This document shows positions 1 through 64,000 of a DNA stretch of 64,000 nucleotides, one piece after another. The position numbers were made by a program, and so were the translations under genes. Position 1 is the first letter of the stretch; each line of letters starts with the position of its first letter. The DNA comes from Caulobacter sp. UNC358MFTsu5.1 (GTDB lineage: Bacteria; Pseudomonadota; Alphaproteobacteria; Caulobacterales; Caulobacteraceae): positions 1 through 64,000 of the forward strand of contig NZ_JONW01000009.1 of NCBI RefSeq assembly GCF_000712075.1, given 5' to 3'. The notes under the pieces were generated by a model. The model ran no database searches. It was not told the origin of the DNA and saw only the letters and a program-made list of their open reading frames with translations.

Positions 1-703
1 CCGGAGTGCAAAAGTGTGTACCGTTTCGACGAAGCCAGTCGCTCCGCGCGATGCGTTATCCGCCAGCGTCCGGTGGGCAGCCCTGTTGAGGCTTAGCCGG
101 ACCCGGGGCGGCTGTTTCCAGCTTTCCCGGCCGCCGGGGGCGCGGGCCTAAGGGCAAACACGCGCTTTGTCCCCGTTCGACGCCGACGGCGGGCGGGCTC
201 CCCAACGATGGGAGTCCCCGGACACGCTGGAGTAACCCCCTCCAGCCCAGTCCCGCTCGATCGCCCCCCGCCGCCGCATCGGTCGCTGGCCATGCGCCCT
301 TTCCGGTGCGGCGAGGTGGGTAAAGGATACGGCTGGTTTGGAAGGTGGGGACAGATCGGGGTTGAGAAAGTTCAAGGCGTTGAAATCGCTGAGGTTCGTT
401 CGCTATCCGCATAGGATAGACGCATCCAAATCCCTCTCTCTTTGAGAGAGGGAGGGGCCCGCCGCCGCAGGCGGTGGGAGGGTGAGAGGTTTCACCGCCT
501 GCCGGCAAACCCCGCGCCGCCGAGCGCCGCCAGGGGAGTCCAGACTTCCACCCTCATCGCGGCCGCCAAGTCATGCCGCTCCTCGTCGGAGCCTTTTCCT
601 GAGAGATTGTAACCTCTCACCCTCCCACCGCTTCGCGGCGGGCCCCTCCCTCTCTCTATGAGAGAGGGGATTTAGGCGGCGGCGCCTTGATGCGAGGCGT
701 GCC
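1..703. other. Gene-free region with inverted repeats
   Basis: No open frame here has convincing coding character; frames on both strands are low-complexity GC-rich translations with no recognisable domain. The first 420 bases show no RNA gene. The second half carries a pair of long inverted repeats, listed separately. The window probably begins inside an intergenic or decayed segment. Confidence 0.6.
428..673. repeat. Paired inverted repeat, arms 428-492 and 611-673
   Basis: The two arms are near-identical reverse complements of about 62 bases. Each arm contains its own small palindromes: a CTCTC...GAGAG element, and a GC-rich element with GCCGC facing GCGGT. The arms are separated by about 120 bases. 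This is the layout of REP/BIME-like intergenic elements; a role in transcription termination or mRNA stability is inference. A copy search of the genome would show whether this is a dispersed family. Confidence 0.75.
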
Positions 704-1171
704 CTAGCCCCCGAACCACCCCGCCAGCTTCTTCAGGCTCTCCTTCGAGCCCTCCTTGTTGTCCGCCGGCCGCAGCCCCGGCGGCAGGTTCTCCGACAGG
801 AAGGTCACCCGCGTGCCGCCCTCGGCCGGCTCCAGCGAGACGGTGATGGTCATCTCGCCCTTCAGCGCCGGGGCGTCGGTATCGAACAGCACCGCCCAGA
901 CCACCCGGCGGCCCGGCGTGATGGCCGCGAAACGCACGCGGGTGCGGTCCTCGCGCTCGGCGGTCTTGCCGACGTGTCCGGTCTCGCCTTCCGGATAGTA
1001 GAGCGACATCTCGAACCCGCCGCCCACCCGGCCGTCGAAAGCGTGCATCCGGCCGGTCATGTCGCCGGGCGGCAGCCATCGGACCAGGATCTCGGGGTCC
1101 ATCAGGGCGTTCCAGACGGCGTCTGGCGCGGCGGGGATCAGGCGGCTGGCGCGGGTGGTGGGTAGCGGCAT
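704..1171 (-). CDS. SRPBCC family protein, AHSA1-like (155 aa)
   Basis: The product belongs to the START-like SRPBCC superfamily, closest in pattern to the AHSA1 (activator of Hsp90 ATPase homolog 1-like) group. The N-terminus has the typical strand-helix opening (AAPDAVWNALMDPEILVRWLPP, residues about 14-35). A central glycine-rich turn and a late T-x-V-T-F strand (about residue 120) follow before the closing amphipathic helix ending in GWFGG. These small cytosolic proteins have a hydrophobic ligand cavity, but the ligand is usually unknown and none can be assigned here. The length is normal for the family. It is a single gene, separated from ecsC by an inverted-repeat spacer. Family assignment is firm; specific function is not. 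Confidence 0.85.
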   Translation of the reverse strand: MPLPTTRASRLIPAAPDAVWNALMDPEILVRWLPPGDMTGRMHAFDGRVGGGFEMSLYYPEGETGHVGKTAEREDRTRVRFAAITPGRRVVWAVLFDTDAPALKGEMTITVSLEPAEGGTRVTFLSENLPPGLRPADNKEGSKESLKKLAGWFGG

Positions 1172-1183
1172 GTGTCTTTCAAT

Positions 1184-1322
1184 CCTTCCCTTCCCCTCGT
1201 GGGGAGGGGGGACCAGCGAAGCTGGTGGGTGGGGCCTCCGGCGTCCAGGCCGATTGGCGCATCAAACCCCACCCGACCCTGGCTCCGCCAGGGCCAGCCT
1301 CCCCACGAGGGGGAGGGAAAGG
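1184..1322. repeat. Intergenic inverted repeat (arms 1184-1207 and 1298-1322)
   Basis: CCTTCCC...GGGGAGG at the left is mirrored by CCTCCCCACGAG...GGGAAAGG at the right. An inner pair of C/G runs (about 1224-1234 and 1265-1274) extends the foldback. It fills nearly the whole spacer between two minus-strand genes and may act as a terminator or mRNA-stabilising structure for the upstream ecsC gene. It belongs to the same general class as the other GC-rich foldbacks in the window. Confidence 0.7.
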
Positions 1323-1325
1323 TCG

Positions 1326-2048
1326 TCAGGCGCCCTCGCCTTCCGCCGCCAGCCACCGCATCCGGTACGCCATCATCGCCGTCTTCCCCAGGTGCGCCGT
1401 CAGCCGCCAGTTGACCACGGCCCCGACCGGGGCGCCGACCACGGGCAGCAGCTGGGCCAGCTTGGCCAGGTCGATGTGGTCGCGGTACTGCTGCTGGAAC
1501 GACCGCCAATCGAAGGCCTTCAGGTCGGTCGGATGCTCGCGCGTGTCCCAGTCGTCCATGGCCTCCAGCACCTTCACGCGGTGCTCGACGTCGGAGAAGG
1601 CCAGCTCGAAGATGTGCAGGATATAGAGCCGCTCGCTCAGCACGCTCCCGTCATGGCCGTAGAGGGCGGCGATCTCGAACAGCAACTTGAGCTTGAAGCT
1701 CATCAGCAGCGGGAAGTCGGCCGCCGCCAGCAGGAACCCGCCCGCCCCCGCCACCCCGCCCTCGGCCCCGGCGGCGGTCTTCCAGCCCTGGATGGCGGCC
1801 GCGACCTTGGCCTCGCGCTGCTCCAGCGTGGCGTCCCGCAACGGCGAGGCCGTGGCGAAGTCGGCCCCGGTCAGGATCGCCTTGGTCATCGCCTCCATGG
1901 CGGCGGTGATCGCGGCGTGGACCTTCTCGGGGATGATCGTGTTGATCTTCCGCTGCACGGCCCGCGAGGCGTTGCCCAACGGCCCGGCGGGCTTGGTGAT
2001 GCGGGCGCGCCAGGCGGCGATGGATTGAGTAAATTCCTGAATGGTCAC
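1326..2048 (-). CDS. EcsC family protein (240 aa)
   Basis: The sequence matches the EcsC family (named after the third gene of the Bacillus ecs locus). Features are an N-terminal helical region, a glycine/alanine-rich central segment (about residues 95-120, GVAGAGGFLLAAADFP) that could insert in or lie on a membrane, and a second hydrophobic patch near residues 200-215 (LLPVVGAPVGAVVNW). EcsC proteins are widespread but biochemically undefined; a membrane-associated role is the usual inference. The start is GTG at 2048, which overlaps the TGA of the upstream YaaC-like gene by 4 bp (GTGA), implying translational coupling. Base composition changes abruptly at this junction: ecsC is GC-rich with normal local codon use, while the upstream partner is AT-rich. 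Confidence 0.8.
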   Translation of the reverse strand: MTIQEFTQSIAAWRARITKPAGPLGNASRAVQRKINTIIPEKVHAAITAAMEAMTKAILTGADFATASPLRDATLEQREAKVAAAIQGWKTAAGAEGGVAGAGGFLLAAADFPLLMSFKLKLLFEIAALYGHDGSVLSERLYILHIFELAFSDVEHRVKVLEAMDDWDTREHPTDLKAFDWRSFQQQYRDHIDLAKLAQLLPVVGAPVGAVVNWRLTAHLGKTAMMAYRMRWLAAEGEGA

Positions 2049-3196
2049 CGGCGAACTATCATGGATCTAGAAAATTCTCCGAGTATTATTACTGGAACTC
2101 GATCGTTTGCCGCCGCAATAAGTTCCATTACCGATAGTGCGAGCGGTGTCGATTTCTCGATTTCCAGCATCCATTTATCTGGATAGTATCTCGCGTACAT
2201 TCCAACAATATACAAAGCTAAATAATACAACCCAAACTCGTTTAAACTTTGATTATCTTCGCAAAACCATATATTTGAGCAATTCTCTTGTATTGCATTT
2301 GGCAATTGAAATATTGACGGCGGCATATCTGTTCGATCTCTAAGTCTTATTATGTACCCTGAATACATGGTGTCTATTTGTAGAGATTCGAACGAGTTAG
2401 GCCCAAATCCGAATGATTTTACGGTATTTTCTATAGTCTCTCTGTTTTGAGGGTGTATGGATAGGCATGTTATATTTGTTCTTTCTGCGTGTCTTGTGTC
2501 AACTGACATTGTTGATCGGCAAATTTTACTCCTTAGTTGATGATCTTCCAGGAATTTTGCCATCCTTGGCATATTTGAGTAACAATCCAGGAGGGTCATT
2601 CCCTCGCATCTCAAAAGTGGGAATCTCTTGTCTGCGCCAATTCCAAGTGTGGCGTAGGTTTCATTTCGCGTTCCCTCCAAGAAATATGTGGTGTGTTTTC
2701 CGACTATGGGGAGTTCCCGGGCGCTTCTATGCCACAGCTCAAAGGTGCCGGCTCGTCCCGTTCCATTTTGATGCGGCACGGCCCGAAGGGCGGCGGCAGA
2801 AACTTCAAGGGGGGCCCCAACCGGCAGGGTGTCCACTCCCTTCAATTCCAGTCCGTGGTGGCCGTGGCTGTTGCGAACGCGGTCAAGACTGCTGTCGCCA
2901 TCTTGCTTGTACAGAACCTCGGCTAGAGCTAGAGACATAATTGAATAATAGTATAAAAGTGGATTTGTGGCGTAGCTAACCGCATTGGCGGCGGTGGCGT
3001 ATTCTTCCGCTTGGATTAGGCAGTGCCTAATTTGCTCCGATTGCTTTTTTGCGAACTTTTTATACCGTTCAGGTATATCGTGATGTTTGCGAAGAATTTC
3101 ATAGGTATATTGTATATTTTGATATCTTTTTAGTCGAAGCCAAACGTGATGCAGTGCGTCGCTCTCGTTCGCGATCGTTAAGTTGGATATTATCAA
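2045..3196 (-). CDS. YaaC-like protein, AT-rich, probably horizontally acquired (383 aa)
   Basis: The product resembles the YaaC-like family. It has an N-terminal W-x-R-L-x-x-Y opening, a helical segment rich in Y/A (about residues 55-95) leading to an LLYYYS...LA stretch, then an HGL motif near residue 114. The C-terminal helix carries YYLALY...MYARYYPDKW, as in other members. Biochemical function is unknown. Codon use (many A/T-ending codons) contrasts strongly with every neighbour except in an internal patch at about 2700-2900, which is GC-richer. The only in-frame start fitting the N-terminus is TTG at 3196; a purine-rich GAGAGGGGAG tract lies immediately upstream with tight spacing, so the start is uncertain. 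The gene ends with a 4 bp overlap onto ecsC. The composition indicates recent transfer. Confidence 0.7.
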   Translation of the reverse strand: MIISNLTIANESDALHHVWLRLKRYQNIQYTYEILRKHHDIPERYKKFAKKQSEQIRHCLIQAEEYATAANAVSYATNPLLYYYSIMSLALAEVLYKQDGDSSLDRVRNSHGHHGLELKGVDTLPVGAPLEVSAAALRAVPHQNGTGRAGTFELWHRSARELPIVGKHTTYFLEGTRNETYATLGIGADKRFPLLRCEGMTLLDCYSNMPRMAKFLEDHQLRSKICRSTMSVDTRHAERTNITCLSIHPQNRETIENTVKSFGFGPNSFESLQIDTMYSGYIIRLRDRTDMPPSIFQLPNAIQENCSNIWFCEDNQSLNEFGLYYLALYIVGMYARYYPDKWMLEIEKSTPLALSVMELIAAANDRVPVIILGEFSRSMIVRR

Positions 3197-3413
3197 CTCC
3201 CCTCTCCATGTTTTTCGGAAAGCAAGATTGCCGAACTTTTTATCAATTCAAGATCAGTTCATTGATGCATGCAAGTAGGCCTGTTTCGACCTAATGCCAT
3301 CCCATCCACACCTCCCCGCCCCTCATCCCCAGCCAACCCGCCGCACGCCCTCGCCCTCCCCCACAACCCGGCCTATATCTCCGGCAACAGAGTAAACCGC
3401 CCCGGACGCCGCC

Positions 3414-4112
3414 TTGCCCCGTCAGTTCCGACTGCCGCTGACCGCCCCGCCCTGCTGGGATCGGGAGTCGTTCGCGTCGTCGCCGACCAATCTCGAGGCG
3501 CTGGAGGGGCTGGACGCCTGGCCGGCCTGGCCCGACGGGCGGATGGCCCTGGTCGGGCCGGCGGGCACGGGCAAGTCGCACCTGGCGCGCGACTGGGCGG
3601 CGCGGACCGGGGCCGTGACCATCGAGGCGGCTTCCACGGGCAATAAGCCGCTGGACCTGGCCGCCCTGCGCGGCCGGCCGCTGCTGGTCGAGGACGCCGA
3701 CCGCCGGTCCGAGGGCGACCTGGTCGACGACGAGACCCTGTTCCACCTGATCAACATGGCCGGGGTCGACGGCGGCAGCCTGCTGCTGACCGGCCGCCTG
3801 GCCCCCGTGGCCTGGGAGGCCGCGGTGCCCGACCTGCGCTCGCGGCTGAACGCCCTGACCGTGGCCCGGGTCATGGAGCCCGACGACATCGTGCTGGAGG
3901 CCGTGCTGCGCCGCGCCTTCGAGGCGGCGGGCATCCGGCCGGCGGGCGACCTCTATCCCTACCTGATGGCCCGCCTGCCCCGCTCGGCGGCCGAGGTCCT
4001 GGCGGCGGTGGCGGCCCTGGACGAGGCGTCCATCGAGCAGGGACGCGAGGTGAACAAGGCGCTGGCCCTGTCGGTGCTGGATTTCGGCGGGGACGACGAC
4101 GGCGAGGACTGA
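3414..4112 (+). CDS. hdaA: DnaA-related replication regulator Hda/HdaA (232 aa)
   Basis: This is a short AAA+ protein homologous to the ATPase domain of DnaA but lacking its DNA-binding domain. In enterics and Caulobacter, Hda works with the DNA-bound sliding clamp to stimulate ATP hydrolysis by DnaA and so limit re-initiation. The N-terminal R-Q-F-R-L-P-L stretch is a plausible clamp-binding peptide of the QL[SP]LPL type. A Walker A motif, GPAGTGKSHLA, lies at about residues 47-57. A Walker-B-like LLVEDADR follows near residue 90. The C-terminal lid is an all-helical segment. The start used is TTG at 3414, which places the clamp-binding motif at the very N-terminus; no ATG precedes it in frame. 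It lies just upstream of ppk, the order expected in Caulobacter. Confidence 0.85.
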   Translation: MPRQFRLPLTAPPCWDRESFASSPTNLEALEGLDAWPAWPDGRMALVGPAGTGKSHLARDWAARTGAVTIEAASTGNKPLDLAALRGRPLLVEDADRRSEGDLVDDETLFHLINMAGVDGGSLLLTGRLAPVAWEAAVPDLRSRLNALTVARVMEPDDIVLEAVLRRAFEAAGIRPAGDLYPYLMARLPRSAAEVLAAVAALDEASIEQGREVNKALALSVLDFGGDDDGED

Positions 4113-4418
4113 GGTCCGCCGCGTCTTTCCTCATCGCCCCCAAATGGTTGTCATCCCGGCCGAAGCGAAGCGTAGAGCCGGGACCCAGGTGAACCGCACC
4201 GCCTTCGCCCAGTCTCCTGGGTCCCGGACAAGCGCTGCGCGCTTTCCGGGATGACAACCTTTGGGCGGGCGTGGAGGAACTTGGCCGAACGCAAACCTTT
4301 GGGAACTTCTTCCAGGCAAAGCTTGCGACGCCGCGCGCGTGAGGGGCGCCAAGACCTGTCTTTGTCTTGCTCCTGTCACCACCGTCCTTCACTCTGTACG
4401 CGGTAAACGGAGTTCCCC
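4113..4418. repeat. hdaA-ppk spacer with nested inverted repeats
   Basis: GGTTGTCATCCCGG at 4146-4159 pairs with CCGGGATGACAACC at 4246-4259, and an inner pair GGGACCCAGG / CCTGGGTCCC lies at 4180-4189 and 4216-4225. The TCATCCCGG...CCGGGATGA core recurs at 14627-14658 and 27818-27943, so this is a dispersed element. The remaining 160 bases before ppk show no gene; a promoter for ppk presumably lies there, but no clear hexamers were identified. Confidence 0.75.
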
Positions 4419-6653
4419 ATGCCCGACGACGCCACAGCCCTCGACCTGCCCGCCGCGCCTTCGCCGGCCGCGCCGGACCTGGCGGGCCTGCGGCTGGACG
4501 ACGAGCTGCTGGCCGCGCCGGAGCGGTTCTTCAACCGCGAGACCTCGTGGCTGGCCTTCAACTGGCGGGTGCTGGAGGAGAGCGGCAATCCGCGCCACCC
4601 GCTGCTGGAGCGGCTGCGGTTCCTGTCGATCTCGGCCAACAACCTCGACGAATTCTACATGGTCCGCGTGGCCGGCCTGAAGGGCCAGGTGCGCGAGGGC
4701 GTGCGGGTGGTCAGCCAGGACGGGCTGACGCCGGGCGAGCAGCTGGCGCGGATCAACGCCTCGGCCGCCGAGCTGATGGCCGAGCAGCAGAAGATCTGGC
4801 GCGAGGTGCGGGCCGAGCTGTGGGGCGAAGGCCTCAAGCTGCTGGACGCCAAGGACATCGTCGGCGCCGACCGCGAGCGGGCCGAGGAGATCTTCCTGAC
4901 CCGGATGTTCCCGGTGCTGACGCCCCTGGCGATCGATCCGGCCCACCCGTTCCCGTTCATCCCGAACCTGGGGTTCTGCCTGGCGCTGAAGCTGCGCCGC
5001 ATCGCCGACGACAAGCACCTGTACGCCCTGGTGCCGGTGCCCAGCCAGGTGCAGCGGTTCTGGGAGCTGAGCCAGACCCCGGCCAAGAGCACGCGCAAGC
5101 GCGAGCGGCGGATCGTGGCGCTGGAAAGCTTCATCATCCTGTTCCTGGACCACCTGTTCCCCGGCTACGAGGTCGAGGGCCGCGGCCTGTTCCGCCTGAT
5201 CCGCGACAGCGACCTGGAGATCGAGGAAGAGGCCGAGGACCTGGTGCGCGAGTTCGAGGCGCGGCTGAAGAAGCGCCGCCTGGGCCGCGTGGTGCGGGTC
5301 AAGATCCAGACCACCATGCCCGAGGACCTGCGCGCCTTCATCATCGAGGGCCTGCGCGCCCTGCCCGAGGACGTGGTGCTGGTCGACGGCAAGCTGGGCC
5401 TGGCCCAGATGGCAGAGCTGATCCCGCCCGACCGTCCGGACCTGAAGTTCAAGCCGTTCAACGCCCGCTTCCCCGAGCGCATCCGCGACCACGGCGGCGA
5501 CTGCTTCGCGGCGATCCGCGAGAAGGACATCCTGGTCCACCACCCGTTCGAGAGCTTCGACGTGGTGGTCCAGTTCATCCGCCAGGCGGCGCGCGATCCC
5601 AACGTGCTGGCGATCAAGCAGACCCTGTACCGCACGTCCAAGGACAGCCCGATCGTGGCGGCCCTGATCGAGGCGGCCGACAACGGCAAGAACGTCACCG
5701 CCCTGGTCGAGATCAAGGCGCGCTTCGACGAGGAGAATAACCTCAAGTGGGCCCGCGACCTGGAGCGGGCGGGCGTGCACGTGGTGTTCGGCTTCGTCGA
5801 CTGGAAGACCCACGCCAAGCTGTCGGTGGTGGTGCGGCGCGAGGGCGACAGCTCCTTGCGCACCTACTGCCACTTCGGCACCGGGAATTATCACCCCCAG
5901 ACGGCCCGCGTTTATACGGATTTGTCGCTGTTCACCTGCGACCCGGCCCTGGGGCGCGACGGCGGCAAGCTGTTCAACTTCATCACCGGCTACGCCCAGC
6001 CCGGGCGGCTGGAGAAGCTGAGCTTCTCGCCCGAGACGCTGAAGCCGGACCTGCTGACCATGATCGCGGCCGAGGCCCGCAACGCCCGCGAGGGCAAGCC
6101 GGCGGCGATCTGGGCCAAGATGAACGCCGTGGTCGACCCGCAGATCATCGACGCGCTCTATTCGGCCAGCCAGGACGGCGTGCAGATCGACCTGGTGGTG
6201 CGCGGCATCTGCTGCTTGCGGCCGGGCATCAAGGGGCTGTCGGAGAACATCCGGGTCAAGTCGATCGTCGGCCGGTTCCTGGAGCACGCCCGCATCGTGG
6301 CCTTCGCCAACGGCGGGGCCATGCCCAGCCCGCAGACCCGGGTCTTCATCAGCTCGGCCGACTGGATGCCGCGCAACCTGGACCGCCGGGTGGAGAGCCT
6401 GGTGCCGGTCGAGAACCCCACCGTGCACCAGCAGGTGCTGAACCAGATCATGGTCGCCAACCTCAACGACGAGGCCCAGAGCTGGAACCTCGACCCGGAA
6501 GGCCACTACGCTCGCGACCCGGCCTGGGACCGCAAGGGCGCCTTCTCGGCCCACGAGTACTTCATGACCAATCCCAGCCTGTCGGGCCGGGGCCACAAGG
6601 TGAAGGACCTGCCGCAGGCGTTCGACCACGTGGGTCCGCGCAAGCGGGGATGA
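4419..6653 (+). CDS. ppk1: Polyphosphate kinase 1 (744 aa)
   Basis: PPK1 polymerises the gamma-phosphate of ATP into inorganic polyphosphate. The four-domain architecture is complete. The N-terminal helical domain begins after an acidic, alanine-rich extension and contains [18 protein letters not shown] (about residues 42-59). A head domain follows, then two phospholipase-D-like catalytic domains. The autophosphorylated histidine is visible in KTHAKLSVV (H465, matching H435 of the E. coli enzyme). The second PLD-type half includes [17 protein letters not shown] near residue 488. The length is slightly over the usual 690-740 aa because of the N-terminal extension. The gene follows hdaA and precedes a small lipoprotein gene (ATGA overlap) and ppx, so polyphosphate synthesis and breakdown genes are close together. 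Confidence 0.96.
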
Positions 6654-7111
6654 GGCGGTCTCTCATAGCCGTCCTGGCGGCCTTTGGTCTCACCGCCTGC
6701 GGACCGCGTCTGGCCGAGCAGGCCGACATCTGCGCGATCTTCGCCCTGCCCGCCGCGCCCGGCGACGCCCAGGCCGGCGACGCCGCCGACCTGGCCTGGG
6801 CCAAGGTCCACGAGCGGGCGCTGTTCAAGTCCGGTGTGATCTACCGCTCCGGCTGGAAGGTCATGGAGCACGGCCGCCCGTGGGGCCGCTGTCCGGCCAA
6901 AGGACCAGGTCGCCCCAAGCCGATCGAGCACCTGCTGGTCAGCCCCGACGCGACCTACGCCATGACCAAGGGCGGGCGCCGCGAGCACGGCCGGCCGGTC
7001 AGCTTCGGCGCCTGCTATTACGAGAAGGGCCCGTCGGGCTGGCGCGTGCGGGCCTGCCGCAAGACCCTGAACGAGCCCCTGCCGCTGGTCACGGCGCATC
7101 CGCTGTCCTAG
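6650..7111 (+). CDS. Small putative lipoprotein of unknown function (153 aa)
   Basis: The start ATG at 6650 overlaps the ppk TGA (ATGA), so the gene is translationally coupled to polyphosphate kinase. The N-terminus has a short basic region, a hydrophobic segment and a lipobox ending LTAC (Cys17), predicting lipoprotein processing by signal peptidase II. The mature part has several conserved-looking aromatic/glycine stretches ([24 protein letters not shown]) and a second pair of cysteines that could form a disulfide. No family was recognised. Its position between ppk and ppx suggests co-expression with polyphosphate metabolism, but that is inference from gene order only. Confidence 0.75.
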
Positions 7112-7191
7112 AGGAGGCGGCGCACGCGACGGTCGACAGCTTTTTCCGTGCGGCGCCTTCCCCTCCCCGCCCAATGCGCTAAACCACCCCC

Positions 7192-8679
7192 ATGCCTTTT
7201 GCGGCGCCGCGCGACGCGGCCGTTATCGATATCGGCTCCAACTCGGTCCGCCTGGTGGTGTACCGGCTGGAAGGCCGCGCCATCTGGACCGTCTTCAACG
7301 AGAAGGTCCTGGCGGGGCTGGGCCGTGACCTGGGCGACGGCGGCAAGCTGAACCCCGAGGGCGTGGCCCAGACCCTGGCGGCGCTCAAGCGCTTCCGCGC
7401 CGTGCTGGAGGCCGTCAAGCCGGCCGAGACCTTCATCGCCGCCACCGCCGCCGTGCGCGAGGCCAAGGACGGCGCGGCCTTCGTCAAGCAGATCCTGGCC
7501 GAGACCGGCTTCTCTACCCGCGTGCTGTCGGGCGAGGAAGAGGCCCGCTACGCCGCCCTGGGCGTGCTGGCCGGCGCGCCGGACGCCACCGGCGTGGTCG
7601 GCGACCTGGGCGGCGCCAGCCTGGAGCTGATCCGCCTGGAGGCCACCGGCGCGGGCCTGGGCGTCACCCTGCCCCTGGGCCCGTTCAGCCTGGGCGTTTC
7701 GGACGGCTTCGACCTGGAGAAGGTGCGCCGCCTGTGCGCCCAGCGCCTAGCCCCGGTGGCCGAGGCGTTCAAGACCGACGTCTTCCACGCCGTGGGCGGC
7801 GCCTGGCGCAACCTGGCCCTGCTGCACATGCGCCTGACGGGCTATCCGCTGCACGTCGTCCACCAGTACAGCATCGGCCGCGCCGAGGCCCTGGAGGCGG
7901 CCCGCCTGGTCGCCCACCAGTCCAAGAGCTCGCTGGAGCGCATCGAGGGCATGAGCCGCAAGCGCTCGGAGACCCTGCCCTACGCCGCCGTGGTGCTGGA
8001 GCAGCTGATCGAGAGCCTGGACCTCAAGCGCATCGAGATCTCGGCCTACGGCGTGCGCGAGGGCCTGCTATTCGAGGCCATGCCGCCCGGCGTGCGTCGG
8101 CTGGATCCGCTGATCGAGGGCTGCGCGTCGCTGGGGGCTCGACAAGGCGTCGCCGACGAACTGGGCGCGGCGCTCGACACATGGCTGACGCCGGCCCTGG
8201 ACCAGCTGCCGCCCTGTTTCGGCGAGCGCGACGCGGTCCTGGTCTCGGCCGCCTGCCGTCTGGCCGACCTGGGCGCGCGCCTGCACCCGGACCATCGCGC
8301 CGACCTGGTGTTCGAGCAGGTGCTGCGCGCCCCGATCGCCGGCCAGACCCACGCCGAACGGGCCTTCCTGGCCGCTGCGGCCTTCGCGCGCCACGCCACG
8401 GCCTTCACGCCGCCGGAGGTGGACGTGCTGGAGCGCCTGCTCACGCCGGCCCGGCTGAAGCGGGCCCGGGCCGTGGGCGCGGCCATCCGCCTGGGCTGCG
8501 ACCTGTCCGGCCGAAGCGCGCCCCTGCTGGCCCGCTCGCGCCTGTCCATCGACAAGGGCGACCTGCTGCTGACCGCCGAGCCGGGCTACGCCGACCTGCT
8601 TCTGGGGGAGCAGACCGCCAAAAGAGCGGGCGCCCTGGCCGCCCTGCTGGGCCTGAAACTCAAGATCACCGCGCTCTAG
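7192..8679 (+). CDS. ppx: Ppx/GppA family phosphatase, exopolyphosphatase (495 aa)
   Basis: This member of the ASKHA superfamily releases orthophosphate from polyphosphate ends and/or converts pppGpp to ppGpp. Visible motifs are the phosphate-1 loop DIGSNSVRLVVY (about residues 9-20), TAAVREA near residue 85, and the phosphate-2 loop GDLGGASLEL near residue 140. The second half is the helical C-terminal domain seen in longer Ppx proteins (HERAFLAAAAFARHAT type segment near residue 385). The length is typical of alphaproteobacterial Ppx1. It lies about 80 bases after the lipoprotein gene on the same strand as ppk, so the cell pairs polyphosphate synthesis and hydrolysis at one locus. The sequence alone does not separate polyphosphatase from pppGpp phosphatase activity. 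Confidence 0.92.
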   Translation: MPFAAPRDAAVIDIGSNSVRLVVYRLEGRAIWTVFNEKVLAGLGRDLGDGGKLNPEGVAQTLAALKRFRAVLEAVKPAETFIAATAAVREAKDGAAFVKQILAETGFSTRVLSGEEEARYAALGVLAGAPDATGVVGDLGGASLELIRLEATGAGLGVTLPLGPFSLGVSDGFDLEKVRRLCAQRLAPVAEAFKTDVFHAVGGAWRNLALLHMRLTGYPLHVVHQYSIGRAEALEAARLVAHQSKSSLERIEGMSRKRSETLPYAAVVLEQLIESLDLKRIEISAYGVREGLLFEAMPPGVRRLDPLIEGCASLGARQGVADELGAALDTWLTPALDQLPPCFGERDAVLVSAACRLADLGARLHPDHRADLVFEQVLRAPIAGQTHAERAFLAAAAFARHATAFTPPEVDVLERLLTPARLKRARAVGAAIRLGCDLSGRSAPLLARSRLSIDKGDLLLTAEPGYADLLLGEQTAKRAGALAALLGLKLKITAL

Positions 8680-8722
8680 CCGGCCAGCCTGGTCACGCGC
8701 ATAGGCTGTACCGGCTGGCCGG
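8680..8722. terminator. Inverted repeat after ppx
   Basis: CCGGCCAGCC at 8680-8689 is the perfect reverse complement of GGCTGGCCGG at 8713-8722, with a 23-base loop. It begins directly at the ppx stop codon. There is no clear T run, so intrinsic termination is only possible rather than shown. Confidence 0.45.
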
Positions 8723-8755
8723 CCCCGGCCCGCTCTACGTCCGCGCGCGTTGGGC

Positions 8756-8801
8756 TATCGACAAACGATAACTTGTCGGATGTTTCTATCGTGACACGAT
8801 A
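8756..8801. promoter_or_regulatory. Paired operator-like dyads TATCG-N5-CGATA
   Basis: Two dyads of identical design, TATCG-N5-CGATA, lie at 8756-8770 and 8787-8801, with centres 31 bp apart (about three helical turns). A further overlapping palindrome, CGACAA-N8-TTGTCG, covers 8759-8778. They lie upstream of the 8967 TonB receptor gene, about 165-210 bases before its start codon, in an AT-richer stretch. The arrangement looks like two cooperative binding sites for a dimeric regulator; the regulator is unknown. Confidence 0.55.
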
Positions 8802-8966
8802 AGTCTCGATTATGTGACAAAAGAACCACGTTACATTTCATTAATGCAATGATTGTTGACCGTGCGTCTCGTTGATCTGTAGCCGTTCTAACGCCGGGGT
8901 CAGAAAAGCTGAGTCGGTGACTCGTTCGCGCCTCCAACGGCGTGGTCACTACATTGGGGATGTATC

Positions 8967-11900
8967 TTGACAACTAAACTCTTGCGTGAGCGCCTGCTTG
9001 CGTCGTCGATGATCTGCGGCGTCGCCGCCGGCCTGTTCGCCGCGAGCTCGGCGACCGCCCAGACCGCCGCTCCGGCCGCCGACCAGACCGAGGTCGAAGA
9101 GATCGTCGTCACCGGTTCGCTGTTCCGTCGCACGGACACCGAAACCCCCTCGCCCGTCACCGTGCTGACCTCGGAGAACCTGCAGCGCGCCGGCCTCACG
9201 ACCGCGACCGACGCGATCCGCTCGGTCTCGGCCGACGGCGCCGGTTCGATCGGCACCGGCTTCCAGAGCGGCTTCAGCGCCGGCGGCTCGGCCGTCTCGC
9301 TGCGCGGCCTGGGCGTGTCCTCGACCCTGGTCCTGATCGACGGCCTGCGTTCGACCAACTTCCCGATCAACGACGACGGCCACAACGCCTATGTCGACCT
9401 CAACAGCATCCCGTTCAGCCTGATCGACCGCGTCGAGGTGCTGAAGGACGGCGCGTCGTCGACCTACGGCGCCGACGCCATCGGCGGCGTGGTCAACCTG
9501 ATCCTCAAGCCGCAGTTCCAAGGCATTGCCGGCAGCGCGGAAGTCGGTGAATCCGACCGCGGCGACGCCGAGCACAAGCGCTTCGACCTGACGCTGGGCT
9601 ATGGCGACTATTCGGCCAGCGGCTTCAACGTCTACATCAACGGCGAATTCCAGACGGACGGCCGCGTGGCCAGCCACGACCGGGGTTTCCCCTACAACAC
9701 CCAGGATCTGACCTCGATCGGCGGCCTGGACAACAACCGCGGCGATGACTCGATCAACACCGCCAGCCCGAACGCCGTGGTGGTCCGCACCACCCAGAGC
9801 AACCTGAACAACCCGCTCTCGGGCGGCGTCCTGGCGTTCCCGGACGGCACCTATGTCGACTCTTCGGGCGCGACCCAGCCGTACAGCAACTACACCTCGC
9901 TGAACACGAACTGCGCCAACGGCAGCTACACCGTCACCAGCGGCGGCGCGCGCGGCACGGGCTGCAAGTACAATCTGGTCGACCAGTACAACCAGATCGC
10001 GCCCAAGCAGAAGCGCTACGCGGTCAACGGCCGCATCAGCAAGCGCTTCAGCGATCACGTCGAGGGCTACGTCACCGGCAGCTACTCGTACGACTTCGTC
10101 AGCATCATCAACCAGCCGCGCGCCATCCGGAACACGCAGCCCTTCGGCGGCGCCGCCGCCCTGGCCTCGAACAACCCGGGCATCGTGCTGCCGGTGTGGA
10201 TCTGCACCTCGGGCGCCAACTGCGCCGACCCGACCGCGGCCGGCCGTCGCCTGAACCCGAACAACCCCTACGCCGCCGCTTTCGCCAACGACCCGGCCAA
10301 CGGCGCGGCGCGGATCTACTACCTGTTCGGCGACCTGCCGGCCGGCAGCGACCGCACCAACGAAGTGTACCGCGGCACCGCGGGCCTGAAGGGCGACATC
10401 GACGGCGACTGGAACTGGCGCGTTGAAGCGGTTGGGGCCAAGGACAACCTGAGCATCGACCAGTTCGGCTTCCTGAACATCGCGAACCTGATGAACGCGA
10501 TCAACACGGGCGCCTACAACTTCGTGAACCCGTCGCAGAACACCGCGGCGGTCCGCAACTTCATCTCGCCGACCATCACCACCCCGTCGCACTCGTCGAT
10601 GGTGTCGCTGGACGCCTCGGTCACCAAGCGCCTGTGGGCCCTGCCCGGCGGCGACATGCAACTGGCCGTCGGCGCCCAGGTCCGCAAGGAAAAGCTGGTC
10701 AACAACAACCAGAACGAAAAGCTGGACACCTACACCCTGACCACCTCGTCGGCCTTCGGCGAGCACACGGTGTCGGCCGCCTACGCCGAACTGCTGGCGC
10801 CGGTGCTCGACAACCTGGAAGTCAACCTGGGCGGCCGTTACGACCACTATTCGGAAGGCTTCAGCCACTTCTCGCCGAAGATCGGCGTGAAATACACGCC
10901 GGTGAAGCAGGTGGCGTTCCGCGGCACCTATTCGGAAGGCTTCCGCGCGCCGACCTTCGCTGAATCCGGTCCGCGCAGCCAGTACGCCGGCTTCTCGACC
11001 TACGCCCCGCCGAACTCGTTCCAGAACGCCCACGGCGGCCTGGTCTCGGCCGGCAACACCAACCCCTACGCCCAGCAGTACAATCTGGGCGGCGGCTACG
11101 TGGGCAATCCGGACCTGAAGCCGGAAACCTCGCGCAGCTACACCGTCGGCATGATCGCCGAGCCCTTCCCGTGGCTCAGCATGACGGTCGACTACTACAA
11201 CGTGAAGAAGTCAGACCTGATCGTCGCCGGCCCGCTGATGGCCGACGCGCGCGCGGCCTACTACTCCAAGACCAACGTCACCGACGCCTGCGCGGCCGTC
11301 GCGGCGGTGGGCGCGGGCTATTCGTGCAACCTGGTCGACGCCATCGACCCGCTGTACCCGACCGCCCTGCCCCGCGTGCTGATCATCAACGCCCCGTTCG
11401 TCAACGCGAACTACTCGCTGACCTCGGGCGTCGACTTCTCGGCCACGGCCAAGGTGAACCTGCCCTATGACGGCAAGTTCACCAGCCGGATCGAGGTGAC
11501 GCACGTGCTCCAGTACGACCTGCACACCAGCAAGGGCGTGCAGAAGTACGCGGGCACCCTGGGTCCGTACCAGCTGTCGTCGGGCAACGGCACGCCCGAC
11601 TGGCGCGGCAACTGGCAGAACTCGGTCGAGTTCGGCCGCTACACCGTGTCGGCCACCACCTACTGGGTCGGCAAGATCGCCGAAGTGGCCCAGGACCAAC
11701 GGGCCGGCACCGACTGCGCGACCAACAATCTGTACTCGCCGGGCAACGCCACGATCGGGAACAAGTTCTGCTACATCAAGCGCTTCGTGAACGTCGACCT
11801 GAACGCCTCCGCGCGCGTGAAGGAAGGCTTCACGGTGTACGGCAACGTCGGCAACCTGTTCGACGCCCGCGCGCCGGTGGCTCCGGCCGCCTACGCCAGC

Positions 11901-11981
11901 GCGCCCAACTTCCTGACGACCTTCCACTATCCGGGTCTGGTCGGCCGGACGTTCAAGGTGGGCGTCCGCTTCGAGTACTAG
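8967..11981 (+). CDS. TonB-dependent receptor, large type (1004 aa)
   Basis: This is an outer-membrane TonB-dependent transporter with an N-terminal plug and a 22-strand barrel. The signal peptide ends at ATAQ (about residue 32). The TonB box region EEIVVTGSLFRR is at about residues 44-55, with no STN domain. The plug follows (SVSLRGLG, LKDGASSTYGADAIGGVVNLI near residue 155-180), then a long barrel ending in the aromatic VGVRFEY terminus. The size and plug motifs fit the Caulobacter/Xanthomonas family often linked to carbohydrate or plant-polymer uptake, but the substrate is unknown. The start is TTG at 8967 with GGGGA six bases upstream; the nearby ATG at 8960 is out of frame and stops at once. 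Paired dyads upstream suggest regulation by a dedicated repressor. A strong terminator follows. Confidence 0.9.
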   Translation: MTTKLLRERLLASSMICGVAAGLFAASSATAQTAAPAADQTEVEEIVVTGSLFRRTDTETPSPVTVLTSENLQRAGLTTATDAIRSVSADGAGSIGTGFQSGFSAGGSAVSLRGLGVSSTLVLIDGLRSTNFPINDDGHNAYVDLNSIPFSLIDRVEVLKDGASSTYGADAIGGVVNLILKPQFQGIAGSAEVGESDRGDAEHKRFDLTLGYGDYSASGFNVYINGEFQTDGRVASHDRGFPYNTQDLTSIGGLDNNRGDDSINTASPNAVVVRTTQSNLNNPLSGGVLAFPDGTYVDSSGATQPYSNYTSLNTNCANGSYTVTSGGARGTGCKYNLVDQYNQIAPKQKRYAVNGRISKRFSDHVEGYVTGSYSYDFVSIINQPRAIRNTQPFGGAAALASNNPGIVLPVWICTSGANCADPTAAGRRLNPNNPYAAAFANDPANGAARIYYLFGDLPAGSDRTNEVYRGTAGLKGDIDGDWNWRVEAVGAKDNLSIDQFGFLNIANLMNAINTGAYNFVNPSQNTAAVRNFISPTITTPSHSSMVSLDASVTKRLWALPGGDMQLAVGAQVRKEKLVNNNQNEKLDTYTLTTSSAFGEHTVSAAYAELLAPVLDNLEVNLGGRYDHYSEGFSHFSPKIGVKYTPVKQVAFRGTYSEGFRAPTFAESGPRSQYAGFSTYAPPNSFQNAHGGLVSAGNTNPYAQQYNLGGGYVGNPDLKPETSRSYTVGMIAEPFPWLSMTVDYYNVKKSDLIVAGPLMADARAAYYSKTNVTDACAAVAAVGAGYSCNLVDAIDPLYPTALPRVLIINAPFVNANYSLTSGVDFSATAKVNLPYDGKFTSRIEVTHVLQYDLHTSKGVQKYAGTLGPYQLSSGNGTPDWRGNWQNSVEFGRYTVSATTYWVGKIAEVAQDQRAGTDCATNNLYSPGNATIGNKFCYIKRFVNVDLNASARVKEGFTVYGNVGNLFDARAPVAPAAYASAPNFLTTFHYPGLVGRTFKVGVRFEY

Positions 11982-12003
11982 GCTCGAAGCCATCGCCTGA
12001 AGG

Positions 12004-12038
12004 GGGCCGGTTCCGAAAGGAGCCGGCCCTTTCTTTTT
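12004..12038 (+). terminator. Rho-independent terminator after TonB receptor
   Basis: An 11-bp stem (one G-T wobble) between 12004-12014 and 12019-12029, with a GAAA tetraloop, is followed by a T-rich TTTCTTTTT tract. It begins 22 bases past the receptor stop codon. Confidence 0.85.
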
Positions 12039-12158
12039 GCCCCTTCGCCCCGGCTCCGTCGGGTCCGCGACACGCCGCCGCACCGAACCGCGGTCGATGA
12101 GCACGGTTTGTTATCCACACGCGTCGCAAGCTCCACCTCAGAAACGGGGAGCGCATCC

Positions 12159-12437
12159 ATGCAGAAGCAGCGGATTTTCGAAGTCGAACGTCTCGAGGAC
12201 CCTAGCCTGGCCTTTCCGCCGCCGCGGGCGCGGCCCGCGCCGCGACTGGCCGACGACAGCGACGTGTCCGTGATCGGACCGGCCCGCCGCCTGCAGGACG
12301 ACCTGGCCCACGCCTTCGCCGCCGACGCCCGCTGGTCGGTCAAGCGCACGGTGATCGTCGGCCTGGTCTTCCACGTGGCGGTCCTGGGCTCGCTGGCCCT
12401 GGCGGCCGGCGGCCTCCTTCCGCAGATCGTGCGTTAA
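12159..12437 (+). CDS. Small single-pass membrane protein of unknown function (92 aa)
   Basis: ATG at 12159 is preceded by an ACGGGGAG ribosome-binding tract; an upstream in-frame start would add residues with no clear support. The first 60 residues are charged and proline-rich (FPPPRARPAPR). A single hydrophobic segment at about residues 64-88 (VIVGLVFHVAVLGSLALAAG) ends in a short tail. This predicts a cytoplasmic N-terminus anchored by a C-terminal helix. No family was recognised. It lies 70 bases upstream of the hybrid histidine kinase gene on the same strand, so the two could be co-expressed. Confidence 0.6.
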   Translation: MQKQRIFEVERLEDPSLAFPPPRARPAPRLADDSDVSVIGPARRLQDDLAHAFAADARWSVKRTVIVGLVFHVAVLGSLALAAGGLLPQIVR

Positions 12438-12506
12438 CCCTCCGGAACACCGGCGGCGGAACAGCGTTACGCAAGCGCGCAACCTTTACTGTTTGAACAC
12501 GCGCGC

Positions 12507-14618
12507 ATGCAATCTGGGGCCATGGGCAGGGGGATAGACATCTTGGACGGCATGCCGGCGGGACGTCGCGCGGTGCGCAGCCTGCTGGTCCTGGGGGCGA
12601 TCGTCGTGACGATCGTCGTCCTGGGCGGCTGCGCCCTGCTGGCCTTCGCCGCCGTGTCCGTCGACCGCCTGCAGGCGCGCGAGGAGCATGTCGTCGTCCG
12701 GCAGACCCTGGAGCGGTCGCTGCTGCGCCTGGACAGCGACGTGGCCGCCGCCGCGGTCTGGGACCAGGCCTTCGAGACCATCCGCCCGGGCGTCGATCCC
12801 GCGTGGATGGATTCCGAGATGGGCTCCTACTACGCCAACAACCGCGGCGACGACCTGTCGATCGTGTTGGATTCCGCGAACCGGCCCTTCTACGCCTGGG
12901 TGGACCAGGGCCGGGCGGCGCCGGAAAGCCAGGCGGGGCTGGTCGCCGCGGTCGCGCCCCTGATCGCCGAGGTCCGCCGCCAGGAGAAGGCGGCGGCCAA
13001 GCGCCCTCGCCCCACCGATCCCACGGTCGCGACGATCGCCGAGACCGCCCACGGCGTCGTCCGGGCGGACGGCCGTGTGTATCTGGTCGCCCTTTCGACG
13101 GTCACGCCGGAGAAGGCCGCGCGGCCTCGGGCCGACACGCCCGCGATGATCGTGATCTGCGCCCAGCGGGCCGATCGCCACCTGCTGCCCGCCCTGGCCC
13201 AGGAGATGCGTATCCGCCGTCCCGGTCTGGTTGGCGCCCAGCCGGCGCGGGGCGCGGCCATCGCCCTGACCGGTCCGAGCGGCGAGCCGCTGGGCTGGCT
13301 GACCTGGTCGCCCAAGCAGCCCGGCCTCGACGCGGTCCGCGAAGCCGCGCCCCTGGTCCTGCCCGGCGTCCTGCTGCTGGTGGCGGCCGGCGCCGCCCTG
13401 GCGCTCCGGGTCCGCCGCGTCCTGCGCGAGCTGGACGCCTCGGAGGTCGGCGAGAAGAAGGCCCTGGCCGAGGTGGTCGAGGCCCGCGACCGGGCCCAGG
13501 CCGCCAACCTCGCCAAGTCGCAGTTCCTGGCCAATATGAGCCACGAGATCCGCACGCCCCTGAACGGGGTGCTGGGCATGGCCCAGGTGATGGAGCAGAG
13601 CGGCCTGGGCTCGCCGCACCGCGAGCACCTGAAGATCATCCGCGACAGCGGCGAGACCCTGCTGGCCATCCTCAACGACGTGCTGGACCTGTCGAAGATC
13701 GAGTCCGGCCGTTTCGAGCTGGACGACCACGTGTTCGACCTGGGCCAGACGGTCGCCGCCGCCTGCCGGCCCTTCGCCCTGCTGGCCGACCAGAAGGACG
13801 TGGCCTTCGTCACCGAGATCGCGCCCGACGCCCAGGGGACCTGGTGCGGCGACAGCGTGCGGCTGCGTCAGGTGCTGTCGAACCTGGCGTCCAACGCCGT
13901 GAAGTTCACGCCGGAGGGCCGGATCCGGCTCTCGGTCGAGGCGACGCCCGAGGGGCTGACCTTCACCCTGGCCGACACCGGCATCGGCATCGCGCCCCAG
14001 CGCATCGCCGCCCTGTTCGAGAAATTCGTCCAGGCCGACAGCTCGACCACCCGGCGGTTCGGCGGCACGGGCCTGGGCCTGGCCATCTCGCGCGAGTTGG
14101 TCGAGCGCATGGGCGGGACTCTGCGGATGGACAGCGCCCCGGGCAAGGGCTCGACCTTCGTCTTCCGCCTGCCGTTCGTGCGCGCAGACGTCGACGACTG
14201 CCTGCCCTCCGTCCAGGCCGACGGCGACATCCGGTCCCTGCGCATCCTGGCGGCCGAGGACAACGCCACCAACCAGTTCATCCTGCGCGCCCTGCTCGAG
14301 CCGGCGGGCGTGGACCTGCACACCGTCGCCAACGGCCGCGAGGCCGTGGACGCCTTCCACGCCGACGACTTCGACCTGATCCTGATGGACGTGCAGATGC
14401 CGGTGATGAACGGCATCGAGGCCACGCGGGCCATCCGCGAGCGCGAAAGCGCCCACAGCCTGTCGCCGACCCCCATCCTGGCCCTGTCGGCCAATGTCAT
14501 GAACCACCAGGTGGCGGAATACGCCCAGGCCGGCATGGACGGCGTGGTCGCCAAGCCCGTCGACGCCGGCAAGCTGATCGAGGCGATCACCGCGGCGATG
14601 GAACGCGGGGCGGTCTAG
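12507..14618 (+). CDS. Membrane hybrid histidine kinase with CHASE4-like sensor (703 aa)
   Basis: This is a two-component sensor with an attached receiver. Two hydrophobic segments, at about residues 25-50 and 285-305, enclose a periplasmic domain. Its start ([26 protein letters not shown] type pattern, about residues 62-90) resembles CHASE4 domains. A coiled-coil linker follows (about 310-335). The HisKA box is [11 protein letters not shown] with phospho-acceptor H346. The HATPase_c domain has DTGIGI and [10 protein letters not shown]. The C-terminal receiver has LILMDVQMP with D628 as the predicted phospho-acceptor. The ligand and downstream regulator are unknown; no response regulator gene is adjacent, so it probably phosphorelays to a distant protein. 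The start could also be the ATG at 12522 or 12552. Confidence 0.88.
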
Positions 14619-14626
14619 GAAAGGCA

Positions 14627-14658
14627 CCGCTCATCCCGGCATTCGCCGGGATGAGCGG
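14627..14658. terminator. Bidirectional terminator-like hairpin
   Basis: A perfect 14-bp stem (14627-14640 with 14645-14658) with an ATTC loop lies between the convergent kinase (+) and rnd (-) genes. There is no long T run on either side. The same CATCCCGGCATTCGCCGGGATG core recurs at about 27923-27941, so the hairpin is also a dispersed repeat. Confidence 0.65.
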
Positions 14659-14666
14659 ATTGATTG

Positions 14667-15836
14667 TTACGCTTTCGGAGTCGCCCGGCGGACCTCGACC
14701 ACCCGCACGCGCGTGCCGTCCAGCACCAGGGCCAGCTCGCCGCGCTTGATCTTCAGGGCGTCCGAACCGAAGGCCTCCAGGCGCCAGCCCTGCAGGGCGG
14801 GCGTGTCGGCCTCGTCGTTGGCGGCGATCTTCTCCAGGTCCGAGACCGTGGCGATCAGCTTGGACGCCACACCGGCTTCCTCGGCGCGGGCCTTCAGCAG
14901 CACCTTCAGCAGCTCGACCACGGCGCCGGCCGAGGCGGGCGGCGGCGGGCCGGACTTCTCCAGCACCGGGGCGTAGCCTTCCGGATCGGCCAGGGCGGTC
15001 TTGATCGCGGCCAGCAGGTCGGGACCGAACTTGGAGCCGCCGAAGCCCTTGGGCACGCTGCGCAGGGTGTTCAAGCCCTCCAGCGAGGTCGGGGCCTGGG
15101 TGGCCAGCTCGTCGATGGCCTCGTCCTTCAGGATGCGGCCGCGCGGCTGGTCGCGGGTCTGGGCGGTGCGCTCGCGCCAGGCGGCCACGGCCTTGAAGAC
15201 CGCCAGGTACTTGGCGGCTGTCTTGCGCGGACGCAGGCGACGCCAGGCCTTCTCGGGATCGACGTCGTAGGCGGCCGGATCGTTGAGCGCCTTCATCTCC
15301 TCTTCCACCCAGGCCAGGCGGCCGGCCTTTTCCAGGCGGTCGCGCAGGATGGGGAACAGGGTCGCCAGGTGGGTCACGTCGGCGATGGCGTAGGTCAGCT
15401 GGTTCTCGCTCAGCGGACGGCGGGCCCAGTCGGTGAAGCGGCTGGACTTGTCCAGCTCGACCTTCAGCATCTGACGGACCAGGGCGTCGTAGGCGATCTG
15501 CTCGCCGAACCCGGCGGCCATGCCGGCCACCTGGGTGTCGAACAGCGGCGTGGGCATGGCGTTGAGGTTGTTGAAGATCTCGACGTCCTGACGGGCGGCG
15601 TGGAAGACCTTCAGGATCGAGGGATCGCGCAGCACGTCGAGCAGCGGCGTCAGGTCGATGCCGTCAGCCAACGGATCGATACAGGCCTCGGTGTCCGGCG
15701 AGGCCACCTGGATAAGGCACAGCTTGGGCCAGTAGGTGGTCTCGCGCATGAACTCGGTGTCCACGGCGATGAAGGGCTGTCCCTTCAGCTCATTACAGAA
15801 CGCCGCCAGCTCAGCGGTAGTGGTGATCGTCGTCAT
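14667..15836 (-). CDS. rnd: Ribonuclease D (389 aa)
   Basis: RNase D is a 3'-to-5' exoribonuclease of the DEDD superfamily that trims tRNA precursors and other stable RNAs. The catalytic residues are present: VDTEF (Exo I, D21 and E23), [10 protein letters not shown] (Exo II, about residue 80) and [13 protein letters not shown] (Exo III, tyrosine type, about residue 150). An HRDC domain follows at about residues 205-290, with a second helical region to the C-terminus. The length is normal. The gene is convergent with the hybrid kinase and divergent from purM, the start regions of the two being separated by about 110 bases. Confidence 0.94.
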
Positions 15837-15949
15837 CGGCTGCTAATAGCCTCGCGCACCCCCGAGTCTGCAAGCTAAAGCATGAGTTGGGCGTCAACTT
15901 TTCCTTGTCTAAACGGTCCCTTGGGCCGTTTTCGAGCCAGAGCGAACGC

Positions 15950-16975
<1,026 letters not shown>

Positions 16976-16979
16976 CGTC

Positions 16980-17555
16980 ATGAAGATCAAGGTCGCCGTC
17001 CTGATCTCGGGCCGGGGCTCCAACATGGAGGCCCTGGTCCGGGCCGCCCAGGACCCCGCCTGCCCGTTCGAGATCGCCCTGGTGCTCTCCAACAAGCCGG
17101 AAGCCGGCGGCCTGGTCACCGCCGCCGCCGCCGGGATCGAGGCCCTGGCCGTCGACCAGCGCGACTTCGGCAAGGACCGCGAGGCCCACGAGCGCGCCAT
17201 CGACGCGGCCCTGCGCGACCGCGGGATCCAGGTCGTGGCCCTGGCCGGCTACATGCGCATCCTGACGCCGTTCCTGGTCGAGGCCTGGGAAGGCCGGATG
17301 CTGAACATCCACCCCTCCCTCCTGCCCGCCTATCCGGGCCTGGACACCCACGGCCGCGCCCTGGCCGCCGGCGAGGTCGAGGCCGGCTGCACGGTCCACC
17401 TGGTCACCGCCGGCGTCGACGAAGGCCCGGTCCTGGGCCAAGCCCGCGTGCCGATCCTGCCCGGCGACACCGAGCATATGCTGAGCGATCGTGTGCTGGA
17501 GCAGGAGCACCAGCTTTATCCGGCCACCCTGGCCGAGTTCGTCCGCGGGCTCTGA
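16980..17555 (+). CDS. purN: Phosphoribosylglycinamide formyltransferase (191 aa)
   Basis: PurN transfers a formyl group from 10-formyl-tetrahydrofolate to GAR, step three of purine synthesis. The phosphate-binding loop SGRGSNMEAL is at residues 10-19. The catalytic N-x-H element is MLNIHPSLLPAYPGLDTH (about residues 107-124). The conserved aspartate is in VTAGVDEGPVLGQA near residue 145. The length is usual for monomeric PurN. It is separated by 4 bases from purM. Unusually, a glycine riboswitch lies about 150 bases downstream on the same strand. Confidence 0.96.
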   Translation: MKIKVAVLISGRGSNMEALVRAAQDPACPFEIALVLSNKPEAGGLVTAAAAGIEALAVDQRDFGKDREAHERAIDAALRDRGIQVVALAGYMRILTPFLVEAWEGRMLNIHPSLLPAYPGLDTHGRALAAGEVEAGCTVHLVTAGVDEGPVLGQARVPILPGDTEHMLSDRVLEQEHQLYPATLAEFVRGL

Positions 17556-17670
17556 CGCCCCGACTTGCACCAGGGCGAACTTTCGCCCCATGGGACGCCG
17601 GGAAAAGCAGCGTGGGCTGCGTCCCGCGGCGGCGCCCCGCGGCAAGCCGAGGCGTCGGCGCTTCCCACAA

Positions 17671-17696
17671 TTGACGCAAAGCCTGTTGCGGATCCT
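17671..17696 (+). promoter_or_regulatory. Possible promoter for the riboswitch RNA
   Basis: TTGACG at 17671-17676 matches the Caulobacter housekeeping -35 box. A weak -10 candidate (GATCCT) lies 14 bases further on. A start near 17705 would fall exactly at the first base of aptamer 1, which supports the call, although the -10 match is poor. Confidence 0.45.
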
Positions 17697-17703
17697 CCTG
17701 TCG

Positions 17704-17903
17704 GGGCTCTCGCGGGAGAGATCGGGCCCGGCCCGGCGCTGAAGGCGAAACCACCCCGGAAACGCTCAAGCAGAAGGACCGCGACGGCCTCGAAACGCTG
17801 GAAAGCAGGGCGTGTCTGCGTGCGCCCTCGCCGAAGGAGCAAGGCGATCCCCGTCCATGGGGTGGTCGCTGAATCTCTCAGGCGCCAAGGACAGCGGGGG
17901 TGC
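17704..17903 (+). promoter_or_regulatory. Tandem glycine riboswitch (two aptamers)
   Basis: Aptamer 1 (about 17706-17786) has CGGGAGAGA, then GCTGAAGGCGAAACC, then GGAAACGCTCAAGCAGAAGGACCGC. Aptamer 2 (about 17790-17900) has CCGAAGGAGCAA, GAATCTCTCAGG and AAGGACAG. These are the hallmark conserved positions of cooperative glycine riboswitches, and both lie on the plus strand. Such elements normally control gcvT/gcvPH or glycine transport. Here no such gene follows; the next plus-strand genes are a TonB receptor and an M19 dipeptidase. Identification of the RNA class is strong; its target is unresolved. Confidence 0.9.
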
Positions 17904-17907
17904 GGAA

Positions 17908-17957
17908 GGCGGGCCATGGCGGTCCGCCACGACACCTCTTGGCTGCCGATGATCTGA
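17908..17957 (+). other. Riboswitch expression-platform hairpin with 13-codon ORF
   Basis: An 8-bp stem (17908-17915 with 17921-17928, one G-T pair) has a 5-base loop that contains an ATG (17916). A GGAAGG ribosome-binding tract lies six bases before it. The frame encodes 13 residues, MAVRHDTSWLPMI, and stops at 17957. The start codon inside the loop suggests translational control by the riboswitch. The peptide may be a leader peptide or the remnant of a lost gene. Confidence 0.5.
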
Positions 17958-18200
17958 AAACCCAGTCCCTACGACCCCGTTCAGAAAGCTTCGCTCGACC
18001 GTCACACGAAGACCTATGCGGTTTTCGTGAGATACCCATTTGATCTATAAATACTCGACATTTTCAATGTTTATAATTTATACATCAATGCGCATCCTCT
18101 GAACTTAAGTATATTTTGTCGTCGAAAGCAGCTTTTCTGAATTTACCGCGATAGACCAACCGTCGAGCTTGTCCCTAGTCAAAAATGATTGGGGATAGTC

Positions 18201-20585
18201 ATGACGAACACGCGCCTTTCGCCGGCCTCGGGCCGGTTCCGAGCCCTGCTGCTCGCCGCTTCGATCCTGGGGGGCGCGACGCCCGCCCTGGCCCAGGAGG
18301 CCGACAAGGCCTCGACCGTCGATGAACTGGTGGTCACCGGGGCCCGCGTTTCCGAAGCCAGCGTCGCCATCGGCACCGACCACGCCACCGCCACGGTTTC
18401 GATCACCCGCGAGGCGCTGCTGTCGGCCCCGGCCGGCATCACCGGCCTGAAGATGCTGGAGAGCCTGCCGGGCTTCAACGTCCAGGCCAACGACGCCCTG
18501 GGCATGTACGAGTTCGGCAATTCGGTCTCGGTGCGGGCCTTCAACTTCCAGCAGATCGGCTTCCTGCTCGACAACATCCCGATGGGCCGCAGCGACCAGT
18601 TCGGCGGCAGCCCGATCTATCGCTATGTCGACAACGAGAACCTGCTGCGCGTCACCGCCTCGGCCGGGGCCGGCGACGTCTCCCTGCCCAGCTACGCCTC
18701 GCTGGGCCCGATCGTCGACTACTTCACCCAGAAGCCGTCCGAGACCGCCGGCGGTTCGCTCAGCCAGACCCTGGGCAGCGACAGCCTGCGCCGCACCTTC
18801 CTGCGCCTGGAGACCGGCGAGCACGCCGGCTTCTCGGCCTATGTCTCGGGCTCGATCATCAAGGGCGACCTGTGGCGCGGCCCGGGCACGATCGATCGCA
18901 AGCACTACGAGGGCAAGATCAACTACGCCCTGCCCAACGGCGGGAACATCAGCTTCCAGACCGTGCACAACGACTATTTCGACTACGATAGCCCGTCGAT
19001 CACCAAGGCCCAGTACGCCGGCACGGCGGGCGACGTGTTCGGCCGCAAGGGACGCAGCTTCGCCTATCTGGGCAATGTGCCGCTCTCGACGCCGTTCGGC
19101 ACGGCGGCCACGGATTCCAGCCTGCCCCAGACCACGGCCGGGGTGCCCTACTCCAACGCCAACTACGCCCAGTACTACAAGTTCGCGGTCAACAGCCGGC
19201 AGGACCACCTCTACGGCCTGACCCTGAACACGCCGATCACCGACGCGATCGACGTCACCGCCACGGGCTATTACGAGGACAAGGAAGGCTACGGCGTCTC
19301 GCCCGAGGCCTACGCCACCTCGCTGGCCAGCTACAACGCCGAGCGGCTGATCGTGGCCGGCCTGACCGCGCCCAAGGGCCTGCAGTACGGCCTTTCGGGC
19401 ATCGACGGCACCCGCAAGGGCGTGACCGGCAAGGTCGCCTGGCGCGCCGGCTTCAACAAGTTCGAGGCGGGCGTCTGGCTCGAGGACGACGACTATCACC
19501 GCACCCAGGCGCGCTACAACGTGCAGGACGGCAACCCGGACGGCGCGCCGCTGTTCAACGAGCCCGTCCACCTGCAGCGCAACTACGTCTCGACCCGCGA
19601 GACCACCCAGCTGTTCCTGAAGGACACGCTGAGCCTGGTCGACGACAAGCTGAAGGTCGAGCTGGGCTTCAAGGCCACCGACATCGACTACAAGATCACC
19701 GGCTATCGCAATCCGGGCGACTACATCGCCCAGCGCAAGCCGACCCTGACGGCCAAATGGAAGGACGATTTCCTGCCGCAGGTCGGCTTCGTCTACGACA
19801 TCAACAGCCGTGACCAGATCTTCTCGTCCTATTCGGAGAACATGGCCCTGCCCCGCGGCGCCGACGACGTGTTCTCGGCCGCCAGCCCGACGGTGGTCGC
19901 GCCCAAGCCGGAGACCTCCAAGAACCTGGAACTGGGCTATCGCGCCAACCGCCAGACCTTCAACGCCTCGATCGTGGCCTACAAGACGGAGTTCAAGAAC
20001 CGTCTGCAGCAGTTCAACACCGAGGTGCCGGGCGGCGGCGGCACGATCGAGAGCTTCTACCAGAACGTCGGCGCGGTCGAAGCGCAGGGCGTGGAGTTCA
20101 GCGGCCAATGGAAGCCGGCGCTGCTGGACGGCAAGATCTTCTTCAACGCCAACGTCTCGTACAACAAGTCGGAGTTCCAGGACGACGTCCCGGGCTACCG
20201 CGCCAGCGCCACGGCCGCGCCGATCACCCTGCTGACCAAGGGCAAGTCGGTGCCCGACTTCCCCGAATGGCTGTTCCAGGGCGGGGTGACGGTCCAGCCG
20301 ACCGACGGCGTGGTGTTCAACCTCTCGGCCCGCCACATCGACGACCGCTTCACCAACTTCGTCAACAACGAGACCACCGGCGGCTACACGATCTGGAACG
20401 CCTATCTGGATCTCGGCGACGGTTTCGGGGCCGGGCCGTTCGAGCAGGTCAAGGCGCGGGTCAATGTCGATAACATCTTCGACAAGGACTATCTGGGCAC
20501 GATCAGCACCACGGTGAACACCCCGGCCAGCTTCCGGCCCGGCTCGCACCGCACGATCCAGTTCACCCTCTCCGCCGACTTCTAG
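18201..20585 (+). CDS. TonB-dependent receptor downstream of glycine riboswitch (794 aa)
   Basis: The signal peptide ends at PALAQ (about residue 29 from ATG 18201), followed by a TonB box VDELVVTGARVSE and a plug domain. The plug has the VRAFNFQQIGFLLDNIPMGRSDQF element near residues 110-130. The barrel runs to the aromatic end FTLSADF. Its plug resembles the CirA/FepA-like superfamily in general form, but substrate cannot be read from sequence. The ATG at 18201 has a GGGGAT tract five bases upstream; an in-frame TTG at 18189 would merely extend it. A 13-bp hairpin separates it from the M19 dipeptidase gene. With the riboswitch upstream and a dipeptidase downstream, peptide uptake is a reasonable hypothesis. 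Confidence 0.88.
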   Translation: MTNTRLSPASGRFRALLLAASILGGATPALAQEADKASTVDELVVTGARVSEASVAIGTDHATATVSITREALLSAPAGITGLKMLESLPGFNVQANDALGMYEFGNSVSVRAFNFQQIGFLLDNIPMGRSDQFGGSPIYRYVDNENLLRVTASAGAGDVSLPSYASLGPIVDYFTQKPSETAGGSLSQTLGSDSLRRTFLRLETGEHAGFSAYVSGSIIKGDLWRGPGTIDRKHYEGKINYALPNGGNISFQTVHNDYFDYDSPSITKAQYAGTAGDVFGRKGRSFAYLGNVPLSTPFGTAATDSSLPQTTAGVPYSNANYAQYYKFAVNSRQDHLYGLTLNTPITDAIDVTATGYYEDKEGYGVSPEAYATSLASYNAERLIVAGLTAPKGLQYGLSGIDGTRKGVTGKVAWRAGFNKFEAGVWLEDDDYHRTQARYNVQDGNPDGAPLFNEPVHLQRNYVSTRETTQLFLKDTLSLVDDKLKVELGFKATDIDYKITGYRNPGDYIAQRKPTLTAKWKDDFLPQVGFVYDINSRDQIFSSYSENMALPRGADDVFSAASPTVVAPKPETSKNLELGYRANRQTFNASIVAYKTEFKNRLQQFNTEVPGGGGTIESFYQNVGAVEAQGVEFSGQWKPALLDGKIFFNANVSYNKSEFQDDVPGYRASATAAPITLLTKGKSVPDFPEWLFQGGVTVQPTDGVVFNLSARHIDDRFTNFVNNETTGGYTIWNAYLDLGDGFGAGPFEQVKARVNVDNIFDKDYLGTISTTVNTPASFRPGSHRTIQFTLSADF

Positions 20586-20593
20586 GTCCACGC

Positions 20594-20630
20594 TCCGGCC
20601 AGCCTCGCGAGAGGCTGGCCGGACAGTTTT
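20594..20630 (+). terminator. Terminator or attenuator hairpin between receptor and dipeptidase
   Basis: A perfect 13-bp stem (20594-20606 with 20611-20623), GCGA loop, is followed within four bases by TTTT. The dipeptidase ATG lies only 12 bases beyond, so partial read-through would set the receptor-to-dipeptidase ratio. Confidence 0.7.
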
Positions 20631-20641
20631 CGAGTGCTCGC

Positions 20642-21859
20642 ATGACCCGTCCCCTGCTCCTGGCCGCCGTTTCGGCCCTTGCCTTCGCCACCGCCTCGCA
20701 AGCGGCCGAGACCGCCGCTTCGGCCCGCAAGATCCACGAGGGCCTGCTGACCCTCGACACCCACCTGGACACCCCGGCCAATTTCGGCCGGCCCGGCTGG
20801 GACATCCTCGACCGCCACGACGCGGCCAAGGACGGCTCGCAGATCGACTATCCGCGCATGGTCGAGGGCGGCCTCGACGGCGGCTTCTTCGCTATCTACA
20901 CGCCCCAGGGGCTGCGCACGCCCGAGGCCACCCGGGCCGCCCGCGACGGCGCCCTGATCCGCGGCGTCGAGATCCGCGAGATGGTCGCCAAGCACGGCGA
21001 CAAGTTCGGCCTGGCCCTGAAGGCCGACGACGCCGCCGTGATCGCCGCCCAGGGCAAGCGCGTGGTCTTCATGAGCGTCGAGAACAGCTATCCGATGGAC
21101 GGCGACGTCACCCTGCTGTCCAGCTTCTATGCGATGGGGGTGCGGATTTCGGGTCTCGCGCACTTCAAGAACAACGACATGGCCGACAGCGCCACCGACA
21201 AGCCCGAATGGCATGGCCTGTCGCCGCTGGGGAAGTCGTTCGTGGCCGAGGCCAACCGGCTGGGCGTGGTGCTGGACGGTTCGCACTCGTCCGACGAGGT
21301 GCTGGACCAACTGATCGCCCTGTCCAAGACCCCGGTGATCCTGACCCATTCGGGCTGCAAGGCGGTGTTCGACCACCCGCGCAACGTCGACGACGCCCGC
21401 ATCAAGGCCCTGGCCGACAGCGGCGGCGTGATCCAGGTCGACGCCTATTCCAGCTACCTGATCGACACGCCCAAGAATCCCGAGCGCGAAGCCGCCATGG
21501 CCGCCCTGATGGCCAAGGTCGGGGCGCGCAGCAAGATGACCGAGGAACAGCGCGCCGCCTTCATGGCCGAGCGCAACGCCATCGACGCCAAGTGGCCGGT
21601 GACCAAGGCGACTTTCCAGGACTTCATGAACCACCTCAACCACGCCCTGAAGGTGGCCGGGGTCGATCACGTGGGCATCGGCATCGATTTCGACGGCGGC
21701 GGCGGCGTGACCGGCTTGAACGACGCTTCCGACTACTGGAAGATCTCCCAGGCGCTGCTGGCCGAGGGCTACACCAAGGCCGACCTGGAGAAGATCTGGA
21801 GCGGCAACGTCCTGCGCCTGCTGCGCGCGGCCGAGGCGGCCAAGGCGCCGGCGGCCTAG
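20642..21859 (+). CDS. Exported membrane dipeptidase, family M19 (405 aa)
   Basis: This is a renal-dipeptidase-type zinc enzyme that hydrolyses dipeptides, including in characterised relatives Cys-Gly and D-amino-acid-containing pairs. A cleavable signal peptide (ending ASQAAE, about residue 22) puts it in the periplasm. Zinc ligands are visible: LDTHLDTP (H and D, near residue 38), SVENSYP (glutamate bridging both metals, near 145), DGSHSSDEVL and THSGCKAVFDHPRN (histidines near 215 and 237), and GIGIDFDGG (aspartate near 345). The length is typical. It lies behind a TonB receptor and a hairpin on the same strand, so the pair may import and cut small peptides. Confidence 0.93.
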   Translation: MTRPLLLAAVSALAFATASQAAETAASARKIHEGLLTLDTHLDTPANFGRPGWDILDRHDAAKDGSQIDYPRMVEGGLDGGFFAIYTPQGLRTPEATRAARDGALIRGVEIREMVAKHGDKFGLALKADDAAVIAAQGKRVVFMSVENSYPMDGDVTLLSSFYAMGVRISGLAHFKNNDMADSATDKPEWHGLSPLGKSFVAEANRLGVVLDGSHSSDEVLDQLIALSKTPVILTHSGCKAVFDHPRNVDDARIKALADSGGVIQVDAYSSYLIDTPKNPEREAAMAALMAKVGARSKMTEEQRAAFMAERNAIDAKWPVTKATFQDFMNHLNHALKVAGVDHVGIGIDFDGGGGVTGLNDASDYWKISQALLAEGYTKADLEKIWSGNVLRLLRAAEAAKAPAA

Positions 21860-22503
21860 GGTTCGGCGGCGCGGTCCCGCCAGGCCGTGGCGGCGGCCAG
21901 GACCGCGATCAGCGCGGCCGCCGCCCACAGCGCCAGCACGCCCCAGCGCAGATAGGCGAACGCCCCCAGGGCTCCACCGCAGGCCAGGCCCAGCCACAGG
22001 CACGCGAACGGGACCCAGGCCCAGCGGTCGCCGCCGGTCAGGGCCGCGGCGATGCGCTGGCCGATCTTCACCAGGGTCCCGGTCATGTAGGTCAGGCCCA
22101 GGCCGACGTCGCCGTTGCGCTGGAACACCGCGTTCTCGGCCCCCATGGCCAGGACCACGACCCCCGCGCCGGCCGGGCCGAAGCCCAGGCCGATCAGGCC
22201 GGCGCCGGTCGCCAGCAGGGCGGCCTCCAGGGCCAGGACCCAGGACCGCCGCCCCTCGCCCGCCGCCCGCGCGACCAGGGCCCCCAGCGTGGCTCCGACC
22301 ACGAACAGGCCGATCAGCATCAGGGCGGTGCGCGCCATCGCCCAGTCGCCGGTGGCGATCCCCACGCCCAGCCGCGTGGAATTGCCGCTCATGAACGAGA
22401 CGAAGAACCCGCCCAGCTTCAGGAAGCCGATGGCGTCGACATAGCCCGCCACGGCCGAAAGTCCGGCCGCCAGGGCGATCTCGCGACGGCGATAGTCCTT
22501 CAT
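21856..22503 (-). CDS. DUF1275 (YoaK-like) membrane protein (215 aa)
   Basis: The protein has six hydrophobic segments, and the N-terminus pattern AGYVDAIGFLKLGGFFVSFMSGNST is the signature of the DUF1275/YoaK family. A second conserved segment near residue 120 (GAENAVFQRNG...LTYMTGTLVKIG) is also present. Family members are inner-membrane proteins of unknown function. The ATG at 22503 overlaps the stop of the TPR-protein gene (ATGA), so it is translationally coupled and in the same operon. Its 3' end overlaps the converging dipeptidase gene by 4 bases. Confidence 0.85.
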   Translation of the reverse strand: MKDYRRREIALAAGLSAVAGYVDAIGFLKLGGFFVSFMSGNSTRLGVGIATGDWAMARTALMLIGLFVVGATLGALVARAAGEGRRSWVLALEAALLATGAGLIGLGFGPAGAGVVVLAMGAENAVFQRNGDVGLGLTYMTGTLVKIGQRIAAALTGGDRWAWVPFACLWLGLACGGALGAFAYLRWGVLALWAAAALIAVLAAATAWRDRAAEP

Positions 22504-24056
22504 GAGCCCTCGCCCGCCTTGGCCATCAGCTCCAGCACCTTGCGGGCCTGGACCGAGGCGAGCCCGCCGTTGGGGTCGGCCGACATCGGCTTGAGCAGCG
22601 AGAAGGCGGTCTCGCTGTCGTCGGCGCGCAGGAAGGCGACCGCCGCCACGATCCGGATCTCGGCGACGTCCGGCGCCAAGGTCACGGCCCGCCGCAGCAG
22701 GGCCAGCCGTTCCGGCGAGGGCGTCTCGTCGGGCGACATCGTCTGGGCCAGCAGGAACAGGGTCTGGTAGTCGTTCGGCTCCGCCGCGTCGGCGCGGGTC
22801 AGGTAGGCGCGGGCCTCGGCCAGCAGCGGGGCGGCGTGCGTCTTGTCGGCGGCGGAGCGATAGAGCTTGCTGGTCCCCATCAGCCGCAGGGCCTCCAGAT
22901 TGCCCTCGTCCTCGTGGAGCAGCGTCTCGAGCAGGCGCTCGCCCTTGTCGCGGTCGCCCAGCGTGATCTCGGCCCGGGCCAGGGCCTGGCGGCTGTAGCG
23001 CTCGTCCGGCCGTTTCGCCGCCGCCTTGCGGATCCGCCGCAGCAGGTCGGTCCGGCCCCGATAGGGATCGGCCTTCAGCCGCTGGAGCTCCAGGATCAGG
23101 TCGTCGGCGCCCGCCGGCATCCGGCGGATCGCGACGGCGGGCGGCGGCCCCTGCGGGCGGGCCAGGGTCGTCATGACCGGCTGTCCGCGCAGGAAGGCCC
23201 GCAGGTCCGGCTCCAGCTTCCCGACCGGCCGCCCGAAGACCTCGGCCCAGGTGGCCTTCGGGTCGCGCGCGCCGGCCTCGAGACGATCCAGATAGGTCGC
23301 CAGCCGGGCCTTGCGGTCGGGATCGGCCCACAGGTAGCGCACCAGCAGGGCCGAACGCGCGTCGTAGCGGCCCGGATCGGTGCGGTCGTCGCCGGCCTCG
23401 GCGATCAGGCTGGGCATGCTGTCCAGGTCGCGCGCGATCCGGTCGTCGCCGAACAGCGCCGGCGTCGCGCCGACCACCACGCTGTCGGGCCGGATGTCGA
23501 CGGCGCTGTAGTAGATGGCCGCGCCCTTGCTCAGCCAGCGCGGCTGGCGAAAGGCGAAGTTCTCGCTGAAGAAGTGGAAGGCGTAGGCGCACAGCACGCT
23601 GTCGTCGCCGGCCGTCCGGTCGGTCACGCCGAAGAAGCGGAAATTGTCGCGCACCACGACCGCGAAGATGTCGTCGGTGGTGGCCACGTCCATCGACAGC
23701 GAGCCGGTCGTCGCGCCTGGCAGGAAGCGCTGGTAGGTCTCGTTGACCGCCGCGCCGCGCCCGACCGGCCGGATCAGATAGATGGGGAACTTGCGCGCCG
23801 TCGGATCGCGGGGCTTGCCGTAGATCGACCGCAGGGTCTGGTCCAGCGCCTCCAGGTCCTCGACCGTGCGCCGCGCGACCTCGGCGCTCTCGTCGGAATA
23901 GACGATGACGTGGTCGCCCTCGGCCCGCAGCCAGCGGCCGAAGCCCTGGGGCGAGACGGCCACCGCCTCGACGGGCGTGGCCTTGGGCGTGGCCTGGGCC
24001 AGGGCAGCGCCGGGCGCGGCCAGCAACGCGGCGGCCAGCACGCCCCGCATGATCAT
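22500..24056 (-). CDS. Exported TPR protein with degenerate peptidase-like domain (518 aa)
   Basis: A signal peptide (MIMRGVLAAALLAAPGAALAQ) begins at the ATG at 24056; further upstream codons would place it internally. The N-terminal half (about residues 30-290) has the arrangement of DUF1570/peptidase-MA-like domains, in which HExxH is followed by P-x-W-L-x-E-G-x-A-x-Y. Here the second part is kept (QPRWLSKGAAIYYS near residue 185), but the histidine pair is absent (YAFHFFSEN instead). The C-terminal half (about 320-515) is built from TPR-like helical repeats. It is probably a periplasmic scaffold rather than a protease, although function is unproven. It is coupled to the DUF1275 gene. Confidence 0.7.
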   Translation of the reverse strand: MIMRGVLAAALLAAPGAALAQATPKATPVEAVAVSPQGFGRWLRAEGDHVIVYSDESAEVARRTVEDLEALDQTLRSIYGKPRDPTARKFPIYLIRPVGRGAAVNETYQRFLPGATTGSLSMDVATTDDIFAVVVRDNFRFFGVTDRTAGDDSVLCAYAFHFFSENFAFRQPRWLSKGAAIYYSAVDIRPDSVVVGATPALFGDDRIARDLDSMPSLIAEAGDDRTDPGRYDARSALLVRYLWADPDRKARLATYLDRLEAGARDPKATWAEVFGRPVGKLEPDLRAFLRGQPVMTTLARPQGPPPAVAIRRMPAGADDLILELQRLKADPYRGRTDLLRRIRKAAAKRPDERYSRQALARAEITLGDRDKGERLLETLLHEDEGNLEALRLMGTSKLYRSAADKTHAAPLLAEARAYLTRADAAEPNDYQTLFLLAQTMSPDETPSPERLALLRRAVTLAPDVAEIRIVAAVAFLRADDSETAFSLLKPMSADPNGGLASVQARKVLELMAKAGEGS

Positions 24057-24141
24057 CGCCCGCCCCAGCAATCTCGTCGCCCCACGCTGCTCCCTGATGC
24101 GGATTGGAGGACAAGCCGGGGGCGGATGTCCAGCGGCCAAA

Positions 24142-24171
24142 CAAAAAGGCCGGCGGATCGCTCCGCCGGCC
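24142..24171 (-). terminator. Rho-independent terminator of ndk
   Basis: Read on the minus strand, a perfect 10-bp stem (24162-24171 with 24148-24157, 4-base loop) is followed by TTTTTGTTT. It lies about 30 bases downstream of the ndk stop. Confidence 0.9.
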
Positions 24172-24198
24172 TCTTCGGTGTCGATAAGGCGAAAAGCC

Positions 24199-24618
24199 TT
24201 AGCCGACGATCTCTTCGTCCTTGAAGAACTGGGCGATTTCGATGCCCGCGTTTTCCAGGCTGTCCGAACCGTGGACCGAGTTCTCGCCGATCGACAGGGC
24301 GAACAGCTTGCGGATCGTGCCTTCGTCGGCGTTGTCCGGGTTCGTGGCGCCCATCACTTCGCGGTACTTCAGGACGGCGTTGTCGCCTTCCAGCACCTGG
24401 ACGACCACCGGCTCGGCGGTCATCTGGGCGACCAGTTCGCCGTAGAACGGGCGCTCGGCGTGGACTTCGTAGAACTTCTTGGCCTGGGCCTCAGTCAGCT
24501 TCACGCGGCGCTGGGCCACGATGCGCAGGCCGGCTTCCTCGATCACGGCGTTGATCTTGCCGGTCAGGTTGCGACGGGTGGCGTCGGGCTTGATGATCGA
24601 GAAGGTGCGTTCGGTCAT
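24199..24618 (-). CDS. ndk: Nucleoside diphosphate kinase (139 aa)
   Basis: NDK transfers phosphate between nucleoside di- and triphosphates through a phosphohistidine. The N-terminus [18 protein letters not shown] is the family signature. The nucleotide-site sequence [17 protein letters not shown] is intact, and the active-site histidine lies in [11 protein letters not shown] (about residue 117). The length matches other bacterial NDKs. It is a single gene with its own terminator, divergent from the ABC-F gene across about 100 bases. Confidence 0.97.
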
Positions 24619-24718
24619 GATCCGAAAATCTCACAGAGAAAGTTTGTAGATTGGGAGGTTGCGGGCTTATAGCCGGGCGCCTCCTCCCCGCCAACCCGCC
24701 GCGTAACCTTAAAATCAA

Positions 24719-26587
24719 ATGCTGCAGATCAACGACCTGACCTTCGACGCCTGGGGTCGGCGGTTCTTCGACCACGCCAGCGTGACTCTGCCCCCCGGGG
24801 CCAAGGTCGGACTGATCGGCCGCAACGGGGTGGGCAAGTCCACGCTGTTCAAGCTGATCCTCGGCCACCTGCAGGCCGGCGACGACGAGATCAGCCTGCC
24901 CAAGAGCGCCCGCGTCGGCTCCGTGGACCAGGAGCACCCGGCCACGCCCTTCACCCTGCTGGAGACGGTGCTGGAGGCCGACGAGGAGCGCCACGGCCTG
25001 CTGACCCGCCTGGAGACGGCCGAGCCGGAGGAGATGGGCGAGATCTGGGCCCGGCTGATCGAGATCGACGCCGACGCCGCCCCGGCCAAGGCCTCGGAAA
25101 TCCTGGTGGGCCTGGGCTTCACCCAGGACGATCTCAGCCGGCCGATGGCCGAGTTCTCGGGCGGCTGGCGCATGCGCGTGGCCCTGGCCGCGGCCCTGTT
25201 CGCCGAGCCGGACATGCTGCTGCTGGACGAACCGACCAACTATCTGGACCTGGAAGGCGCGCTCTGGCTGGAAGCCAGGCTCCAGAAGTACCCGCACACC
25301 GCCCTGATCGTCAGCCACGACCGCGAGCTGCTCAACAACAGCTGCACCCACATGCTGCACCTGGCCGGCGGCAAGCTGGAGCTCTACACCGGCGGCTACG
25401 ACGACTTCGAGAAGCGCCGCGCCGAGAAGGCGCGCCTGCAGCTGTCGGCCAAGGCCAAGCAGGACGCCGAGCGCGCCCACCTGCAGGCCTTCGTCGACCG
25501 CTTCAAGGCCAAGGCCTCCAAGGCCGCCCAGGCTCAGTCGCGCATGAAGCGCCTGGCCAAGATGGAGCCGGTGGCCACCACGATCGAGGAGCGCGTCGCG
25601 CCCTTCACCCTGCCCTCGCCGCCCAAGCCCCTGCCCCCGCCGCTGATCCGGCTGGAGAAGGCCGCCGTTGGCTACGAGGCGGGCCGCGCGATCCTCAGGA
25701 ACCTCAACCTGCGCATGGACCTGGACGACCGCATCGGTCTCCTGGGCGTCAACGGCGCCGGCAAGTCGACCTTCGCCAAGATGATCGCCGGGGCGCTGGG
25801 CGTGCAGACCGGCGAGTTCCACCGCGACAAGAAGATGAAGGTCGGCTGGTTCCACCAGCACCAGATCGAGGCGATGGACCCCGAGGACACGCCGCTGGAG
25901 ATCATCCGCCGCGCCATGCCGGAAGCCTCGGAGAGCTCGCGCCGCTCGAAACTGGCCCAGTTCGGCCTGGGCTTCGAGAAGCAGGAGACCAAGGTCGACA
26001 GCCTGTCGGGCGGCGAGCGCGCGCGCCTGCTGCTGAACCTGGTGGCGATGGACGCGCCGCACATGCTGATCCTGGACGAGCCGACCAACCACCTGGACAT
26101 CGACAGCCGCCGGGCCCTGCTGGACGCCCTGAACGACTACGAGGGCGCGGTGATCCTGATCACCCACGACCGCTCGCTGATGGAGCTGGTCGCCGACCGC
26201 CTGTGGCTGGCCGCCGACGGCTCGGTCAAGCCGTTCGACGGCGACATGGACGACTACGCCAAGTTCGTGCTGGAGCGCGCCAAGCAGGCGGTGAAGCCCA
26301 CCCAGGTGGACCGCGAACCGGCCAAGGCCGAGCCCGCCGCGCCGGCGAAGAAGTCCGTCGCCGTCGAGCCGCTGAAGCGCAAGATCGAGGCCGCCGAGCA
26401 GGTCGTCACCCGCCAGACCCGCCAGCTCAGCGAGCTGGACGCCCAGCTGGCCGATCCGGAGCTCTACAAGAACCCGGCCAAGGTGGCCGAGCTGACCAAG
26501 CGCCGCGACAACGCCAAGGCCAAGCTGGACGAGGCCGAGGCGACCTGGATGGAGCTGGCCGAGGCCTTGGCGGAAGCCGAAGGCTAG
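24719..26587 (+). CDS. ABC-F family ATPase (622 aa)
   Basis: This is a soluble twin-ATPase without membrane segments. ABC-F proteins bind the ribosome E site and act in translation. Each half has a Walker A (GRNGVGKST near residue 38; GVNGAGKST near residue 343), a signature (FSGGWRMR; LSGGERAR) and a Walker B (LLLDEPTNYLD; LILDEPTNHLD). A linker of charged helices separates the halves, and a coiled-coil C-terminal domain (about 540-620) is rich in K/E/A. This layout resembles YheS/Uup-type housekeeping members more than resistance members, and no antibiotic-resistance role is implied. The start at 24719 follows an AAAATCAA spacer without a clear Shine-Dalgarno. Confidence 0.93.
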   Translation: MLQINDLTFDAWGRRFFDHASVTLPPGAKVGLIGRNGVGKSTLFKLILGHLQAGDDEISLPKSARVGSVDQEHPATPFTLLETVLEADEERHGLLTRLETAEPEEMGEIWARLIEIDADAAPAKASEILVGLGFTQDDLSRPMAEFSGGWRMRVALAAALFAEPDMLLLDEPTNYLDLEGALWLEARLQKYPHTALIVSHDRELLNNSCTHMLHLAGGKLELYTGGYDDFEKRRAEKARLQLSAKAKQDAERAHLQAFVDRFKAKASKAAQAQSRMKRLAKMEPVATTIEERVAPFTLPSPPKPLPPPLIRLEKAAVGYEAGRAILRNLNLRMDLDDRIGLLGVNGAGKSTFAKMIAGALGVQTGEFHRDKKMKVGWFHQHQIEAMDPEDTPLEIIRRAMPEASESSRRSKLAQFGLGFEKQETKVDSLSGGERARLLLNLVAMDAPHMLILDEPTNHLDIDSRRALLDALNDYEGAVILITHDRSLMELVADRLWLAADGSVKPFDGDMDDYAKFVLERAKQAVKPTQVDREPAKAEPAAPAKKSVAVEPLKRKIEAAEQVVTRQTRQLSELDAQLADPELYKNPAKVAELTKRRDNAKAKLDEAEATWMELAEALAEAEG

Positions 26588-26589
26588 GC

Positions 26590-27174
26590 CTAGGCGGTCG
26601 TCGAGGCCTGGGAGGTCTGGGAGGCCCACGCGTCCATCTGGGCGCGGAAGGCCTCCATGGCCGCGCGGTACGGGGCCATGGCCTGGTCGCGCTTGGCGCT
26701 TTCGGCCGCGAAGGTGACCGCCCACTGCGACTGGGTCTGGGCGGTGTCGGCCATCTTGACGGTTCCGCCCAGGGCCTTGGCGATCTTGGCGGCGCGCCAC
26801 TGGGCCAGCTGCGGACCGCCCTCGTAGGGCTCGTTCTCGCCGGTGACGATCCCCTGGGCCTGGCCGTAGGTGGTCGCCGAACCGCCGTTGTAGAGCCGCG
26901 CCACCACCTTGCCGTCTTTGTAGACCTCGGCGAACAGCTTGGATGGATCGTCGTCGGACGTGACGCCGGCGTCCTTCATCGCATTGAGCATGCTGGTCGG
27001 ATCGATCAGCGACGGCGCGACCGCCACCGGCGCCATGCGGGCGGACAGCGGCTTGATCATGGAGGCGTCGATGCGCTTCAGCTCCCTGACCGGAATCCCA
27101 TCCCTGGGCGAGGAGCCGGCCGCCGCGAGGATCCGCGCAAGGCCGCTCGTCGAATTCGTCGCGCCGATCGTCAT
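26590..27174 (-). CDS. Uncharacterised protein (194 aa)
   Basis: No family was recognised. The ATG at 27174 has a GGAGA tract eight bases upstream. The sequence is soluble, without signal peptide or membrane segment; the first 60 residues are S/P/R-rich. A middle region has FAEVYKDGKVVARLYNGGSATTYGQA (about residues 82-107), and the C-terminus is a helical, alanine/glutamine-rich tail. The gene converges on the ABC-F gene (2 bases apart). Codon use matches the neighbours, so it is probably a lineage-specific resident gene. Confidence 0.7.
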   Translation of the reverse strand: MTIGATNSTSGLARILAAAGSSPRDGIPVRELKRIDASMIKPLSARMAPVAVAPSLIDPTSMLNAMKDAGVTSDDDPSKLFAEVYKDGKVVARLYNGGSATTYGQAQGIVTGENEPYEGGPQLAQWRAAKIAKALGGTVKMADTAQTQSQWAVTFAAESAKRDQAMAPYRAAMEAFRAQMDAWASQTSQASTTA

Positions 27175-27395
27175 CGCTCGATCTCCGGTTTCGCTGGCCG
27201 GACGGGGGCAATGGTCGTGCCGAGGAAAATCCATCGGAAAATCAACGCGACGTTGTATGACCAGGCAAGCTTGGCCGGCGTTTATTGCCCAGCTTGGGCA
27301 AAATCGCGGGGGCGGTTTCTGCACAACCCTTGGTTAATCGCCGTGAACCACGTCTCTTAGCCAAAACGAGAGACCCCAGGCGTATTCCTGCTCGC

Positions 27396-27800
27396 ATGAG
27401 TTCAGGAACCGCGTCCCGAAACCACATCGTCGCCAATCCCGAAGGCCTGTCGGCCACCTCGGTGCTGGCGGCCTTTGGCGAATGGCTGGACCAGCGTCTG
27501 GCCGACGCCATGCGCCTGGACATGGACCTGGCCTTCCGCGATCGCCCGTTCGACGTCGAGGTCGGTCGCAGCCCGGCCCTGGTCGGCTGGGAGCATCGCT
27601 ACCTGCAGCCCGGCGCCCCGGCCCCGCGCGGCAAGATGTGGACCGTCTACCGGCTGCAGGACCAGACCGGCCGTCCGGCGCCCCTGCTCAAGCACGCCGA
27701 CGACTACGCCGACACCATGACCCCGCTGCTGGGCGAGCTGGGCTATCTGGGTGTCTTCGACGGCGAACCGGCGCTCTATCCGGGCGTGGGAACGCGCTAG
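27396..27800 (+). CDS. Uncharacterised protein (134 aa)
   Basis: The start is chosen at ATG 27396, since upstream in-frame codons lack support. The protein has no membrane segment or signal. It begins with a polar region, followed by a mixed stretch (FGEWLDQRLADAMRLDMDL), then GWEHRYLQPGAPAPRGKMWTVYRL. The arrangement hints at a small alpha/beta domain, but no family could be named. It lies divergent from the 26590 gene, with about 220 bases between the start codons. Confidence 0.6.
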   Translation: MSSGTASRNHIVANPEGLSATSVLAAFGEWLDQRLADAMRLDMDLAFRDRPFDVEVGRSPALVGWEHRYLQPGAPAPRGKMWTVYRLQDQTGRPAPLLKHADDYADTMTPLLGELGYLGVFDGEPALYPGVGTR

Positions 27801-27817
27801 GGCTTCCTTTATTCCAT

Positions 27818-27943
27818 CCGCTCATCCCGGCGAACACCGGGACCCAGATCCTATGGCTGGGTGGATGATTGGATGGCTTCAGCGCTTTTGGCGTCAGCCT
27901 CAAAGCCATTCCATCTGGGTCCCGGCATTCGCCGGGATGAGCG
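27818..27943. repeat. Intergenic inverted repeat (arms 27818-27850, 27913-27943)
   Basis: CCGCTCATCCCGGCG...GGGACCCAGAT is mirrored by ATCTGGGTCCCGG...CGGGATGAGCGG. The right arm carries its own small hairpin identical in core to the one at 14627-14658, and the TCATCCCGG word is shared with the element at 4146-4259. This is a dispersed palindromic element located between convergent genes. Confidence 0.8.
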
Positions 27944-27946
27944 GTG

Positions 27947-29710
27947 TTAGTGGGGTTTGAGGGACAGGTTTCGAACCTGCCCCGCCGCGCCGTTCGCACG
28001 CAACACCACGGTGTTCCGGCCCGCCAGCAAGTTCACCTTCAATAGGCGAACCGTCGTCCACGCTGCGGGCGTCGTGACCGTCGCCCCCGCCGCCTCGCCG
28101 TTGACCGCGGCCGAAAGCTTGCCGCCCTCGCCGCGCGCCGAGACGGCCAGGTCGTAGGTCCCCGCCTTGTCGACCACGACCGTGTACTTCAGCCACTCGC
28201 CGTCGACGAAGTCCTCGACATACGGCGTCCCGTCGGCCTCGCGGGCGATGTCGACGCCGTCGTTGCGATAGGTGCGGCCGTTGTTCCACGACGTGCGCTG
28301 GCCGCCGGTCGAGACGTGGTAGTTGGCCGTGTCCTTGTCCGCATAGGCCTGGCCCAGGGCGCCCAGGTCGTAGTCGACGGCCGCGAAGGTCTCGCCCTTG
28401 GCGCCGATCCGGTGATCCTTGAACGGCCGCGTCGTCTCGTCGTGCGGCTGGCGGATCATGGCGTCGACCACGTCGTCGTGGCGGATGTTGTTCTCGAACC
28501 GGACATCCTTGGACGCCAGGGTCATCAGGGCCGCATAGGCCTCGTCGGCGGTCGGCTGGGGGCCCTCCTTGGTCCAGTAGTCGACCAGCTTGGCGTAGCC
28601 GGGATTGGGCGTCACTTCGAGCGGCTGGTTGAAGCCGATCTTCTTCAGCGGCCAGAAGGCCCAACCGATCTCGTGCTTCTCGACCAGGGCGATGGCGTCG
28701 CGGAACCAGGCGTTGGAGTTCTCGCCGCTCTCGCCCAGCCACAGCGGCAGGCCCGTGTCCTCGCGCAGCTTCAGGACCGTGGCGATCGAGGCCTCGTCAT
28801 TGACGTTCCAGTATTTGTGGAACGACAGGGCCATGTTGTTGTCCCAAACGGCGGGCAGGCCCTTGTAGTTATTGCCCCAGCAGTTGCCCTCGAGGATGAT
28901 CATGTGGCGCTTGTCGATCTCGCGGACCGCCGCCGTCAGTTCCTTGTAGTAGTCCCACAGGGCCGTCTGCTTCTCGTCCTTGCAGCCGTGGTCGCCTCCC
29001 CCTCCTGGACCATACTGACCGTCGAAGTCCCAGTTGGGTTCGTTCAGCAGGTCGTAGGCCCCGATCGCCGGCTCGTCCTTGTAGCGGGCGGCCAGCTTGC
29101 GCCAGAGGGCCACCACCTTGCGGCGGTTTTCGGGGCTCTGCCACAGCGAGGGCTTGGCGGGATCGCGGTCGGCGATCGGCAGGTCGTTGCCCTGCCCGCC
29201 CGGCGCGGCGTGCAGGTCCAGGATCAGGTACATGCCGTTGGCCTTGGTCCAGGCCAGCAGGTCGTCGATCCGCTTGAAGCCGTCCTCCTTCCAGGTGTCC
29301 TGGCCGGGGACCGGCTCCTGGTCGGCGGCCAGGGTCAGCAGGCCGTAGTGCATGGGCAGGCGCACCGAGTTGAAGCCCATGGCGGCCATGGCGTCGATGT
29401 CGGCCTTGGTGGTGTGGTTGTCGAGCCAAGCCTGGTGGATGGCGGCCTCGCGCTGCGGGCCGACCAGCTTGGCGGTCTCGGCGCGGATCACGTGCTCCTG
29501 GCCTCGGCCCAGGTCGCCCAGGCGCAGCATGTAGCCCTCCTGCAGCATCCAGCCGCCCAGGCCCATGCCGCGCAGGATCACCGGCCGGCCGGTCTCGTCG
29601 ACGATCCGCTTGTCCTTGGCCCGGAGGTAGCCGTCGGCCAGGGCCGGCCCGCTCGACCCCAGGGCGGACAGGAGCGCGAGCGAAGCCGCGGCGGCGAACA
29701 AGGCTTTCAT
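27947..29710 (-). CDS. Secreted glycoside hydrolase family 5 with C-terminal CBM6-like domain (587 aa)
   Basis: A signal peptide (ending PALADG, about residue 26) leads into a (beta/alpha)8 GH5-type domain. The catalytic acid/base glutamate is in LLNEPNWDF (about residue 223) and the nucleophile glutamate in WLGESGENSN (about residue 325). A conserved histidine cluster (LPMHYG, DLHAAPGG) is present. The last 150 residues (about 435-587) form a beta-sandwich resembling CBM6, with EDFVDGEWLKYTVVVDKAGTYDL and a closing strand. It likely cuts a beta-glucan or mannan outside the cytoplasm; the precise substrate cannot be read. The gene is adjacent to, and on the same strand as, the pilus operon but separated by about 80 bases. 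Confidence 0.9.
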   Translation of the reverse strand: MKALFAAAASLALLSALGSSGPALADGYLRAKDKRIVDETGRPVILRGMGLGGWMLQEGYMLRLGDLGRGQEHVIRAETAKLVGPQREAAIHQAWLDNHTTKADIDAMAAMGFNSVRLPMHYGLLTLAADQEPVPGQDTWKEDGFKRIDDLLAWTKANGMYLILDLHAAPGGQGNDLPIADRDPAKPSLWQSPENRRKVVALWRKLAARYKDEPAIGAYDLLNEPNWDFDGQYGPGGGGDHGCKDEKQTALWDYYKELTAAVREIDKRHMIILEGNCWGNNYKGLPAVWDNNMALSFHKYWNVNDEASIATVLKLREDTGLPLWLGESGENSNAWFRDAIALVEKHEIGWAFWPLKKIGFNQPLEVTPNPGYAKLVDYWTKEGPQPTADEAYAALMTLASKDVRFENNIRHDDVVDAMIRQPHDETTRPFKDHRIGAKGETFAAVDYDLGALGQAYADKDTANYHVSTGGQRTSWNNGRTYRNDGVDIAREADGTPYVEDFVDGEWLKYTVVVDKAGTYDLAVSARGEGGKLSAAVNGEAAGATVTTPAAWTTVRLLKVNLLAGRNTVVLRANGAAGQVRNLSLKPH

Positions 29711-29793
29711 CTGGACGGACCTCCCGACGTCGCCTCTCGCGGGCGAACTGGTCAGGCCACTTTAGGTCGTCGATGACAACGTTGTCTAGATCG

Positions 29794-30030
29794 TCAGAAG
29801 ACGATGTCGACCCGCACGGTCGTGGGCTGGTCGACGGGCAGCGGCCTGACTGTCGCGCCGCCCTGGCAGACCGCGCCGCCGGGACCGACCGTGCAGCGAT
29901 CGACGACCTTCGCCCGCACGGTCATCTGGCCTGTGCCGATCAAGCCAGAAGCCGCGGCGGGCCTGGAAGGCTGGGCGCCGGAGCCGGCGACGGCGGCGAC
30001 GGCGAGGACGGAGACGAGAACCGAGATCAT
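29794..30030 (-). CDS. Miniature SCPU-like secreted protein (78 aa)
   Basis: The product has a signal peptide (ending about residue 19) followed by a short mature region: TVRAKVVDRCTVG, a C-G-G turn, and a terminal strand ending TTVRVDIVF. This copies the first and last strands of spore-coat-U (SCPU) pilins but lacks the long middle. It is the last gene of the Csu-type operon, 15 bases beyond the SCPU gene at 30046. It could be a truncated pilin or a small accessory subunit; no family can be named. Confidence 0.6.
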   Translation of the reverse strand: MISVLVSVLAVAAVAGSGAQPSRPAAASGLIGTGQMTVRAKVVDRCTVGPGGAVCQGGATVRPLPVDQPTTVRVDIVF

Positions 30031-30045
30031 GGCTCATCCAACCTC

Positions 30046-30543
30046 CTAGAAGGTCAACGTCACGTATACGGTGTCGAAGTATGAACCCGGTGGTACGAAC
30101 TGTCGCGGCTCGATCGCGCCGTACAGGTCGACGCTGCTGACGCTCCCGCCCGGGCCGCCGGCAAGCTCGGGGAACAGGACGGTCGTTCCGGACGAGCCGT
30201 CGCCGACGATCCGGGTCAGGGCCTGGTCGGCGTAGATGTTGTAGACCAGCACATTGGCGCCCGAGACCTGGGTCCGGCGGCCGAAATCCTGCGACATGCC
30301 GGCGCTGAGCTCGATCGTCGGCCGGATTTTGGTGCTCGCTCCCCCGCAGTCCACCTTCACCCGCGCGACGGCCCGCGTCCGGTTGGAGGCGAAGACGTCG
30401 TATTCGCCGAACGACAGCTCCAGGACCGTGATGTTGCAGGCTCCGGCGTGGGACTGGGCGGCGGCGGACCCCGGGACCAGGACGGGGCCAAGCGCCAGGA
30501 CCACGGCTGCGGCGGACGCTGTTCGGGCGATCAAGGCGCGCAT
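30046..30543 (-). CDS. SCPU domain protein, possible pilus tip subunit (165 aa)
   Basis: The signal peptide ends in AAAQS (about residue 30). A spore-coat-U domain follows: CNITVLELSFGEYDVF (first strands), V-x-V-D-C near residue 67, and FVPPGSYFDTVYVTLTF at the C-terminus, the terminal strand pattern used for donor-strand exchange. The start at 30543 overlaps the usher stop by 13 bases. Located after the usher, as CsuE-type tip adhesins are, it is a candidate tip subunit, although it is short for one. Single-domain length leaves a minor pilin as an alternative. Confidence 0.8.
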   Translation of the reverse strand: MRALIARTASAAAVVLALGPVLVPGSAAAQSHAGACNITVLELSFGEYDVFASNRTRAVARVKVDCGGASTKIRPTIELSAGMSQDFGRRTQVSGANVLVYNIYADQALTRIVGDGSSGTTVLFPELAGGPGGSVSSVDLYGAIEPRQFVPPGSYFDTVYVTLTF

Positions 30544-32888
30544 GTGTAGGGTCCCAGCTTGACGATCTCGCCCGGCTGATCCGGAACCGTGACGACCACC
30601 TCGCAATCGTGCTCGCGCCACAGCACCCGGATCACGTTGCGCCCGACCGCCAGCCCCCGCAAGTAGACCTCGCCGCCGTAGCCCAGGGGGAACATGCGGT
30701 CGCCCAGATAGACCTCGGCGCCGGCCGGCGGCGCGGATCCGCTCTTGGTCATCAGGGTCACCAGGGCCGAGCGTTCCTCGACGACCTCGAAGACCAACGG
30801 CGCGCCGGCGCCGCGGCGGGGCGCGACCGTCTTGCTGGTGGTCTCCGGGACCGCGTCCAGCGGCAGGCCGGCGGGATCGATCGACAGGCCGTTGCTCTCG
30901 TAGGCGCGCAGATGGTTCACGAACAGCCGGCCGCTCGCGTCGGTGCGGCCGACCGGCTGGTTCTCGCGGAACACCTCGACGCCGGCGTTCTTCCCCACCC
31001 GCACGACCGCGAACGCGTCGTCGACCCGATCGGCCACGAACACGCGGCCGTCGAACAGCACCAGGGACTGGGCCGCCTCGACCTGCAGGGTGGTGGTGAC
31101 CTCGTCGTTGCGGACCCGCACCTGGCCGTCGAGGGTCGAGCCGTCCCAGCGCAGCTCCGCCGACCGGTTCGGGGCCGGCCCCTCCACGTCGCGCACCTGC
31201 CAGATCAGGCGGTCGTCCATCGTCGTGCCCCGCGCCTCCAGTTCATAGGACCGGCCTTCCGGCCGCTCGTGCGCGCCGGCGGTGAGCAGGCCCCGCTGGC
31301 CCAGGGGCACAGACAGGGTCACCCCGACGCCCCACTGGTCGTGCTCGTCGAGGACGCCGTAGCCGGTGACCATCAGGCGGGCGCGGCGATGGAACAGGTC
31401 GGCGGAGTAGCTGGCGGTGGCCACGGGCGTCTTCACGCCGTCGGCCCGGGTCTCGGAGACATAGGCGACGTTGAGCGTCCCGCTCCTGCCCAGGGTCAGG
31501 CCGATGGCCGCGCTGTCGCGCTTGCGCGTGTGCGGTTCGTCCGCGACGGCGGCGATGTCCTTGAAGCCGGCCGAGGCCTCTTCGTGGCGGCCGATGAAGC
31601 TGAACCTGGGCGTCGTGCGGTCGAAGCCGATGGCCCACAGGGTCCCGTCGCCGTCCGGGCTGTGGCTGACCGCGAACGATCCGCCGACCGCGAACAGGTC
31701 CCGCACGGCTCCGCCGAACGAAAGGCCGCCCATGGCCAGCCCCTTGGCGGCCTCGCCGTGGAGCTCCAGGGTGAGGGCGTCGGACAGGCCCCGTCGCCAG
31801 ACGCCCGAGGCGAAGGTCTGGCCGTAGTGTCCGCTCGCGATGCCGAAGTCCTCGCGCACCGCTCCGGCCTCGAAGCTGAAGTCGGTGATCCCCCGCCCCA
31901 GCATCTGGGTGTTCATGTAGAACGGAAGGTTCACGGCGCGCTCGCGCCCGTCGACGTCCGTGACGACGACCGTGACGCTGTTGGCGCCGGTCAGGACCGG
32001 CAGCTGGCCCAGCTGGAAGGCGCCCGGCCGCACGTTGCCGGAATAGCGCTTCACGCCGTTGATGTAGAGGTCCAGCGTCGACGGCGTCGTCACGCCGCTG
32101 GTGAACTCCGGCAGCGGCGTCATGACGAGGTCCGGGCGGAGGCTGTAGTTGCGCTGATACTGGACGCCGCCGAAACGCAGGTTCCGGCTCCAGTTCAGGG
32201 CGCGGCTTGTGCCGTCGCCGATCCGCAGGGTGCGCGCCCGGTCCTGGTCGTCGAAGGCCAGGTAGCTTTCGTAGCGGATGGCCTGGGCGGCGGCTTCCGA
32301 CCAGCTGACGGCGCCCGTCGAGACCAGGGTGTAGCGCGAGGAGAACAGGCGCGCCTCCAGGGCCGAGCTCAGGCTGCGGCCATAGCTGCCCTCGTTGGGC
32401 TTGGCGGCCCATTCGCCGTACAGGTCGTAGCTGAGAAGCGCGCCGCGTCCCGATTGCGCCTGGACGTGCTGGGGGGCGGGCGCGACAGCGAGCTGTTCGG
32501 GCGACAGGATCTCGAACGGCGCGGCGATCGCGATGGTCTGGGCCTTGGAATCGACCCGCCAGGACAGGTTGGGAACCTTGTCGAGATAGACCCGCCGCGC
32601 CTCGCCCTCCCGGGTCACCCAGGCCTCGTCGAGGCGGAAGCCCAGGCCTTCGAACTGGTCGGCGGGCAGGGAAAGACGGCCTTTCTCGTCCCGGAACCTG
32701 GCCACCAGCCGCACGGGCCAGTCGTTGATCCGCACGTCGAGATAGTAGGTCATCGGCGCGGTGGGATCGATCGTCGCCTCCGGGATCGCCGAGGTCGGCG
32801 GAAGCTGGGGCGGAACCTGGGCCCGCCCAGCGACGGCGGCGACCGCCCACAAGCTCATCGCCAAGGCCCCGCGCCGCCACGATCCCAT
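30531..32888 (-). CDS. Fimbrial outer-membrane usher, Csu type (785 aa)
   Basis: This is the outer-membrane pore that assembles chaperone-bound pilins. A signal peptide is followed by a periplasmic N-domain with a YYLDVRINDWPV element. A long beta-barrel/plug region has DLYGEWA, SLRPDLVMTPLPEFTSGVTTPSTLDLYINGVKRYSG and TDVDGRERAVNLPFY. The C-terminal domain contains LFVNHLRAYESNGLSIDP and ends in C-E-V-V-V-T-V near a terminal C-A-P. Such usher features match the archaic/Csu (sigma) class. Gene order pilin-pilin-chaperone-usher-pilin fits that class. Confidence 0.92.
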   Translation of the reverse strand: MGSWRRGALAMSLWAVAAVAGRAQVPPQLPPTSAIPEATIDPTAPMTYYLDVRINDWPVRLVARFRDEKGRLSLPADQFEGLGFRLDEAWVTREGEARRVYLDKVPNLSWRVDSKAQTIAIAAPFEILSPEQLAVAPAPQHVQAQSGRGALLSYDLYGEWAAKPNEGSYGRSLSSALEARLFSSRYTLVSTGAVSWSEAAAQAIRYESYLAFDDQDRARTLRIGDGTSRALNWSRNLRFGGVQYQRNYSLRPDLVMTPLPEFTSGVTTPSTLDLYINGVKRYSGNVRPGAFQLGQLPVLTGANSVTVVVTDVDGRERAVNLPFYMNTQMLGRGITDFSFEAGAVREDFGIASGHYGQTFASGVWRRGLSDALTLELHGEAAKGLAMGGLSFGGAVRDLFAVGGSFAVSHSPDGDGTLWAIGFDRTTPRFSFIGRHEEASAGFKDIAAVADEPHTRKRDSAAIGLTLGRSGTLNVAYVSETRADGVKTPVATASYSADLFHRRARLMVTGYGVLDEHDQWGVGVTLSVPLGQRGLLTAGAHERPEGRSYELEARGTTMDDRLIWQVRDVEGPAPNRSAELRWDGSTLDGQVRVRNDEVTTTLQVEAAQSLVLFDGRVFVADRVDDAFAVVRVGKNAGVEVFRENQPVGRTDASGRLFVNHLRAYESNGLSIDPAGLPLDAVPETTSKTVAPRRGAGAPLVFEVVEERSALVTLMTKSGSAPPAGAEVYLGDRMFPLGYGGEVYLRGLAVGRNVIRVLWREHDCEVVVTVPDQPGEIVKLGPYTCAP

Positions 32889-32897
32889 CGGTGCGGC

Positions 32898-33617
32898 TTA
32901 GGGCGAGACGTCGGCCTTGATCGGCTCGAAGAGACCCTCTCCGGTGACCGAGACCTTGGCCGTCCCCGCCCCCGCCCCGCTCAAGGGCCAGGTCCGGCTG
33001 GAGCCGGCCAGGACGTAGCCGCTCAGGCCCTGCTCGTTCGAGATCTCCGTCGCGCCGCTGGTCACCTTCAGGCCGACCAGCCGTTCGCGGGCGTCGCCGG
33101 TGTTCTTCGCGGTCAGCACGCCGCCCGATGGCGAGGCGCTGAGCGACCAGGACAGCTTGGGCCGCGAGCTGGCCGACGGGGTGAGGAACACCGGCAGCAG
33201 CACCCGGATCGGCACGACGACCCCCGCGTCGCCCTTGAGGTGGCTCTCCGGGATCTGGTCCAGGATCAGGCGATAGGCCTTCTCGGTTTTGACCGCGTCC
33301 ACCCCTTCGACGACGACGCGCACTGTCTGGGTCTCGCCGGGCTTGAGGGTGAACACCGGCGGGCTGACCGCCAGGGTCTGGGACCGGGTGTAGGCGTCTT
33401 CGCCCTTCGGCTGATCCCAGTCCACCGCGCGCAGCTGAAGCGTGATCGGCTGGGCCTCGGTGTTGCGGACCCGCAAGGTCGTGGTGCGCTCCTTGCCCAC
33501 CATCTGGAGGGTGATCGGCGACAGTTCGACAGAGCCCGCCAGGGCGGCCGGGGGCGCGGCCGCCAGGGTCGAGGCGAACAGGGCGACCGCGGCGGCGCCA
33601 GCCCAAAATGCCTTCAT
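32898..33617 (-). CDS. Periplasmic pilus chaperone (239 aa)
   Basis: The signal peptide is followed by two immunoglobulin-like domains. The first strand SVELSPITLQM and RTTTLRVRNTEAQPITLQLRAVDW show the chaperone fold. A conserved Arg in TVRVV and the RLILDQIPE motif (about residue 138) supply the pilin-binding cleft, and the hydrophobic G1-strand that complements pilins is visible as VVVPIRVLLPVFL. The length is standard for the family. It lies 9 bases before the usher start in the operon. Confidence 0.92.
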   Translation of the reverse strand: MKAFWAGAAAVALFASTLAAAPPAALAGSVELSPITLQMVGKERTTTLRVRNTEAQPITLQLRAVDWDQPKGEDAYTRSQTLAVSPPVFTLKPGETQTVRVVVEGVDAVKTEKAYRLILDQIPESHLKGDAGVVVPIRVLLPVFLTPSASSRPKLSWSLSASPSGGVLTAKNTGDARERLVGLKVTSGATEISNEQGLSGYVLAGSSRTWPLSGAGAGTAKVSVTGEGLFEPIKADVSP

Positions 33618-33629
33618 CGCCCTTCTCCC

Positions 33630-34127
33630 TCAGTAGGTGACGGTCACGGTCACGGTGTCGAGATAGTCACCGGCCGGAACGCTCTGGTTGGCCACGATCT
33701 GGCCGTAGATCTGGTACCGGATCGGGGTGCCCTGGGGATCGGACTGGCCGGTGAAGTCGGACCCCGTGGTCATCATCGGCTGGGTGTAGCCGCCGTCCTT
33801 GTAGAGACCGTAGCGCAGCCGGTTGACGCCGGGACCGTTCATCCAGCGGTCGTTGCGGTTGCCGGAACCGCCGGCGCCGACCTCGACCGCAAAGGGCGTC
33901 AGCGGGGTGCACTGCACCGTCATGTCGGACGAGGCGCGGCTCTGCTGCGAGGAATTGTAGATGCCGAAGTCCAGGTCGTTGGCCACGACCGTGCAGGTCT
34001 TGGTGACCTGGGCCCTGACCTGGAAGGTGTCGGTGGCGGTCTGGGCCGCCGCCTGGCGGGCGCCCAGCAGCAGGCCCAGGATGCTCAGGACCATGGCCAG
34101 GAACGCCGGCAGGGTTAGGGATCGCAT
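33630..34127 (-). CDS. SCPU domain pilin (165 aa)
   Basis: The signal peptide (about residues 1-28, ending AAAQ) precedes a spore-coat-U domain starting TFQVRAQVTKTCTVVANDLDFGIY. A second conserved cysteine is in MTVQCTPLTPF, and the C-terminal VPAGDYLDTVTVTVTY is the donor strand. It resembles CsuA/B-type major pilin subunits. The start at ATG 34127 is supported by the intact signal peptide. It lies 12 bases from the chaperone gene and 11 bases from the previous pilin, all in one minus-strand operon. Confidence 0.87.
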   Translation of the reverse strand: MRSLTLPAFLAMVLSILGLLLGARQAAAQTATDTFQVRAQVTKTCTVVANDLDFGIYNSSQQSRASSDMTVQCTPLTPFAVEVGAGGSGNRNDRWMNGPGVNRLRYGLYKDGGYTQPMMTTGSDFTGQSDPQGTPIRYQIYGQIVANQSVPAGDYLDTVTVTVTY

Positions 34128-34138
34128 GGCATGTCCTT

Positions 34139-34618
34139 TCAATAGGTGACCGTGACGACGACGATGTCCACGTAGGTCCCTTCGGGGACCGGCTGTCCGG
34201 CCGGCGCCTCGCCGTGGACCAGGACGCGCTGCGGCAGCCCCGTCGTCTTCAGGTCCTGCATCTCGGTCCTGTTGCGATCGGCGAACACCTGGGTGCGCGC
34301 CTCGTCCTTGTAGAGCTGGTAGTGCAGCTGGCCCTTGGCCTGCATGGCGCGGTTCATCGGGTCGCCGGTCTGCCCCCCGCTCAGGGCGATCCGCGCGGCC
34401 ACGCCCGGCGTGCACTGCAGCTCGATCGAGGACGTGGCCCGCGAGGGCTGGTCGGGATGGTAGAGGCCCAGGTCCAGGTCGCCGGCCTGGACCCGGCATT
34501 GCGGGCGGACCTCGGTCCGCACCGCCAGGATGTCCTGATCGATCTCCGCCAAGGCGGGGGATGCGCCCGCGATCGCCGCGAGCGGAAGCCACAGGAGATG
34601 ACGGAACGCGAAGCCCAT
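34139..34618 (-). CDS. SCPU domain pilin (159 aa)
   Basis: This is the first gene of the Csu-type operon. The signal peptide ends in PALAE. The mature part begins TEVRPQCRVQAGDLDLGLYHPDQPSRATSSIELQC and ends VPEGTYVDIVVVTVTY, both typical of SCPU pilins. ATG at 34618 is preferred because it gives a normal signal peptide; a GTG at 34627 is possible. No convincing Shine-Dalgarno is visible for either. The operon promoter should lie between 34618 and 34736, since the next gene upstream on the minus strand ends there. Confidence 0.85.
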   Translation of the reverse strand: MGFAFRHLLWLPLAAIAGASPALAEIDQDILAVRTEVRPQCRVQAGDLDLGLYHPDQPSRATSSIELQCTPGVAARIALSGGQTGDPMNRAMQAKGQLHYQLYKDEARTQVFADRNRTEMQDLKTTGLPQRVLVHGEAPAGQPVPEGTYVDIVVVTVTY

Positions 34619-34735
34619 AACGGCCACGCTGCCACTTCACCCGGGGCTGAGCCATCGGGCGAAACACCCACGTACCCTAGGGTCTAGCCCCACGCCTGGC
34701 GTCGCGAACGGCCCTTGATTGAAAGCGTGGCGGTC

Positions 34736-35071
34736 CTAGCCGCACTTCACCTGCTGGACGACGCCGGTGTCCGGGTTGAACAGGATGTTCAGCCGGTCGG
34801 GCCGGTAGTCCATGGTCACCGGGCAGGTGGTGCAGGCCACGCGCCAGCGCGAGGGATCGACCGGCGCGGGCAGCTCGGTGCGGTTCTTGCCGACGAAGGC
34901 CTGGGCGTCCTTGAGGCCGCACTGGTCCTTCTCGGGCTCGGGCGGCTTGGGCAACGCGATGGCCGGCGGCGCGGTCGGGGTGGCCGGCGGCGGCATGGGT
35001 GCGGGCGGCGGCGGCGCGCTGGAGCAGGCGGCCAGGATCAGGATGACGCCACCCAACGCGAAACGCTTCAT
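34736..35071 (-). CDS. Peptidase inhibitor I78 family lipoprotein (111 aa)
   Basis: An N-terminal signal with lipobox LAAC (Cys16) predicts a lipoprotein. A proline-rich linker (about residues 18-50) is followed by the I78 fold: CGLKDAQAFVGKN, two internal Cys (VACTTCP) and LNILFNPDTGVVQQVKCG at the end. I78 proteins inhibit serine proteases and are related to potato-inhibitor-type folds. The ATG at 35071 overlaps the holC stop (ATGA). Its target is unknown, but a periplasm-facing inhibitor fits a role in protecting envelope proteins. Confidence 0.85.
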   Translation of the reverse strand: MKRFALGGVILILAACSSAPPPPAPMPPPATPTAPPAIALPKPPEPEKDQCGLKDAQAFVGKNRTELPAPVDPSRWRVACTTCPVTMDYRPDRLNILFNPDTGVVQQVKCG

Positions 35072-35529
35072 GCCTGCTTCTCCCATCCGCGCTCGGCGCC
35101 CTGGCGCCAGTAGGACACGGGATGCCCCGCGCCCTTGAAGGCCTTCCACCGACCCCGCGCCAGGCGCAGGGCCTCCTCGTCACGACCGTCGAACAGCAGG
35201 ATGCAGCGTTCGAACGCCGAAAGATCGCCCGGCTCGGCCCCGTCGAGCAGGAACAACGCCTGACCGCCGTTCGGGTTGTCCAGCTTGTCGGTCAGCAGCA
35301 CCGGCTGGCGGTCGGCCATCGGCTCGTCGTCCAGGCCGTGCGGCAGGAAGCTGTCGTCGCGGAACGTCCAGAGATGGGCGTCCAGGGCGCGCAGGCGGGC
35401 GGGGTCGCCGCCGCGCACCAGGGCCCGCCAGCCGCGTCCCAGGGTCTTCTCCAGCAGCCCGGGCAGCACCTCTTCCAAGGGGCTGCGCTCGAGGTGGTAG
35501 AACCAGATGTCGCAGGACGCGTCGGTCAA
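35068..35529 (-). CDS. holC: DNA polymerase III chi subunit (153 aa)
   Basis: The chi subunit links the clamp loader to SSB at the replication fork. The N-terminal DIWFYHLERSPLEEVLPGLLEKTLGRGWRALVRGG and the LWTFRDDSFLPHG segment (about residue 62) are characteristic. LLTDKLDNPNGGQALFLLDGAEP follows in the middle, with a C-terminal GHPVSYWRQ segment. No ATG is available; the TTG at 35529 is the best start, and it overlaps the pepA stop by 2 bases. An alternative CTG lies at 35535. Confidence 0.88.
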   Translation of the reverse strand: MTDASCDIWFYHLERSPLEEVLPGLLEKTLGRGWRALVRGGDPARLRALDAHLWTFRDDSFLPHGLDDEPMADRQPVLLTDKLDNPNGGQALFLLDGAEPGDLSAFERCILLFDGRDEEALRLARGRWKAFKGAGHPVSYWRQGAERGWEKQA

Positions 35530-35531
35530 GG

Positions 35532-37013
35532 TCAGCCTTCGTAGGAGTCCGCCACCAGGCGGTTCAGCAGGCGCACGCCGAAGCCCACGGCGCCGTCCGG
35601 GACGGTCGGGTCGGTCGAGGGCTTCTTCCAGGCCACCGAGGCGATGTCCAGGTGGGCCCACGGCAGGCCGTTGACGAACTTCTGCAGGAACAGGGCGGCG
35701 GTGATCGAACCGGCCGGGCGACCGCCGATGTTCTTCATGTCGGCGATCGGGCTTTCGATCTGCTTCTCGTAGGCGGCCGGCATGGGCAGGCGCCACAGCG
35801 GCTCGCGCTCGGCCTTGCCGGCGGCGAGAAGTTTTTCCGACAAGCCGTCGTTATTGCTGAACAAACCGCCCAGGTCGTTACCCAGCGAGATGATGATCGC
35901 GCCGGTCAGGGTGGCCAGGTCGATCATGAACTTGGGCTTGAAGCGGTCCTGGCAGTACCAGAGGGCGTCGGCCAGGACGAGGCGGCCTTCGGCGTCGGTG
36001 TTGATGACCTCGATGGTCTGGCCCGACATCGAGGTGACCACGTCGCCGGGGCGCTGGGCGTTGCCGTCGGGCATGTTCTCGACCAGGCCGAGGATCCCGA
36101 TGGCGTTGACCTTGGCCTTGCGGCCGGCCAGGGCGTGCATGACGCCGGCCACGGCGGCCGCGCCGCCCATGTCCCACTTCATGTCCTCCATGCCGTCGGC
36201 CGGCTTGATCGAGATGCCGCCGGTGTCGAAACAGACGCCCTTGCCGACGAAGGCCACCGGCTGGGCCGACTTGTCGGAGGCGCCCAGCCACTTGATCACC
36301 ACCAGCTGGCTCTCGCGGACGCTGCCCTGCCCCACGCCCAGCAGCGAGCCCATGCCCAGCTTGGCCATCTCGGCCTCGCCCAGGACCTCGACCTCGAGAC
36401 CGAGCTTTTCGAGGCCCTTCACGCGGGCGGCGAATTCCTCGGGGTGCAGGATGTTGGCCGGCTCGGAGACCAGGTCGCGGCTGAACAGGACGGCGTCGGC
36501 CAGGGCTTCCAGGCCGGCGAACGCCTTCTGGGCCTTGGCCGGATCGGCGGCGGCCACCTTGACCACGCCGACGGAGGGCTTCTTCTCGGCCTTCTCGGTG
36601 GTGCGGTACTTGTCGAAGCGATAGGCCGCCAGCTTGACGCCGAAGGCGGCGCGGGCCGCCGTCTCCGCGTCGCCGCCCAGCTTCAACACCAGCTCGGTGA
36701 CGCCCGAGGCCTTCAGCGCCTGGAAGGCGTGGCCGGCGGCGACCTCGACCGTTTCGGGCTCGACCGCGCCATCGCCGTCGACACCGACCAGCAGCACGCG
36801 GGCGGCGTCCAGGCCGGCGGGGGCGATCAGGTCCAGGGTCTGGCCCTTGGCGCCGGTGAAGCGCCCGCCGGCGATCGCGCGGGCCAGGGCGCCGCCCGTG
36901 GCCTCGTTGACGGCCTTGGCCTCCGGCGACAGGGCGGCGGCCTCGTAGGCCAGGACCGCCAGGGCGGCGTTGGCGCCGGCTTGGGTGTCGGCGGTGACGA
37001 ACTCGATACGCAT
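35532..37013 (-). CDS. pepA: Leucyl aminopeptidase (493 aa)
   Basis: This is an M17-type manganese/zinc exopeptidase that removes N-terminal residues in the cytoplasm; in E. coli PepA also binds DNA. The metal-binding and catalytic stretch VGKGVCFDTGGISIKP and the signature NTDAEGRLVLADAL are intact. The N-terminal domain is normal in length. It is the first gene of a minus-strand run pepA-holC-I78 and is divergent from lptF. A short patch with unusually AT-rich codons lies at 35828-35882. Confidence 0.95.
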   Translation of the reverse strand: MRIEFVTADTQAGANAALAVLAYEAAALSPEAKAVNEATGGALARAIAGGRFTGAKGQTLDLIAPAGLDAARVLLVGVDGDGAVEPETVEVAAGHAFQALKASGVTELVLKLGGDAETAARAAFGVKLAAYRFDKYRTTEKAEKKPSVGVVKVAAADPAKAQKAFAGLEALADAVLFSRDLVSEPANILHPEEFAARVKGLEKLGLEVEVLGEAEMAKLGMGSLLGVGQGSVRESQLVVIKWLGASDKSAQPVAFVGKGVCFDTGGISIKPADGMEDMKWDMGGAAAVAGVMHALAGRKAKVNAIGILGLVENMPDGNAQRPGDVVTSMSGQTIEVINTDAEGRLVLADALWYCQDRFKPKFMIDLATLTGAIIISLGNDLGGLFSNNDGLSEKLLAAGKAEREPLWRLPMPAAYEKQIESPIADMKNIGGRPAGSITAALFLQKFVNGLPWAHLDIASVAWKKPSTDPTVPDGAVGFGVRLLNRLVADSYEG

Positions 37014-37281
37014 GGCGCGCTCCTGAAAACCGATGGAGCCCTGGCGGGACCTTCAGCCGTTGGATTGACGCAAACCCGAACCGAAGAAAAGCACCAATCG
37101 TCGGGCTCGTCGGCGCGGCGGGCGCCGAATGGCAACGAACGCCGCTTTCTCGCCTGACTTGAGCGGTTGTGCGCACGCGAACACGCCGTGTAGAAGGGAC
37201 CCGTCCTGGGGGCGCGCCGCGCGACTCCGTCTTTCCCGCCCCAGTCGTCCCCCTTCGAGCCGGTCCCCTGCCCCAACGTCG
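37014..37281. other. Divergent spacer between pepA and lptF
   Basis: The region holds the two outward-facing promoters, but no clear -35/-10 pair was identified. No small gene or RNA is supported. An open frame extends upstream of lptF through this spacer but has no family-like sequence, so the lptF start at 37282 is preferred. Confidence 0.5.
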
Positions 37282-38418
37282 ATGCGCCTGATCGAACGCT
37301 ATCTTTTCCGCCAGCTGCTGGGCCCGACGCTGTTGGCGACCCTGGCCCTGGTGGCGCTCGCCCTGTTGGCGCGCAGCCTGTCGGAGTTCGACGTCCTGAT
37401 CGAGCAGCGCCAGAGCGCGACGGTCTTCCTGAAGATCATCGCCCTGGCCCTGCCCCAGCTGCTGTCGATGATTCTACCGATCGCCCTGTTCGTGGCCACC
37501 CTGGTGGCGCTGAATCGTCTGCACACCGAGCAAGAGATCGTGGTCTGTTTCGCGGGCGGCATGAGCCGTTGGCGCGTGATCTCGCCGGCCATGCGGCTGG
37601 CCGTGTTCGCGACCCTGATCTCGCTGGTCATGAGCCTGTGGGCGGCGCCGTGGAGCTCGCGGGCGATTCGCGAGACCTTCTTCGACATCAAGTCCGACCT
37701 GGCCTCGACCCTGGTGCGTCCGGGCGAGTTCACCGAGCCGGGCCCGGGCCTGACCGTCTACGCCCAGACGATCGACCGCGACCAGATCATCCACAACCTT
37801 TTCATCCACCAGGAAAAGGCCAACGGCGGCGCCGTCACCTACACCGCCCGCGAAGGCGTCATCGCCGAACGCAAGGGCCTGCCGGTGCTGATCCTGCGCA
37901 AGGGCTCCAACCAGGAGTTCTCCAGCGCGGGCGTGCTGCAGTACCTGTCCTGGGACGAATACACCTTCGACCTCAGCTCGCTGTTCCAAAGCGACGAGCT
38001 GCTGCACTACAAGATCGGCGACCGCTATCCGCACGAGCTGTTCTTCCCCGACCTCACCCAGGACTGGGAGAAGCAGAACCGCGAGAAGCTGCTGTCGGAA
38101 GGCCACTGGCGGCTGGCCAGCCCGCTCTACAACCTGGCCATGATGTCCATGGCCGTGGCGGCGGTGATCGGCGGTTCGTTCAGCCGCATGGGCTACGGCA
38201 AGCGGATCGCCCTGGTCGGCGCGGCCGCCGCCATGGTCCAGATCCTGGGCTTCGGCGTGAAGGCCGCCTGCGACAACGACCTCTGGCTCAACCCGCTGCA
38301 GTACGCGGTGCCCCTGGCCGCGATCTGGTGGGGGCTGGCCCAGATCTTCCGCCAGAAGGTCAAGCGCTACATCGCGATCGGGGCGCACGAAGATCTCCAG
38401 CCGCTGGGGGTCGGATGA
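37282..38418 (+). CDS. lptF: LPS export ABC transporter permease LptF (378 aa)
   Basis: LptF pairs with LptG and LptB2 to extract LPS from the inner membrane. The start MRLIERYLFRQLLGPTLLATLALVALALL gives the first transmembrane helix, typical of YjgP/YjgQ proteins. Two more helices follow (LSMILPIALFVATLVALN), then a large periplasmic beta-jellyroll domain (about residues 135-270), then three C-terminal helices. Its neighbours are lptG (ATGA overlap) and lptD, so most of the LPS transport chain is together. Confidence 0.92.
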   Translation: MRLIERYLFRQLLGPTLLATLALVALALLARSLSEFDVLIEQRQSATVFLKIIALALPQLLSMILPIALFVATLVALNRLHTEQEIVVCFAGGMSRWRVISPAMRLAVFATLISLVMSLWAAPWSSRAIRETFFDIKSDLASTLVRPGEFTEPGPGLTVYAQTIDRDQIIHNLFIHQEKANGGAVTYTAREGVIAERKGLPVLILRKGSNQEFSSAGVLQYLSWDEYTFDLSSLFQSDELLHYKIGDRYPHELFFPDLTQDWEKQNREKLLSEGHWRLASPLYNLAMMSMAVAAVIGGSFSRMGYGKRIALVGAAAAMVQILGFGVKAACDNDLWLNPLQYAVPLAAIWWGLAQIFRQKVKRYIAIGAHEDLQPLGVG

Positions 38419-39518
38419 TCGGCATCGGCATGATCGAGCGCTATGTGCTCCGCAAGACCCTGGGGGGGCTGGCCGCCGCCCTGGCGGTCGTCAGCGTGCT
38501 GGTCATGCTGATCGCCTTCGTCGACATCTCCAAGAACGTCGGCACCCGGGCCGAGGTGGGCTTCGCCCAGCTGCTGTTCCTGACCGTGCTGCAGGCGCCG
38601 GCCACGATCCTGGTGCTGACGCCGTTCATCTTCCTGTTCGGGACCCTGGGCGCCTTCGTCGGCCTGAACCGGCGCAGCGAGCTGATCGCCATGCGGGCGG
38701 CCGGGGTGTCGGCCTGGCGCTTCATCATGCCCGCCGCCGTCGCCGCCTTCGTGATGGGCCTGGTGACCCTGACCCTGCTCAACCCGCTGACCTCGGCGAT
38801 GAGCGCCCAGTTCGAGGCCTCCCGCGACGCGCTGATGGAGACCTACCTGAAGGCCGCGCCCAAGGGGTTGTGGCTGCGCCAGGGCAACGAGAAGACCCAG
38901 GTGGTCATCCGGGCGCGGGCCCGGGATCAGGTCGACGGCAGCGTCCGCCTGCGCGGCGTCTCGCTGTTCGAATACGCGGTGCAGCCGGACGGCACCTTGC
39001 AGTTCTCCCGCCGCATCGAGGCGGACGAGGCGCGGCTGGAGCCGGGCTTCTGGCAGCTGTCGGGGGTGCGGGTGGCCATGCCGGGCGCCGGCGCGATCCG
39101 TTCCGAGACCTACACCATGCCGTCCGACCTGGACGACCGCACGGCGTCCGAGCGGTTCAACAACCCGCAGGCCATCGCCGTCTGGCGGCTGCCCGACACG
39201 ATCAAGCGCACGGAAGCGGCGGGTTTCTCGTCGATCCCCTTCCGTCTGCGGCTGCAGCAGGTCCTGGCCACGCCGCTGCTGTTCGCGGCGATGTCGGTGC
39301 TGGCGGCCGCCTTCTCGCTGCGGCTGATGCGGCTGGGCGGGCTGGCGGGACTGGCCGGGGCTGGCGTGACGCTGGGCTTTGGTTTCTTCTTCTTTAACGA
39401 GCTGTGTGGCGCATTGGGCAAGGCCGACGTGCTGACGCCGGTCATGGCCGCCTGGACGCCGCCGGTGGTGGCGCTTTTGGCGGGTCTGACTCTGCTTTGC
39501 TATACCGAGGATGGTTGA
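38415..39518 (+). CDS. lptG: LPS export ABC transporter permease LptG (367 aa)
   Basis: This is the second permease of the LPS exporter. The N-terminus MIERYVLRKTLGGLAAAL, FLFGTLGAFVGLNRRSELIAMRAAGVSAWRFI (the LptB coupling region) and FEYAVQPDGTL in the periplasmic domain are typical, and three C-terminal helices end with LLAGLTLLCY. The ATG at 38415 overlaps the lptF stop; a second possible ATG lies at 38430. The stop overlaps the lptD start by 8 bases. Confidence 0.92.
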   Translation: MIGIGMIERYVLRKTLGGLAAALAVVSVLVMLIAFVDISKNVGTRAEVGFAQLLFLTVLQAPATILVLTPFIFLFGTLGAFVGLNRRSELIAMRAAGVSAWRFIMPAAVAAFVMGLVTLTLLNPLTSAMSAQFEASRDALMETYLKAAPKGLWLRQGNEKTQVVIRARARDQVDGSVRLRGVSLFEYAVQPDGTLQFSRRIEADEARLEPGFWQLSGVRVAMPGAGAIRSETYTMPSDLDDRTASERFNNPQAIAVWRLPDTIKRTEAAGFSSIPFRLRLQQVLATPLLFAAMSVLAAAFSLRLMRLGGLAGLAGAGVTLGFGFFFFNELCGALGKADVLTPVMAAWTPPVVALLAGLTLLCYTEDG

Positions 39519-41982
39519 GTCTGTGTCGGGATCGAGGTCGTTGATGTTGGAGCTTCGCTGGGGGGCGAAAGAGAAGAGCCGCGCGGTCCTGCTGGCCGGT
39601 GCGGCCTGGCTCGCCCTGAGCGGCTCGGCGCAGGCGCAGCAGTCGCTCGCCACGATCCCGGCCGCGCCCGCGCCGCCCCCGGCCGTGGACGACGGCCTGG
39701 GCGACACCGGCTACTACCTGGAATCGGACCTTCTGATCCGCGACGACGCCAATCAGAAGATGATCGCCCGCGGCGACGTCGAGGCCCGCTACCAGGGGCG
39801 CACCCTGCGCGCCGACGAGGTGGTCTACGACACCAAGAGCGAGGTGATCACCGCCCACGGCCACGTGACCCTGATCAACGCCGACGGCACCGCCCAGTTC
39901 GCCGACGACATGACCATGGACAAGGACATGAAGGCCGGCTTCGCCCGCCACGTGTCGGCCCGCCTGGACAAGAACATCAAGATCGCGGCCGACAGCGCCG
40001 TGCGTCGCAACGACCAGATCACCGAACTGAACAAGGCGATCTACACGCCCTGCGAGGTGTGCGCCGAAAAGCCGAAGCCGACCTGGAGCATCCAGGCCGA
40101 CAAGGTGGTCCAGGACAAGACCAAGCACCTAGTCTACTACCACGGCGCGACGATCCGCATGTGGGGCGCGCCCCTGATGTACCTGCCGGTGTTCTGGCAC
40201 CCGGATCCCGAGACCGAGCGGCGCTCCGGCTTCCTGGTGCCCAAGATCGGCGTCTCGAAGAAGCGCGGCCTGGTCTACCAGCAGCCCTATCTGTTCGTGA
40301 TCTCGCCGTCTCAGGATTTGGTCGTAAGTCCCCAAATCAACACGAAAGTTAATCCTTTCCTGAACGCGACTTACCGCAAGCGCTTCTACTCGGGCTACGT
40401 CGAGGCGCGGGTCGGCGCCACCTACGACAAGGACTTCGACAACCACGGCGACCGCTTCGGCGAGGCCACGGCCAAGAGCTACATCCTGGCCAAGGGCGCG
40501 TTCGACATCGACGAGAAGTGGAAGTGGGGCTTCACCGCCGAGCGGGCCTCGCAGGCGCTGATCTTCGACGACTACGACATCGGCGACGTCTACCAGCAGC
40601 GCGGCATGTTCACGGGCGACGACCATCGCCTGATGTCGCAGATCTACGCCACGCGTCAGTCGGACCGGTCCTGGTTCTCGGCCTCGATGGTGTCCGTCCA
40701 GGGGCTGCGCGTCGTGCAGGTCAGCTCCACCGGCCTGGCGAACCAGTTCGAGAACAGCGGGGCCTTCCCCCTGATCGGCCCGCTGGTGGAAGGGCGCTGG
40801 GAGCCGGAGTCGCCCGTTTTGGGCGGACGCCTGCGCGTCCAGGGCTCGGGCGTGGTCCTGACCCGTTCGGAATCCCAGTTCGGTGAGCCGCCCTACGCCT
40901 ACGCGGCCTACAAAGGCCAGGACGGCGTCGACTCGGCGCGCGGCACGATCGAGGGCGACTGGCGCGCCAGCGTCGTCGTGGGGCCGGGCGTGCGCGTGGA
41001 GCCCTTCGCGCAGGCGCGCGGCGACAGCTACCGCGTCCGCGACGTCTTCCTGCCGCCCAGCGCCTTGGCCGCGGGCGACACGACGACCAACATCAACTAC
41101 TCGCGCGGCCTGGGCGTCGCCGGCGTTGACTTGAGCATGCCCTTCTTCAAGCCCCTGAAGGGTGGCGGCAGCATCGTCCTCGAACCTCTGGCCCAATTGG
41201 CCACCGGCTCCGACAGCTCGCGCGTGCCGATCGTCGTGGCGCGCGATCCCGCCGGCAATCCGATCTACTTCAACGAAGACAGCACCAACTTCGAGCTCGA
41301 CGAAACCAACCTGTTCGACGTCAACAAGTCGCCCGGCTTCGACCTCTACGAAGGCGGCACGCGCATGAACCTTGGCGGCCGCGCCACGGTGAAGTTCGCC
41401 GACGGCCGCGGCGGCAGCGTCCTCGTCGGGCGCAGCCTGCGCACCAAGGTCGATCCGCTGATGCCCACCCGCGCGGGCCTCGACCAGAAGGCGTCCGACT
41501 GGATCGTGGCGGCTACCGTCACCCCGATCCGAGGCGTCACGGCCTTCACCCGCGCGCGTTTCGACGACGACACCAGCAAGCTCAACCGCCTCGAGGCCGG
41601 CCTCGACTATTCCGGCGCGAAAGGTTTCGCCTCCTTGCGCTACCTGAAGGACAACAAGGACACCTCGGGCCTGCGCCAGGAGAACCTGGACTTCATCGGC
41701 GACTACATGGTCAGCGAGCACTGGGGCGTGACCGCCCTCGGACGTCTCGCCTATCAGGACGCCCGCGCCTTCGGTCTTTCGGCCAACGCCAGCAAGTGGT
41801 CGTGGACCCGGCGGGACCTGGGCGTCTACTACAAGGACGACTGCATCCGGCTGGATGTGATCTACCAGAACGAGGATCGCTACACCCAGACGTCCAATGC
41901 CGGCCTGAAACTGAGGGCGGATCAATCCGTGGTCCTGCGCCTAACGCTCGCCACATTGGGCGACACACTGTACAGCGATTAG
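39511..41982 (+). CDS. lptD: LPS assembly outer-membrane protein LptD (823 aa)
   Basis: LptD inserts LPS into the outer leaflet. A signal peptide (ending GSAQAQ) is followed by an OstA-like beta-jellyroll (about residues 65-185; ARGDVEARYQGRTLRADEVVYD). A C-x-x-C pair (PCEVC) and C-terminal DDCIRL provide cysteines for the folding disulfides. The remaining part is a 26-strand barrel. The start could be ATG 39511, overlapping lptG, or ATG 39544, which gives a more compact signal peptide. A run of unusual A/T-ending codons sits at 40312-40366. Confidence 0.93.
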   Translation: MVESVSGSRSLMLELRWGAKEKSRAVLLAGAAWLALSGSAQAQQSLATIPAAPAPPPAVDDGLGDTGYYLESDLLIRDDANQKMIARGDVEARYQGRTLRADEVVYDTKSEVITAHGHVTLINADGTAQFADDMTMDKDMKAGFARHVSARLDKNIKIAADSAVRRNDQITELNKAIYTPCEVCAEKPKPTWSIQADKVVQDKTKHLVYYHGATIRMWGAPLMYLPVFWHPDPETERRSGFLVPKIGVSKKRGLVYQQPYLFVISPSQDLVVSPQINTKVNPFLNATYRKRFYSGYVEARVGATYDKDFDNHGDRFGEATAKSYILAKGAFDIDEKWKWGFTAERASQALIFDDYDIGDVYQQRGMFTGDDHRLMSQIYATRQSDRSWFSASMVSVQGLRVVQVSSTGLANQFENSGAFPLIGPLVEGRWEPESPVLGGRLRVQGSGVVLTRSESQFGEPPYAYAAYKGQDGVDSARGTIEGDWRASVVVGPGVRVEPFAQARGDSYRVRDVFLPPSALAAGDTTTNINYSRGLGVAGVDLSMPFFKPLKGGGSIVLEPLAQLATGSDSSRVPIVVARDPAGNPIYFNEDSTNFELDETNLFDVNKSPGFDLYEGGTRMNLGGRATVKFADGRGGSVLVGRSLRTKVDPLMPTRAGLDQKASDWIVAATVTPIRGVTAFTRARFDDDTSKLNRLEAGLDYSGAKGFASLRYLKDNKDTSGLRQENLDFIGDYMVSEHWGVTALGRLAYQDARAFGLSANASKWSWTRRDLGVYYKDDCIRLDVIYQNEDRYTQTSNAGLKLRADQSVVLRLTLATLGDTLYSD

Positions 41983-42057
41983 AATGTCACCGCGTCGGGG
42001 GACGCGCGATTAAGCGCGCGCCTTCCTTTGGACGCGTCTAGAGGAACGACAATACCG

Positions 42058-43407
42058 ATGCGGTCTGCGCGTAGCGTGACGAAACTGGCGGCCTGCACCG
42101 CTTCCATCCTCGCCTTGACCGTGGCGAGCCTTGGTTCGGCGGTCCAGGCCCAGGAGGCCGCGCCTCCGTCGGCGGACGCCCCCGCCGCGGCCGCCGCGCC
42201 GCGCGCCAACCCGCTGTCGGAAAGCGTCGCCGCCGTCGTCAACGACGACATCATCTCCAGCTACGATCTGATGCAGCGCATGCGCCTGCTGATGGTGACC
42301 TCGGGCATGCAGCCGACCCAGGAGAACCTGCCCCAGCTGGAGCAGGAAGCCCTGCGCTCGCTGATCGACGAGCACGTCCAGATGCAGGAACTGCGTCGGG
42401 TCGAGAAGGCTCAGAAGATCACGATCATCTCCACCGACCAGGAGGTCGCGGAGCAGATCCAGGACATCGCCAAGGGCAACAACATGACGGCCGACCAGCT
42501 GACCCAGCAGCTGGCCGCCCAAGGTGTCGGAATCGACACCTGGAAGGCGCAGATCCGCGCCGACAGCAGCTGGCAGGCCTGGATCAGCGGCCGCTACGGC
42601 TCGCGCCTGCGCATCGGCGACGACCAGATCAAGGCCTTCGAGCGCCGCCAGGCGGAAGCCGCCAGCAAGCCGCAGTACCAGGTCAGCGAAGTGTTCATCG
42701 ACGCCCAGCGCGTGGGCGGCATGGAAGTGGCCGAGAACGGCGCCAAGCAGCTGATCTCCCAGATGCAGCAGGGCGCCCCCTTCCCGGCCGTGGCCCGTCA
42801 GTTCTCGGCCTCGCCGACCGCGGCCAACGGCGGCGACGCCGGTTGGGTCAGCCCCGGCGAGATGCCGCCCGAGGTCGACGCGGCGCTGGATCAGCTGCGT
42901 CCCGGCCAGCTGTCGGCCCCGATCCCGGTGCGCGACGGCGTCTACATCCTGTATCTGCGCGACAAGCGCTCGGGCGCGAAGACGGCCCTGGTCGACCTCA
43001 AGCAGGTGGCCGTGGCCCTGCCCAAGGACGCACCCCAGGCCCAGGTCGACGCCGCCAACAAGCTGCTGGTCGACCTGAAGCCGAAGATCACCAGCTGCGA
43101 GACCCTGGAAGCCACGGCCGGCAAGGTCGACGGCGCGGTCGCCGGCGACCTGGGCGAAGCCGAGATCACCGATCTGGCGCCCGCCTTCCAGGAAGCCGCC
43201 AACAGCCTCAAGGTCGGCCAGGTCTCCGACCCGATCCGCACGGACGCGGGCCTCCACCTGATCGCGGTCTGCGGCAAGCGCCAGTCGGGCGCCCAGGCCC
43301 CAACCCACGATCAGATCGAAAATCGCCTGCGCGGCCAACAGCTTGCGCTGATCTCCAAACGTTACCTGCGAGACCTGCGCAACTCGGCGACCATCGAGAC
43401 CCGGTGA
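42058..43407 (+). CDS. surA: Periplasmic chaperone/peptidyl-prolyl isomerase SurA (449 aa)
   Basis: SurA escorts outer-membrane proteins, including LptD, across the periplasm. A signal peptide (ending VQAQE, about residue 32) precedes the SurA N-domain (ESVAAVVNDDIISSYDLMQRMRLLM). A parvulin domain follows (SEVFIDA...FPAVARQFSASPTAANGGDAGWVSPGEMP, about residues 215-275). A second, weaker parvulin-like half runs to the C-terminus. The start chosen is ATG 42058, with GAGGA 13 bases upstream. It lies 75 bases after lptD and overlaps pdxA by a GTGA. Confidence 0.92.
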   Translation: MRSARSVTKLAACTASILALTVASLGSAVQAQEAAPPSADAPAAAAAPRANPLSESVAAVVNDDIISSYDLMQRMRLLMVTSGMQPTQENLPQLEQEALRSLIDEHVQMQELRRVEKAQKITIISTDQEVAEQIQDIAKGNNMTADQLTQQLAAQGVGIDTWKAQIRADSSWQAWISGRYGSRLRIGDDQIKAFERRQAEAASKPQYQVSEVFIDAQRVGGMEVAENGAKQLISQMQQGAPFPAVARQFSASPTAANGGDAGWVSPGEMPPEVDAALDQLRPGQLSAPIPVRDGVYILYLRDKRSGAKTALVDLKQVAVALPKDAPQAQVDAANKLLVDLKPKITSCETLEATAGKVDGAVAGDLGEAEITDLAPAFQEAANSLKVGQVSDPIRTDAGLHLIAVCGKRQSGAQAPTHDQIENRLRGQQLALISKRYLRDLRNSATIETR

Positions 43408-44408
43408 AGACGACCGCCCTTGCCCTGAGCGCGGGCGATCCGGCCGGCATCGGGCCGGAGATCATCGCCAAGGCCTGGTCGGTCCTGCGCGCCGAAGGGC
43501 CGACGTTCATGGTGGTGGGCGACGCCCAGCTGCTGGCCTCGGCCGGCGGCGGGGTGAAGGTCCGTCCCGTCACCGGACCGGTCGAGGCGATCAAGGTGTT
43601 CGGCGAGGCCCTACCCGTCCTCGACATCCCGCTGCAGGCGCCCGTCGTGGCCGGCCAGCCGTCCAGCGCCCACGCGCCCCAGGTGATCCGCTGGATCGAG
43701 ACCGGGGCCGGCCTGGCCCTGTCCGGCGCCGTCGCCGGCCTGGTCACCGCCCCCATCGCCAAGGCCCCGCTCTACGACGCCGGCTTCGCCTTTCCGGGTC
43801 ACACCGAGTTCCTGGCCGAGCTGACCCATGTGGGCGAGCGCCAGCCGCCGCACGGGCCGATCATGATGCTGGCGGCCCGCGACCTGCGCGCCACCCTCGT
43901 GACGATCCACACCCCGTTGTCGGCCGTGCCCGCCGCCCTGTCGGTCGAGGCGATCGTCAACGCCGGCCTGGTGACGGTCGAGGCCCTGCGCAAGGACTTC
44001 GGCATCGCCGTCCCCCGCCTGGCGGTGGCGGCCCTGAACCCCCACGCCGGCGAAGGCGGCGCGCTGGGCGGCGAGGAGGCGGCGATCATCGAGCCGGCGG
44101 TCCAGGCCCTTCGCGCGCAGGGCGTGCAGGTCAAGGGCCCCGCCCCCGCCGACACCCTGTTCCACGCCGAGGCCCGCGCCACCTACGACGCGGTGCTGTG
44201 CATGTACCACGACCAGGCCCTGATCCCGGTCAAGATGCTGGACTTCTGGGCCGGGGTGAACGTCACCCTGGGCCTGCCGATCGTGCGCACCTCGCCCGAT
44301 CATGGTACGGGTTTCGACATCGCCGGTCGGGGCCTGGCCCGGGCCGACAGCCTGATCGCCGCCATCCGCCTGGCCGCCGAGATCGCCGACCGGCGCTCGA
44401 TCGCCTGA
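43404..44408 (+). CDS. pdxA: 4-hydroxythreonine-4-phosphate dehydrogenase (334 aa)
   Basis: PdxA makes the precursor of pyridoxal phosphate by NAD-dependent oxidation and decarboxylation of 4-hydroxythreonine phosphate. Family motifs are SAGDPAGIGPEII at the N-terminus, FPGHTEFLAELT (metal-binding His), ALNPHAGEGG and MYHDQALIPVKMLDFW. The GTG start at 43404 overlaps the surA TGA, implying coupling. rsmA follows after 39 bases. The lptD-surA-pdxA-rsmA order is a widely conserved proteobacterial cluster. Confidence 0.95.
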   Translation: MKTTALALSAGDPAGIGPEIIAKAWSVLRAEGPTFMVVGDAQLLASAGGGVKVRPVTGPVEAIKVFGEALPVLDIPLQAPVVAGQPSSAHAPQVIRWIETGAGLALSGAVAGLVTAPIAKAPLYDAGFAFPGHTEFLAELTHVGERQPPHGPIMMLAARDLRATLVTIHTPLSAVPAALSVEAIVNAGLVTVEALRKDFGIAVPRLAVAALNPHAGEGGALGGEEAAIIEPAVQALRAQGVQVKGPAPADTLFHAEARATYDAVLCMYHDQALIPVKMLDFWAGVNVTLGLPIVRTSPDHGTGFDIAGRGLARADSLIAAIRLAAEIADRRSIA

Positions 44409-44447
44409 GTCTCCAGATATCTGAGCCGCTAGAACCCTCGAGTCCCG

Positions 44448-45269
44448 ATGAGCCTCGCCGACCTGCCGCCGCTCCGCGAGGTTCTCGCCGAGCATGACCT
44501 GCTGGCCAACAAGAGCTTCGGCCAGCACTTCCTGCTGGACCTGAACATCACCCGCAAGATCGCCCGCCTGTCCGAGGTGGGCGAAGGCGACGTGGTGATC
44601 GAGGTCGGCCCCGGTCCCGGCGGCCTGACCCGCGCCCTGCTGGAGACCGGCGCCCGCGTCGTGGCGGTGGAGATGGACAAGCGGTTCATCCCGCTGCTGG
44701 AGGAACTGGGCGCCGCGGCGGACGGCCGCCTGACCATCGTCCAGGGCGACGCCCTGAAGGTGGACATGGCCGCCATCGCCGGCGGCCCGGCCCACATGGT
44801 CTCCAACCTGCCCTACAATGTCGGCACGCCGCTGCTGATCAACTGGCTGACGGGCCCGTATCGGCCGCTGTCGATGACCCTGATGTTCCAGAAGGAGGTC
44901 GCCGACCGCATCGCCGCCGATACGGATGACGACGCCTATGGCCGCCTGGCCGTGGTGTCACAGACCGTCTGCAGCGCCAAGGTGGTCATGGACCTGCCGG
45001 CCCGCGCCTTCACCCCGCCGCCCAAGGTGGCCTCGGCCGTGGTGCGCCTGGTCCCGCTGGAGCCGGCGCCCGACAAGGCCCTGGTCGCGGCCCTGGAGAA
45101 GATCACCGCCGCCGCCTTCGGCCAGCGCCGCAAGATGCTGCGCTCCAGCCTCAAGGGCCTGGGCGGCGCGGCGCTGTGCGAAAAGGCCGGGATCAATCCC
45201 GACGCCCGGGCCGAGACGATCGACGTGGCCGGGTTCCAGGACCTGGCGCGGGCGTTGCTGGAGGCCTGA
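44448..45269 (+). CDS. rsmA: 16S rRNA dimethyladenosine transferase (273 aa)
   Basis: RsmA (KsgA) dimethylates two adjacent adenines in helix 45 of 16S rRNA. It has the N-terminal KSFGQHFLLDLNITRKIA element. The SAM-binding motif I is VIEVGPGPGGLTRALLE (about residues 49-65). The catalytic motif NLPYNVGTPLL is near residue 121. A C-terminal helical domain ends the protein. It is the last gene of the plus-strand run, converging on an unknown minus-strand gene 8 bases away. Confidence 0.96.
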   Translation: MSLADLPPLREVLAEHDLLANKSFGQHFLLDLNITRKIARLSEVGEGDVVIEVGPGPGGLTRALLETGARVVAVEMDKRFIPLLEELGAAADGRLTIVQGDALKVDMAAIAGGPAHMVSNLPYNVGTPLLINWLTGPYRPLSMTLMFQKEVADRIAADTDDDAYGRLAVVSQTVCSAKVVMDLPARAFTPPPKVASAVVRLVPLEPAPDKALVAALEKITAAAFGQRRKMLRSSLKGLGGAALCEKAGINPDARAETIDVAGFQDLARALLEA

Positions 45270-45277
45270 TCGGCGAG

Positions 45278-45799
45278 CTAGCGCCCCTCCTCGATCGCCC
45301 GGAATTCGGAGACCAGGGGCAGCCAGAGCCAGCGATCGCCGCGCCGCGTACCGCCGATCTCGACCAGATAGAGGTCGATCTTGTCCCCAGCCCTGAGTTC
45401 CTTCGGGAAAAACGTCGCGACCGGAGCCTGGACCGGCAGCCAGTACTCCGCGCCGTCCAGGGTGAAGAGATAGCTGTCGGTGAAAATGCCGGCGAGGTTC
45501 TCGCGCTGGCTGCTCTTCAGCCAATCGCGGATGAACTTCAGCTCTTCCGCGTCGAGGGGACGTGATTGCCCGGTATAGGTCGCCGGGGTCCGCCAACGTT
45601 GGCCGCCCTGATTGAAGTAGCTGGTCAGGAACGCGCCCGGCCGGCCCGGGATGGGCTGGCTCGCGACCTCGACGAATTCGGCCCGGGCCTTCGATAGCGT
45701 CGTCGGCTGGAAGGCGTCGTAGTCGAAGCCCTGCGCCCAGGCCCCGGCTGCGACCAGGGCGAACGCGGCGGCGGCGAGCATTGTTCGAAGCGCTTTCAT
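45278..45799 (-). CDS. Uncharacterised exported protein (173 aa)
   Basis: A signal peptide (ending AGAWAQG, about residue 23) predicts export. The mature region has no clear domain; notable segments are FLTSYFNQGGQRWRTPATYTGQ, YLFTLDGAEYWLPVQ and a closing strand-rich part with DKIDLYLVEIGGTRRGDRWLWLP. The alternating hydrophobic pattern suggests a beta-rich envelope protein. It lies 49 bases downstream of gmk on the same strand; any functional link is unproven. Confidence 0.7.
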   Translation of the reverse strand: MKALRTMLAAAAFALVAAGAWAQGFDYDAFQPTTLSKARAEFVEVASQPIPGRPGAFLTSYFNQGGQRWRTPATYTGQSRPLDAEELKFIRDWLKSSQRENLAGIFTDSYLFTLDGAEYWLPVQAPVATFFPKELRAGDKIDLYLVEIGGTRRGDRWLWLPLVSEFRAIEEGR

Positions 45800-45848
45800 G
45801 TTCGCATGCTACCCACGCGCGAACTTAAGGCAACGCTTGCCGAGCCCT

Positions 45849-46493
45849 CTAGACCTCTTCCTTCAGCAGGTCGGCCACCAGGTTGCCGATCCACGGGTTG
45901 CGGGCCCGCTTCTGGCGTTCGGCGTGGTAGATGTGGGCCAGGTCCGAATAGGCCTTGTCGAAGTCGTCGTTGAGGATGACGTAGTCGAACCGCTCCCAGT
46001 CGGCGACCTCGTCCTTGGCGCGCGACAGGCGGCGGGCGATGACTTCCTCGCTGTCCTGGCTGCGGGCGTGCAGGCGGCGGCTCATCTCGGCCAGCGACGG
46101 CGGCAGGACGTAGATCAGCACCGAGTCGTCCGGCAGCTGGGCGTGGACCTTCATCGCGCCCTGGAAGTCGATGTCGAACAGCACGCTCTCGCCGCGCTCC
46201 AGCGCCTCGACGACGGGCCCGCGCGGGCTGCCGTAGTGGTTGCCGTAGACCTCGGCCCATTCCAGGAAGGCGTCGTCCTGGATCATCACCTGGAACTTGT
46301 CGCGGGTGACGAAGTGGTAGTCGCGGCCGTCGTGCTCGCCCGGGCGCGGATCGCGGGTGGTGGCGCTGATCGACAGGTGCAGGTCGTTGTGGTCGGCCAC
46401 CAGGCGGCGGGTCAGCGAGGTCTTGCCCACGCCCGACGGGGCCACGACCATCATCAGCAGGCCGCGCGTGCGTCCATGCGGGTTATTCGACAT
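45849..46493 (-). CDS. gmk: Guanylate kinase (214 aa)
   Basis: This enzyme phosphorylates GMP to GDP using ATP. The P-loop is APSGVGKTSLTRRL (about residues 18-31). The GMP-binding segment ISATTRDPRPGEHDGRDYHFV and the DIDFQGA element are typical. The length is normal. The start overlaps the end of the yicC-like gene by 11 bases, the conserved yicC-gmk arrangement. Confidence 0.96.
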   Translation of the reverse strand: MSNNPHGRTRGLLMMVVAPSGVGKTSLTRRLVADHNDLHLSISATTRDPRPGEHDGRDYHFVTRDKFQVMIQDDAFLEWAEVYGNHYGSPRGPVVEALERGESVLFDIDFQGAMKVHAQLPDDSVLIYVLPPSLAEMSRRLHARSQDSEEVIARRLSRAKDEVADWERFDYVILNDDFDKAYSDLAHIYHAERQKRARNPWIGNLVADLLKEEV

Positions 46494-47364
46494 TCTGAAC
46501 CTGTTCCCGGAATTGCTCGATCGTGGCCTTCAGATCCAGGCCGTGGGCGGTCAAGGCGGTCAGGGCCGACTTGCTGCAAAGGGTGTTGGCCTCGCGCATG
46601 AACTCCTGCGAGAGGAAATCCAGGCGACGGCCGGCGGCCGCGTCGGCGGCCAGCAGGGCGCGGGCGGCGGTCACGTGGCTGGCCAGGCGGTCCAGCTCCT
46701 CGCGCACGTCGGCCTTCACGGCCATGGCGGCGGCTTCCTGGACGATGCGCTCCTCCGAGGCGGCCTCGCCGATCAGCTCGGTCAGCTTGCGGGCGTAGCG
46801 CTCCTTGAGCACGGCCGGCTGGCCGGCGGCCTCCTGCGAGGCCAGGACGGTCAGGGCCTCGATGCGGTCGACGGCGCCGGTCAGGATCGGGGCCAGGGCG
46901 GCCCCCTCCTCCAGCCGCGCGGCCTTCAGCCCGTCCAGGGCGTGGGCGATCGTGGCGGACATGGCGGCCTCGACCTCGGCGCGGTCCTCGGCGGCGTCGT
47001 CCTCGTCGCGGGCGTCGATCACGCCGCGCAGGGCCAGCAGGCCGTCCAAGGTGGGCTTGGCGACCATGCCGGTCGCCACATAGGGCGCGCCGGCCTTCAG
47101 ATAGCGCTCCAGCGCCTCGACATTGATCTGCACCGCGGCCTGGGCCTCGATGCGCTTGGCCTGCAGGTTGACGGTCAGCTGGCCGCGCTGGAAGCGGGCC
47201 TGAGCGCCGTCGCGGGCCGCGCGATCCAGGCCCTCGAAGCCCGGCGGGCCGCGGAAGCGGGTCTCGAGGTTGCGACCGTTGACGCTGCGCGCCTCCACCG
47301 CCCACGACCAGGCCCCGTGCGAGCCCTCGACGCGGGCGAAGCCGGTCATGCCTGACAGCGCCAT
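46483..47364 (-). CDS. YicC/YloC family endoribonuclease (293 aa)
   Basis: YicC-family proteins are RNases involved in stationary-phase survival and small-RNA turnover. The N-terminus MTGFARVEG is the family hallmark. The middle has SVNGRNLETRFRGPPGFEGLD, and the C-terminal DUF1732 part carries GRRLDFLSQEFMREANTLCSKS. The start at 47364 (MALSGMTGF) is chosen since it lies just after the mltG stop. It overlaps gmk. Confidence 0.93.
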   Translation of the reverse strand: MALSGMTGFARVEGSHGAWSWAVEARSVNGRNLETRFRGPPGFEGLDRAARDGAQARFQRGQLTVNLQAKRIEAQAAVQINVEALERYLKAGAPYVATGMVAKPTLDGLLALRGVIDARDEDDAAEDRAEVEAAMSATIAHALDGLKAARLEEGAALAPILTGAVDRIEALTVLASQEAAGQPAVLKERYARKLTELIGEAASEERIVQEAAAMAVKADVREELDRLASHVTAARALLAADAAAGRRLDFLSQEFMREANTLCSKSALTALTAHGLDLKATIEQFREQVQNVE

Positions 47365-47365
47365 C

Positions 47366-48490
47366 CTACCCTCCGGCGAGCGGGGTCTTGGAGGTGACAG
47401 GACCGGCCGCCTTGGAGCGCTCGATCTGCCGCCACTTGGCGACATTGCGCTCGTGTTCCTCGTAGGTCGAGGCGAAGACGTGGCCGCCCGTACCGTCGGC
47501 GACGAAATAGAGGTCGTCGCTCTTCATCGGGTTGAGCACGGCCTCGAGAGCGGCCTTGCCCGGGTTGGCGATCGGGGTCGGCGGCAGGCCGGTGATCAGA
47601 TAGGTGTTGTACGGCGTCTCGCGCTGCAGTTCGGACTGCAGGATGCCCCGGCCCAGGGGCCGTCCGCGCGTCAGGCCGTAGATGATCGTCGGGTCGCTGC
47701 CCAGGCGGATGCCCTGGCGCAGGCGGTTGATGAACACCGCCGCCACGTGCGGGCGCTCGCGGGCCAGGCCGGTTTCCTTCTCGACGATCGAGGCCATGGT
47801 CACGGCCTGGTCCTTGGTCTCGAACGGCAGGCCCGGCTGGCGCGCGGCCCACAGCTTGTCCAGCAGGGCGTCGCGGTCGTCCATCATCCGCTGCAGCACC
47901 GCCGAACGGTCCTCGCCGCGCTGGACCTGATAGGTCTCGGGCAGGATGGAGCCTTCGGGCGGAGTCGCGACCGTACCGGTCAGCTCGGGCGCCCGCATCA
48001 GGATGTCGACCACCATGTCCGAGGTCAGGCCTTCGGCGATGGTCACCTGGTGGCGGACGATCTTGCCGTCGCGGATCTTGGCCAGGACCTGGCTGAGCGA
48101 GGCCTTGGAGGCGAACTCGTATTCGCCGGCCTTCAGCTTGCGGGCCGCGCCGGTGGTCTGGGCGGCGGTCAGGAACAGCGACGACGAGCGGATCACCCCG
48201 GCCTGCTCCAGGCTGGAGGCGATCTCGGGCAGGCTGGCGCCGCGCCGCAAGACGACGGTGGTGACGTCGCCCGAACGGGCGGCCGGCCCCGGGCCCTGGT
48301 AGATCCACACGGCGGCCAGCACCACCACCATCGCGGCCAGGCCCAGCATGGTCAGCAGGCCCGCGCCCGTGGCGGCGATGCGGCGTCCGACCGGCGCGGT
48401 TTCGCGCCGGCGCGGATTGGCCTTGCGGGGAGCCCCCGTCTTCGGCGCCGGCCGCGGGGTCCGGCGTTGCGGCGAGGGCTTCCGGCTCAC
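47366..48490 (-). CDS. mltG: Endolytic murein transglycosylase MltG (374 aa)
   Basis: MltG cleaves nascent peptidoglycan glycan strands and may set their length. A cytoplasmic R/P/K-rich N-terminus precedes one transmembrane helix (about residues 41-66), then a LysM-like region and the YceG catalytic domain. The catalytic glutamate is in MASIVEKETG (about residue 239), and NTYLITGLPPTPIANPGKAAL near residue 300 is a signature. The stop is 2 bases before the yicC start; the start overlaps fabF by 4 bases. Seemingly part of a fab-mltG-yicC-gmk operon. Confidence 0.94.
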   Translation of the reverse strand: MSRKPSPQRRTPRPAPKTGAPRKANPRRRETAPVGRRIAATGAGLLTMLGLAAMVVVLAAVWIYQGPGPAARSGDVTTVVLRRGASLPEIASSLEQAGVIRSSSLFLTAAQTTGAARKLKAGEYEFASKASLSQVLAKIRDGKIVRHQVTIAEGLTSDMVVDILMRAPELTGTVATPPEGSILPETYQVQRGEDRSAVLQRMMDDRDALLDKLWAARQPGLPFETKDQAVTMASIVEKETGLARERPHVAAVFINRLRQGIRLGSDPTIIYGLTRGRPLGRGILQSELQRETPYNTYLITGLPPTPIANPGKAALEAVLNPMKSDDLYFVADGTGGHVFASTYEEHERNVAKWRQIERSKAAGPVTSKTPLAGG

Positions 48491-49767
48491 GAGACTTTGC
48501 GGAACACGACGGAGGCGTTGGTGCCGCCGAAGCCGAAGCTGTTGGACACGGCCACGTCGATCTTGTGCGGCACGGCCTTGTTCGGCGCCAGGTTCATGGC
48601 GACGCTCACGTCCGGATTGTCCAGGTTGATGGTCGGCGGGGCGATCTGGTCGCGGATCGCCAGGACCGAGAAGATCGCCTCGACCGCGCCGGCCGCGCCC
48701 AGAAGGTGGCCGGTCATCGACTTGGTCGACGACATCACCACGTTCTTGGCGTGGTCGCCCAGGAAGCGCTCGACGGCCCCGGCCTCGATGCCGTCGGCCA
48801 TGGTCGAGGTGCCGTGGGCGTTGACGTAATCGATGTCCGACGGCGCCAGGCCGGCGTCCTTCACGGCCGCCGACAGGGCCCGGAAGCCGCCGTCGCCGTC
48901 TTCCGACGGGGCGGTGATGTGATAGGCGTCGCCCGACAGGCCGTAGCCGATGACTTCGGCGTAGATCTTGGCCCCGCGCGCCTTGGCGTGCTCGTACTCT
49001 TCCAGCACCACGACGCCGGCGCCCTCACCCATCACGAAGCCGTCGCGGTCCTTGTCATAGGGACGCGAGGCCTTTTCCGGGGTGTCGTTGAAGGCGGTGG
49101 CCACGGCGCGACAGGCGATGAAGCCGGCCATGCCGACCTTGCAGACGGCCGCTTCGGCGCCGCCGGCGATCATCACGTCGGCGTCGCCGTACTTGATCAG
49201 GCGCGTGGCGTCGCCGATGGCGTGGGCGCCGGTGGCGCAGGCGGTGACCACGGCGTGGTTGGGGCCCTTGAAGCCGTAGCGGATCGAGACCTGGCCCGAG
49301 ATCAGGTTGATCAGGGCCGAGGAGATGAAGAACGGGCTGACGCGGCGCGGGCCTTTGGCTTCCAGCTCGAGAGCCGTGTCGGCGATCGTCGACAGGCCGC
49401 CGATGCCCGAGCCGAGAATCACGCCGGTGCGGTACTTGTCCTCTTCCGTTTCCGGGACCCAGCCCGAGTCCTTCACGGCCTCGTCCGCGGCGGCGATGCC
49501 GTACAGGATGAAGTCGTCGACGCGCTTCTGGTCGCGCGGGCTCATGGTCAGGTCGGGGTTGAACGATCCCTCGACGTCCGGACCGCCGCCGCCGCGACCG
49601 TCGACGCGCGGAACCTCGCAGGCCACCTGGCAGGCGTATTCGGTCGGATCGAAGGCCGAGATCCTGTTCGCGCCGGACTTGCCGGCCAGGATGTTCTTCC
49701 AGGTGACATCGACGCCCTGACCCAGAGGGGTCAGGAGGCCAAGCCCGGTGACGACAACTCTACGCAT
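48487..49767 (-). CDS. fabF: Beta-ketoacyl-ACP synthase II FabF (426 aa)
   Basis: FabF condenses malonyl-ACP with acyl-ACP in fatty acid elongation. The active-site cysteine is C177 in VVTACATGAHAIG. The two histidines lie in NAHGTSTMADGIE and MTGHLLGAAGAVE, and the C-terminal NSFGFGGTNASV loop is intact. The length is normal for FabF, slightly larger by a G/R-rich insertion near residue 58. acpP lies upstream on the same strand with a terminator-like hairpin in between. Confidence 0.96.
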   Translation of the reverse strand: MRRVVVTGLGLLTPLGQGVDVTWKNILAGKSGANRISAFDPTEYACQVACEVPRVDGRGGGGPDVEGSFNPDLTMSPRDQKRVDDFILYGIAAADEAVKDSGWVPETEEDKYRTGVILGSGIGGLSTIADTALELEAKGPRRVSPFFISSALINLISGQVSIRYGFKGPNHAVVTACATGAHAIGDATRLIKYGDADVMIAGGAEAAVCKVGMAGFIACRAVATAFNDTPEKASRPYDKDRDGFVMGEGAGVVVLEEYEHAKARGAKIYAEVIGYGLSGDAYHITAPSEDGDGGFRALSAAVKDAGLAPSDIDYVNAHGTSTMADGIEAGAVERFLGDHAKNVVMSSTKSMTGHLLGAAGAVEAIFSVLAIRDQIAPPTINLDNPDVSVAMNLAPNKAVPHKIDVAVSNSFGFGGTNASVVFRKVS

Positions 49768-49853
49768 GGATCACTCCCAACCTTCGCATCGCGGTCATAT
49801 GGGGATGCTGACGACTCGGACAGCCCCCCGACCTCGAATCTCGGCCACATACG

Positions 49854-49900
49854 AAAACCGCCGCGCGCACGATGGCAAGAGCCCGTGCGACGCGGCGGTT
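49854..49900 (-). terminator. Terminator or attenuator after acpP
   Basis: On the minus strand a long foldback (AACCGCCGCG facing GCGGCGGTT, with an inner CGCAC/GTGCG) ends in TTTTCG. It lies 38 bases downstream of acpP and about 90 bases before fabF. Partial termination would give high ACP and lower FabF expression. Confidence 0.8.
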
Positions 49901-49937
49901 GATAGTCCCGTTCGCTGAAATACGCGAACCCGACGCC

Positions 49938-50177
49938 TTAGGCGCCGGTCTTTTCCGTGATGAACTTCACGGCGTCACCGACGGTCTGGATGTGCTCGGC
50001 GGCGTCATCCGGAATTTCGATGTCGAATTCTTCTTCGAACGCCATGACCAGCTCGACGTTGTCGAGGCTGTCGGCGCCCAGGTCGTCGATGAAGCTGGCC
50101 TTTTCGGTGACCTTTTCCGGATCGGCGTCCAGGTGCTCGATGACGATCTTACGCACGCGCTCGAGAATGTCGGACAT
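49938..50177 (-). CDS. acpP: Acyl carrier protein (79 aa)
   Basis: This is the small acidic acyl carrier of fatty acid synthesis. The phosphopantetheine attachment serine is S37 in [13 protein letters not shown]. Four-helix length and charge pattern are standard. The start at 50177 follows a GGGACTAAC spacer. It lies between fabG and fabF, the conserved order. Confidence 0.97.
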
Positions 50178-50310
50178 TCTGTTAGTCCCTCGTTTTGAAT
50201 CTTGCAGTACCGCGGGAGGCTCGGACGAACCTCGCCCCCACGGGAATTGTCGGGCCACCGCCTATCACGTTCCTTTTCGAGTGACTAGCGGCACGTCCGA
50301 TTAGAAATGT

Positions 50311-50347
50311 GGGCTTTCGTCTTTCCAAGCAGAAAGGCGCGGAGCCC
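50311..50347 (-). terminator. Possible terminator after fabG
   Basis: Imperfect hairpin on the minus strand: GGGCT (50343-50347) with AGCCC (50311-50315), and an inner CTTTC/GAAAG. It is followed by a short T-containing stretch, ACATTTCT. It lies about 20 bases past the fabG stop. Confidence 0.45.
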
Positions 50348-50364
50348 AGGAAAAGACGGCCCGT

Positions 50365-51105
50365 CTAGATCATGGCCATGCCGCCGTTGACGTGCAAGGT
50401 CTGACCCGTGACGTAGCCGCCCTGGTCACTGGCGAGGTAAACGCACGCAGCGGCGATATCGCTCCCCTCGCCCAGACGTCCGGCGGGGATGGTCGACAGG
50501 ATGCCGGCCTTCTGCTGCTCGTTCAGGGCGTCGGTCATGGGGCTGGCGATGAAGCCGGGAGCCACGCAGTTGACCGTCACGTTCCGGCTGGCCAGTTCCT
50601 GGGCCAGGGCCTTGGAGAAGCCGATCATGCCGGCCTTGGAGGCGGCGTAGTTGGTCTGGCCGGGGTTGCCCGTGACGCCGACGATCGAGGTGATGCCGAT
50701 AATCCGGCCCGAACGGCGCTTCATCATGCCCTTGGCGGCCGCGCGGGCCAGGCGGAAATAGCCTTCCAGGTTCACCTTGATCACGGTGTCCCAGTCCTCG
50801 TCCTTCATGCGGACGATCAGGCCGTCGCGGGTGATTCCGGCGTTGGCGATCACGATGTCCAGCGGCGCGCCGGCGGCTTCCTCGGCCTTGGCGACCAGGC
50901 CGTCGACCTGTTCGGCGTCCGAGAGATTCGCCGCCACGGTCGAGACGCGCTCGCCGAACTGGGCCTTCAGCTCGGCCAGGGCCGATTCGCGGGTGCCCGA
51001 GAGCACGACATGGGCGCCTTGCTCGTGCAGGGCCTTGGCGATGGCCCCGCCGATGCCGCCCGTGGCGCCGGTGACGAGGGCGGTCTTGCCGGTGAGATCG
51101 AACAT
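50365..51105 (-). CDS. fabG: 3-oxoacyl-ACP reductase FabG (246 aa)
   Basis: This short-chain dehydrogenase reduces 3-oxoacyl-ACP with NADPH. The nucleotide motif VTGATGGIGGAIA (about residues 11-23), NAG (about 89), the catalytic Ser (GITSIVGVTG), and YAASKAG with catalytic Tyr and Lys (about 154-158) are present. The C-terminal GQTLHVNGGMAM is typical. It lies 17 bases after fabD on the same strand. Confidence 0.97.
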   Translation of the reverse strand: MFDLTGKTALVTGATGGIGGAIAKALHEQGAHVVLSGTRESALAELKAQFGERVSTVAANLSDAEQVDGLVAKAEEAAGAPLDIVIANAGITRDGLIVRMKDEDWDTVIKVNLEGYFRLARAAAKGMMKRRSGRIIGITSIVGVTGNPGQTNYAASKAGMIGFSKALAQELASRNVTVNCVAPGFIASPMTDALNEQQKAGILSTIPAGRLGEGSDIAAACVYLASDQGGYVTGQTLHVNGGMAMI

Positions 51106-51122
51106 GATCTGATATCCTGGAA

Positions 51123-52067
51123 TTAGAGCGACTTGGCGAAGGCTTCGAGGTCGGCCGGGCTGTTCAGGGGAACGGCTTCGGCGTCCGGAGCGATCCGCTT
51201 GGCCATGCCCGACAGCACCTTGCCGGCGCCGGCCTCGGCGAAGCGGGTGACGCCGCCCTCGCCCGCCAGCCAGGTCATGCTTTCGCGCCAGCGGACGCGG
51301 CCGGTGACCTGCTCAACCAGCAGCTTGCGGATGACGTCGGGATCGTGGACCGGCGCGGCGGTGACGTTGGCCACCAGCGGGGCGCGGGGCGAGACGATGG
51401 TGGTCTTGGCCAGCGCCTCGGCCATCTCGTCGGCGGCCGGCTGCATCAGCGGGCAGTGGAACGGAGCCGAGACGTTCAGCGGGATGGCCCGCGCGCCCAG
51501 TTCCTTGGCCTTCTCGATGGCCTTGTCCACGGCGGCCTTGGCGCCGGAGATCACCACGTTGCCGTTGTTGTTGTCGTTGGCCACCACGCAGACGCCGACC
51601 TCGGAACCGGCCGCGGCGGCGGCCTCGGCCAGGGCCAGGTCGGTCTTGGGGCCGATCAGCGAGGCCATGGCGCCTTCGCCCACCGGCACGGCGCGCTGCA
51701 TGGCCTGGCCGCGCAGCTTCAGCAGCCGGGCGGTGTCGGCCAGGGTGATCGCGCCGGCGGCGGCCAGGGCGCTGTATTCGCCCAGGCTGTGGCCGGCCAC
51801 GAAGGCGGCGCGGTCGATCCCGACGCCGAATTCCTTCTCCAGCGTGCGGGTTACGGCCAGGCTGACGGCCATCAGGGCCGGCTGGGCGTTCTCGGTCAGG
51901 GTCAGGTCGCCGTCGGGCCCCTCGGTCATCAGCTGGAACAGCTTCTGGTTCAGGGCGTCGTCGACTTCCTGGAAGACCTCGCGGGCGGCGGCGAAGGCCT
52001 GGGCGAGATCGGCGCCCATGCCGACCGTCTGGCTGCCCTGTCCCGGGAAGATGAAGGCGATGCTCAT
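51123..52067 (-). CDS. fabD: Malonyl-CoA:ACP transacylase FabD (314 aa)
   Basis: FabD loads malonyl onto ACP. IAFIFPGQGSQTVGMG opens the protein. The nucleophile serine is in AGHSLGEYSALAAAG (about residue 93), and the active-site histidine lies in NVSAPFHCPLMQPA (about residue 202). It is first in the fabD-fabG-acpP-fabF gene run, so the operon promoter probably lies between 52068 and the unknown gene at 52135. Confidence 0.97.
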   Translation of the reverse strand: MSIAFIFPGQGSQTVGMGADLAQAFAAAREVFQEVDDALNQKLFQLMTEGPDGDLTLTENAQPALMAVSLAVTRTLEKEFGVGIDRAAFVAGHSLGEYSALAAAGAITLADTARLLKLRGQAMQRAVPVGEGAMASLIGPKTDLALAEAAAAAGSEVGVCVVANDNNNGNVVISGAKAAVDKAIEKAKELGARAIPLNVSAPFHCPLMQPAADEMAEALAKTTIVSPRAPLVANVTAAPVHDPDVIRKLLVEQVTGRVRWRESMTWLAGEGGVTRFAEAGAGKVLSGMAKRIAPDAEAVPLNSPADLEAFAKSL

Positions 52068-52134
52068 GGGCCCGCTCCGTCGTTACAAATCCAAGGGCGG
52101 GAGGGTTATGGGATCACCGCGCCACGGGCAAGGA

Positions 52135-52608
52135 TCAGTTTTGACCGGGAACGGGGTCGAACGCGGCCTCGTGCGCGTTCGCCACGATCATCTCGGGCGA
52201 GAGCTGGACCGGCGGGCAGCCCTTGCGGGCCAGCTTCTTGGCGCTCCAGGACGGGTCGCAGGGGCGCGGCGTCTCGGCGGCCCGCATGGCGGCCATCATG
52301 ACGATGTTCTGCTGGATCAGCGCCATGGTCCGCTTGTTGTAGTCGGGCTTGGGGATGCTGACCGACAGCGGCGGCTTGGGCGGCGGACAGTGCGGCGGCG
52401 TGGCGGCCGGGATCGCCCTGGGCATGACCGAAGGCGTCATCGGCGGGCGCGGCGTGGCCGGGATCGCGACTCGGGACGACGAGACCGCGCGGAACGATCG
52501 GATCGTCGGCGTCTCCGCCTGGGCCAGGGTCGTCGCGGCGGCCGCCAGCACCGCTATGGAAAGCACCGCTATGGAAAGCACCGCCGGGGAAAGGATCGCG
52601 CCGCGCAT
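52135..52608 (-). CDS. Uncharacterised exported protein with repeat-bearing signal peptide (157 aa)
   Basis: The start at 52608 has a GAGGCGG tract just upstream and gives a signal peptide whose hydrophobic core is VLSIAVLSIAVLAAA, ending at AQAE (about residue 31). A 15-bp tandem repeat at DNA level (52545-52590) makes the repeated A-V-L-S-I units. The mature protein is proline-rich (about residues 50-90: PHCPPPKPPLS) and then has CDPSWSAKKLARKGCPP with two cysteines. No family was recognised. It precedes nothing on its strand but fabD lies upstream of it in genomic coordinates, with only 67 bases between. Confidence 0.65.
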   Translation of the reverse strand: MRGAILSPAVLSIAVLSIAVLAAAATTLAQAETPTIRSFRAVSSSRVAIPATPRPPMTPSVMPRAIPAATPPHCPPPKPPLSVSIPKPDYNKRTMALIQQNIVMMAAMRAAETPRPCDPSWSAKKLARKGCPPVQLSPEMIVANAHEAAFDPVPGQN

Positions 52609-52775
52609 TCGAGCCGCCTCCGTCTGTCGCTCATCTCTACCATGGCGCGAGGCCGAACGCGACGGCCGAAGCATCCGCCGCCTCGACGAAGGTCGGCGTT
52701 TGGAAGGCGCGAGAATGGGGTTATTGAATCGACGACGCACTTGGCTGCGCCTCGCCTTCCCTCGGAGCCTCCCGC

Positions 52776-53318
52776 ATGCAACGCCTGCTCACCGGTCTCG
52801 CCCTCTGCGGCGCCCTGCTGGCCGCCTCTCCCGCCCTGGCCGCCCTCAAGGTCGGCGAAAAGGCGCCGGACTTCACCGCCCCGGCCGCCCTGGCCGGCAA
52901 CGATTTCAGCTTCACCCTGTCCAAGGCGCTGAAGAAGGGGCCGGTGGTGCTGTACTTCTTCCCCGCCGCCTACACGTCGGGCTGCACGGCCGAGGCCCAC
53001 GAATTCGCCGAGGCGACGCCCGAGTTCGAGAAGCTGGGCGCGACGGTGATCGGCGTCACGGCCGGCAATGTCGACCGCATCAAGGACTTCTCCAAGGAGC
53101 ACTGCCGCGACAAGTTCGCGGTGGCCGCCGCCAATCCAGCCCTGATCAAGACCTACGACGTGGTGCTGCCGATGAAGGACAACCTGTCCAACCGCACCTC
53201 CTACGTCATCGCCCCCAGCGGCAAGATCCTGCTGGCCTACAGCGACCTGAACTTCCAGGGCCACGTGACCCAGACCATGGACGCGGTGAAGGCCTACAAG
53301 GCCGGAAAGCACAAATAG
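52776..53318 (+). CDS. Exported peroxiredoxin, AhpC/TSA type (180 aa)
   Basis: This thiol peroxidase reduces hydroperoxides. A signal peptide (ending ALA, about residue 22) places it in the periplasm, unusual compared with cytosolic Bcp-type peroxiredoxins. The catalytic motif is FFPAAYTSGCTAEAHEF, with the peroxidatic cysteine in the P-x3-T-x2-C arrangement (about residue 70). A second cysteine in SKEHCRDKF may be resolving. The rest follows the thioredoxin fold. It is divergent from the 52135 gene and precedes the AraC-type gene on the same strand. Confidence 0.9.
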   Translation: MQRLLTGLALCGALLAASPALAALKVGEKAPDFTAPAALAGNDFSFTLSKALKKGPVVLYFFPAAYTSGCTAEAHEFAEATPEFEKLGATVIGVTAGNVDRIKDFSKEHCRDKFAVAAANPALIKTYDVVLPMKDNLSNRTSYVIAPSGKILLAYSDLNFQGHVTQTMDAVKAYKAGKHK

Positions 53319-53399
53319 ACCGGCTTTCGGCCAGACTCTTCCGAAATCGGCGCGGCGGGACCAGCGCGGTCCCGCCCGCCTGATCCTAGGATCACGGCC

Positions 53400-54515
53400 A
53401 TGGTCGACACGATCCTTCTCGAGACTCTCGCGCGCGGCGTGGCCATTGGCGGGTTCGCCGCCACCGGGCTGGGCCTGGCCGTGGACCGCCGCCCCTCGCC
53501 CGTCCGCTGGGTGGGGGCGCTGTTCTTCCTGTGCGCGGCCGCCCATGTCGTCGAGGGTTACCGGCCGGGCGGCGTGCTCGTGGCCTGGCTGCCGCTGTGC
53601 CTGATGTCGGTGGCGACCACGGGCCTGTTCTGGACCCTGGCCTACGCCCTGTTCGCCGACGAGCGGCGCTTTTCGCTCCACCGCCTGTGGCCGGCCGTGG
53701 GCCTGGCGGCCTGGTGGCTGCTGGCGCGTTCCCTGCCGCCGCCGATCTGCGAGCCCTTCTGGCTGGTCTTCAACCTGGCTTCGGCCGGGATCGTGCTGCA
53801 CGCCCTGCTGGTGATCTGGCGCGGCTGGCGTGGCGACCTGGTGGCCGAGCGCCGGCGGATGCGCGGGCCGATCATGCTGGCCGCCGCGGGCTATATCCTG
53901 CTGCTCAGCGTCCAGAACCTGGCCGCCAACGCCGGGCTGTCGGGTTTCGGCCACGGGCGCCTGGCCCAGGCCCTGGTGCTGGCCGTCCTGGCCCTGGCCG
54001 GCTCGGTCGCCCTGCTGCGGGCCGAACCCGCCCTGGCCGCCGTCCCCGAGGCCGAGGACCGGCCGCCTGGCATCGCGCCCCTGGCCGACCACGACCTGTC
54101 GCCCGCCGACCGGCTGGTGCTGTCGCGGCTGGAGACGGCCATGGACGATGACGAGGTCTGGCGCGGCGAGGACCTGTCGATCACTGCCCTGGCGGCCCTG
54201 GTCGGTGCGCCTGAGCATCGCCTGCGCCGGCTGATCAACGGCGTGCTAGGCCATCGCAACTTTGCCGACTACGTCAACGGCCGGCGGATCGAGGCGGCCA
54301 AGACCGCCCTCGCCGCTCCCGACCTGGCCCTGAAGTCGATCTCGACCATCGCCTACGACCTGGGCTTCGCCTCGCTGGGGCCGTTCAACCGCGCCTTCCG
54401 GGCCGCCACCGGCGTCACCCCCACCGAATGGCGGACCGCCAACACCCCGGCCCCGGCCCGCCTGCGGCTGGTCGAAAGCGGCGATCCTTCGCCGAAAGCC
54501 GACAAGTCCGCCTGA
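53400..54515 (+). CDS. AraC-family regulator with N-terminal membrane domain (371 aa)
   Basis: About six or seven hydrophobic segments fill residues 5-210 (for example ATGLGLAVD, FWTLAYALFA, LAAAGYILLLSVQNLAA). A cytoplasmic linker leads to an AraC-type DNA-binding domain at about residues 245-355, with the two helix-turn-helix units: EDLSITALAALVGAPEHRLRRLING and KSISTIAYDLGFASLGPFNRAFRAATGVTPTEWR. A membrane-embedded sensor that directly controls transcription is inferred. A likely target is the downstream sterol-desaturase-like gene, 70 bases away, but this is untested. Confidence 0.85.
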   Translation: MVDTILLETLARGVAIGGFAATGLGLAVDRRPSPVRWVGALFFLCAAAHVVEGYRPGGVLVAWLPLCLMSVATTGLFWTLAYALFADERRFSLHRLWPAVGLAAWWLLARSLPPPICEPFWLVFNLASAGIVLHALLVIWRGWRGDLVAERRRMRGPIMLAAAGYILLLSVQNLAANAGLSGFGHGRLAQALVLAVLALAGSVALLRAEPALAAVPEAEDRPPGIAPLADHDLSPADRLVLSRLETAMDDDEVWRGEDLSITALAALVGAPEHRLRRLINGVLGHRNFADYVNGRRIEAAKTALAAPDLALKSISTIAYDLGFASLGPFNRAFRAATGVTPTEWRTANTPAPARLRLVESGDPSPKADKSA

Positions 54516-54585
54516 TTTCGCGATCGGCGCGACGAACCGGCCGCGCCGTTCTTGCCTCGGGTCATCGTCCAACCGAGGAAGTCCG

Positions 54586-55383
54586 ATGCTCCCCTATCTC
54601 GCCGCGATGGCGGACAACTGGCTGCATGCCGCCTTCACCGACGTCAGCCGCTACGTGACCTTCGCGGTCGGCGTCTGGCTGACCCTGTGGGTCGTGCTGG
54701 CCGCGCCCCTGGCCGGGCGCAAGATCCGCGAGGGCCGGCCGCCGGCTCGGCAGCTGCTGATCGAGTTCGCCTGCTCGATCCGCTCGATCATGATCTTCTC
54801 GACAGTCGGCCTGATCAGTTTCGCCCTTTTCCGCGCCGGCCTGATGCCCGGCCCGTACATCGCCCGGGGCCTGGGCCCGGTCTGGTTCTGGACCAGCCTG
54901 GTCCTGATGGTCGTGGCCCACGACGCCTGGTTCTACTGGACGCACCGGCTGATCCACGACCGGCGGCTGTTCCGGACCTTCCACCGCCGCCACCACCGGT
55001 CCAACAGCCCCTCGCCGTTCACCGCCTACAGCTTCGACCTGGGCGAGGCGGCGATCAACGCGCTGTTCGTGCCGCTGTGGATGCTGCTGGTCCCCACCCA
55101 GTGGCCCGTGGCGGGCCTGTTCATGCTGCACCAGATCGTCCGCAACACCCTGGGGCACAGCGGCTACGAGCTGTTCCCGGCCACCCGCGACGGCCGCCCG
55201 CTGTTGCCCTGGCTGACGACGGTGACCCACCACGACCTGCACCACGCCCAGGCGGGCTGGAACTACGGGCTCTATTTCACCTGGTGGGACAAATGGATGG
55301 GCACCGAGAACCCGCGCTACCTGGAGCGGTTCGCGGCGGCGGTGTGCCGTCCGGGGCGCGAGGTGATGGCGGAGGCGGCCTGA
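54586..55383 (+). CDS. Sterol desaturase/fatty acid hydroxylase family protein (265 aa)
   Basis: This integral-membrane di-iron oxygenase family acts on lipids. Three histidine boxes are visible: HDAWFYWTHRLIHD (about residue 115), FHRRHHRSN (about 135) and HHDLHHAQAGWNYG (about 217-231). Four hydrophobic segments surround them. In related bacteria, members hydroxylate fatty acyl chains or lipid A or act on hopanoids; the substrate here is unknown. It is on the same strand as and just downstream of the membrane AraC regulator. Confidence 0.88.
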   Translation: MLPYLAAMADNWLHAAFTDVSRYVTFAVGVWLTLWVVLAAPLAGRKIREGRPPARQLLIEFACSIRSIMIFSTVGLISFALFRAGLMPGPYIARGLGPVWFWTSLVLMVVAHDAWFYWTHRLIHDRRLFRTFHRRHHRSNSPSPFTAYSFDLGEAAINALFVPLWMLLVPTQWPVAGLFMLHQIVRNTLGHSGYELFPATRDGRPLLPWLTTVTHHDLHHAQAGWNYGLYFTWWDKWMGTENPRYLERFAAAVCRPGREVMAEAA

Positions 55384-55386
55384 ACC

Positions 55387-56043
55387 CTACCAGGTCGAGC
55401 GGACCAGCTTGACCATCAGCCGCCCGTCCTGGACCCGCTCGTCGGCGGCGCGCAGGCTGACGGTGAACTCGGCGGGGATGTCGAACGGCCGGGTCAGGCT
55501 GAAGTCGACGCCCTCCTGGCCGGTGGTGCCGCCGCCGACGGCGATCGAGGCGACCGGGCGGCCGTCCAGGGTCAGTTCGGACCGCACGTTGGCCCGGGTC
55601 TCGGGCATGCGGCCGCGCACATAGACCGGCTGGGTGGCGTTCATGTCCATCGACAGGCGGACATAGTTGGCCTTGGGCAGCAGGCCGAAGCCGAACGAGC
55701 GGGCCAGGGACGAGCGGATCGCCGCCTCCCGGGCGTTCCAGGACGCGCCGACGCCCAGGGCGCGGTTCGCGGCGACCTGCTCGTCGGGCTTCTGGTTCAG
55801 GTTCAGCTCGAAATTATAGGTCGGATCGTCGATGGAGCCGGCCACCTTGGCGGTGAAGGTGGCGTTCTCGACGTCGCTGGACAGGTCCAGGGTCTGGGCG
55901 GCGGAATAGCCCTGGAAGTGGCCGTCCGAGCCCCAGACCGACAGGTCGGGCTTGCGGATCACCTCGCGGGCCGCCGCCGGATCGGCGAGGACCGCAGTCG
56001 CGGCCGTGACCGCGATCAAGGAAGCGAGCGTGCGAAACCCCAT
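55387..56043 (-). CDS. Uncharacterised exported protein (218 aa)
   Basis: Start is ATG 56043. A signal peptide ends near AAAREV (about residue 26). The mature protein is rich in short beta-like segments and has repeated asymmetrical hydrophobic patterns, e.g. GFGLLPKANYVRLSMDMN and a final DGRLMVKLVRSTW. No family could be named; a periplasmic or outer-membrane associated role is possible. Its 3' end faces the sterol-desaturase gene 3 bases away. Confidence 0.7.
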   Translation of the reverse strand: MGFRTLASLIAVTAATAVLADPAAAREVIRKPDLSVWGSDGHFQGYSAAQTLDLSSDVENATFTAKVAGSIDDPTYNFELNLNQKPDEQVAANRALGVGASWNAREAAIRSSLARSFGFGLLPKANYVRLSMDMNATQPVYVRGRMPETRANVRSELTLDGRPVASIAVGGGTTGQEGVDFSLTRPFDIPAEFTVSLRAADERVQDGRLMVKLVRSTW

Positions 56044-56355
56044 GAACCCCCGATAGCACAAGCCTTTGCGCGTCCAAAGCACCTGTCCGCCAATTTTGTA
56101 TGACAGTTGTTCGAGCGCCCGGTTTTCGGGCGGTTCGCGCGGGGCGCGATCGCGGGCCGGGCGTCGCCTTCGCCCGAATCCGCAGGGTTTCCTTGCCTTG
56201 GCGCGGCCTTTCCTGTAATAGCGCGCGCTCTCACGGATGGCGGTCTTGCGCGCAGCCCTTTGGGTCGGGATTTCCCGCTCGGCATGCAGGATCCATCGTG
56301 GTCGACGGACTTCCGCCGTCGCCCGCGCCGCCTTCCAAGCCGGAAGAAGGAAAAC
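56044..56355. other. Divergent spacer with rpsF promoter and structured leader
   Basis: The region separates a minus-strand gene from the rpsF operon. It contains a promoter-like pair (56193-56221) and about 135 bases of leader with several foldbacks, including GCGCGC arms around 56221 and 56248 and a stem CGACGG/CCGTCG at 56303-56308 and 56316-56321. No separate gene is supported. Confidence 0.6.
56193..56221 (+). promoter_or_regulatory. Candidate promoter of rpsF-rpsR-rplI
   Basis: TTGCCT at 56193-56198 and TAATAG at 56216-56221 are separated by 17 bases. The position, 135 bases before rpsF, fits an operon with a structured ribosomal-protein leader. Confidence 0.45.
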
Positions 56356-56736
56356 ATGGCGTTCTACGAACACGTGGTCATCGCGCGGCAGGACATCTCG
56401 CCGCAACAGGCCGAAGCTCTGAACGAGCAACTCAAGGCTCTCCTGGAAGAGAATGGCGGTCACATCGCCAAGATCGAGTACTGGGGCCTCCGTAACCTCA
56501 CCTACCGCATCAAGAAGAACCGCAAGGGCCACTACTCCCTGCTCGCCATCGACGCTCCGGCCGCGGCCGTGAAGGAGATGGAACGTCAGCTGCTGATCAA
56601 TGAAGACGTCCTGCGCTTCATGACCATCCGCGTCGAAGAGCTGGACCTGGAACTGTCGCCGGTTCTGGCCCGTCGCGACCGCGAACGTGGCGAGCGCAGC
56701 GAGCGCCCGCGCGACGACTTCGCGCCGCAAGCGTAA
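56356..56736 (+). CDS. rpsF: 30S ribosomal protein S6 (126 aa)
   Basis: S6 binds S18 in the platform of the small subunit. The conserved opening [19 protein letters not shown], the [22 protein letters not shown] segment and [11 protein letters not shown] are present. The charged R/E tail after residue 105 is common in alphaproteobacteria. AAGAAGGAAAAC gives a strong ribosome-binding site. First gene of rpsF-rpsR-rplI. Confidence 0.98.
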
Positions 56737-56751
56737 GGGAGAAGAGAGATC

Positions 56752-57027
56752 ATGACCGATACCACTGCTCCCGAAGCCGGCGCTCCCGCCGCCGGTGGCG
56801 GCGCCCGCCGCCCCTTCTTCCGTCGCCGCAAGGTTTGCCCGTTCTCGGGCGCCAACGCGCCGAAGATCGACTACAAGGACGTGAAGCTGCTGCAGCGTTA
56901 CGTCTCCGAGCGCGGCAAGATCGTGCCGTCGCGCATCACCGCGGTGTCGGCCAAGAAGCAACGCGAACTGGCCAAGGCCATCAAGCGCGCCCGCTTCCTG
57001 GCTCTGCTCCCCTACGTCGTGAAGTAA
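56752..57027 (+). CDS. rpsR: 30S ribosomal protein S18 (91 aa)
   Basis: S18 contacts S6 and 16S rRNA in the platform. The conserved [39 protein letters not shown] core and [27 protein letters not shown] ending are typical. The N-terminus is extended by an alanine/glycine-rich stretch. It lies 15 bases after rpsF and 13 bases before rplI. Confidence 0.98.
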
Positions 57028-57040
57028 GGGAGACACCACG

Positions 57041-57625
57041 ATGAAAGTCATTCTGCTCGAACGCGTCGAAGGCACCGGCGTCCTCGGCGACGTGGTCACC
57101 GTGAAGGACGGCTTCGCCCGTAACTTCCTGCTGCCGCGTTCCAAGGCCCTGCGCGCCAACTCGGCCAACCTGAAGACCTTCGAAGCTCAGCGCGCTGAGA
57201 TCGAAGCTCGCAACGTCAAGAACCGCGAGAACGCCGGCAAGGCCGGTGAAGGCATCGACGGCCATCAGTACGTGATGATCCGTCAGGCCGGCGAAAGCGG
57301 CCAGCTGTACGGTTCGGTCGCGGGTCGCGACGTCGCCGACGCCATCAAGGCCGAAGGCGGCAAGGTCGATCGCTCGATGATCGTCCTCGACAAGCCGATC
57401 AAGACGCTGGGCGTCCACGAAGTGAAGGTGAAGCTGCACGCTGAAGTGACCGTCACGGTCACCCTCAACATCGCGCGCAGCCAAGACGAAGCCGACCGCC
57501 AAGCGCGCGGCGAGAACGTCATCGCCGCTCAGTTCGAGGAAGACCGCGCCGCTGACGCCGAAGCCGCCCAAGACATGGCCGAAGGCGGCGCCGGTTCGTT
57601 CGAAGGCGACCACTACGAAGCCTAA
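57041..57625 (+). CDS. rplI: 50S ribosomal protein L9 (194 aa)
   Basis: L9 is an elongated protein at the base of the L1 stalk that helps maintain reading frame. MKVILLERVEGTGVLGDVVTVKDGFARNFLLPRSKALRA is the N-terminal domain. A helical linker (about residues 42-75) and the C-terminal domain follow. The acidic C-terminal extension makes it longer than the E. coli protein, as in other alphaproteobacteria. A strong terminator follows. Confidence 0.98.
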   Translation: MKVILLERVEGTGVLGDVVTVKDGFARNFLLPRSKALRANSANLKTFEAQRAEIEARNVKNRENAGKAGEGIDGHQYVMIRQAGESGQLYGSVAGRDVADAIKAEGGKVDRSMIVLDKPIKTLGVHEVKVKLHAEVTVTVTLNIARSQDEADRQARGENVIAAQFEEDRAADAEAAQDMAEGGAGSFEGDHYEA

Positions 57626-57657
57626 TCCGGCTTAGTAGCGTCTAGAAAAACTGGAAG

Positions 57658-57688
57658 AACGGCGCGGAGAAATCCGCGCCGTTTTTTT
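57658..57688 (+). terminator. Rho-independent terminator of the ribosomal operon
   Basis: An 11-bp stem (57658-57668 with 57673-57683), GAAA loop, ends in a run of seven Ts. It lies about 30 bases after rplI. Confidence 0.93.
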
Positions 57689-57823
57689 CTGCGCGTTCGT
57701 CAAGAATTGCTCAGCTTGCGGGCGAACGCACGCATTCCCATCCTTTCGATATGGGGGAGACAGGCTCCTCCGCTTCCGGACAAGGCGTCGATCGCCGCCG
57801 GAAGCCAAGCGAGGGGATTCGCT

Positions 57824-60238
57824 ATGCGCTTCAGAAACTTCCTGCTGGCCGCCACGTCGATCGTGGCCGTGGCCGGCGTCGCCCATGCCCAGGACGCCGC
57901 CGCGCCCGCCGCCGACGAGTCGACCGCGGTCGACCAGGTCGTGGTCACCGGCACCCGGGTCGCCCGTTCGCGGCTCGACACGGTCTCGCCGGTCGACGTC
58001 GTCGACAACAAGGCCCTGAGCCGCCAAGGCACGCCGGAACTGGCCCAGGCCCTGGCCAATCTGGCGCCGTCGATCGACTTTCCCCGCCCGGCGGTCACCG
58101 ACGGCACCGACTCGGTGCGTCCGGCCACCCTGCGCGGCCTGTCGCCCGACCAGACCCTGGTGCTGCTGAACGGGCACCGCGCCCACACCGCCGCCCTGGT
58201 CAACATCAACGGCTCGATCGGCCGCGGCTCGGCCCCGTTCGACCTCAACACCATCCCGACCGCGGCCCTCGAGACCGTCGAGATCCTGCGTGAAGGCGCG
58301 GCCGCCCAGTACGGCTCGGACGCCATCGCCGGGGTGATCAACCTGCGCCTGCGCCAGGCCAGCCACGGCGGCGGCGCCAGCGCCACCTACGGGATCTACA
58401 ACACCGACGTGAAGACCACGCGGAACCAGGACGGCCGCACGGCGCACGACGGCCCGACCTACAGCGCCTCGCTGTGGCAAGGCTTCGCCCTGCCCAACGA
58501 CGGCTATCTGACCGTCACGGGCGAGTATTCGTTCCGCAACCCGACCAACCGCGCCGACTACGATCCCCGCGTCACGCCCAGCAAGGTGACCGGCGTCTAC
58601 GGCGACCCGCAGGTCGAGACCAAGACGATCTACGCCAACTTCGGCCTGCCGCTGAACGAGGACTGGAGCCTGTACGGCCTGGCCGGCTATCAGAACCGCA
58701 AGGGCGAGAGCTCGGCCTTCCCGCGCCTGGCCGACAACGCCAACAACTATGTCAGCGTCTATCCGACCGGCTACGTGCCGCGGATCACCACCGACATCGA
58801 CGACTACAACCTGGCCTTCGGCGCCAAGGGCGTGATCGCCGGCTTCAACGTCGACGCCAGCGTCACCAACGGCGCCAACAAGGTCGAGTACGGCACGATC
58901 AACTCGCTGAACGCCTCGCTGGGCCCGAGCTCGCCGACCCGCTTCAAGGACGGCTCGATGCGCTACGAGCAGACGGTGGCGGCCATCGACGTCAACCGGC
59001 CGCTGGAGCTGTTCGGCTTCGCCAAGCCCAGCACCCTGGCGTTCGGGATCGAGTACCGCGACGAGAGCTACAGGATCAAAGCCGGCGAGACCGCCTCGTG
59101 GGTCAACGGCGGCAACGGCAAGGGCGCCGGCGCCCAGGGCTTCCCGGGCTTCCGCCCCGCCAACGAGGTCGACGTCAGCCGCAACGCCACCAGCCTCTAT
59201 GTCGACCTGGACAACCAGATCACCGACAAGCTGGATGTCGACCTGGCCGCCCGCTACGAGGACTATTCCGACTTCGGCTCGACCACGACTGGCAAGATCG
59301 CGGCGCGCTACGACTTCACCGACAGCTTCGCCCTGCGCGGCGCCTTCTCCAGCGGCTTCCGGGCCCCGGCCCTGCAGCAGCAGTACTTCACCACCACTTC
59401 GATCAACATCATCGCCGGCGGCGCGGCGGTGGACGTGGGCACCTTCCCGGCCACCAGCGCTACGGCCGCCGCCCTGGGCGCCAAGCCGCTGGAGCCCGAG
59501 AAGTCGAAGAACTATTCGCTGGGCGCGGTCTATCACAAGGGCCCGTTCGAGCTGACGGTCGACGCCTACCAGATCGACATCGACAACCGCATCGTGCTCT
59601 CGGAGAACATCCAGGGCGTGAACGGCGGCACGCCCACCCAGCAGGCGATCTACAACCTGCTGCAGCCGTTCGGCGTGACCACGGCGCGGTTCTTCGTCAA
59701 CGGCGTGGACACCACCAGCAAGGGCGTCGACGTGGTGGCGCGCTATCGCCTGGACGCCGACGCGGCCGGTCGCTTCGACCTGACCCTGGCGGCCAACTAC
59801 AATCAGACCGACGTCAACAAGGTGCCGACCACCAGCACCCTGTCCGGCCTGCCCGTGCCCCCGCCCCTGTTCGCCCGGGTCAACGTCCTGACCTACGAGC
59901 AAGGCACGCCCGACCACAAGTTCGTGGCCAGCGGCGACTGGAGCAACGGCCCGTGGGGCGCCACCCTGCGGGGCACGGCCTACGGCTCGGTGCTGATCCC
60001 CAACGCCACCCCGTCGCTGGACTACAAGTCGGGCGCCAAGACCGTCTGGGACGCCGAGGCGCGCTACACGTTCCTGAAGGACATCACCTGGGCCGTGGGC
60101 GTGAACAACCTGTTCGACGAGTATCCCAACCAGGCGCCGGCCCCGGTCAACACGACCGGCGTGGTGGGCTTCCCCAGCTACTCGCCGTTCGGCTTCAACG
60201 GGCGCTTCCTCTACACGCGTCTGAGCTACAGCTGGTAA
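57824..60238 (+). CDS. TonB-dependent receptor (804 aa)
   Basis: This is a third outer-membrane transporter. ATG 57824 has GAGGGGA upstream and opens a signal peptide that ends VAHAQD (about residue 23). The TonB box region VDQVVVTGTRVARSRLD precedes a plug with RPATLRGLSPDQTLVLLNGHRAHTAAL (about residues 100-126) and EILREGAAAQYGSDAIAGVINLRL. The barrel ends in FLYTRLSYSW. Its plug is typical of receptors for iron complexes or small organic substrates; the ligand is unknown. It is flanked by terminators on both sides, so it is a single transcription unit. Confidence 0.9.
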   Translation: MRFRNFLLAATSIVAVAGVAHAQDAAAPAADESTAVDQVVVTGTRVARSRLDTVSPVDVVDNKALSRQGTPELAQALANLAPSIDFPRPAVTDGTDSVRPATLRGLSPDQTLVLLNGHRAHTAALVNINGSIGRGSAPFDLNTIPTAALETVEILREGAAAQYGSDAIAGVINLRLRQASHGGGASATYGIYNTDVKTTRNQDGRTAHDGPTYSASLWQGFALPNDGYLTVTGEYSFRNPTNRADYDPRVTPSKVTGVYGDPQVETKTIYANFGLPLNEDWSLYGLAGYQNRKGESSAFPRLADNANNYVSVYPTGYVPRITTDIDDYNLAFGAKGVIAGFNVDASVTNGANKVEYGTINSLNASLGPSSPTRFKDGSMRYEQTVAAIDVNRPLELFGFAKPSTLAFGIEYRDESYRIKAGETASWVNGGNGKGAGAQGFPGFRPANEVDVSRNATSLYVDLDNQITDKLDVDLAARYEDYSDFGSTTTGKIAARYDFTDSFALRGAFSSGFRAPALQQQYFTTTSINIIAGGAAVDVGTFPATSATAAALGAKPLEPEKSKNYSLGAVYHKGPFELTVDAYQIDIDNRIVLSENIQGVNGGTPTQQAIYNLLQPFGVTTARFFVNGVDTTSKGVDVVARYRLDADAAGRFDLTLAANYNQTDVNKVPTTSTLSGLPVPPPLFARVNVLTYEQGTPDHKFVASGDWSNGPWGATLRGTAYGSVLIPNATPSLDYKSGAKTVWDAEARYTFLKDITWAVGVNNLFDEYPNQAPAPVNTTGVVGFPSYSPFGFNGRFLYTRLSYSW

Positions 60239-60269
60239 GTCCTTGACCGGCTTCGACTAAGCGTTCCAG

Positions 60270-60300
60270 GGGCGCGGCGAGCGATCGCCGCGCCCTTCCT
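60270..60300 (+). terminator. Terminator after the third TonB receptor
   Basis: An 11-bp stem (60270-60280 with 60285-60295), GCGA loop, is followed by TTCCT. It lies 31 bases past the stop codon. The T run is short. Confidence 0.65.
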
Positions 60301-60310
60301 ACGTCCGCTT

Positions 60311-60333
60311 TTGACGGGTCGTGATCCTATAGA
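60311..60333 (+). promoter_or_regulatory. Candidate promoter of dnaB
   Basis: TTGACG at 60311-60316 is followed by CTATAGA at 60327-60333. The spacing is shorter than the Escherichia norm but nearer the Caulobacter housekeeping pattern. It lies about 75 bases before the dnaB start. A near-copy of an alphaproteobacterial LexA-box half-site arrangement begins at 60332. Confidence 0.45.
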
Positions 60334-60408
60334 ACATACACAAAACATCCCCGTTCATCTGAAGCGGGGCCGGTCGCGCCCAACAACCGTTCGCGTTAAC
60401 TTCCGCCG

Positions 60409-61932
60409 ATGTCCCTCGTTCCTGCTCTAGACCTCCGCCCGCCGTCTTCGGGCGAAATCGTCGTCGCCGTCGCGCCCCACAACCTGGAGGCCGAACAGGC
60501 CCTGCTGGGCGTGCTGCTGTACGACAACGCGGCCTATGAGCGCCTGACCGACAGCCTGCAGGGCCGCCACTTCTACGAGCCCTTCCACCAGCGGCTGTTC
60601 GGCTCGATCGAGACCCACATCCGCAAGGGCCAGCTGGCCGAGCCGATCCTGCTGGCCGACGAGTTCAAGCACGATCCGGCCTTCGACGAGCTGGGCGGCC
60701 TGCGCTACCTGGCCGACCTGGTCGACCGCGCCCCGCCCGCCGCCAATGTCGGCGACTACGCCCGGGCCGTCTTCGACCTGGCCCTGCGCCGCGACCTGAT
60801 CCGCATCGGCGGCGAGATCGCCGCCACCGCCCACGGCGGGACCGGCAAGGACGACGTCAAGCTGCCGGCCCGCGACCAGATCGAGGCGGCCGAACAGCAG
60901 CTCTACACCCTGGCCGAAAGCGGCACGGCGTCGTCCGGCTTCGTCAGCTTCGGCGACGCCCTGCGCGGCGCCGTGGAGATGACCGCCGAGGCCTACAGCC
61001 GCGACGGCGGCATGTCGGGCGTCTCGACCGACCTGATCGACCTGGACACCAAGATCGGGGGCCTGCACCCGTCGGACTTGATCGTGCTCGCCGGCCGTCC
61101 GTCGATGGGTAAGACCGCCCTGGCCACCAACATCGCCTTCAACATCGCCAAGAAGTACGCCTGGGAGCCCCAGCCGGACGGCACCAAGAAGACCGTCAGC
61201 GGCGGCGTGGTGGCCTTCTACTCGCTGGAAATGAGCGCCGAGCAGCTGGCCCTGCGTATGCTGGCCGACGCCTCGGGCGTGTCGGGCGACAAGCTCCGCA
61301 AGGGCGAGATCGACGCCAGCGAGTTCGGCCGGGTGCGCGACGCGGCCATCGAGCTGCAGGAAGCCCCGCTCTACATCGACGCCACCGGCGGCATCTCCAT
61401 CGCCAAGCTGACCGCCCGGGCACGCCGTCTGAAGCGCCAGGTCGGCCTGGACCTGATCGTGGTCGACTACCTGCAGCTGGTCACCGGCTCGGACCTGTCG
61501 TCCAACGCCAGCCGCGTGCAGGAAGTCTCGCAGATCACCATGGGCCTGAAGGCCCTGGCCAAGGAACTGGCCTGCCCGGTCATCGCTTTGTCGCAGCTGT
61601 CGCGTCAGGTCGAACAGCGCGAGGACAAGCGTCCGCAGCTGTCCGACCTTCGTGAATCGGGCTCGATCGAGCAGGACGCCGACATGGTCTGGTTCGTCTA
61701 CCGCGAAAGCTACTATGTCGGCCGCTCCGAGCCGCGCGAAGGCACGCCCGAGCACCTGCAGTGGCAGGAGGACATGGACCGCCTGCAGGGCCTGGCCGAG
61801 GTGATCATCGCCAAGCAGCGTCACGGTCCCATCGGCACGGTGCGCCTGTCGTTCAACAGCGACACCACGCGCTTCGGCAACCTGGCCCGCGACCACTACT
61901 TCCACCAGATGCGCAGCGGCGACGACGAGTAG
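60409..61932 (+). CDS. dnaB: Replicative DNA helicase DnaB (507 aa)
   Basis: DnaB unwinds DNA at the replication fork as a hexamer. The N-terminal domain NLEAEQALLGVLLYDNAAYERL is standard. The linker leads to the RecA-type domain with LAGRPSMGKTALATNIAFN (Walker A, about residue 224), YSLEMSAEQLALRML, VVDYLQLV (Walker B) and the C-terminal SDLRESGSIEQDADMVWFVYR. No intein or split is present. It is slightly longer than typical through an insertion near the Walker A region. Confidence 0.96.
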   Translation: MSLVPALDLRPPSSGEIVVAVAPHNLEAEQALLGVLLYDNAAYERLTDSLQGRHFYEPFHQRLFGSIETHIRKGQLAEPILLADEFKHDPAFDELGGLRYLADLVDRAPPAANVGDYARAVFDLALRRDLIRIGGEIAATAHGGTGKDDVKLPARDQIEAAEQQLYTLAESGTASSGFVSFGDALRGAVEMTAEAYSRDGGMSGVSTDLIDLDTKIGGLHPSDLIVLAGRPSMGKTALATNIAFNIAKKYAWEPQPDGTKKTVSGGVVAFYSLEMSAEQLALRMLADASGVSGDKLRKGEIDASEFGRVRDAAIELQEAPLYIDATGGISIAKLTARARRLKRQVGLDLIVVDYLQLVTGSDLSSNASRVQEVSQITMGLKALAKELACPVIALSQLSRQVEQREDKRPQLSDLRESGSIEQDADMVWFVYRESYYVGRSEPREGTPEHLQWQEDMDRLQGLAEVIIAKQRHGPIGTVRLSFNSDTTRFGNLARDHYFHQMRSGDDE

Positions 61933-62006
61933 CCGCCTTCGGTTTGACGCGGGCGGACGGATCGGGCCAGGGTGCCCTTCCCGTTCGCCGACCACGAGAC
62001 CGCCTG

Positions 62007-62690
62007 ATGGAGTTCAGCCCCCTGCCGGTGTCGACCCTGGTCGGCGCCTTCCTGCTGGCCTTCCCGGCCCTGTTCTCGATCGTCAATCCGGTCGGGGCGG
62101 CGCTGATCTTCCACCAGATGCTGGTCGACCACCCGGCCGAGACCCGCAGGCGGCTGGCCCCGACGATCGCGCTCTACGCCTTCTTCATCCTGCTGGGCTC
62201 GCTGCTGCTGGGCGGCTACGTGCTGAACTTCTTCGGCGTCAGCCTGGGCGCGCTGCGCGTGGCCGGCGGCCTGGTGGTGGCCATCCGGGCCTGGGCCCTG
62301 CTGATGACCCCGGAAGAGCACGAGGACCGCAAGGCCGACCAGGCCGCGCCGCTGAAGAGCCGGGCCGAGGACATGGCCTTCTTCCCGCTGACCATGCCGT
62401 TCACGACCGGGCCCGGCGCGATCTCGGTGGCCATCGCCCTCTCCTCCCAGCGGCCCGCCCAGGGCCACTCGGTGATCCCGTTCTTCCTGGGCGCCAGCCT
62501 GGCCGTGGTGGTCATCGCCCTGATGGTCTGGGGCTTCTACCGCGCCTCGGACAAAGTGCTGGCCTTCCTGGGCGTCAACGGCGCGCGGGTGATGTCGCGG
62601 CTGATGGCGTTCCTGCTGATGTGCATCGGGGTGCAGATCGTCGCCAGCGGCGTGGAGGCCCTGGTCGCCCAGTTCCTGGCCGGGCGCTGA
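62007..62690 (+). CDS. MarC family membrane protein (227 aa)
   Basis: MarC/UPF0056 proteins are six-helix inner-membrane proteins of unknown substrate, not required for multidrug resistance despite the name. The opening FLLAFPALFSIVNPVGAALIFHQML and the FFPLTMPFTTGPGAISVAIAL segment (about residue 130) are conserved. Start ATG 62007 gives the family-like N-terminus. It lies 74 bases after dnaB on the same strand. Confidence 0.9.
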   Translation: MEFSPLPVSTLVGAFLLAFPALFSIVNPVGAALIFHQMLVDHPAETRRRLAPTIALYAFFILLGSLLLGGYVLNFFGVSLGALRVAGGLVVAIRAWALLMTPEEHEDRKADQAAPLKSRAEDMAFFPLTMPFTTGPGAISVAIALSSQRPAQGHSVIPFFLGASLAVVVIALMVWGFYRASDKVLAFLGVNGARVMSRLMAFLLMCIGVQIVASGVEALVAQFLAGR

Positions 62691-62694
62691 GTCG

Positions 62695-63414
62695 TCAGGG
62701 CGCGGGCGTCGCCCTCGCCGCGACGACCTCGCCCTTGGCGTTCTTCACCGGGCTGAAGCGCAGCTTGAGCCTGGCGTCGCGTTCGACGGGGTCGTCCCAG
62801 TAGTGGGTCTCGTCGGTGACATGCTTCCGGTCGCCCATCTGCTCGACCTTACTGACCACGAAGCCGGTCTCGCCGACCACCTTCAGGACCATCAGTTCCT
62901 CATAGGGCGGATTCAGGGGCGCGGGGTCTTCGCGGATCTCGAGGCCCGGCGCGGCGTGCCAATTGCCGAAGGGCGCCCGATCGAACATCAAGCCGCCGAT
63001 CACGCCGGCATATTCCGTGTCGTTGGGACCGTTCCAGCGGAAGCACAGGACCGGCGCGGCGCCCGCCACGCACCAGACCAGATCGTCCTTGCGGCGGGGC
63101 GGCAGGTTCTCCCCGACGCGCGGAATGGTCAGGAACACCTCGCCATAGAGCGGTGCGCCGGCCTTGATCACGCCCGCGTATTTGCCCTGGCCGAACGGGA
63201 AATCCTTAGCGAGAACGCCTCTGCGGATCGGTTGGCGGATCTGGCGGGCGAAGACCTCGCCCGGCTGGATCAGTCCCAGCTTGTTCTGCGCCGACCCCGC
63301 CACGACTTCCGTCCCGGAGGCGCCGGACCAGAGGGGCGGCGCGCCTTGCTGGGCCGCAGCGACCCCTGTGCCCGCGACGGTCCACGCCACGGCCAAGCCC
63401 AGCAACTTCTTCAT
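62695..63414 (-). CDS. Uncharacterised exported protein (239 aa)
   Basis: A signal peptide (MKKLLGLAVAWTVAGTGVAAAQ) opens the protein. The mature part is beta-rich with several tryptophans and cysteines (DLVWCVAGAAPVLCFRWNG). FVVSKVEQMGDRKHVTDETHYWDD lies near the C-terminus. No family was recognised. Its 3' end faces marC 4 bases away. Confidence 0.7.
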   Translation of the reverse strand: MKKLLGLAVAWTVAGTGVAAAQQGAPPLWSGASGTEVVAGSAQNKLGLIQPGEVFARQIRQPIRRGVLAKDFPFGQGKYAGVIKAGAPLYGEVFLTIPRVGENLPPRRKDDLVWCVAGAAPVLCFRWNGPNDTEYAGVIGGLMFDRAPFGNWHAAPGLEIREDPAPLNPPYEELMVLKVVGETGFVVSKVEQMGDRKHVTDETHYWDDPVERDARLKLRFSPVKNAKGEVVAARATPAP

Positions 63415-63545
63415 CCGACAGCCCCGATACCCGCCGGCTCGAGACGAGTCGGCTGCGTCATGGCTAGCGCAACCTCAGGTGAAGGACGAGTCCTGCACGG
63501 CAAACACACTTCTCCCGAAGGTCGCAAGGGTGCTAGAGCCGCCCC

Positions 63546-64000
63546 GTGACCGAAGCCAGCCTCCTCACCCTCGACCTCGACGCCCTGGCGTCCAACCACG
63601 CCGTGCTCAAGGCCGCCGCCGGCGGCGGCGAGATCGCGCCGGCCGTCAAGGCCGACGGCTATGGCCTGGGCGCGGCCCTGGTGGCCGGTTTCCTGTGGGA
63701 CGACGGCGCGCGCGCCTTCTACGTGGCCCGGCTGTCGGAAGGCCTCGCCCTGCGTCGGGCCCTGGGCGACCGCAAGGCGACGATCTACCTGCTGGACGGC
63801 GTGACCCCCGGCTCGGCGCCCGCCATCGAGGCGGCCCGGCTGACGCCGGTGCTCAACAGCCTGCCGCAGATCGAGGCCTGGAACAGCCACGCCCGCGGCC
63901 GGGTGCTGGACGCCGCCCTGCACATCGACACCGGCATGAACCGCCTGGGCCTGCGTCCCGAGGAGGCCGTGGTCCTGACCGGGGCCATGGACCGGCTGAA
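63546..64000 (+). CDS. alr: Alanine racemase, 5' part (runs off the window)
   Basis: Alr interconverts L- and D-alanine for peptidoglycan, using pyridoxal phosphate. The start is GTG at 63546. The PLP-binding lysine is K35 in [11 protein letters not shown]. The barrel continues with [22 protein letters not shown] and [17 protein letters not shown] before the window ends after about 151 codons. The C-terminal domain with the second catalytic tyrosine lies outside the window. Confidence 0.93.

Follow-up and report, generated by a model that had tools for sequence, protein, structure and literature searches.

Upstream of the genes for a TonB-dependent receptor and a dipeptidase, a tandem glycine riboswitch lies in the window analysed here, by which we mean the whole 64,000-nucleotide stretch of Caulobacter sp. 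UNC358MFTsu5.1 DNA (positions 1 to 64,000 of contig NZ_JONW01000009.1). Judging from sequence comparisons, we consider it likely that this element is a functional riboswitch leading a receptor-dipeptidase operon from a promoter of its own, that it belongs to a riboswitch lineage recruited to receptors within the Caulobacteraceae, and that it would switch between the P1 helix of the second aptamer and an alternative downstream helix (H2). The features concerned are collected in Table 1.

Table 1. Features of the riboswitch, leader and neighbouring genes in the window
Feature	Position	Strand	Evidence
purN, upstream neighbour, outside the unit	16980..17555	+	PF00551
TTGACGC, -35-like box	17671..17677	+	43 nt 5' of aptamer-1 GGGAGA
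Glycine aptamer 1 (RF00504), class A/C variant	17703..17787	+	53.9 bits, E 3.9e-11 (96-base search)
Glycine aptamer 2 (RF00504)	17788..17904	+	56.6 bits, gathering score 32
Predicted expression platform: 3' strand of aptamer-2 P1 with GGGGGTG, hairpin H1, CACCTCTTGGCTG	17890..17945	+	covariation, MFE
Hairpin H1, 8 bp, ATG in loop (17916-17920)	17908-17928	+	sequence
13-codon frame ATG..TGA MAVRHDTSWLPMI, considered no gene	17916..17957	+	ATG in 5/23 class A loci
CACCTCTTGGCTG, can pair with CAGCGGGGGTG to form alternative helix H2	17933-17945	+	predicted pairing
AT-rich leader, riboswitch to receptor	17958..18188	+	comparison by eye
TonB-dependent receptor, class A	18189..20585	+	PF00593 E 5.4e-38; PF07715 23.8 bits
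M19 (renal-dipeptidase-type) dipeptidase, 56 nt 3' of receptor	20642..21859	+	PF01244 E 8.1e-93

The original prediction placed two glycine aptamers on the plus strand, and a covariance-model check with RF00504 bears this out: at 53.9 and 56.6 bits both exceed the gathering score of 32, and the two matches adjoin, giving a tandem with a short linker as in cooperative switches. (The scan of the whole window lists aptamer 2 alone; the aptamer-1 match comes from a scan of positions 17695-17790 by themselves.) It was also correct that gcvT, gcvP, glyA and a symporter gene are absent downstream; the next genes encode the receptor and the M19 dipeptidase, and their Pfam families (PF00593/PF07715 and PF01244) fall outside the known glycine-riboswitch regulon of glycine cleavage, glycine transport, and serine/glycine metabolism. 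The description of the element as an orphan does not hold, as the gcvT of the host has a separate tandem riboswitch (G000:C5:832756-832949).

The linkage between riboswitch and receptor was seen repeatedly. Our first survey comprised 51 riboswitch stretches from 37 same-genus genomes. Close relatives might have carried a gcv gene under this very riboswitch, which, together with transcripts that end before 18000, had been put forward as a mark of a relic; instead, the gcv-type genes lie at another riboswitch site, in 37 of the 51 stretches, where the downstream cluster is common to all 37 (the gcvT of this cluster in L250 is PF01571). The other 14 stretches lead into TonB receptors, nine of them orthologues of the window receptor (class A) and five a different receptor with an S9-family peptidase gene behind it (class B). 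Class A now amounts to 23 distinct loci: 10 from the first set (the window included), 11 from a second genome set, and L161 and L166 from named records. In the comparison of the regions downstream of purN, which the original prediction recommended, the riboswitch stays with the receptor and not with purN, and the upstream neighbours of class A loci without purMN are of several kinds. A tree of 67 receptors places all riboswitch loci in one crown of 28 rows (SH-aLRT 99), of which 23 have the riboswitch, 4 lack it, and 1 is untestable because its contig begins too near the receptor. Class A receptors with the riboswitch are down to 76% identical to the window receptor. Riboswitch presence needs four changes on this tree, three of them forced by starred branches, and the simplest story would be one gain and a few losses. 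The tree omits L250, whose riboswitch is that of gcvT, and identical proteins were entered once; L206 and L210 had short receptor hits. We also observed, at L107 and L108 (G031:C20:329392-332389), adjoining partial receptor matches in opposite orientation whose matched parts are stop-free. L161 (JAEKLZ010000319.1), which has Caulobacter-type purMN, riboswitch, receptor, and dipeptidase, comes from a metagenome bin named Inquilinus limosus and was probably misbinned.

The riboswitches themselves form a distinct lineage. In a FastTree phylogeny of 109 tandem riboswitches, the 23 class A elements make up one clade (support 0.976), which is joined by two class C elements (support 0.949; see below). 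Together these stand apart from the gcvT and class B riboswitches, the latter not being one clade. One pair in aptamer 1 is U-A in 25 of 25 class A and C elements and C-G in 83 of the 84 others, the remaining one being unscored. (The gcvT loci L042 and L066, for which one aptamer was reported in the first search, were left out of the tree and these counts.) Such a two-sided change from C-G to U-A, present in every A/C element, is as expected if aptamer 1 has been selected to fold. The linkage to the receptor, the separate clade, and the two further receptor types described next lend comparative support to the suggestion, made in the original prediction, that the riboswitch may control peptide import as a new regulon class.

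Receptor B matches at E<=1e-250 were found in 25 of 390 family genomes. All 23 orthologues with at least 68% identity, from three genera, have a tandem glycine riboswitch and a downstream S9-family gene, and the two matches at 49% identity have neither; in G110, a further copy, which has a riboswitch, is truncated by the end of its contig. The class B riboswitches were found by sequence pattern, and RF00504 matches at many of these sites among the matches listed. A class-level search gave receptor B in 0 of 289 genomes at E<=1e-200, a set that has no recognised B carrier and so shows little. Receptor C is represented by two loci in genus g30, each with a tandem glycine riboswitch and a downstream gene of the penicillin-amidase family (the Pfam assignment was made at L258). 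A fourth TonB receptor type (class D; L260, G073) stands behind a tandem element just 5' of gcvT, with an aptamer 2 that scores 32.4 bits against the threshold of 32. Because aptamer 2 is so near the threshold and the element is possibly a gcvT leader that was duplicated and is decaying, we did not count class D. In L260 (G073:C158:4800-10500), the two tandem riboswitches lie about 3.5 kb apart, at about 351-561 (receptor) and 3881-4091 (gcvT). Among receptors A, B, C, and D, similarity is only weak and local, and it is highest toward the N terminus.

Across the family, 372 of the 390 genomes have a glycine riboswitch match under strict filters. In this bulk search, genomes with at least three matches were followed, so single-match receptor riboswitches in two-match genomes may be missed. 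A loose pattern search (up to 3 mismatches), which served to choose sites, gave hits in at least 290 of the 390 genomes, gcvT riboswitches included. The genus contributed 38 additional genomes: 34 had individual searches, their ordinary-looking gcvT tandem sites being mostly left out of the fetch, and four (G278, G279, G283, and G291) were covered by the bulk search only. Among the followed-up genomes with at least three matches, a serine dehydratase gene stands behind a riboswitch in G305 and G406. At these loci (L282, G305:C89:3800-9800; L280, G406:C1:2571700-2578000) the second aptamer is short, and in L282 glyA comes next. One genome (G212; L261 and L262) has two gcvT genes, each with its own tandem glycine riboswitch, and L283 (G350:C18:145500-151400) contains a single, weaker glycine aptamer (39.5 bits, at about 468-555 of the reversed stretch) that lies some 2 kb 5' of the gcvT riboswitch and is followed by no clear gene.

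Upstream of the aptamers we found a TTGAC box at a fixed distance. Measured from the GGRAGA motif of aptamer 1, the box lies 42-44 nt 5' in 43 of 48 receptor-linked elements (22 of 23 in class A, 19 of 23 in class B, and both in class C) and 42-45 nt 5' in 49 of 50 gcvT elements (50 of the 60 gcvT elements were taken for this count). Shuffled upstream stretches have it in 1.7-2.3% of cases (4% for the two class C elements). Given this fixed distance, promoter and riboswitch look like one cassette, in which the -35-like box would mark the promoter. A search of positions 17550-18230 for a sigma-70-consensus promoter gave no match, although consensus scans may miss Caulobacter promoters. For intrinsic terminators, the same interval gave a single terminator-like match, which is on the minus strand; the plus strand gave none.

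Downstream of the aptamers, the 8-bp hairpin with an ATG in its loop, the GGAAGG 5' of it, and the 13-codon frame named in the original prediction are all present as sequence. The hairpin (H1) covaries. In 22 of the 23 class A sequences (L248 was left out), 95.5% of 176 cells are paired and two-sided changes are seen in 10 cells, values that 0 of 500 shuffles reach; these changes fall at 3 of the 8 pairs, a number that 90 of 500 shuffles also attain, and a single pair is disrupted in 8 of the 22 sequences. The reading frame behaves differently: while the hairpin covaries, its ATG is present in 5 of the 23 class A loci, and the remaining loci keep the stem with other letters in the loop. We rejected the frame as a leader peptide on this count, and the best reading is that it spans the hairpin by chance.

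In the minimum-free-energy (MFE) structure predicted for the window leader, H2 replaces the P1 helix of aptamer 2, and the G-run is paired downstream in the MFE structures of all 25 class A and C platforms. Set against shuffled downstream segments, 24 of 25 A/C loci have an H2 below the shuffle mean, but p<0.05 is reached in 7 of 25 only (1 of 35 for gcvT), which we regard as weak support for this modelled helix. We give no column-by-column count for H2, because the G-run slips between subclades. Folding of the whole leader showed no clear gain in stability over shuffles (z -0.65). A Rho-type bias of C over G 3' of the platform (mean C 0.245, G 0.188 in 25 loci) is seen in some loci and absent in others, and we make no claim of it.

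These observations lead us to propose the following mechanism. The tandem riboswitch, with its own promoter, would form the 5' leader of the receptor-dipeptidase operon, transcription presumably continuing through the receptor gene. Glycine bound in both aptamers would stabilise aptamer-2 P1; without glycine, the 3' strand of P1 would be taken by the downstream segment to give H2, which would enclose H1. The switch would set the amount of receptor-dipeptidase mRNA or protein. The receptor probably imports peptides or peptide-like compounds, and the dipeptidase would cut these in the periplasm to yield amino acids, including glycine. The direction of control is less easily judged. When access to the Shine-Dalgarno site was modelled with P1 forced or forbidden, the gcvT positive control was mixed (18 lower and 11 higher of 33 scored), as was class B (3 lower and 3 higher of 20 scored, with 3 of 23 unscored), and we therefore claim no switching direction from this modelling; in class A, the receptor Shine-Dalgarno site is absent from the platform. 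We lean ever so slightly toward OFF in glycine, since the glycine riboswitches that precede transport genes elsewhere are considered to be OFF switches. The platform, being ordered as in gcvT leaders, would instead speak for ON.

The receptor has a clear barrel match (PF00593) and a plug match (PF07715) slightly below the cut-off, at 23.8 against 23.9 bits; its translation may in fact begin with the ATG at 18201. When the dipeptidase was aligned with its solved relatives 2rag and 3id7, the HxD, E, H, and H positions matched, and these we take to be the metal ligands. By eye, its N terminus appears signal-peptide-like. M19 enzymes cut Xaa-Gly peptides, such as Cys-Gly, and from this neighbouring gene we infer that the cargo of the receptor may be peptides or peptide-like compounds. 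An M19 gene lies 3' of the receptor at 9 of 13 named riboswitch loci and at 13 of 41 other named loci (some stretches being short), and 5 of the latter 13 are 30-33% identical. At 8 of the 21 class A loci from the genome sets, no M19 gene is present in the fetched stretch. Receptor and M19 gene are likewise paired in records of Pseudomonas, Sphingomonas, and Brevundimonas, and no riboswitch was found in these. Since riboswitch-free records of other genera have it, the pair looks like an older functional unit, to which, on comparative grounds, the riboswitch looks like a later addition in Caulobacter. With the pair being old, glycine control of the uptake of peptides or peptide-like compounds is the likeliest reading. 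Between riboswitch and receptor, class A loci have a spacer of about 285 nt. It includes sequence blocks such as TGTTCATAA and CTGAATTTACC, found at 18040-18150 in the window and in class A relatives; in some loci, TGTTCATAA is a GTTCA-N5-TGAAC palindrome.

This long spacer has to be weighed in favour of the chief alternative, in which the riboswitch produces a short glycine-responsive transcript of its own (an attenuated or small RNA) while a separate promoter, within the AT-rich leader at about 17990-18150, drives the receptor. Such leader blocks point the same way, as they are present also in some receptor orthologues without a riboswitch. Because they are kept there, a second promoter is possible, and the AT-rich leader may contain one; the blocks could possibly serve as an operator, a promoter, or a small-RNA site. 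We nevertheless think it unlikely that the riboswitch and the receptor are transcribed separately. Class B riboswitches end 68-141 nt from the receptor start, and the riboswitch stays with the receptor while the upstream genes vary. Moreover, the leader has neither a sigma-70-consensus promoter, within the reach of scans that may overlook Caulobacter promoters, nor a plus-strand terminator.

It seems to us very improbable that the element is a functionless relic, that is, a gcvT leader left after loss or replacement of its gene, with the 13-codon frame as a remnant. The order of its platform (P1 strand, hairpin, complementary segment) does resemble that of gcvT leaders. However, gcvT is present with its own riboswitch in the same genome and the frame is not conserved, and the related suggestion of the original prediction, that a replaced gene had left a leader ORF behind, lacks support on the same two points. 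The element is also kept in 23 loci with covariation and a lineage-specific compensatory pair, at receptors of down to 76% identity. As glycine is a purine precursor, one might ask whether the riboswitch instead serves purMN or has a 3' untranslated region role behind purN, e.g., as a glycine-sensing end of the purine transcript. At 5 of the first 10 class A loci it does lie just 3' of purN and in the same direction. No purMN occurs in the 14-kb stretch at the other 5, however, and none was seen in the stretch examined at 8 of 13 named riboswitch loci (11 of these 13 apparently being loci already counted); a purMN link was rejected on these counts. The riboswitch has, in addition, its own TTGAC box, and we regard a role in purine transcription as barely credible.

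The reading that we prefer, a riboswitch leading the receptor-dipeptidase operon, has parallels and points of difference in several known systems. The gcvT tandem riboswitch (RF00504) is like the class A element in its two aptamers, their order, the TTGAC distance, and a similar platform order. Class A differs from it in having an outer-membrane receptor and a dipeptidase downstream, in the U-A pair, and in having no receptor Shine-Dalgarno site by the platform. Riboswitch-controlled glycine transporters, as in the Vibrio and Streptococcus cases, lie in the inner membrane, whereas the window has a TonB-dependent receptor of the outer membrane, accompanied by a peptidase; what they share is that a glycine riboswitch precedes a gene for uptake. 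The serine dehydratase riboswitches of G305 and G406 resemble the window element in being a second glycine riboswitch besides that of gcvT, and differ in serving serine metabolism. As far as the accessible text of a 2013 survey goes, glycine riboswitches fall into the categories of glycine metabolism, glycine transporters, and serine metabolism, and the sdaA context is already in print there (PMC3766115). Riboswitches for cobalamin and TPP are likewise found before genes of outer-membrane receptors (btuB homologues; PMC2211319); their ligand is a vitamin, taken as the cargo of the receptor, whereas in the window it is glycine, which the cargo may yield on digestion. Within the accessible text of open-licence papers, supplementary gene tables being outside this scope, we found no report of a glycine riboswitch on a TonB receptor (papers including PMC3766115, PMC2211319, PMC6944388, PMC5756330, PMC9549626, and PMC12452182).

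Taken for the family as a whole, we favour, somewhat more cautiously, the view that the Caulobacteraceae have a glycine-riboswitch regulon for outer-membrane uptake. A portable cassette of promoter and tandem riboswitch would have been placed on at least three types of TonB receptor operon (with an M19 dipeptidase, an S9 peptidase, or a penicillin-amidase-type hydrolase), and glycine released by digestion of the cargo would feed back on import. To sense a digestion product rather than the cargo would differ in logic from the cobalamin and TPP cases. Glycine sensors before several receptors take these riboswitches beyond inner metabolism, to the outer membrane, and a change of riboswitch regulon can be traced here through the repeated recruitment and the separate lineage. 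Many TonB-dependent receptors have unknown cargo, and a glycine sensor before several of them offers a testable clue, namely, peptides or conjugates that yield glycine. The comparisons suggest that Caulobacter and some of its relatives may tune the uptake of nutrients across the outer membrane to the level of glycine.
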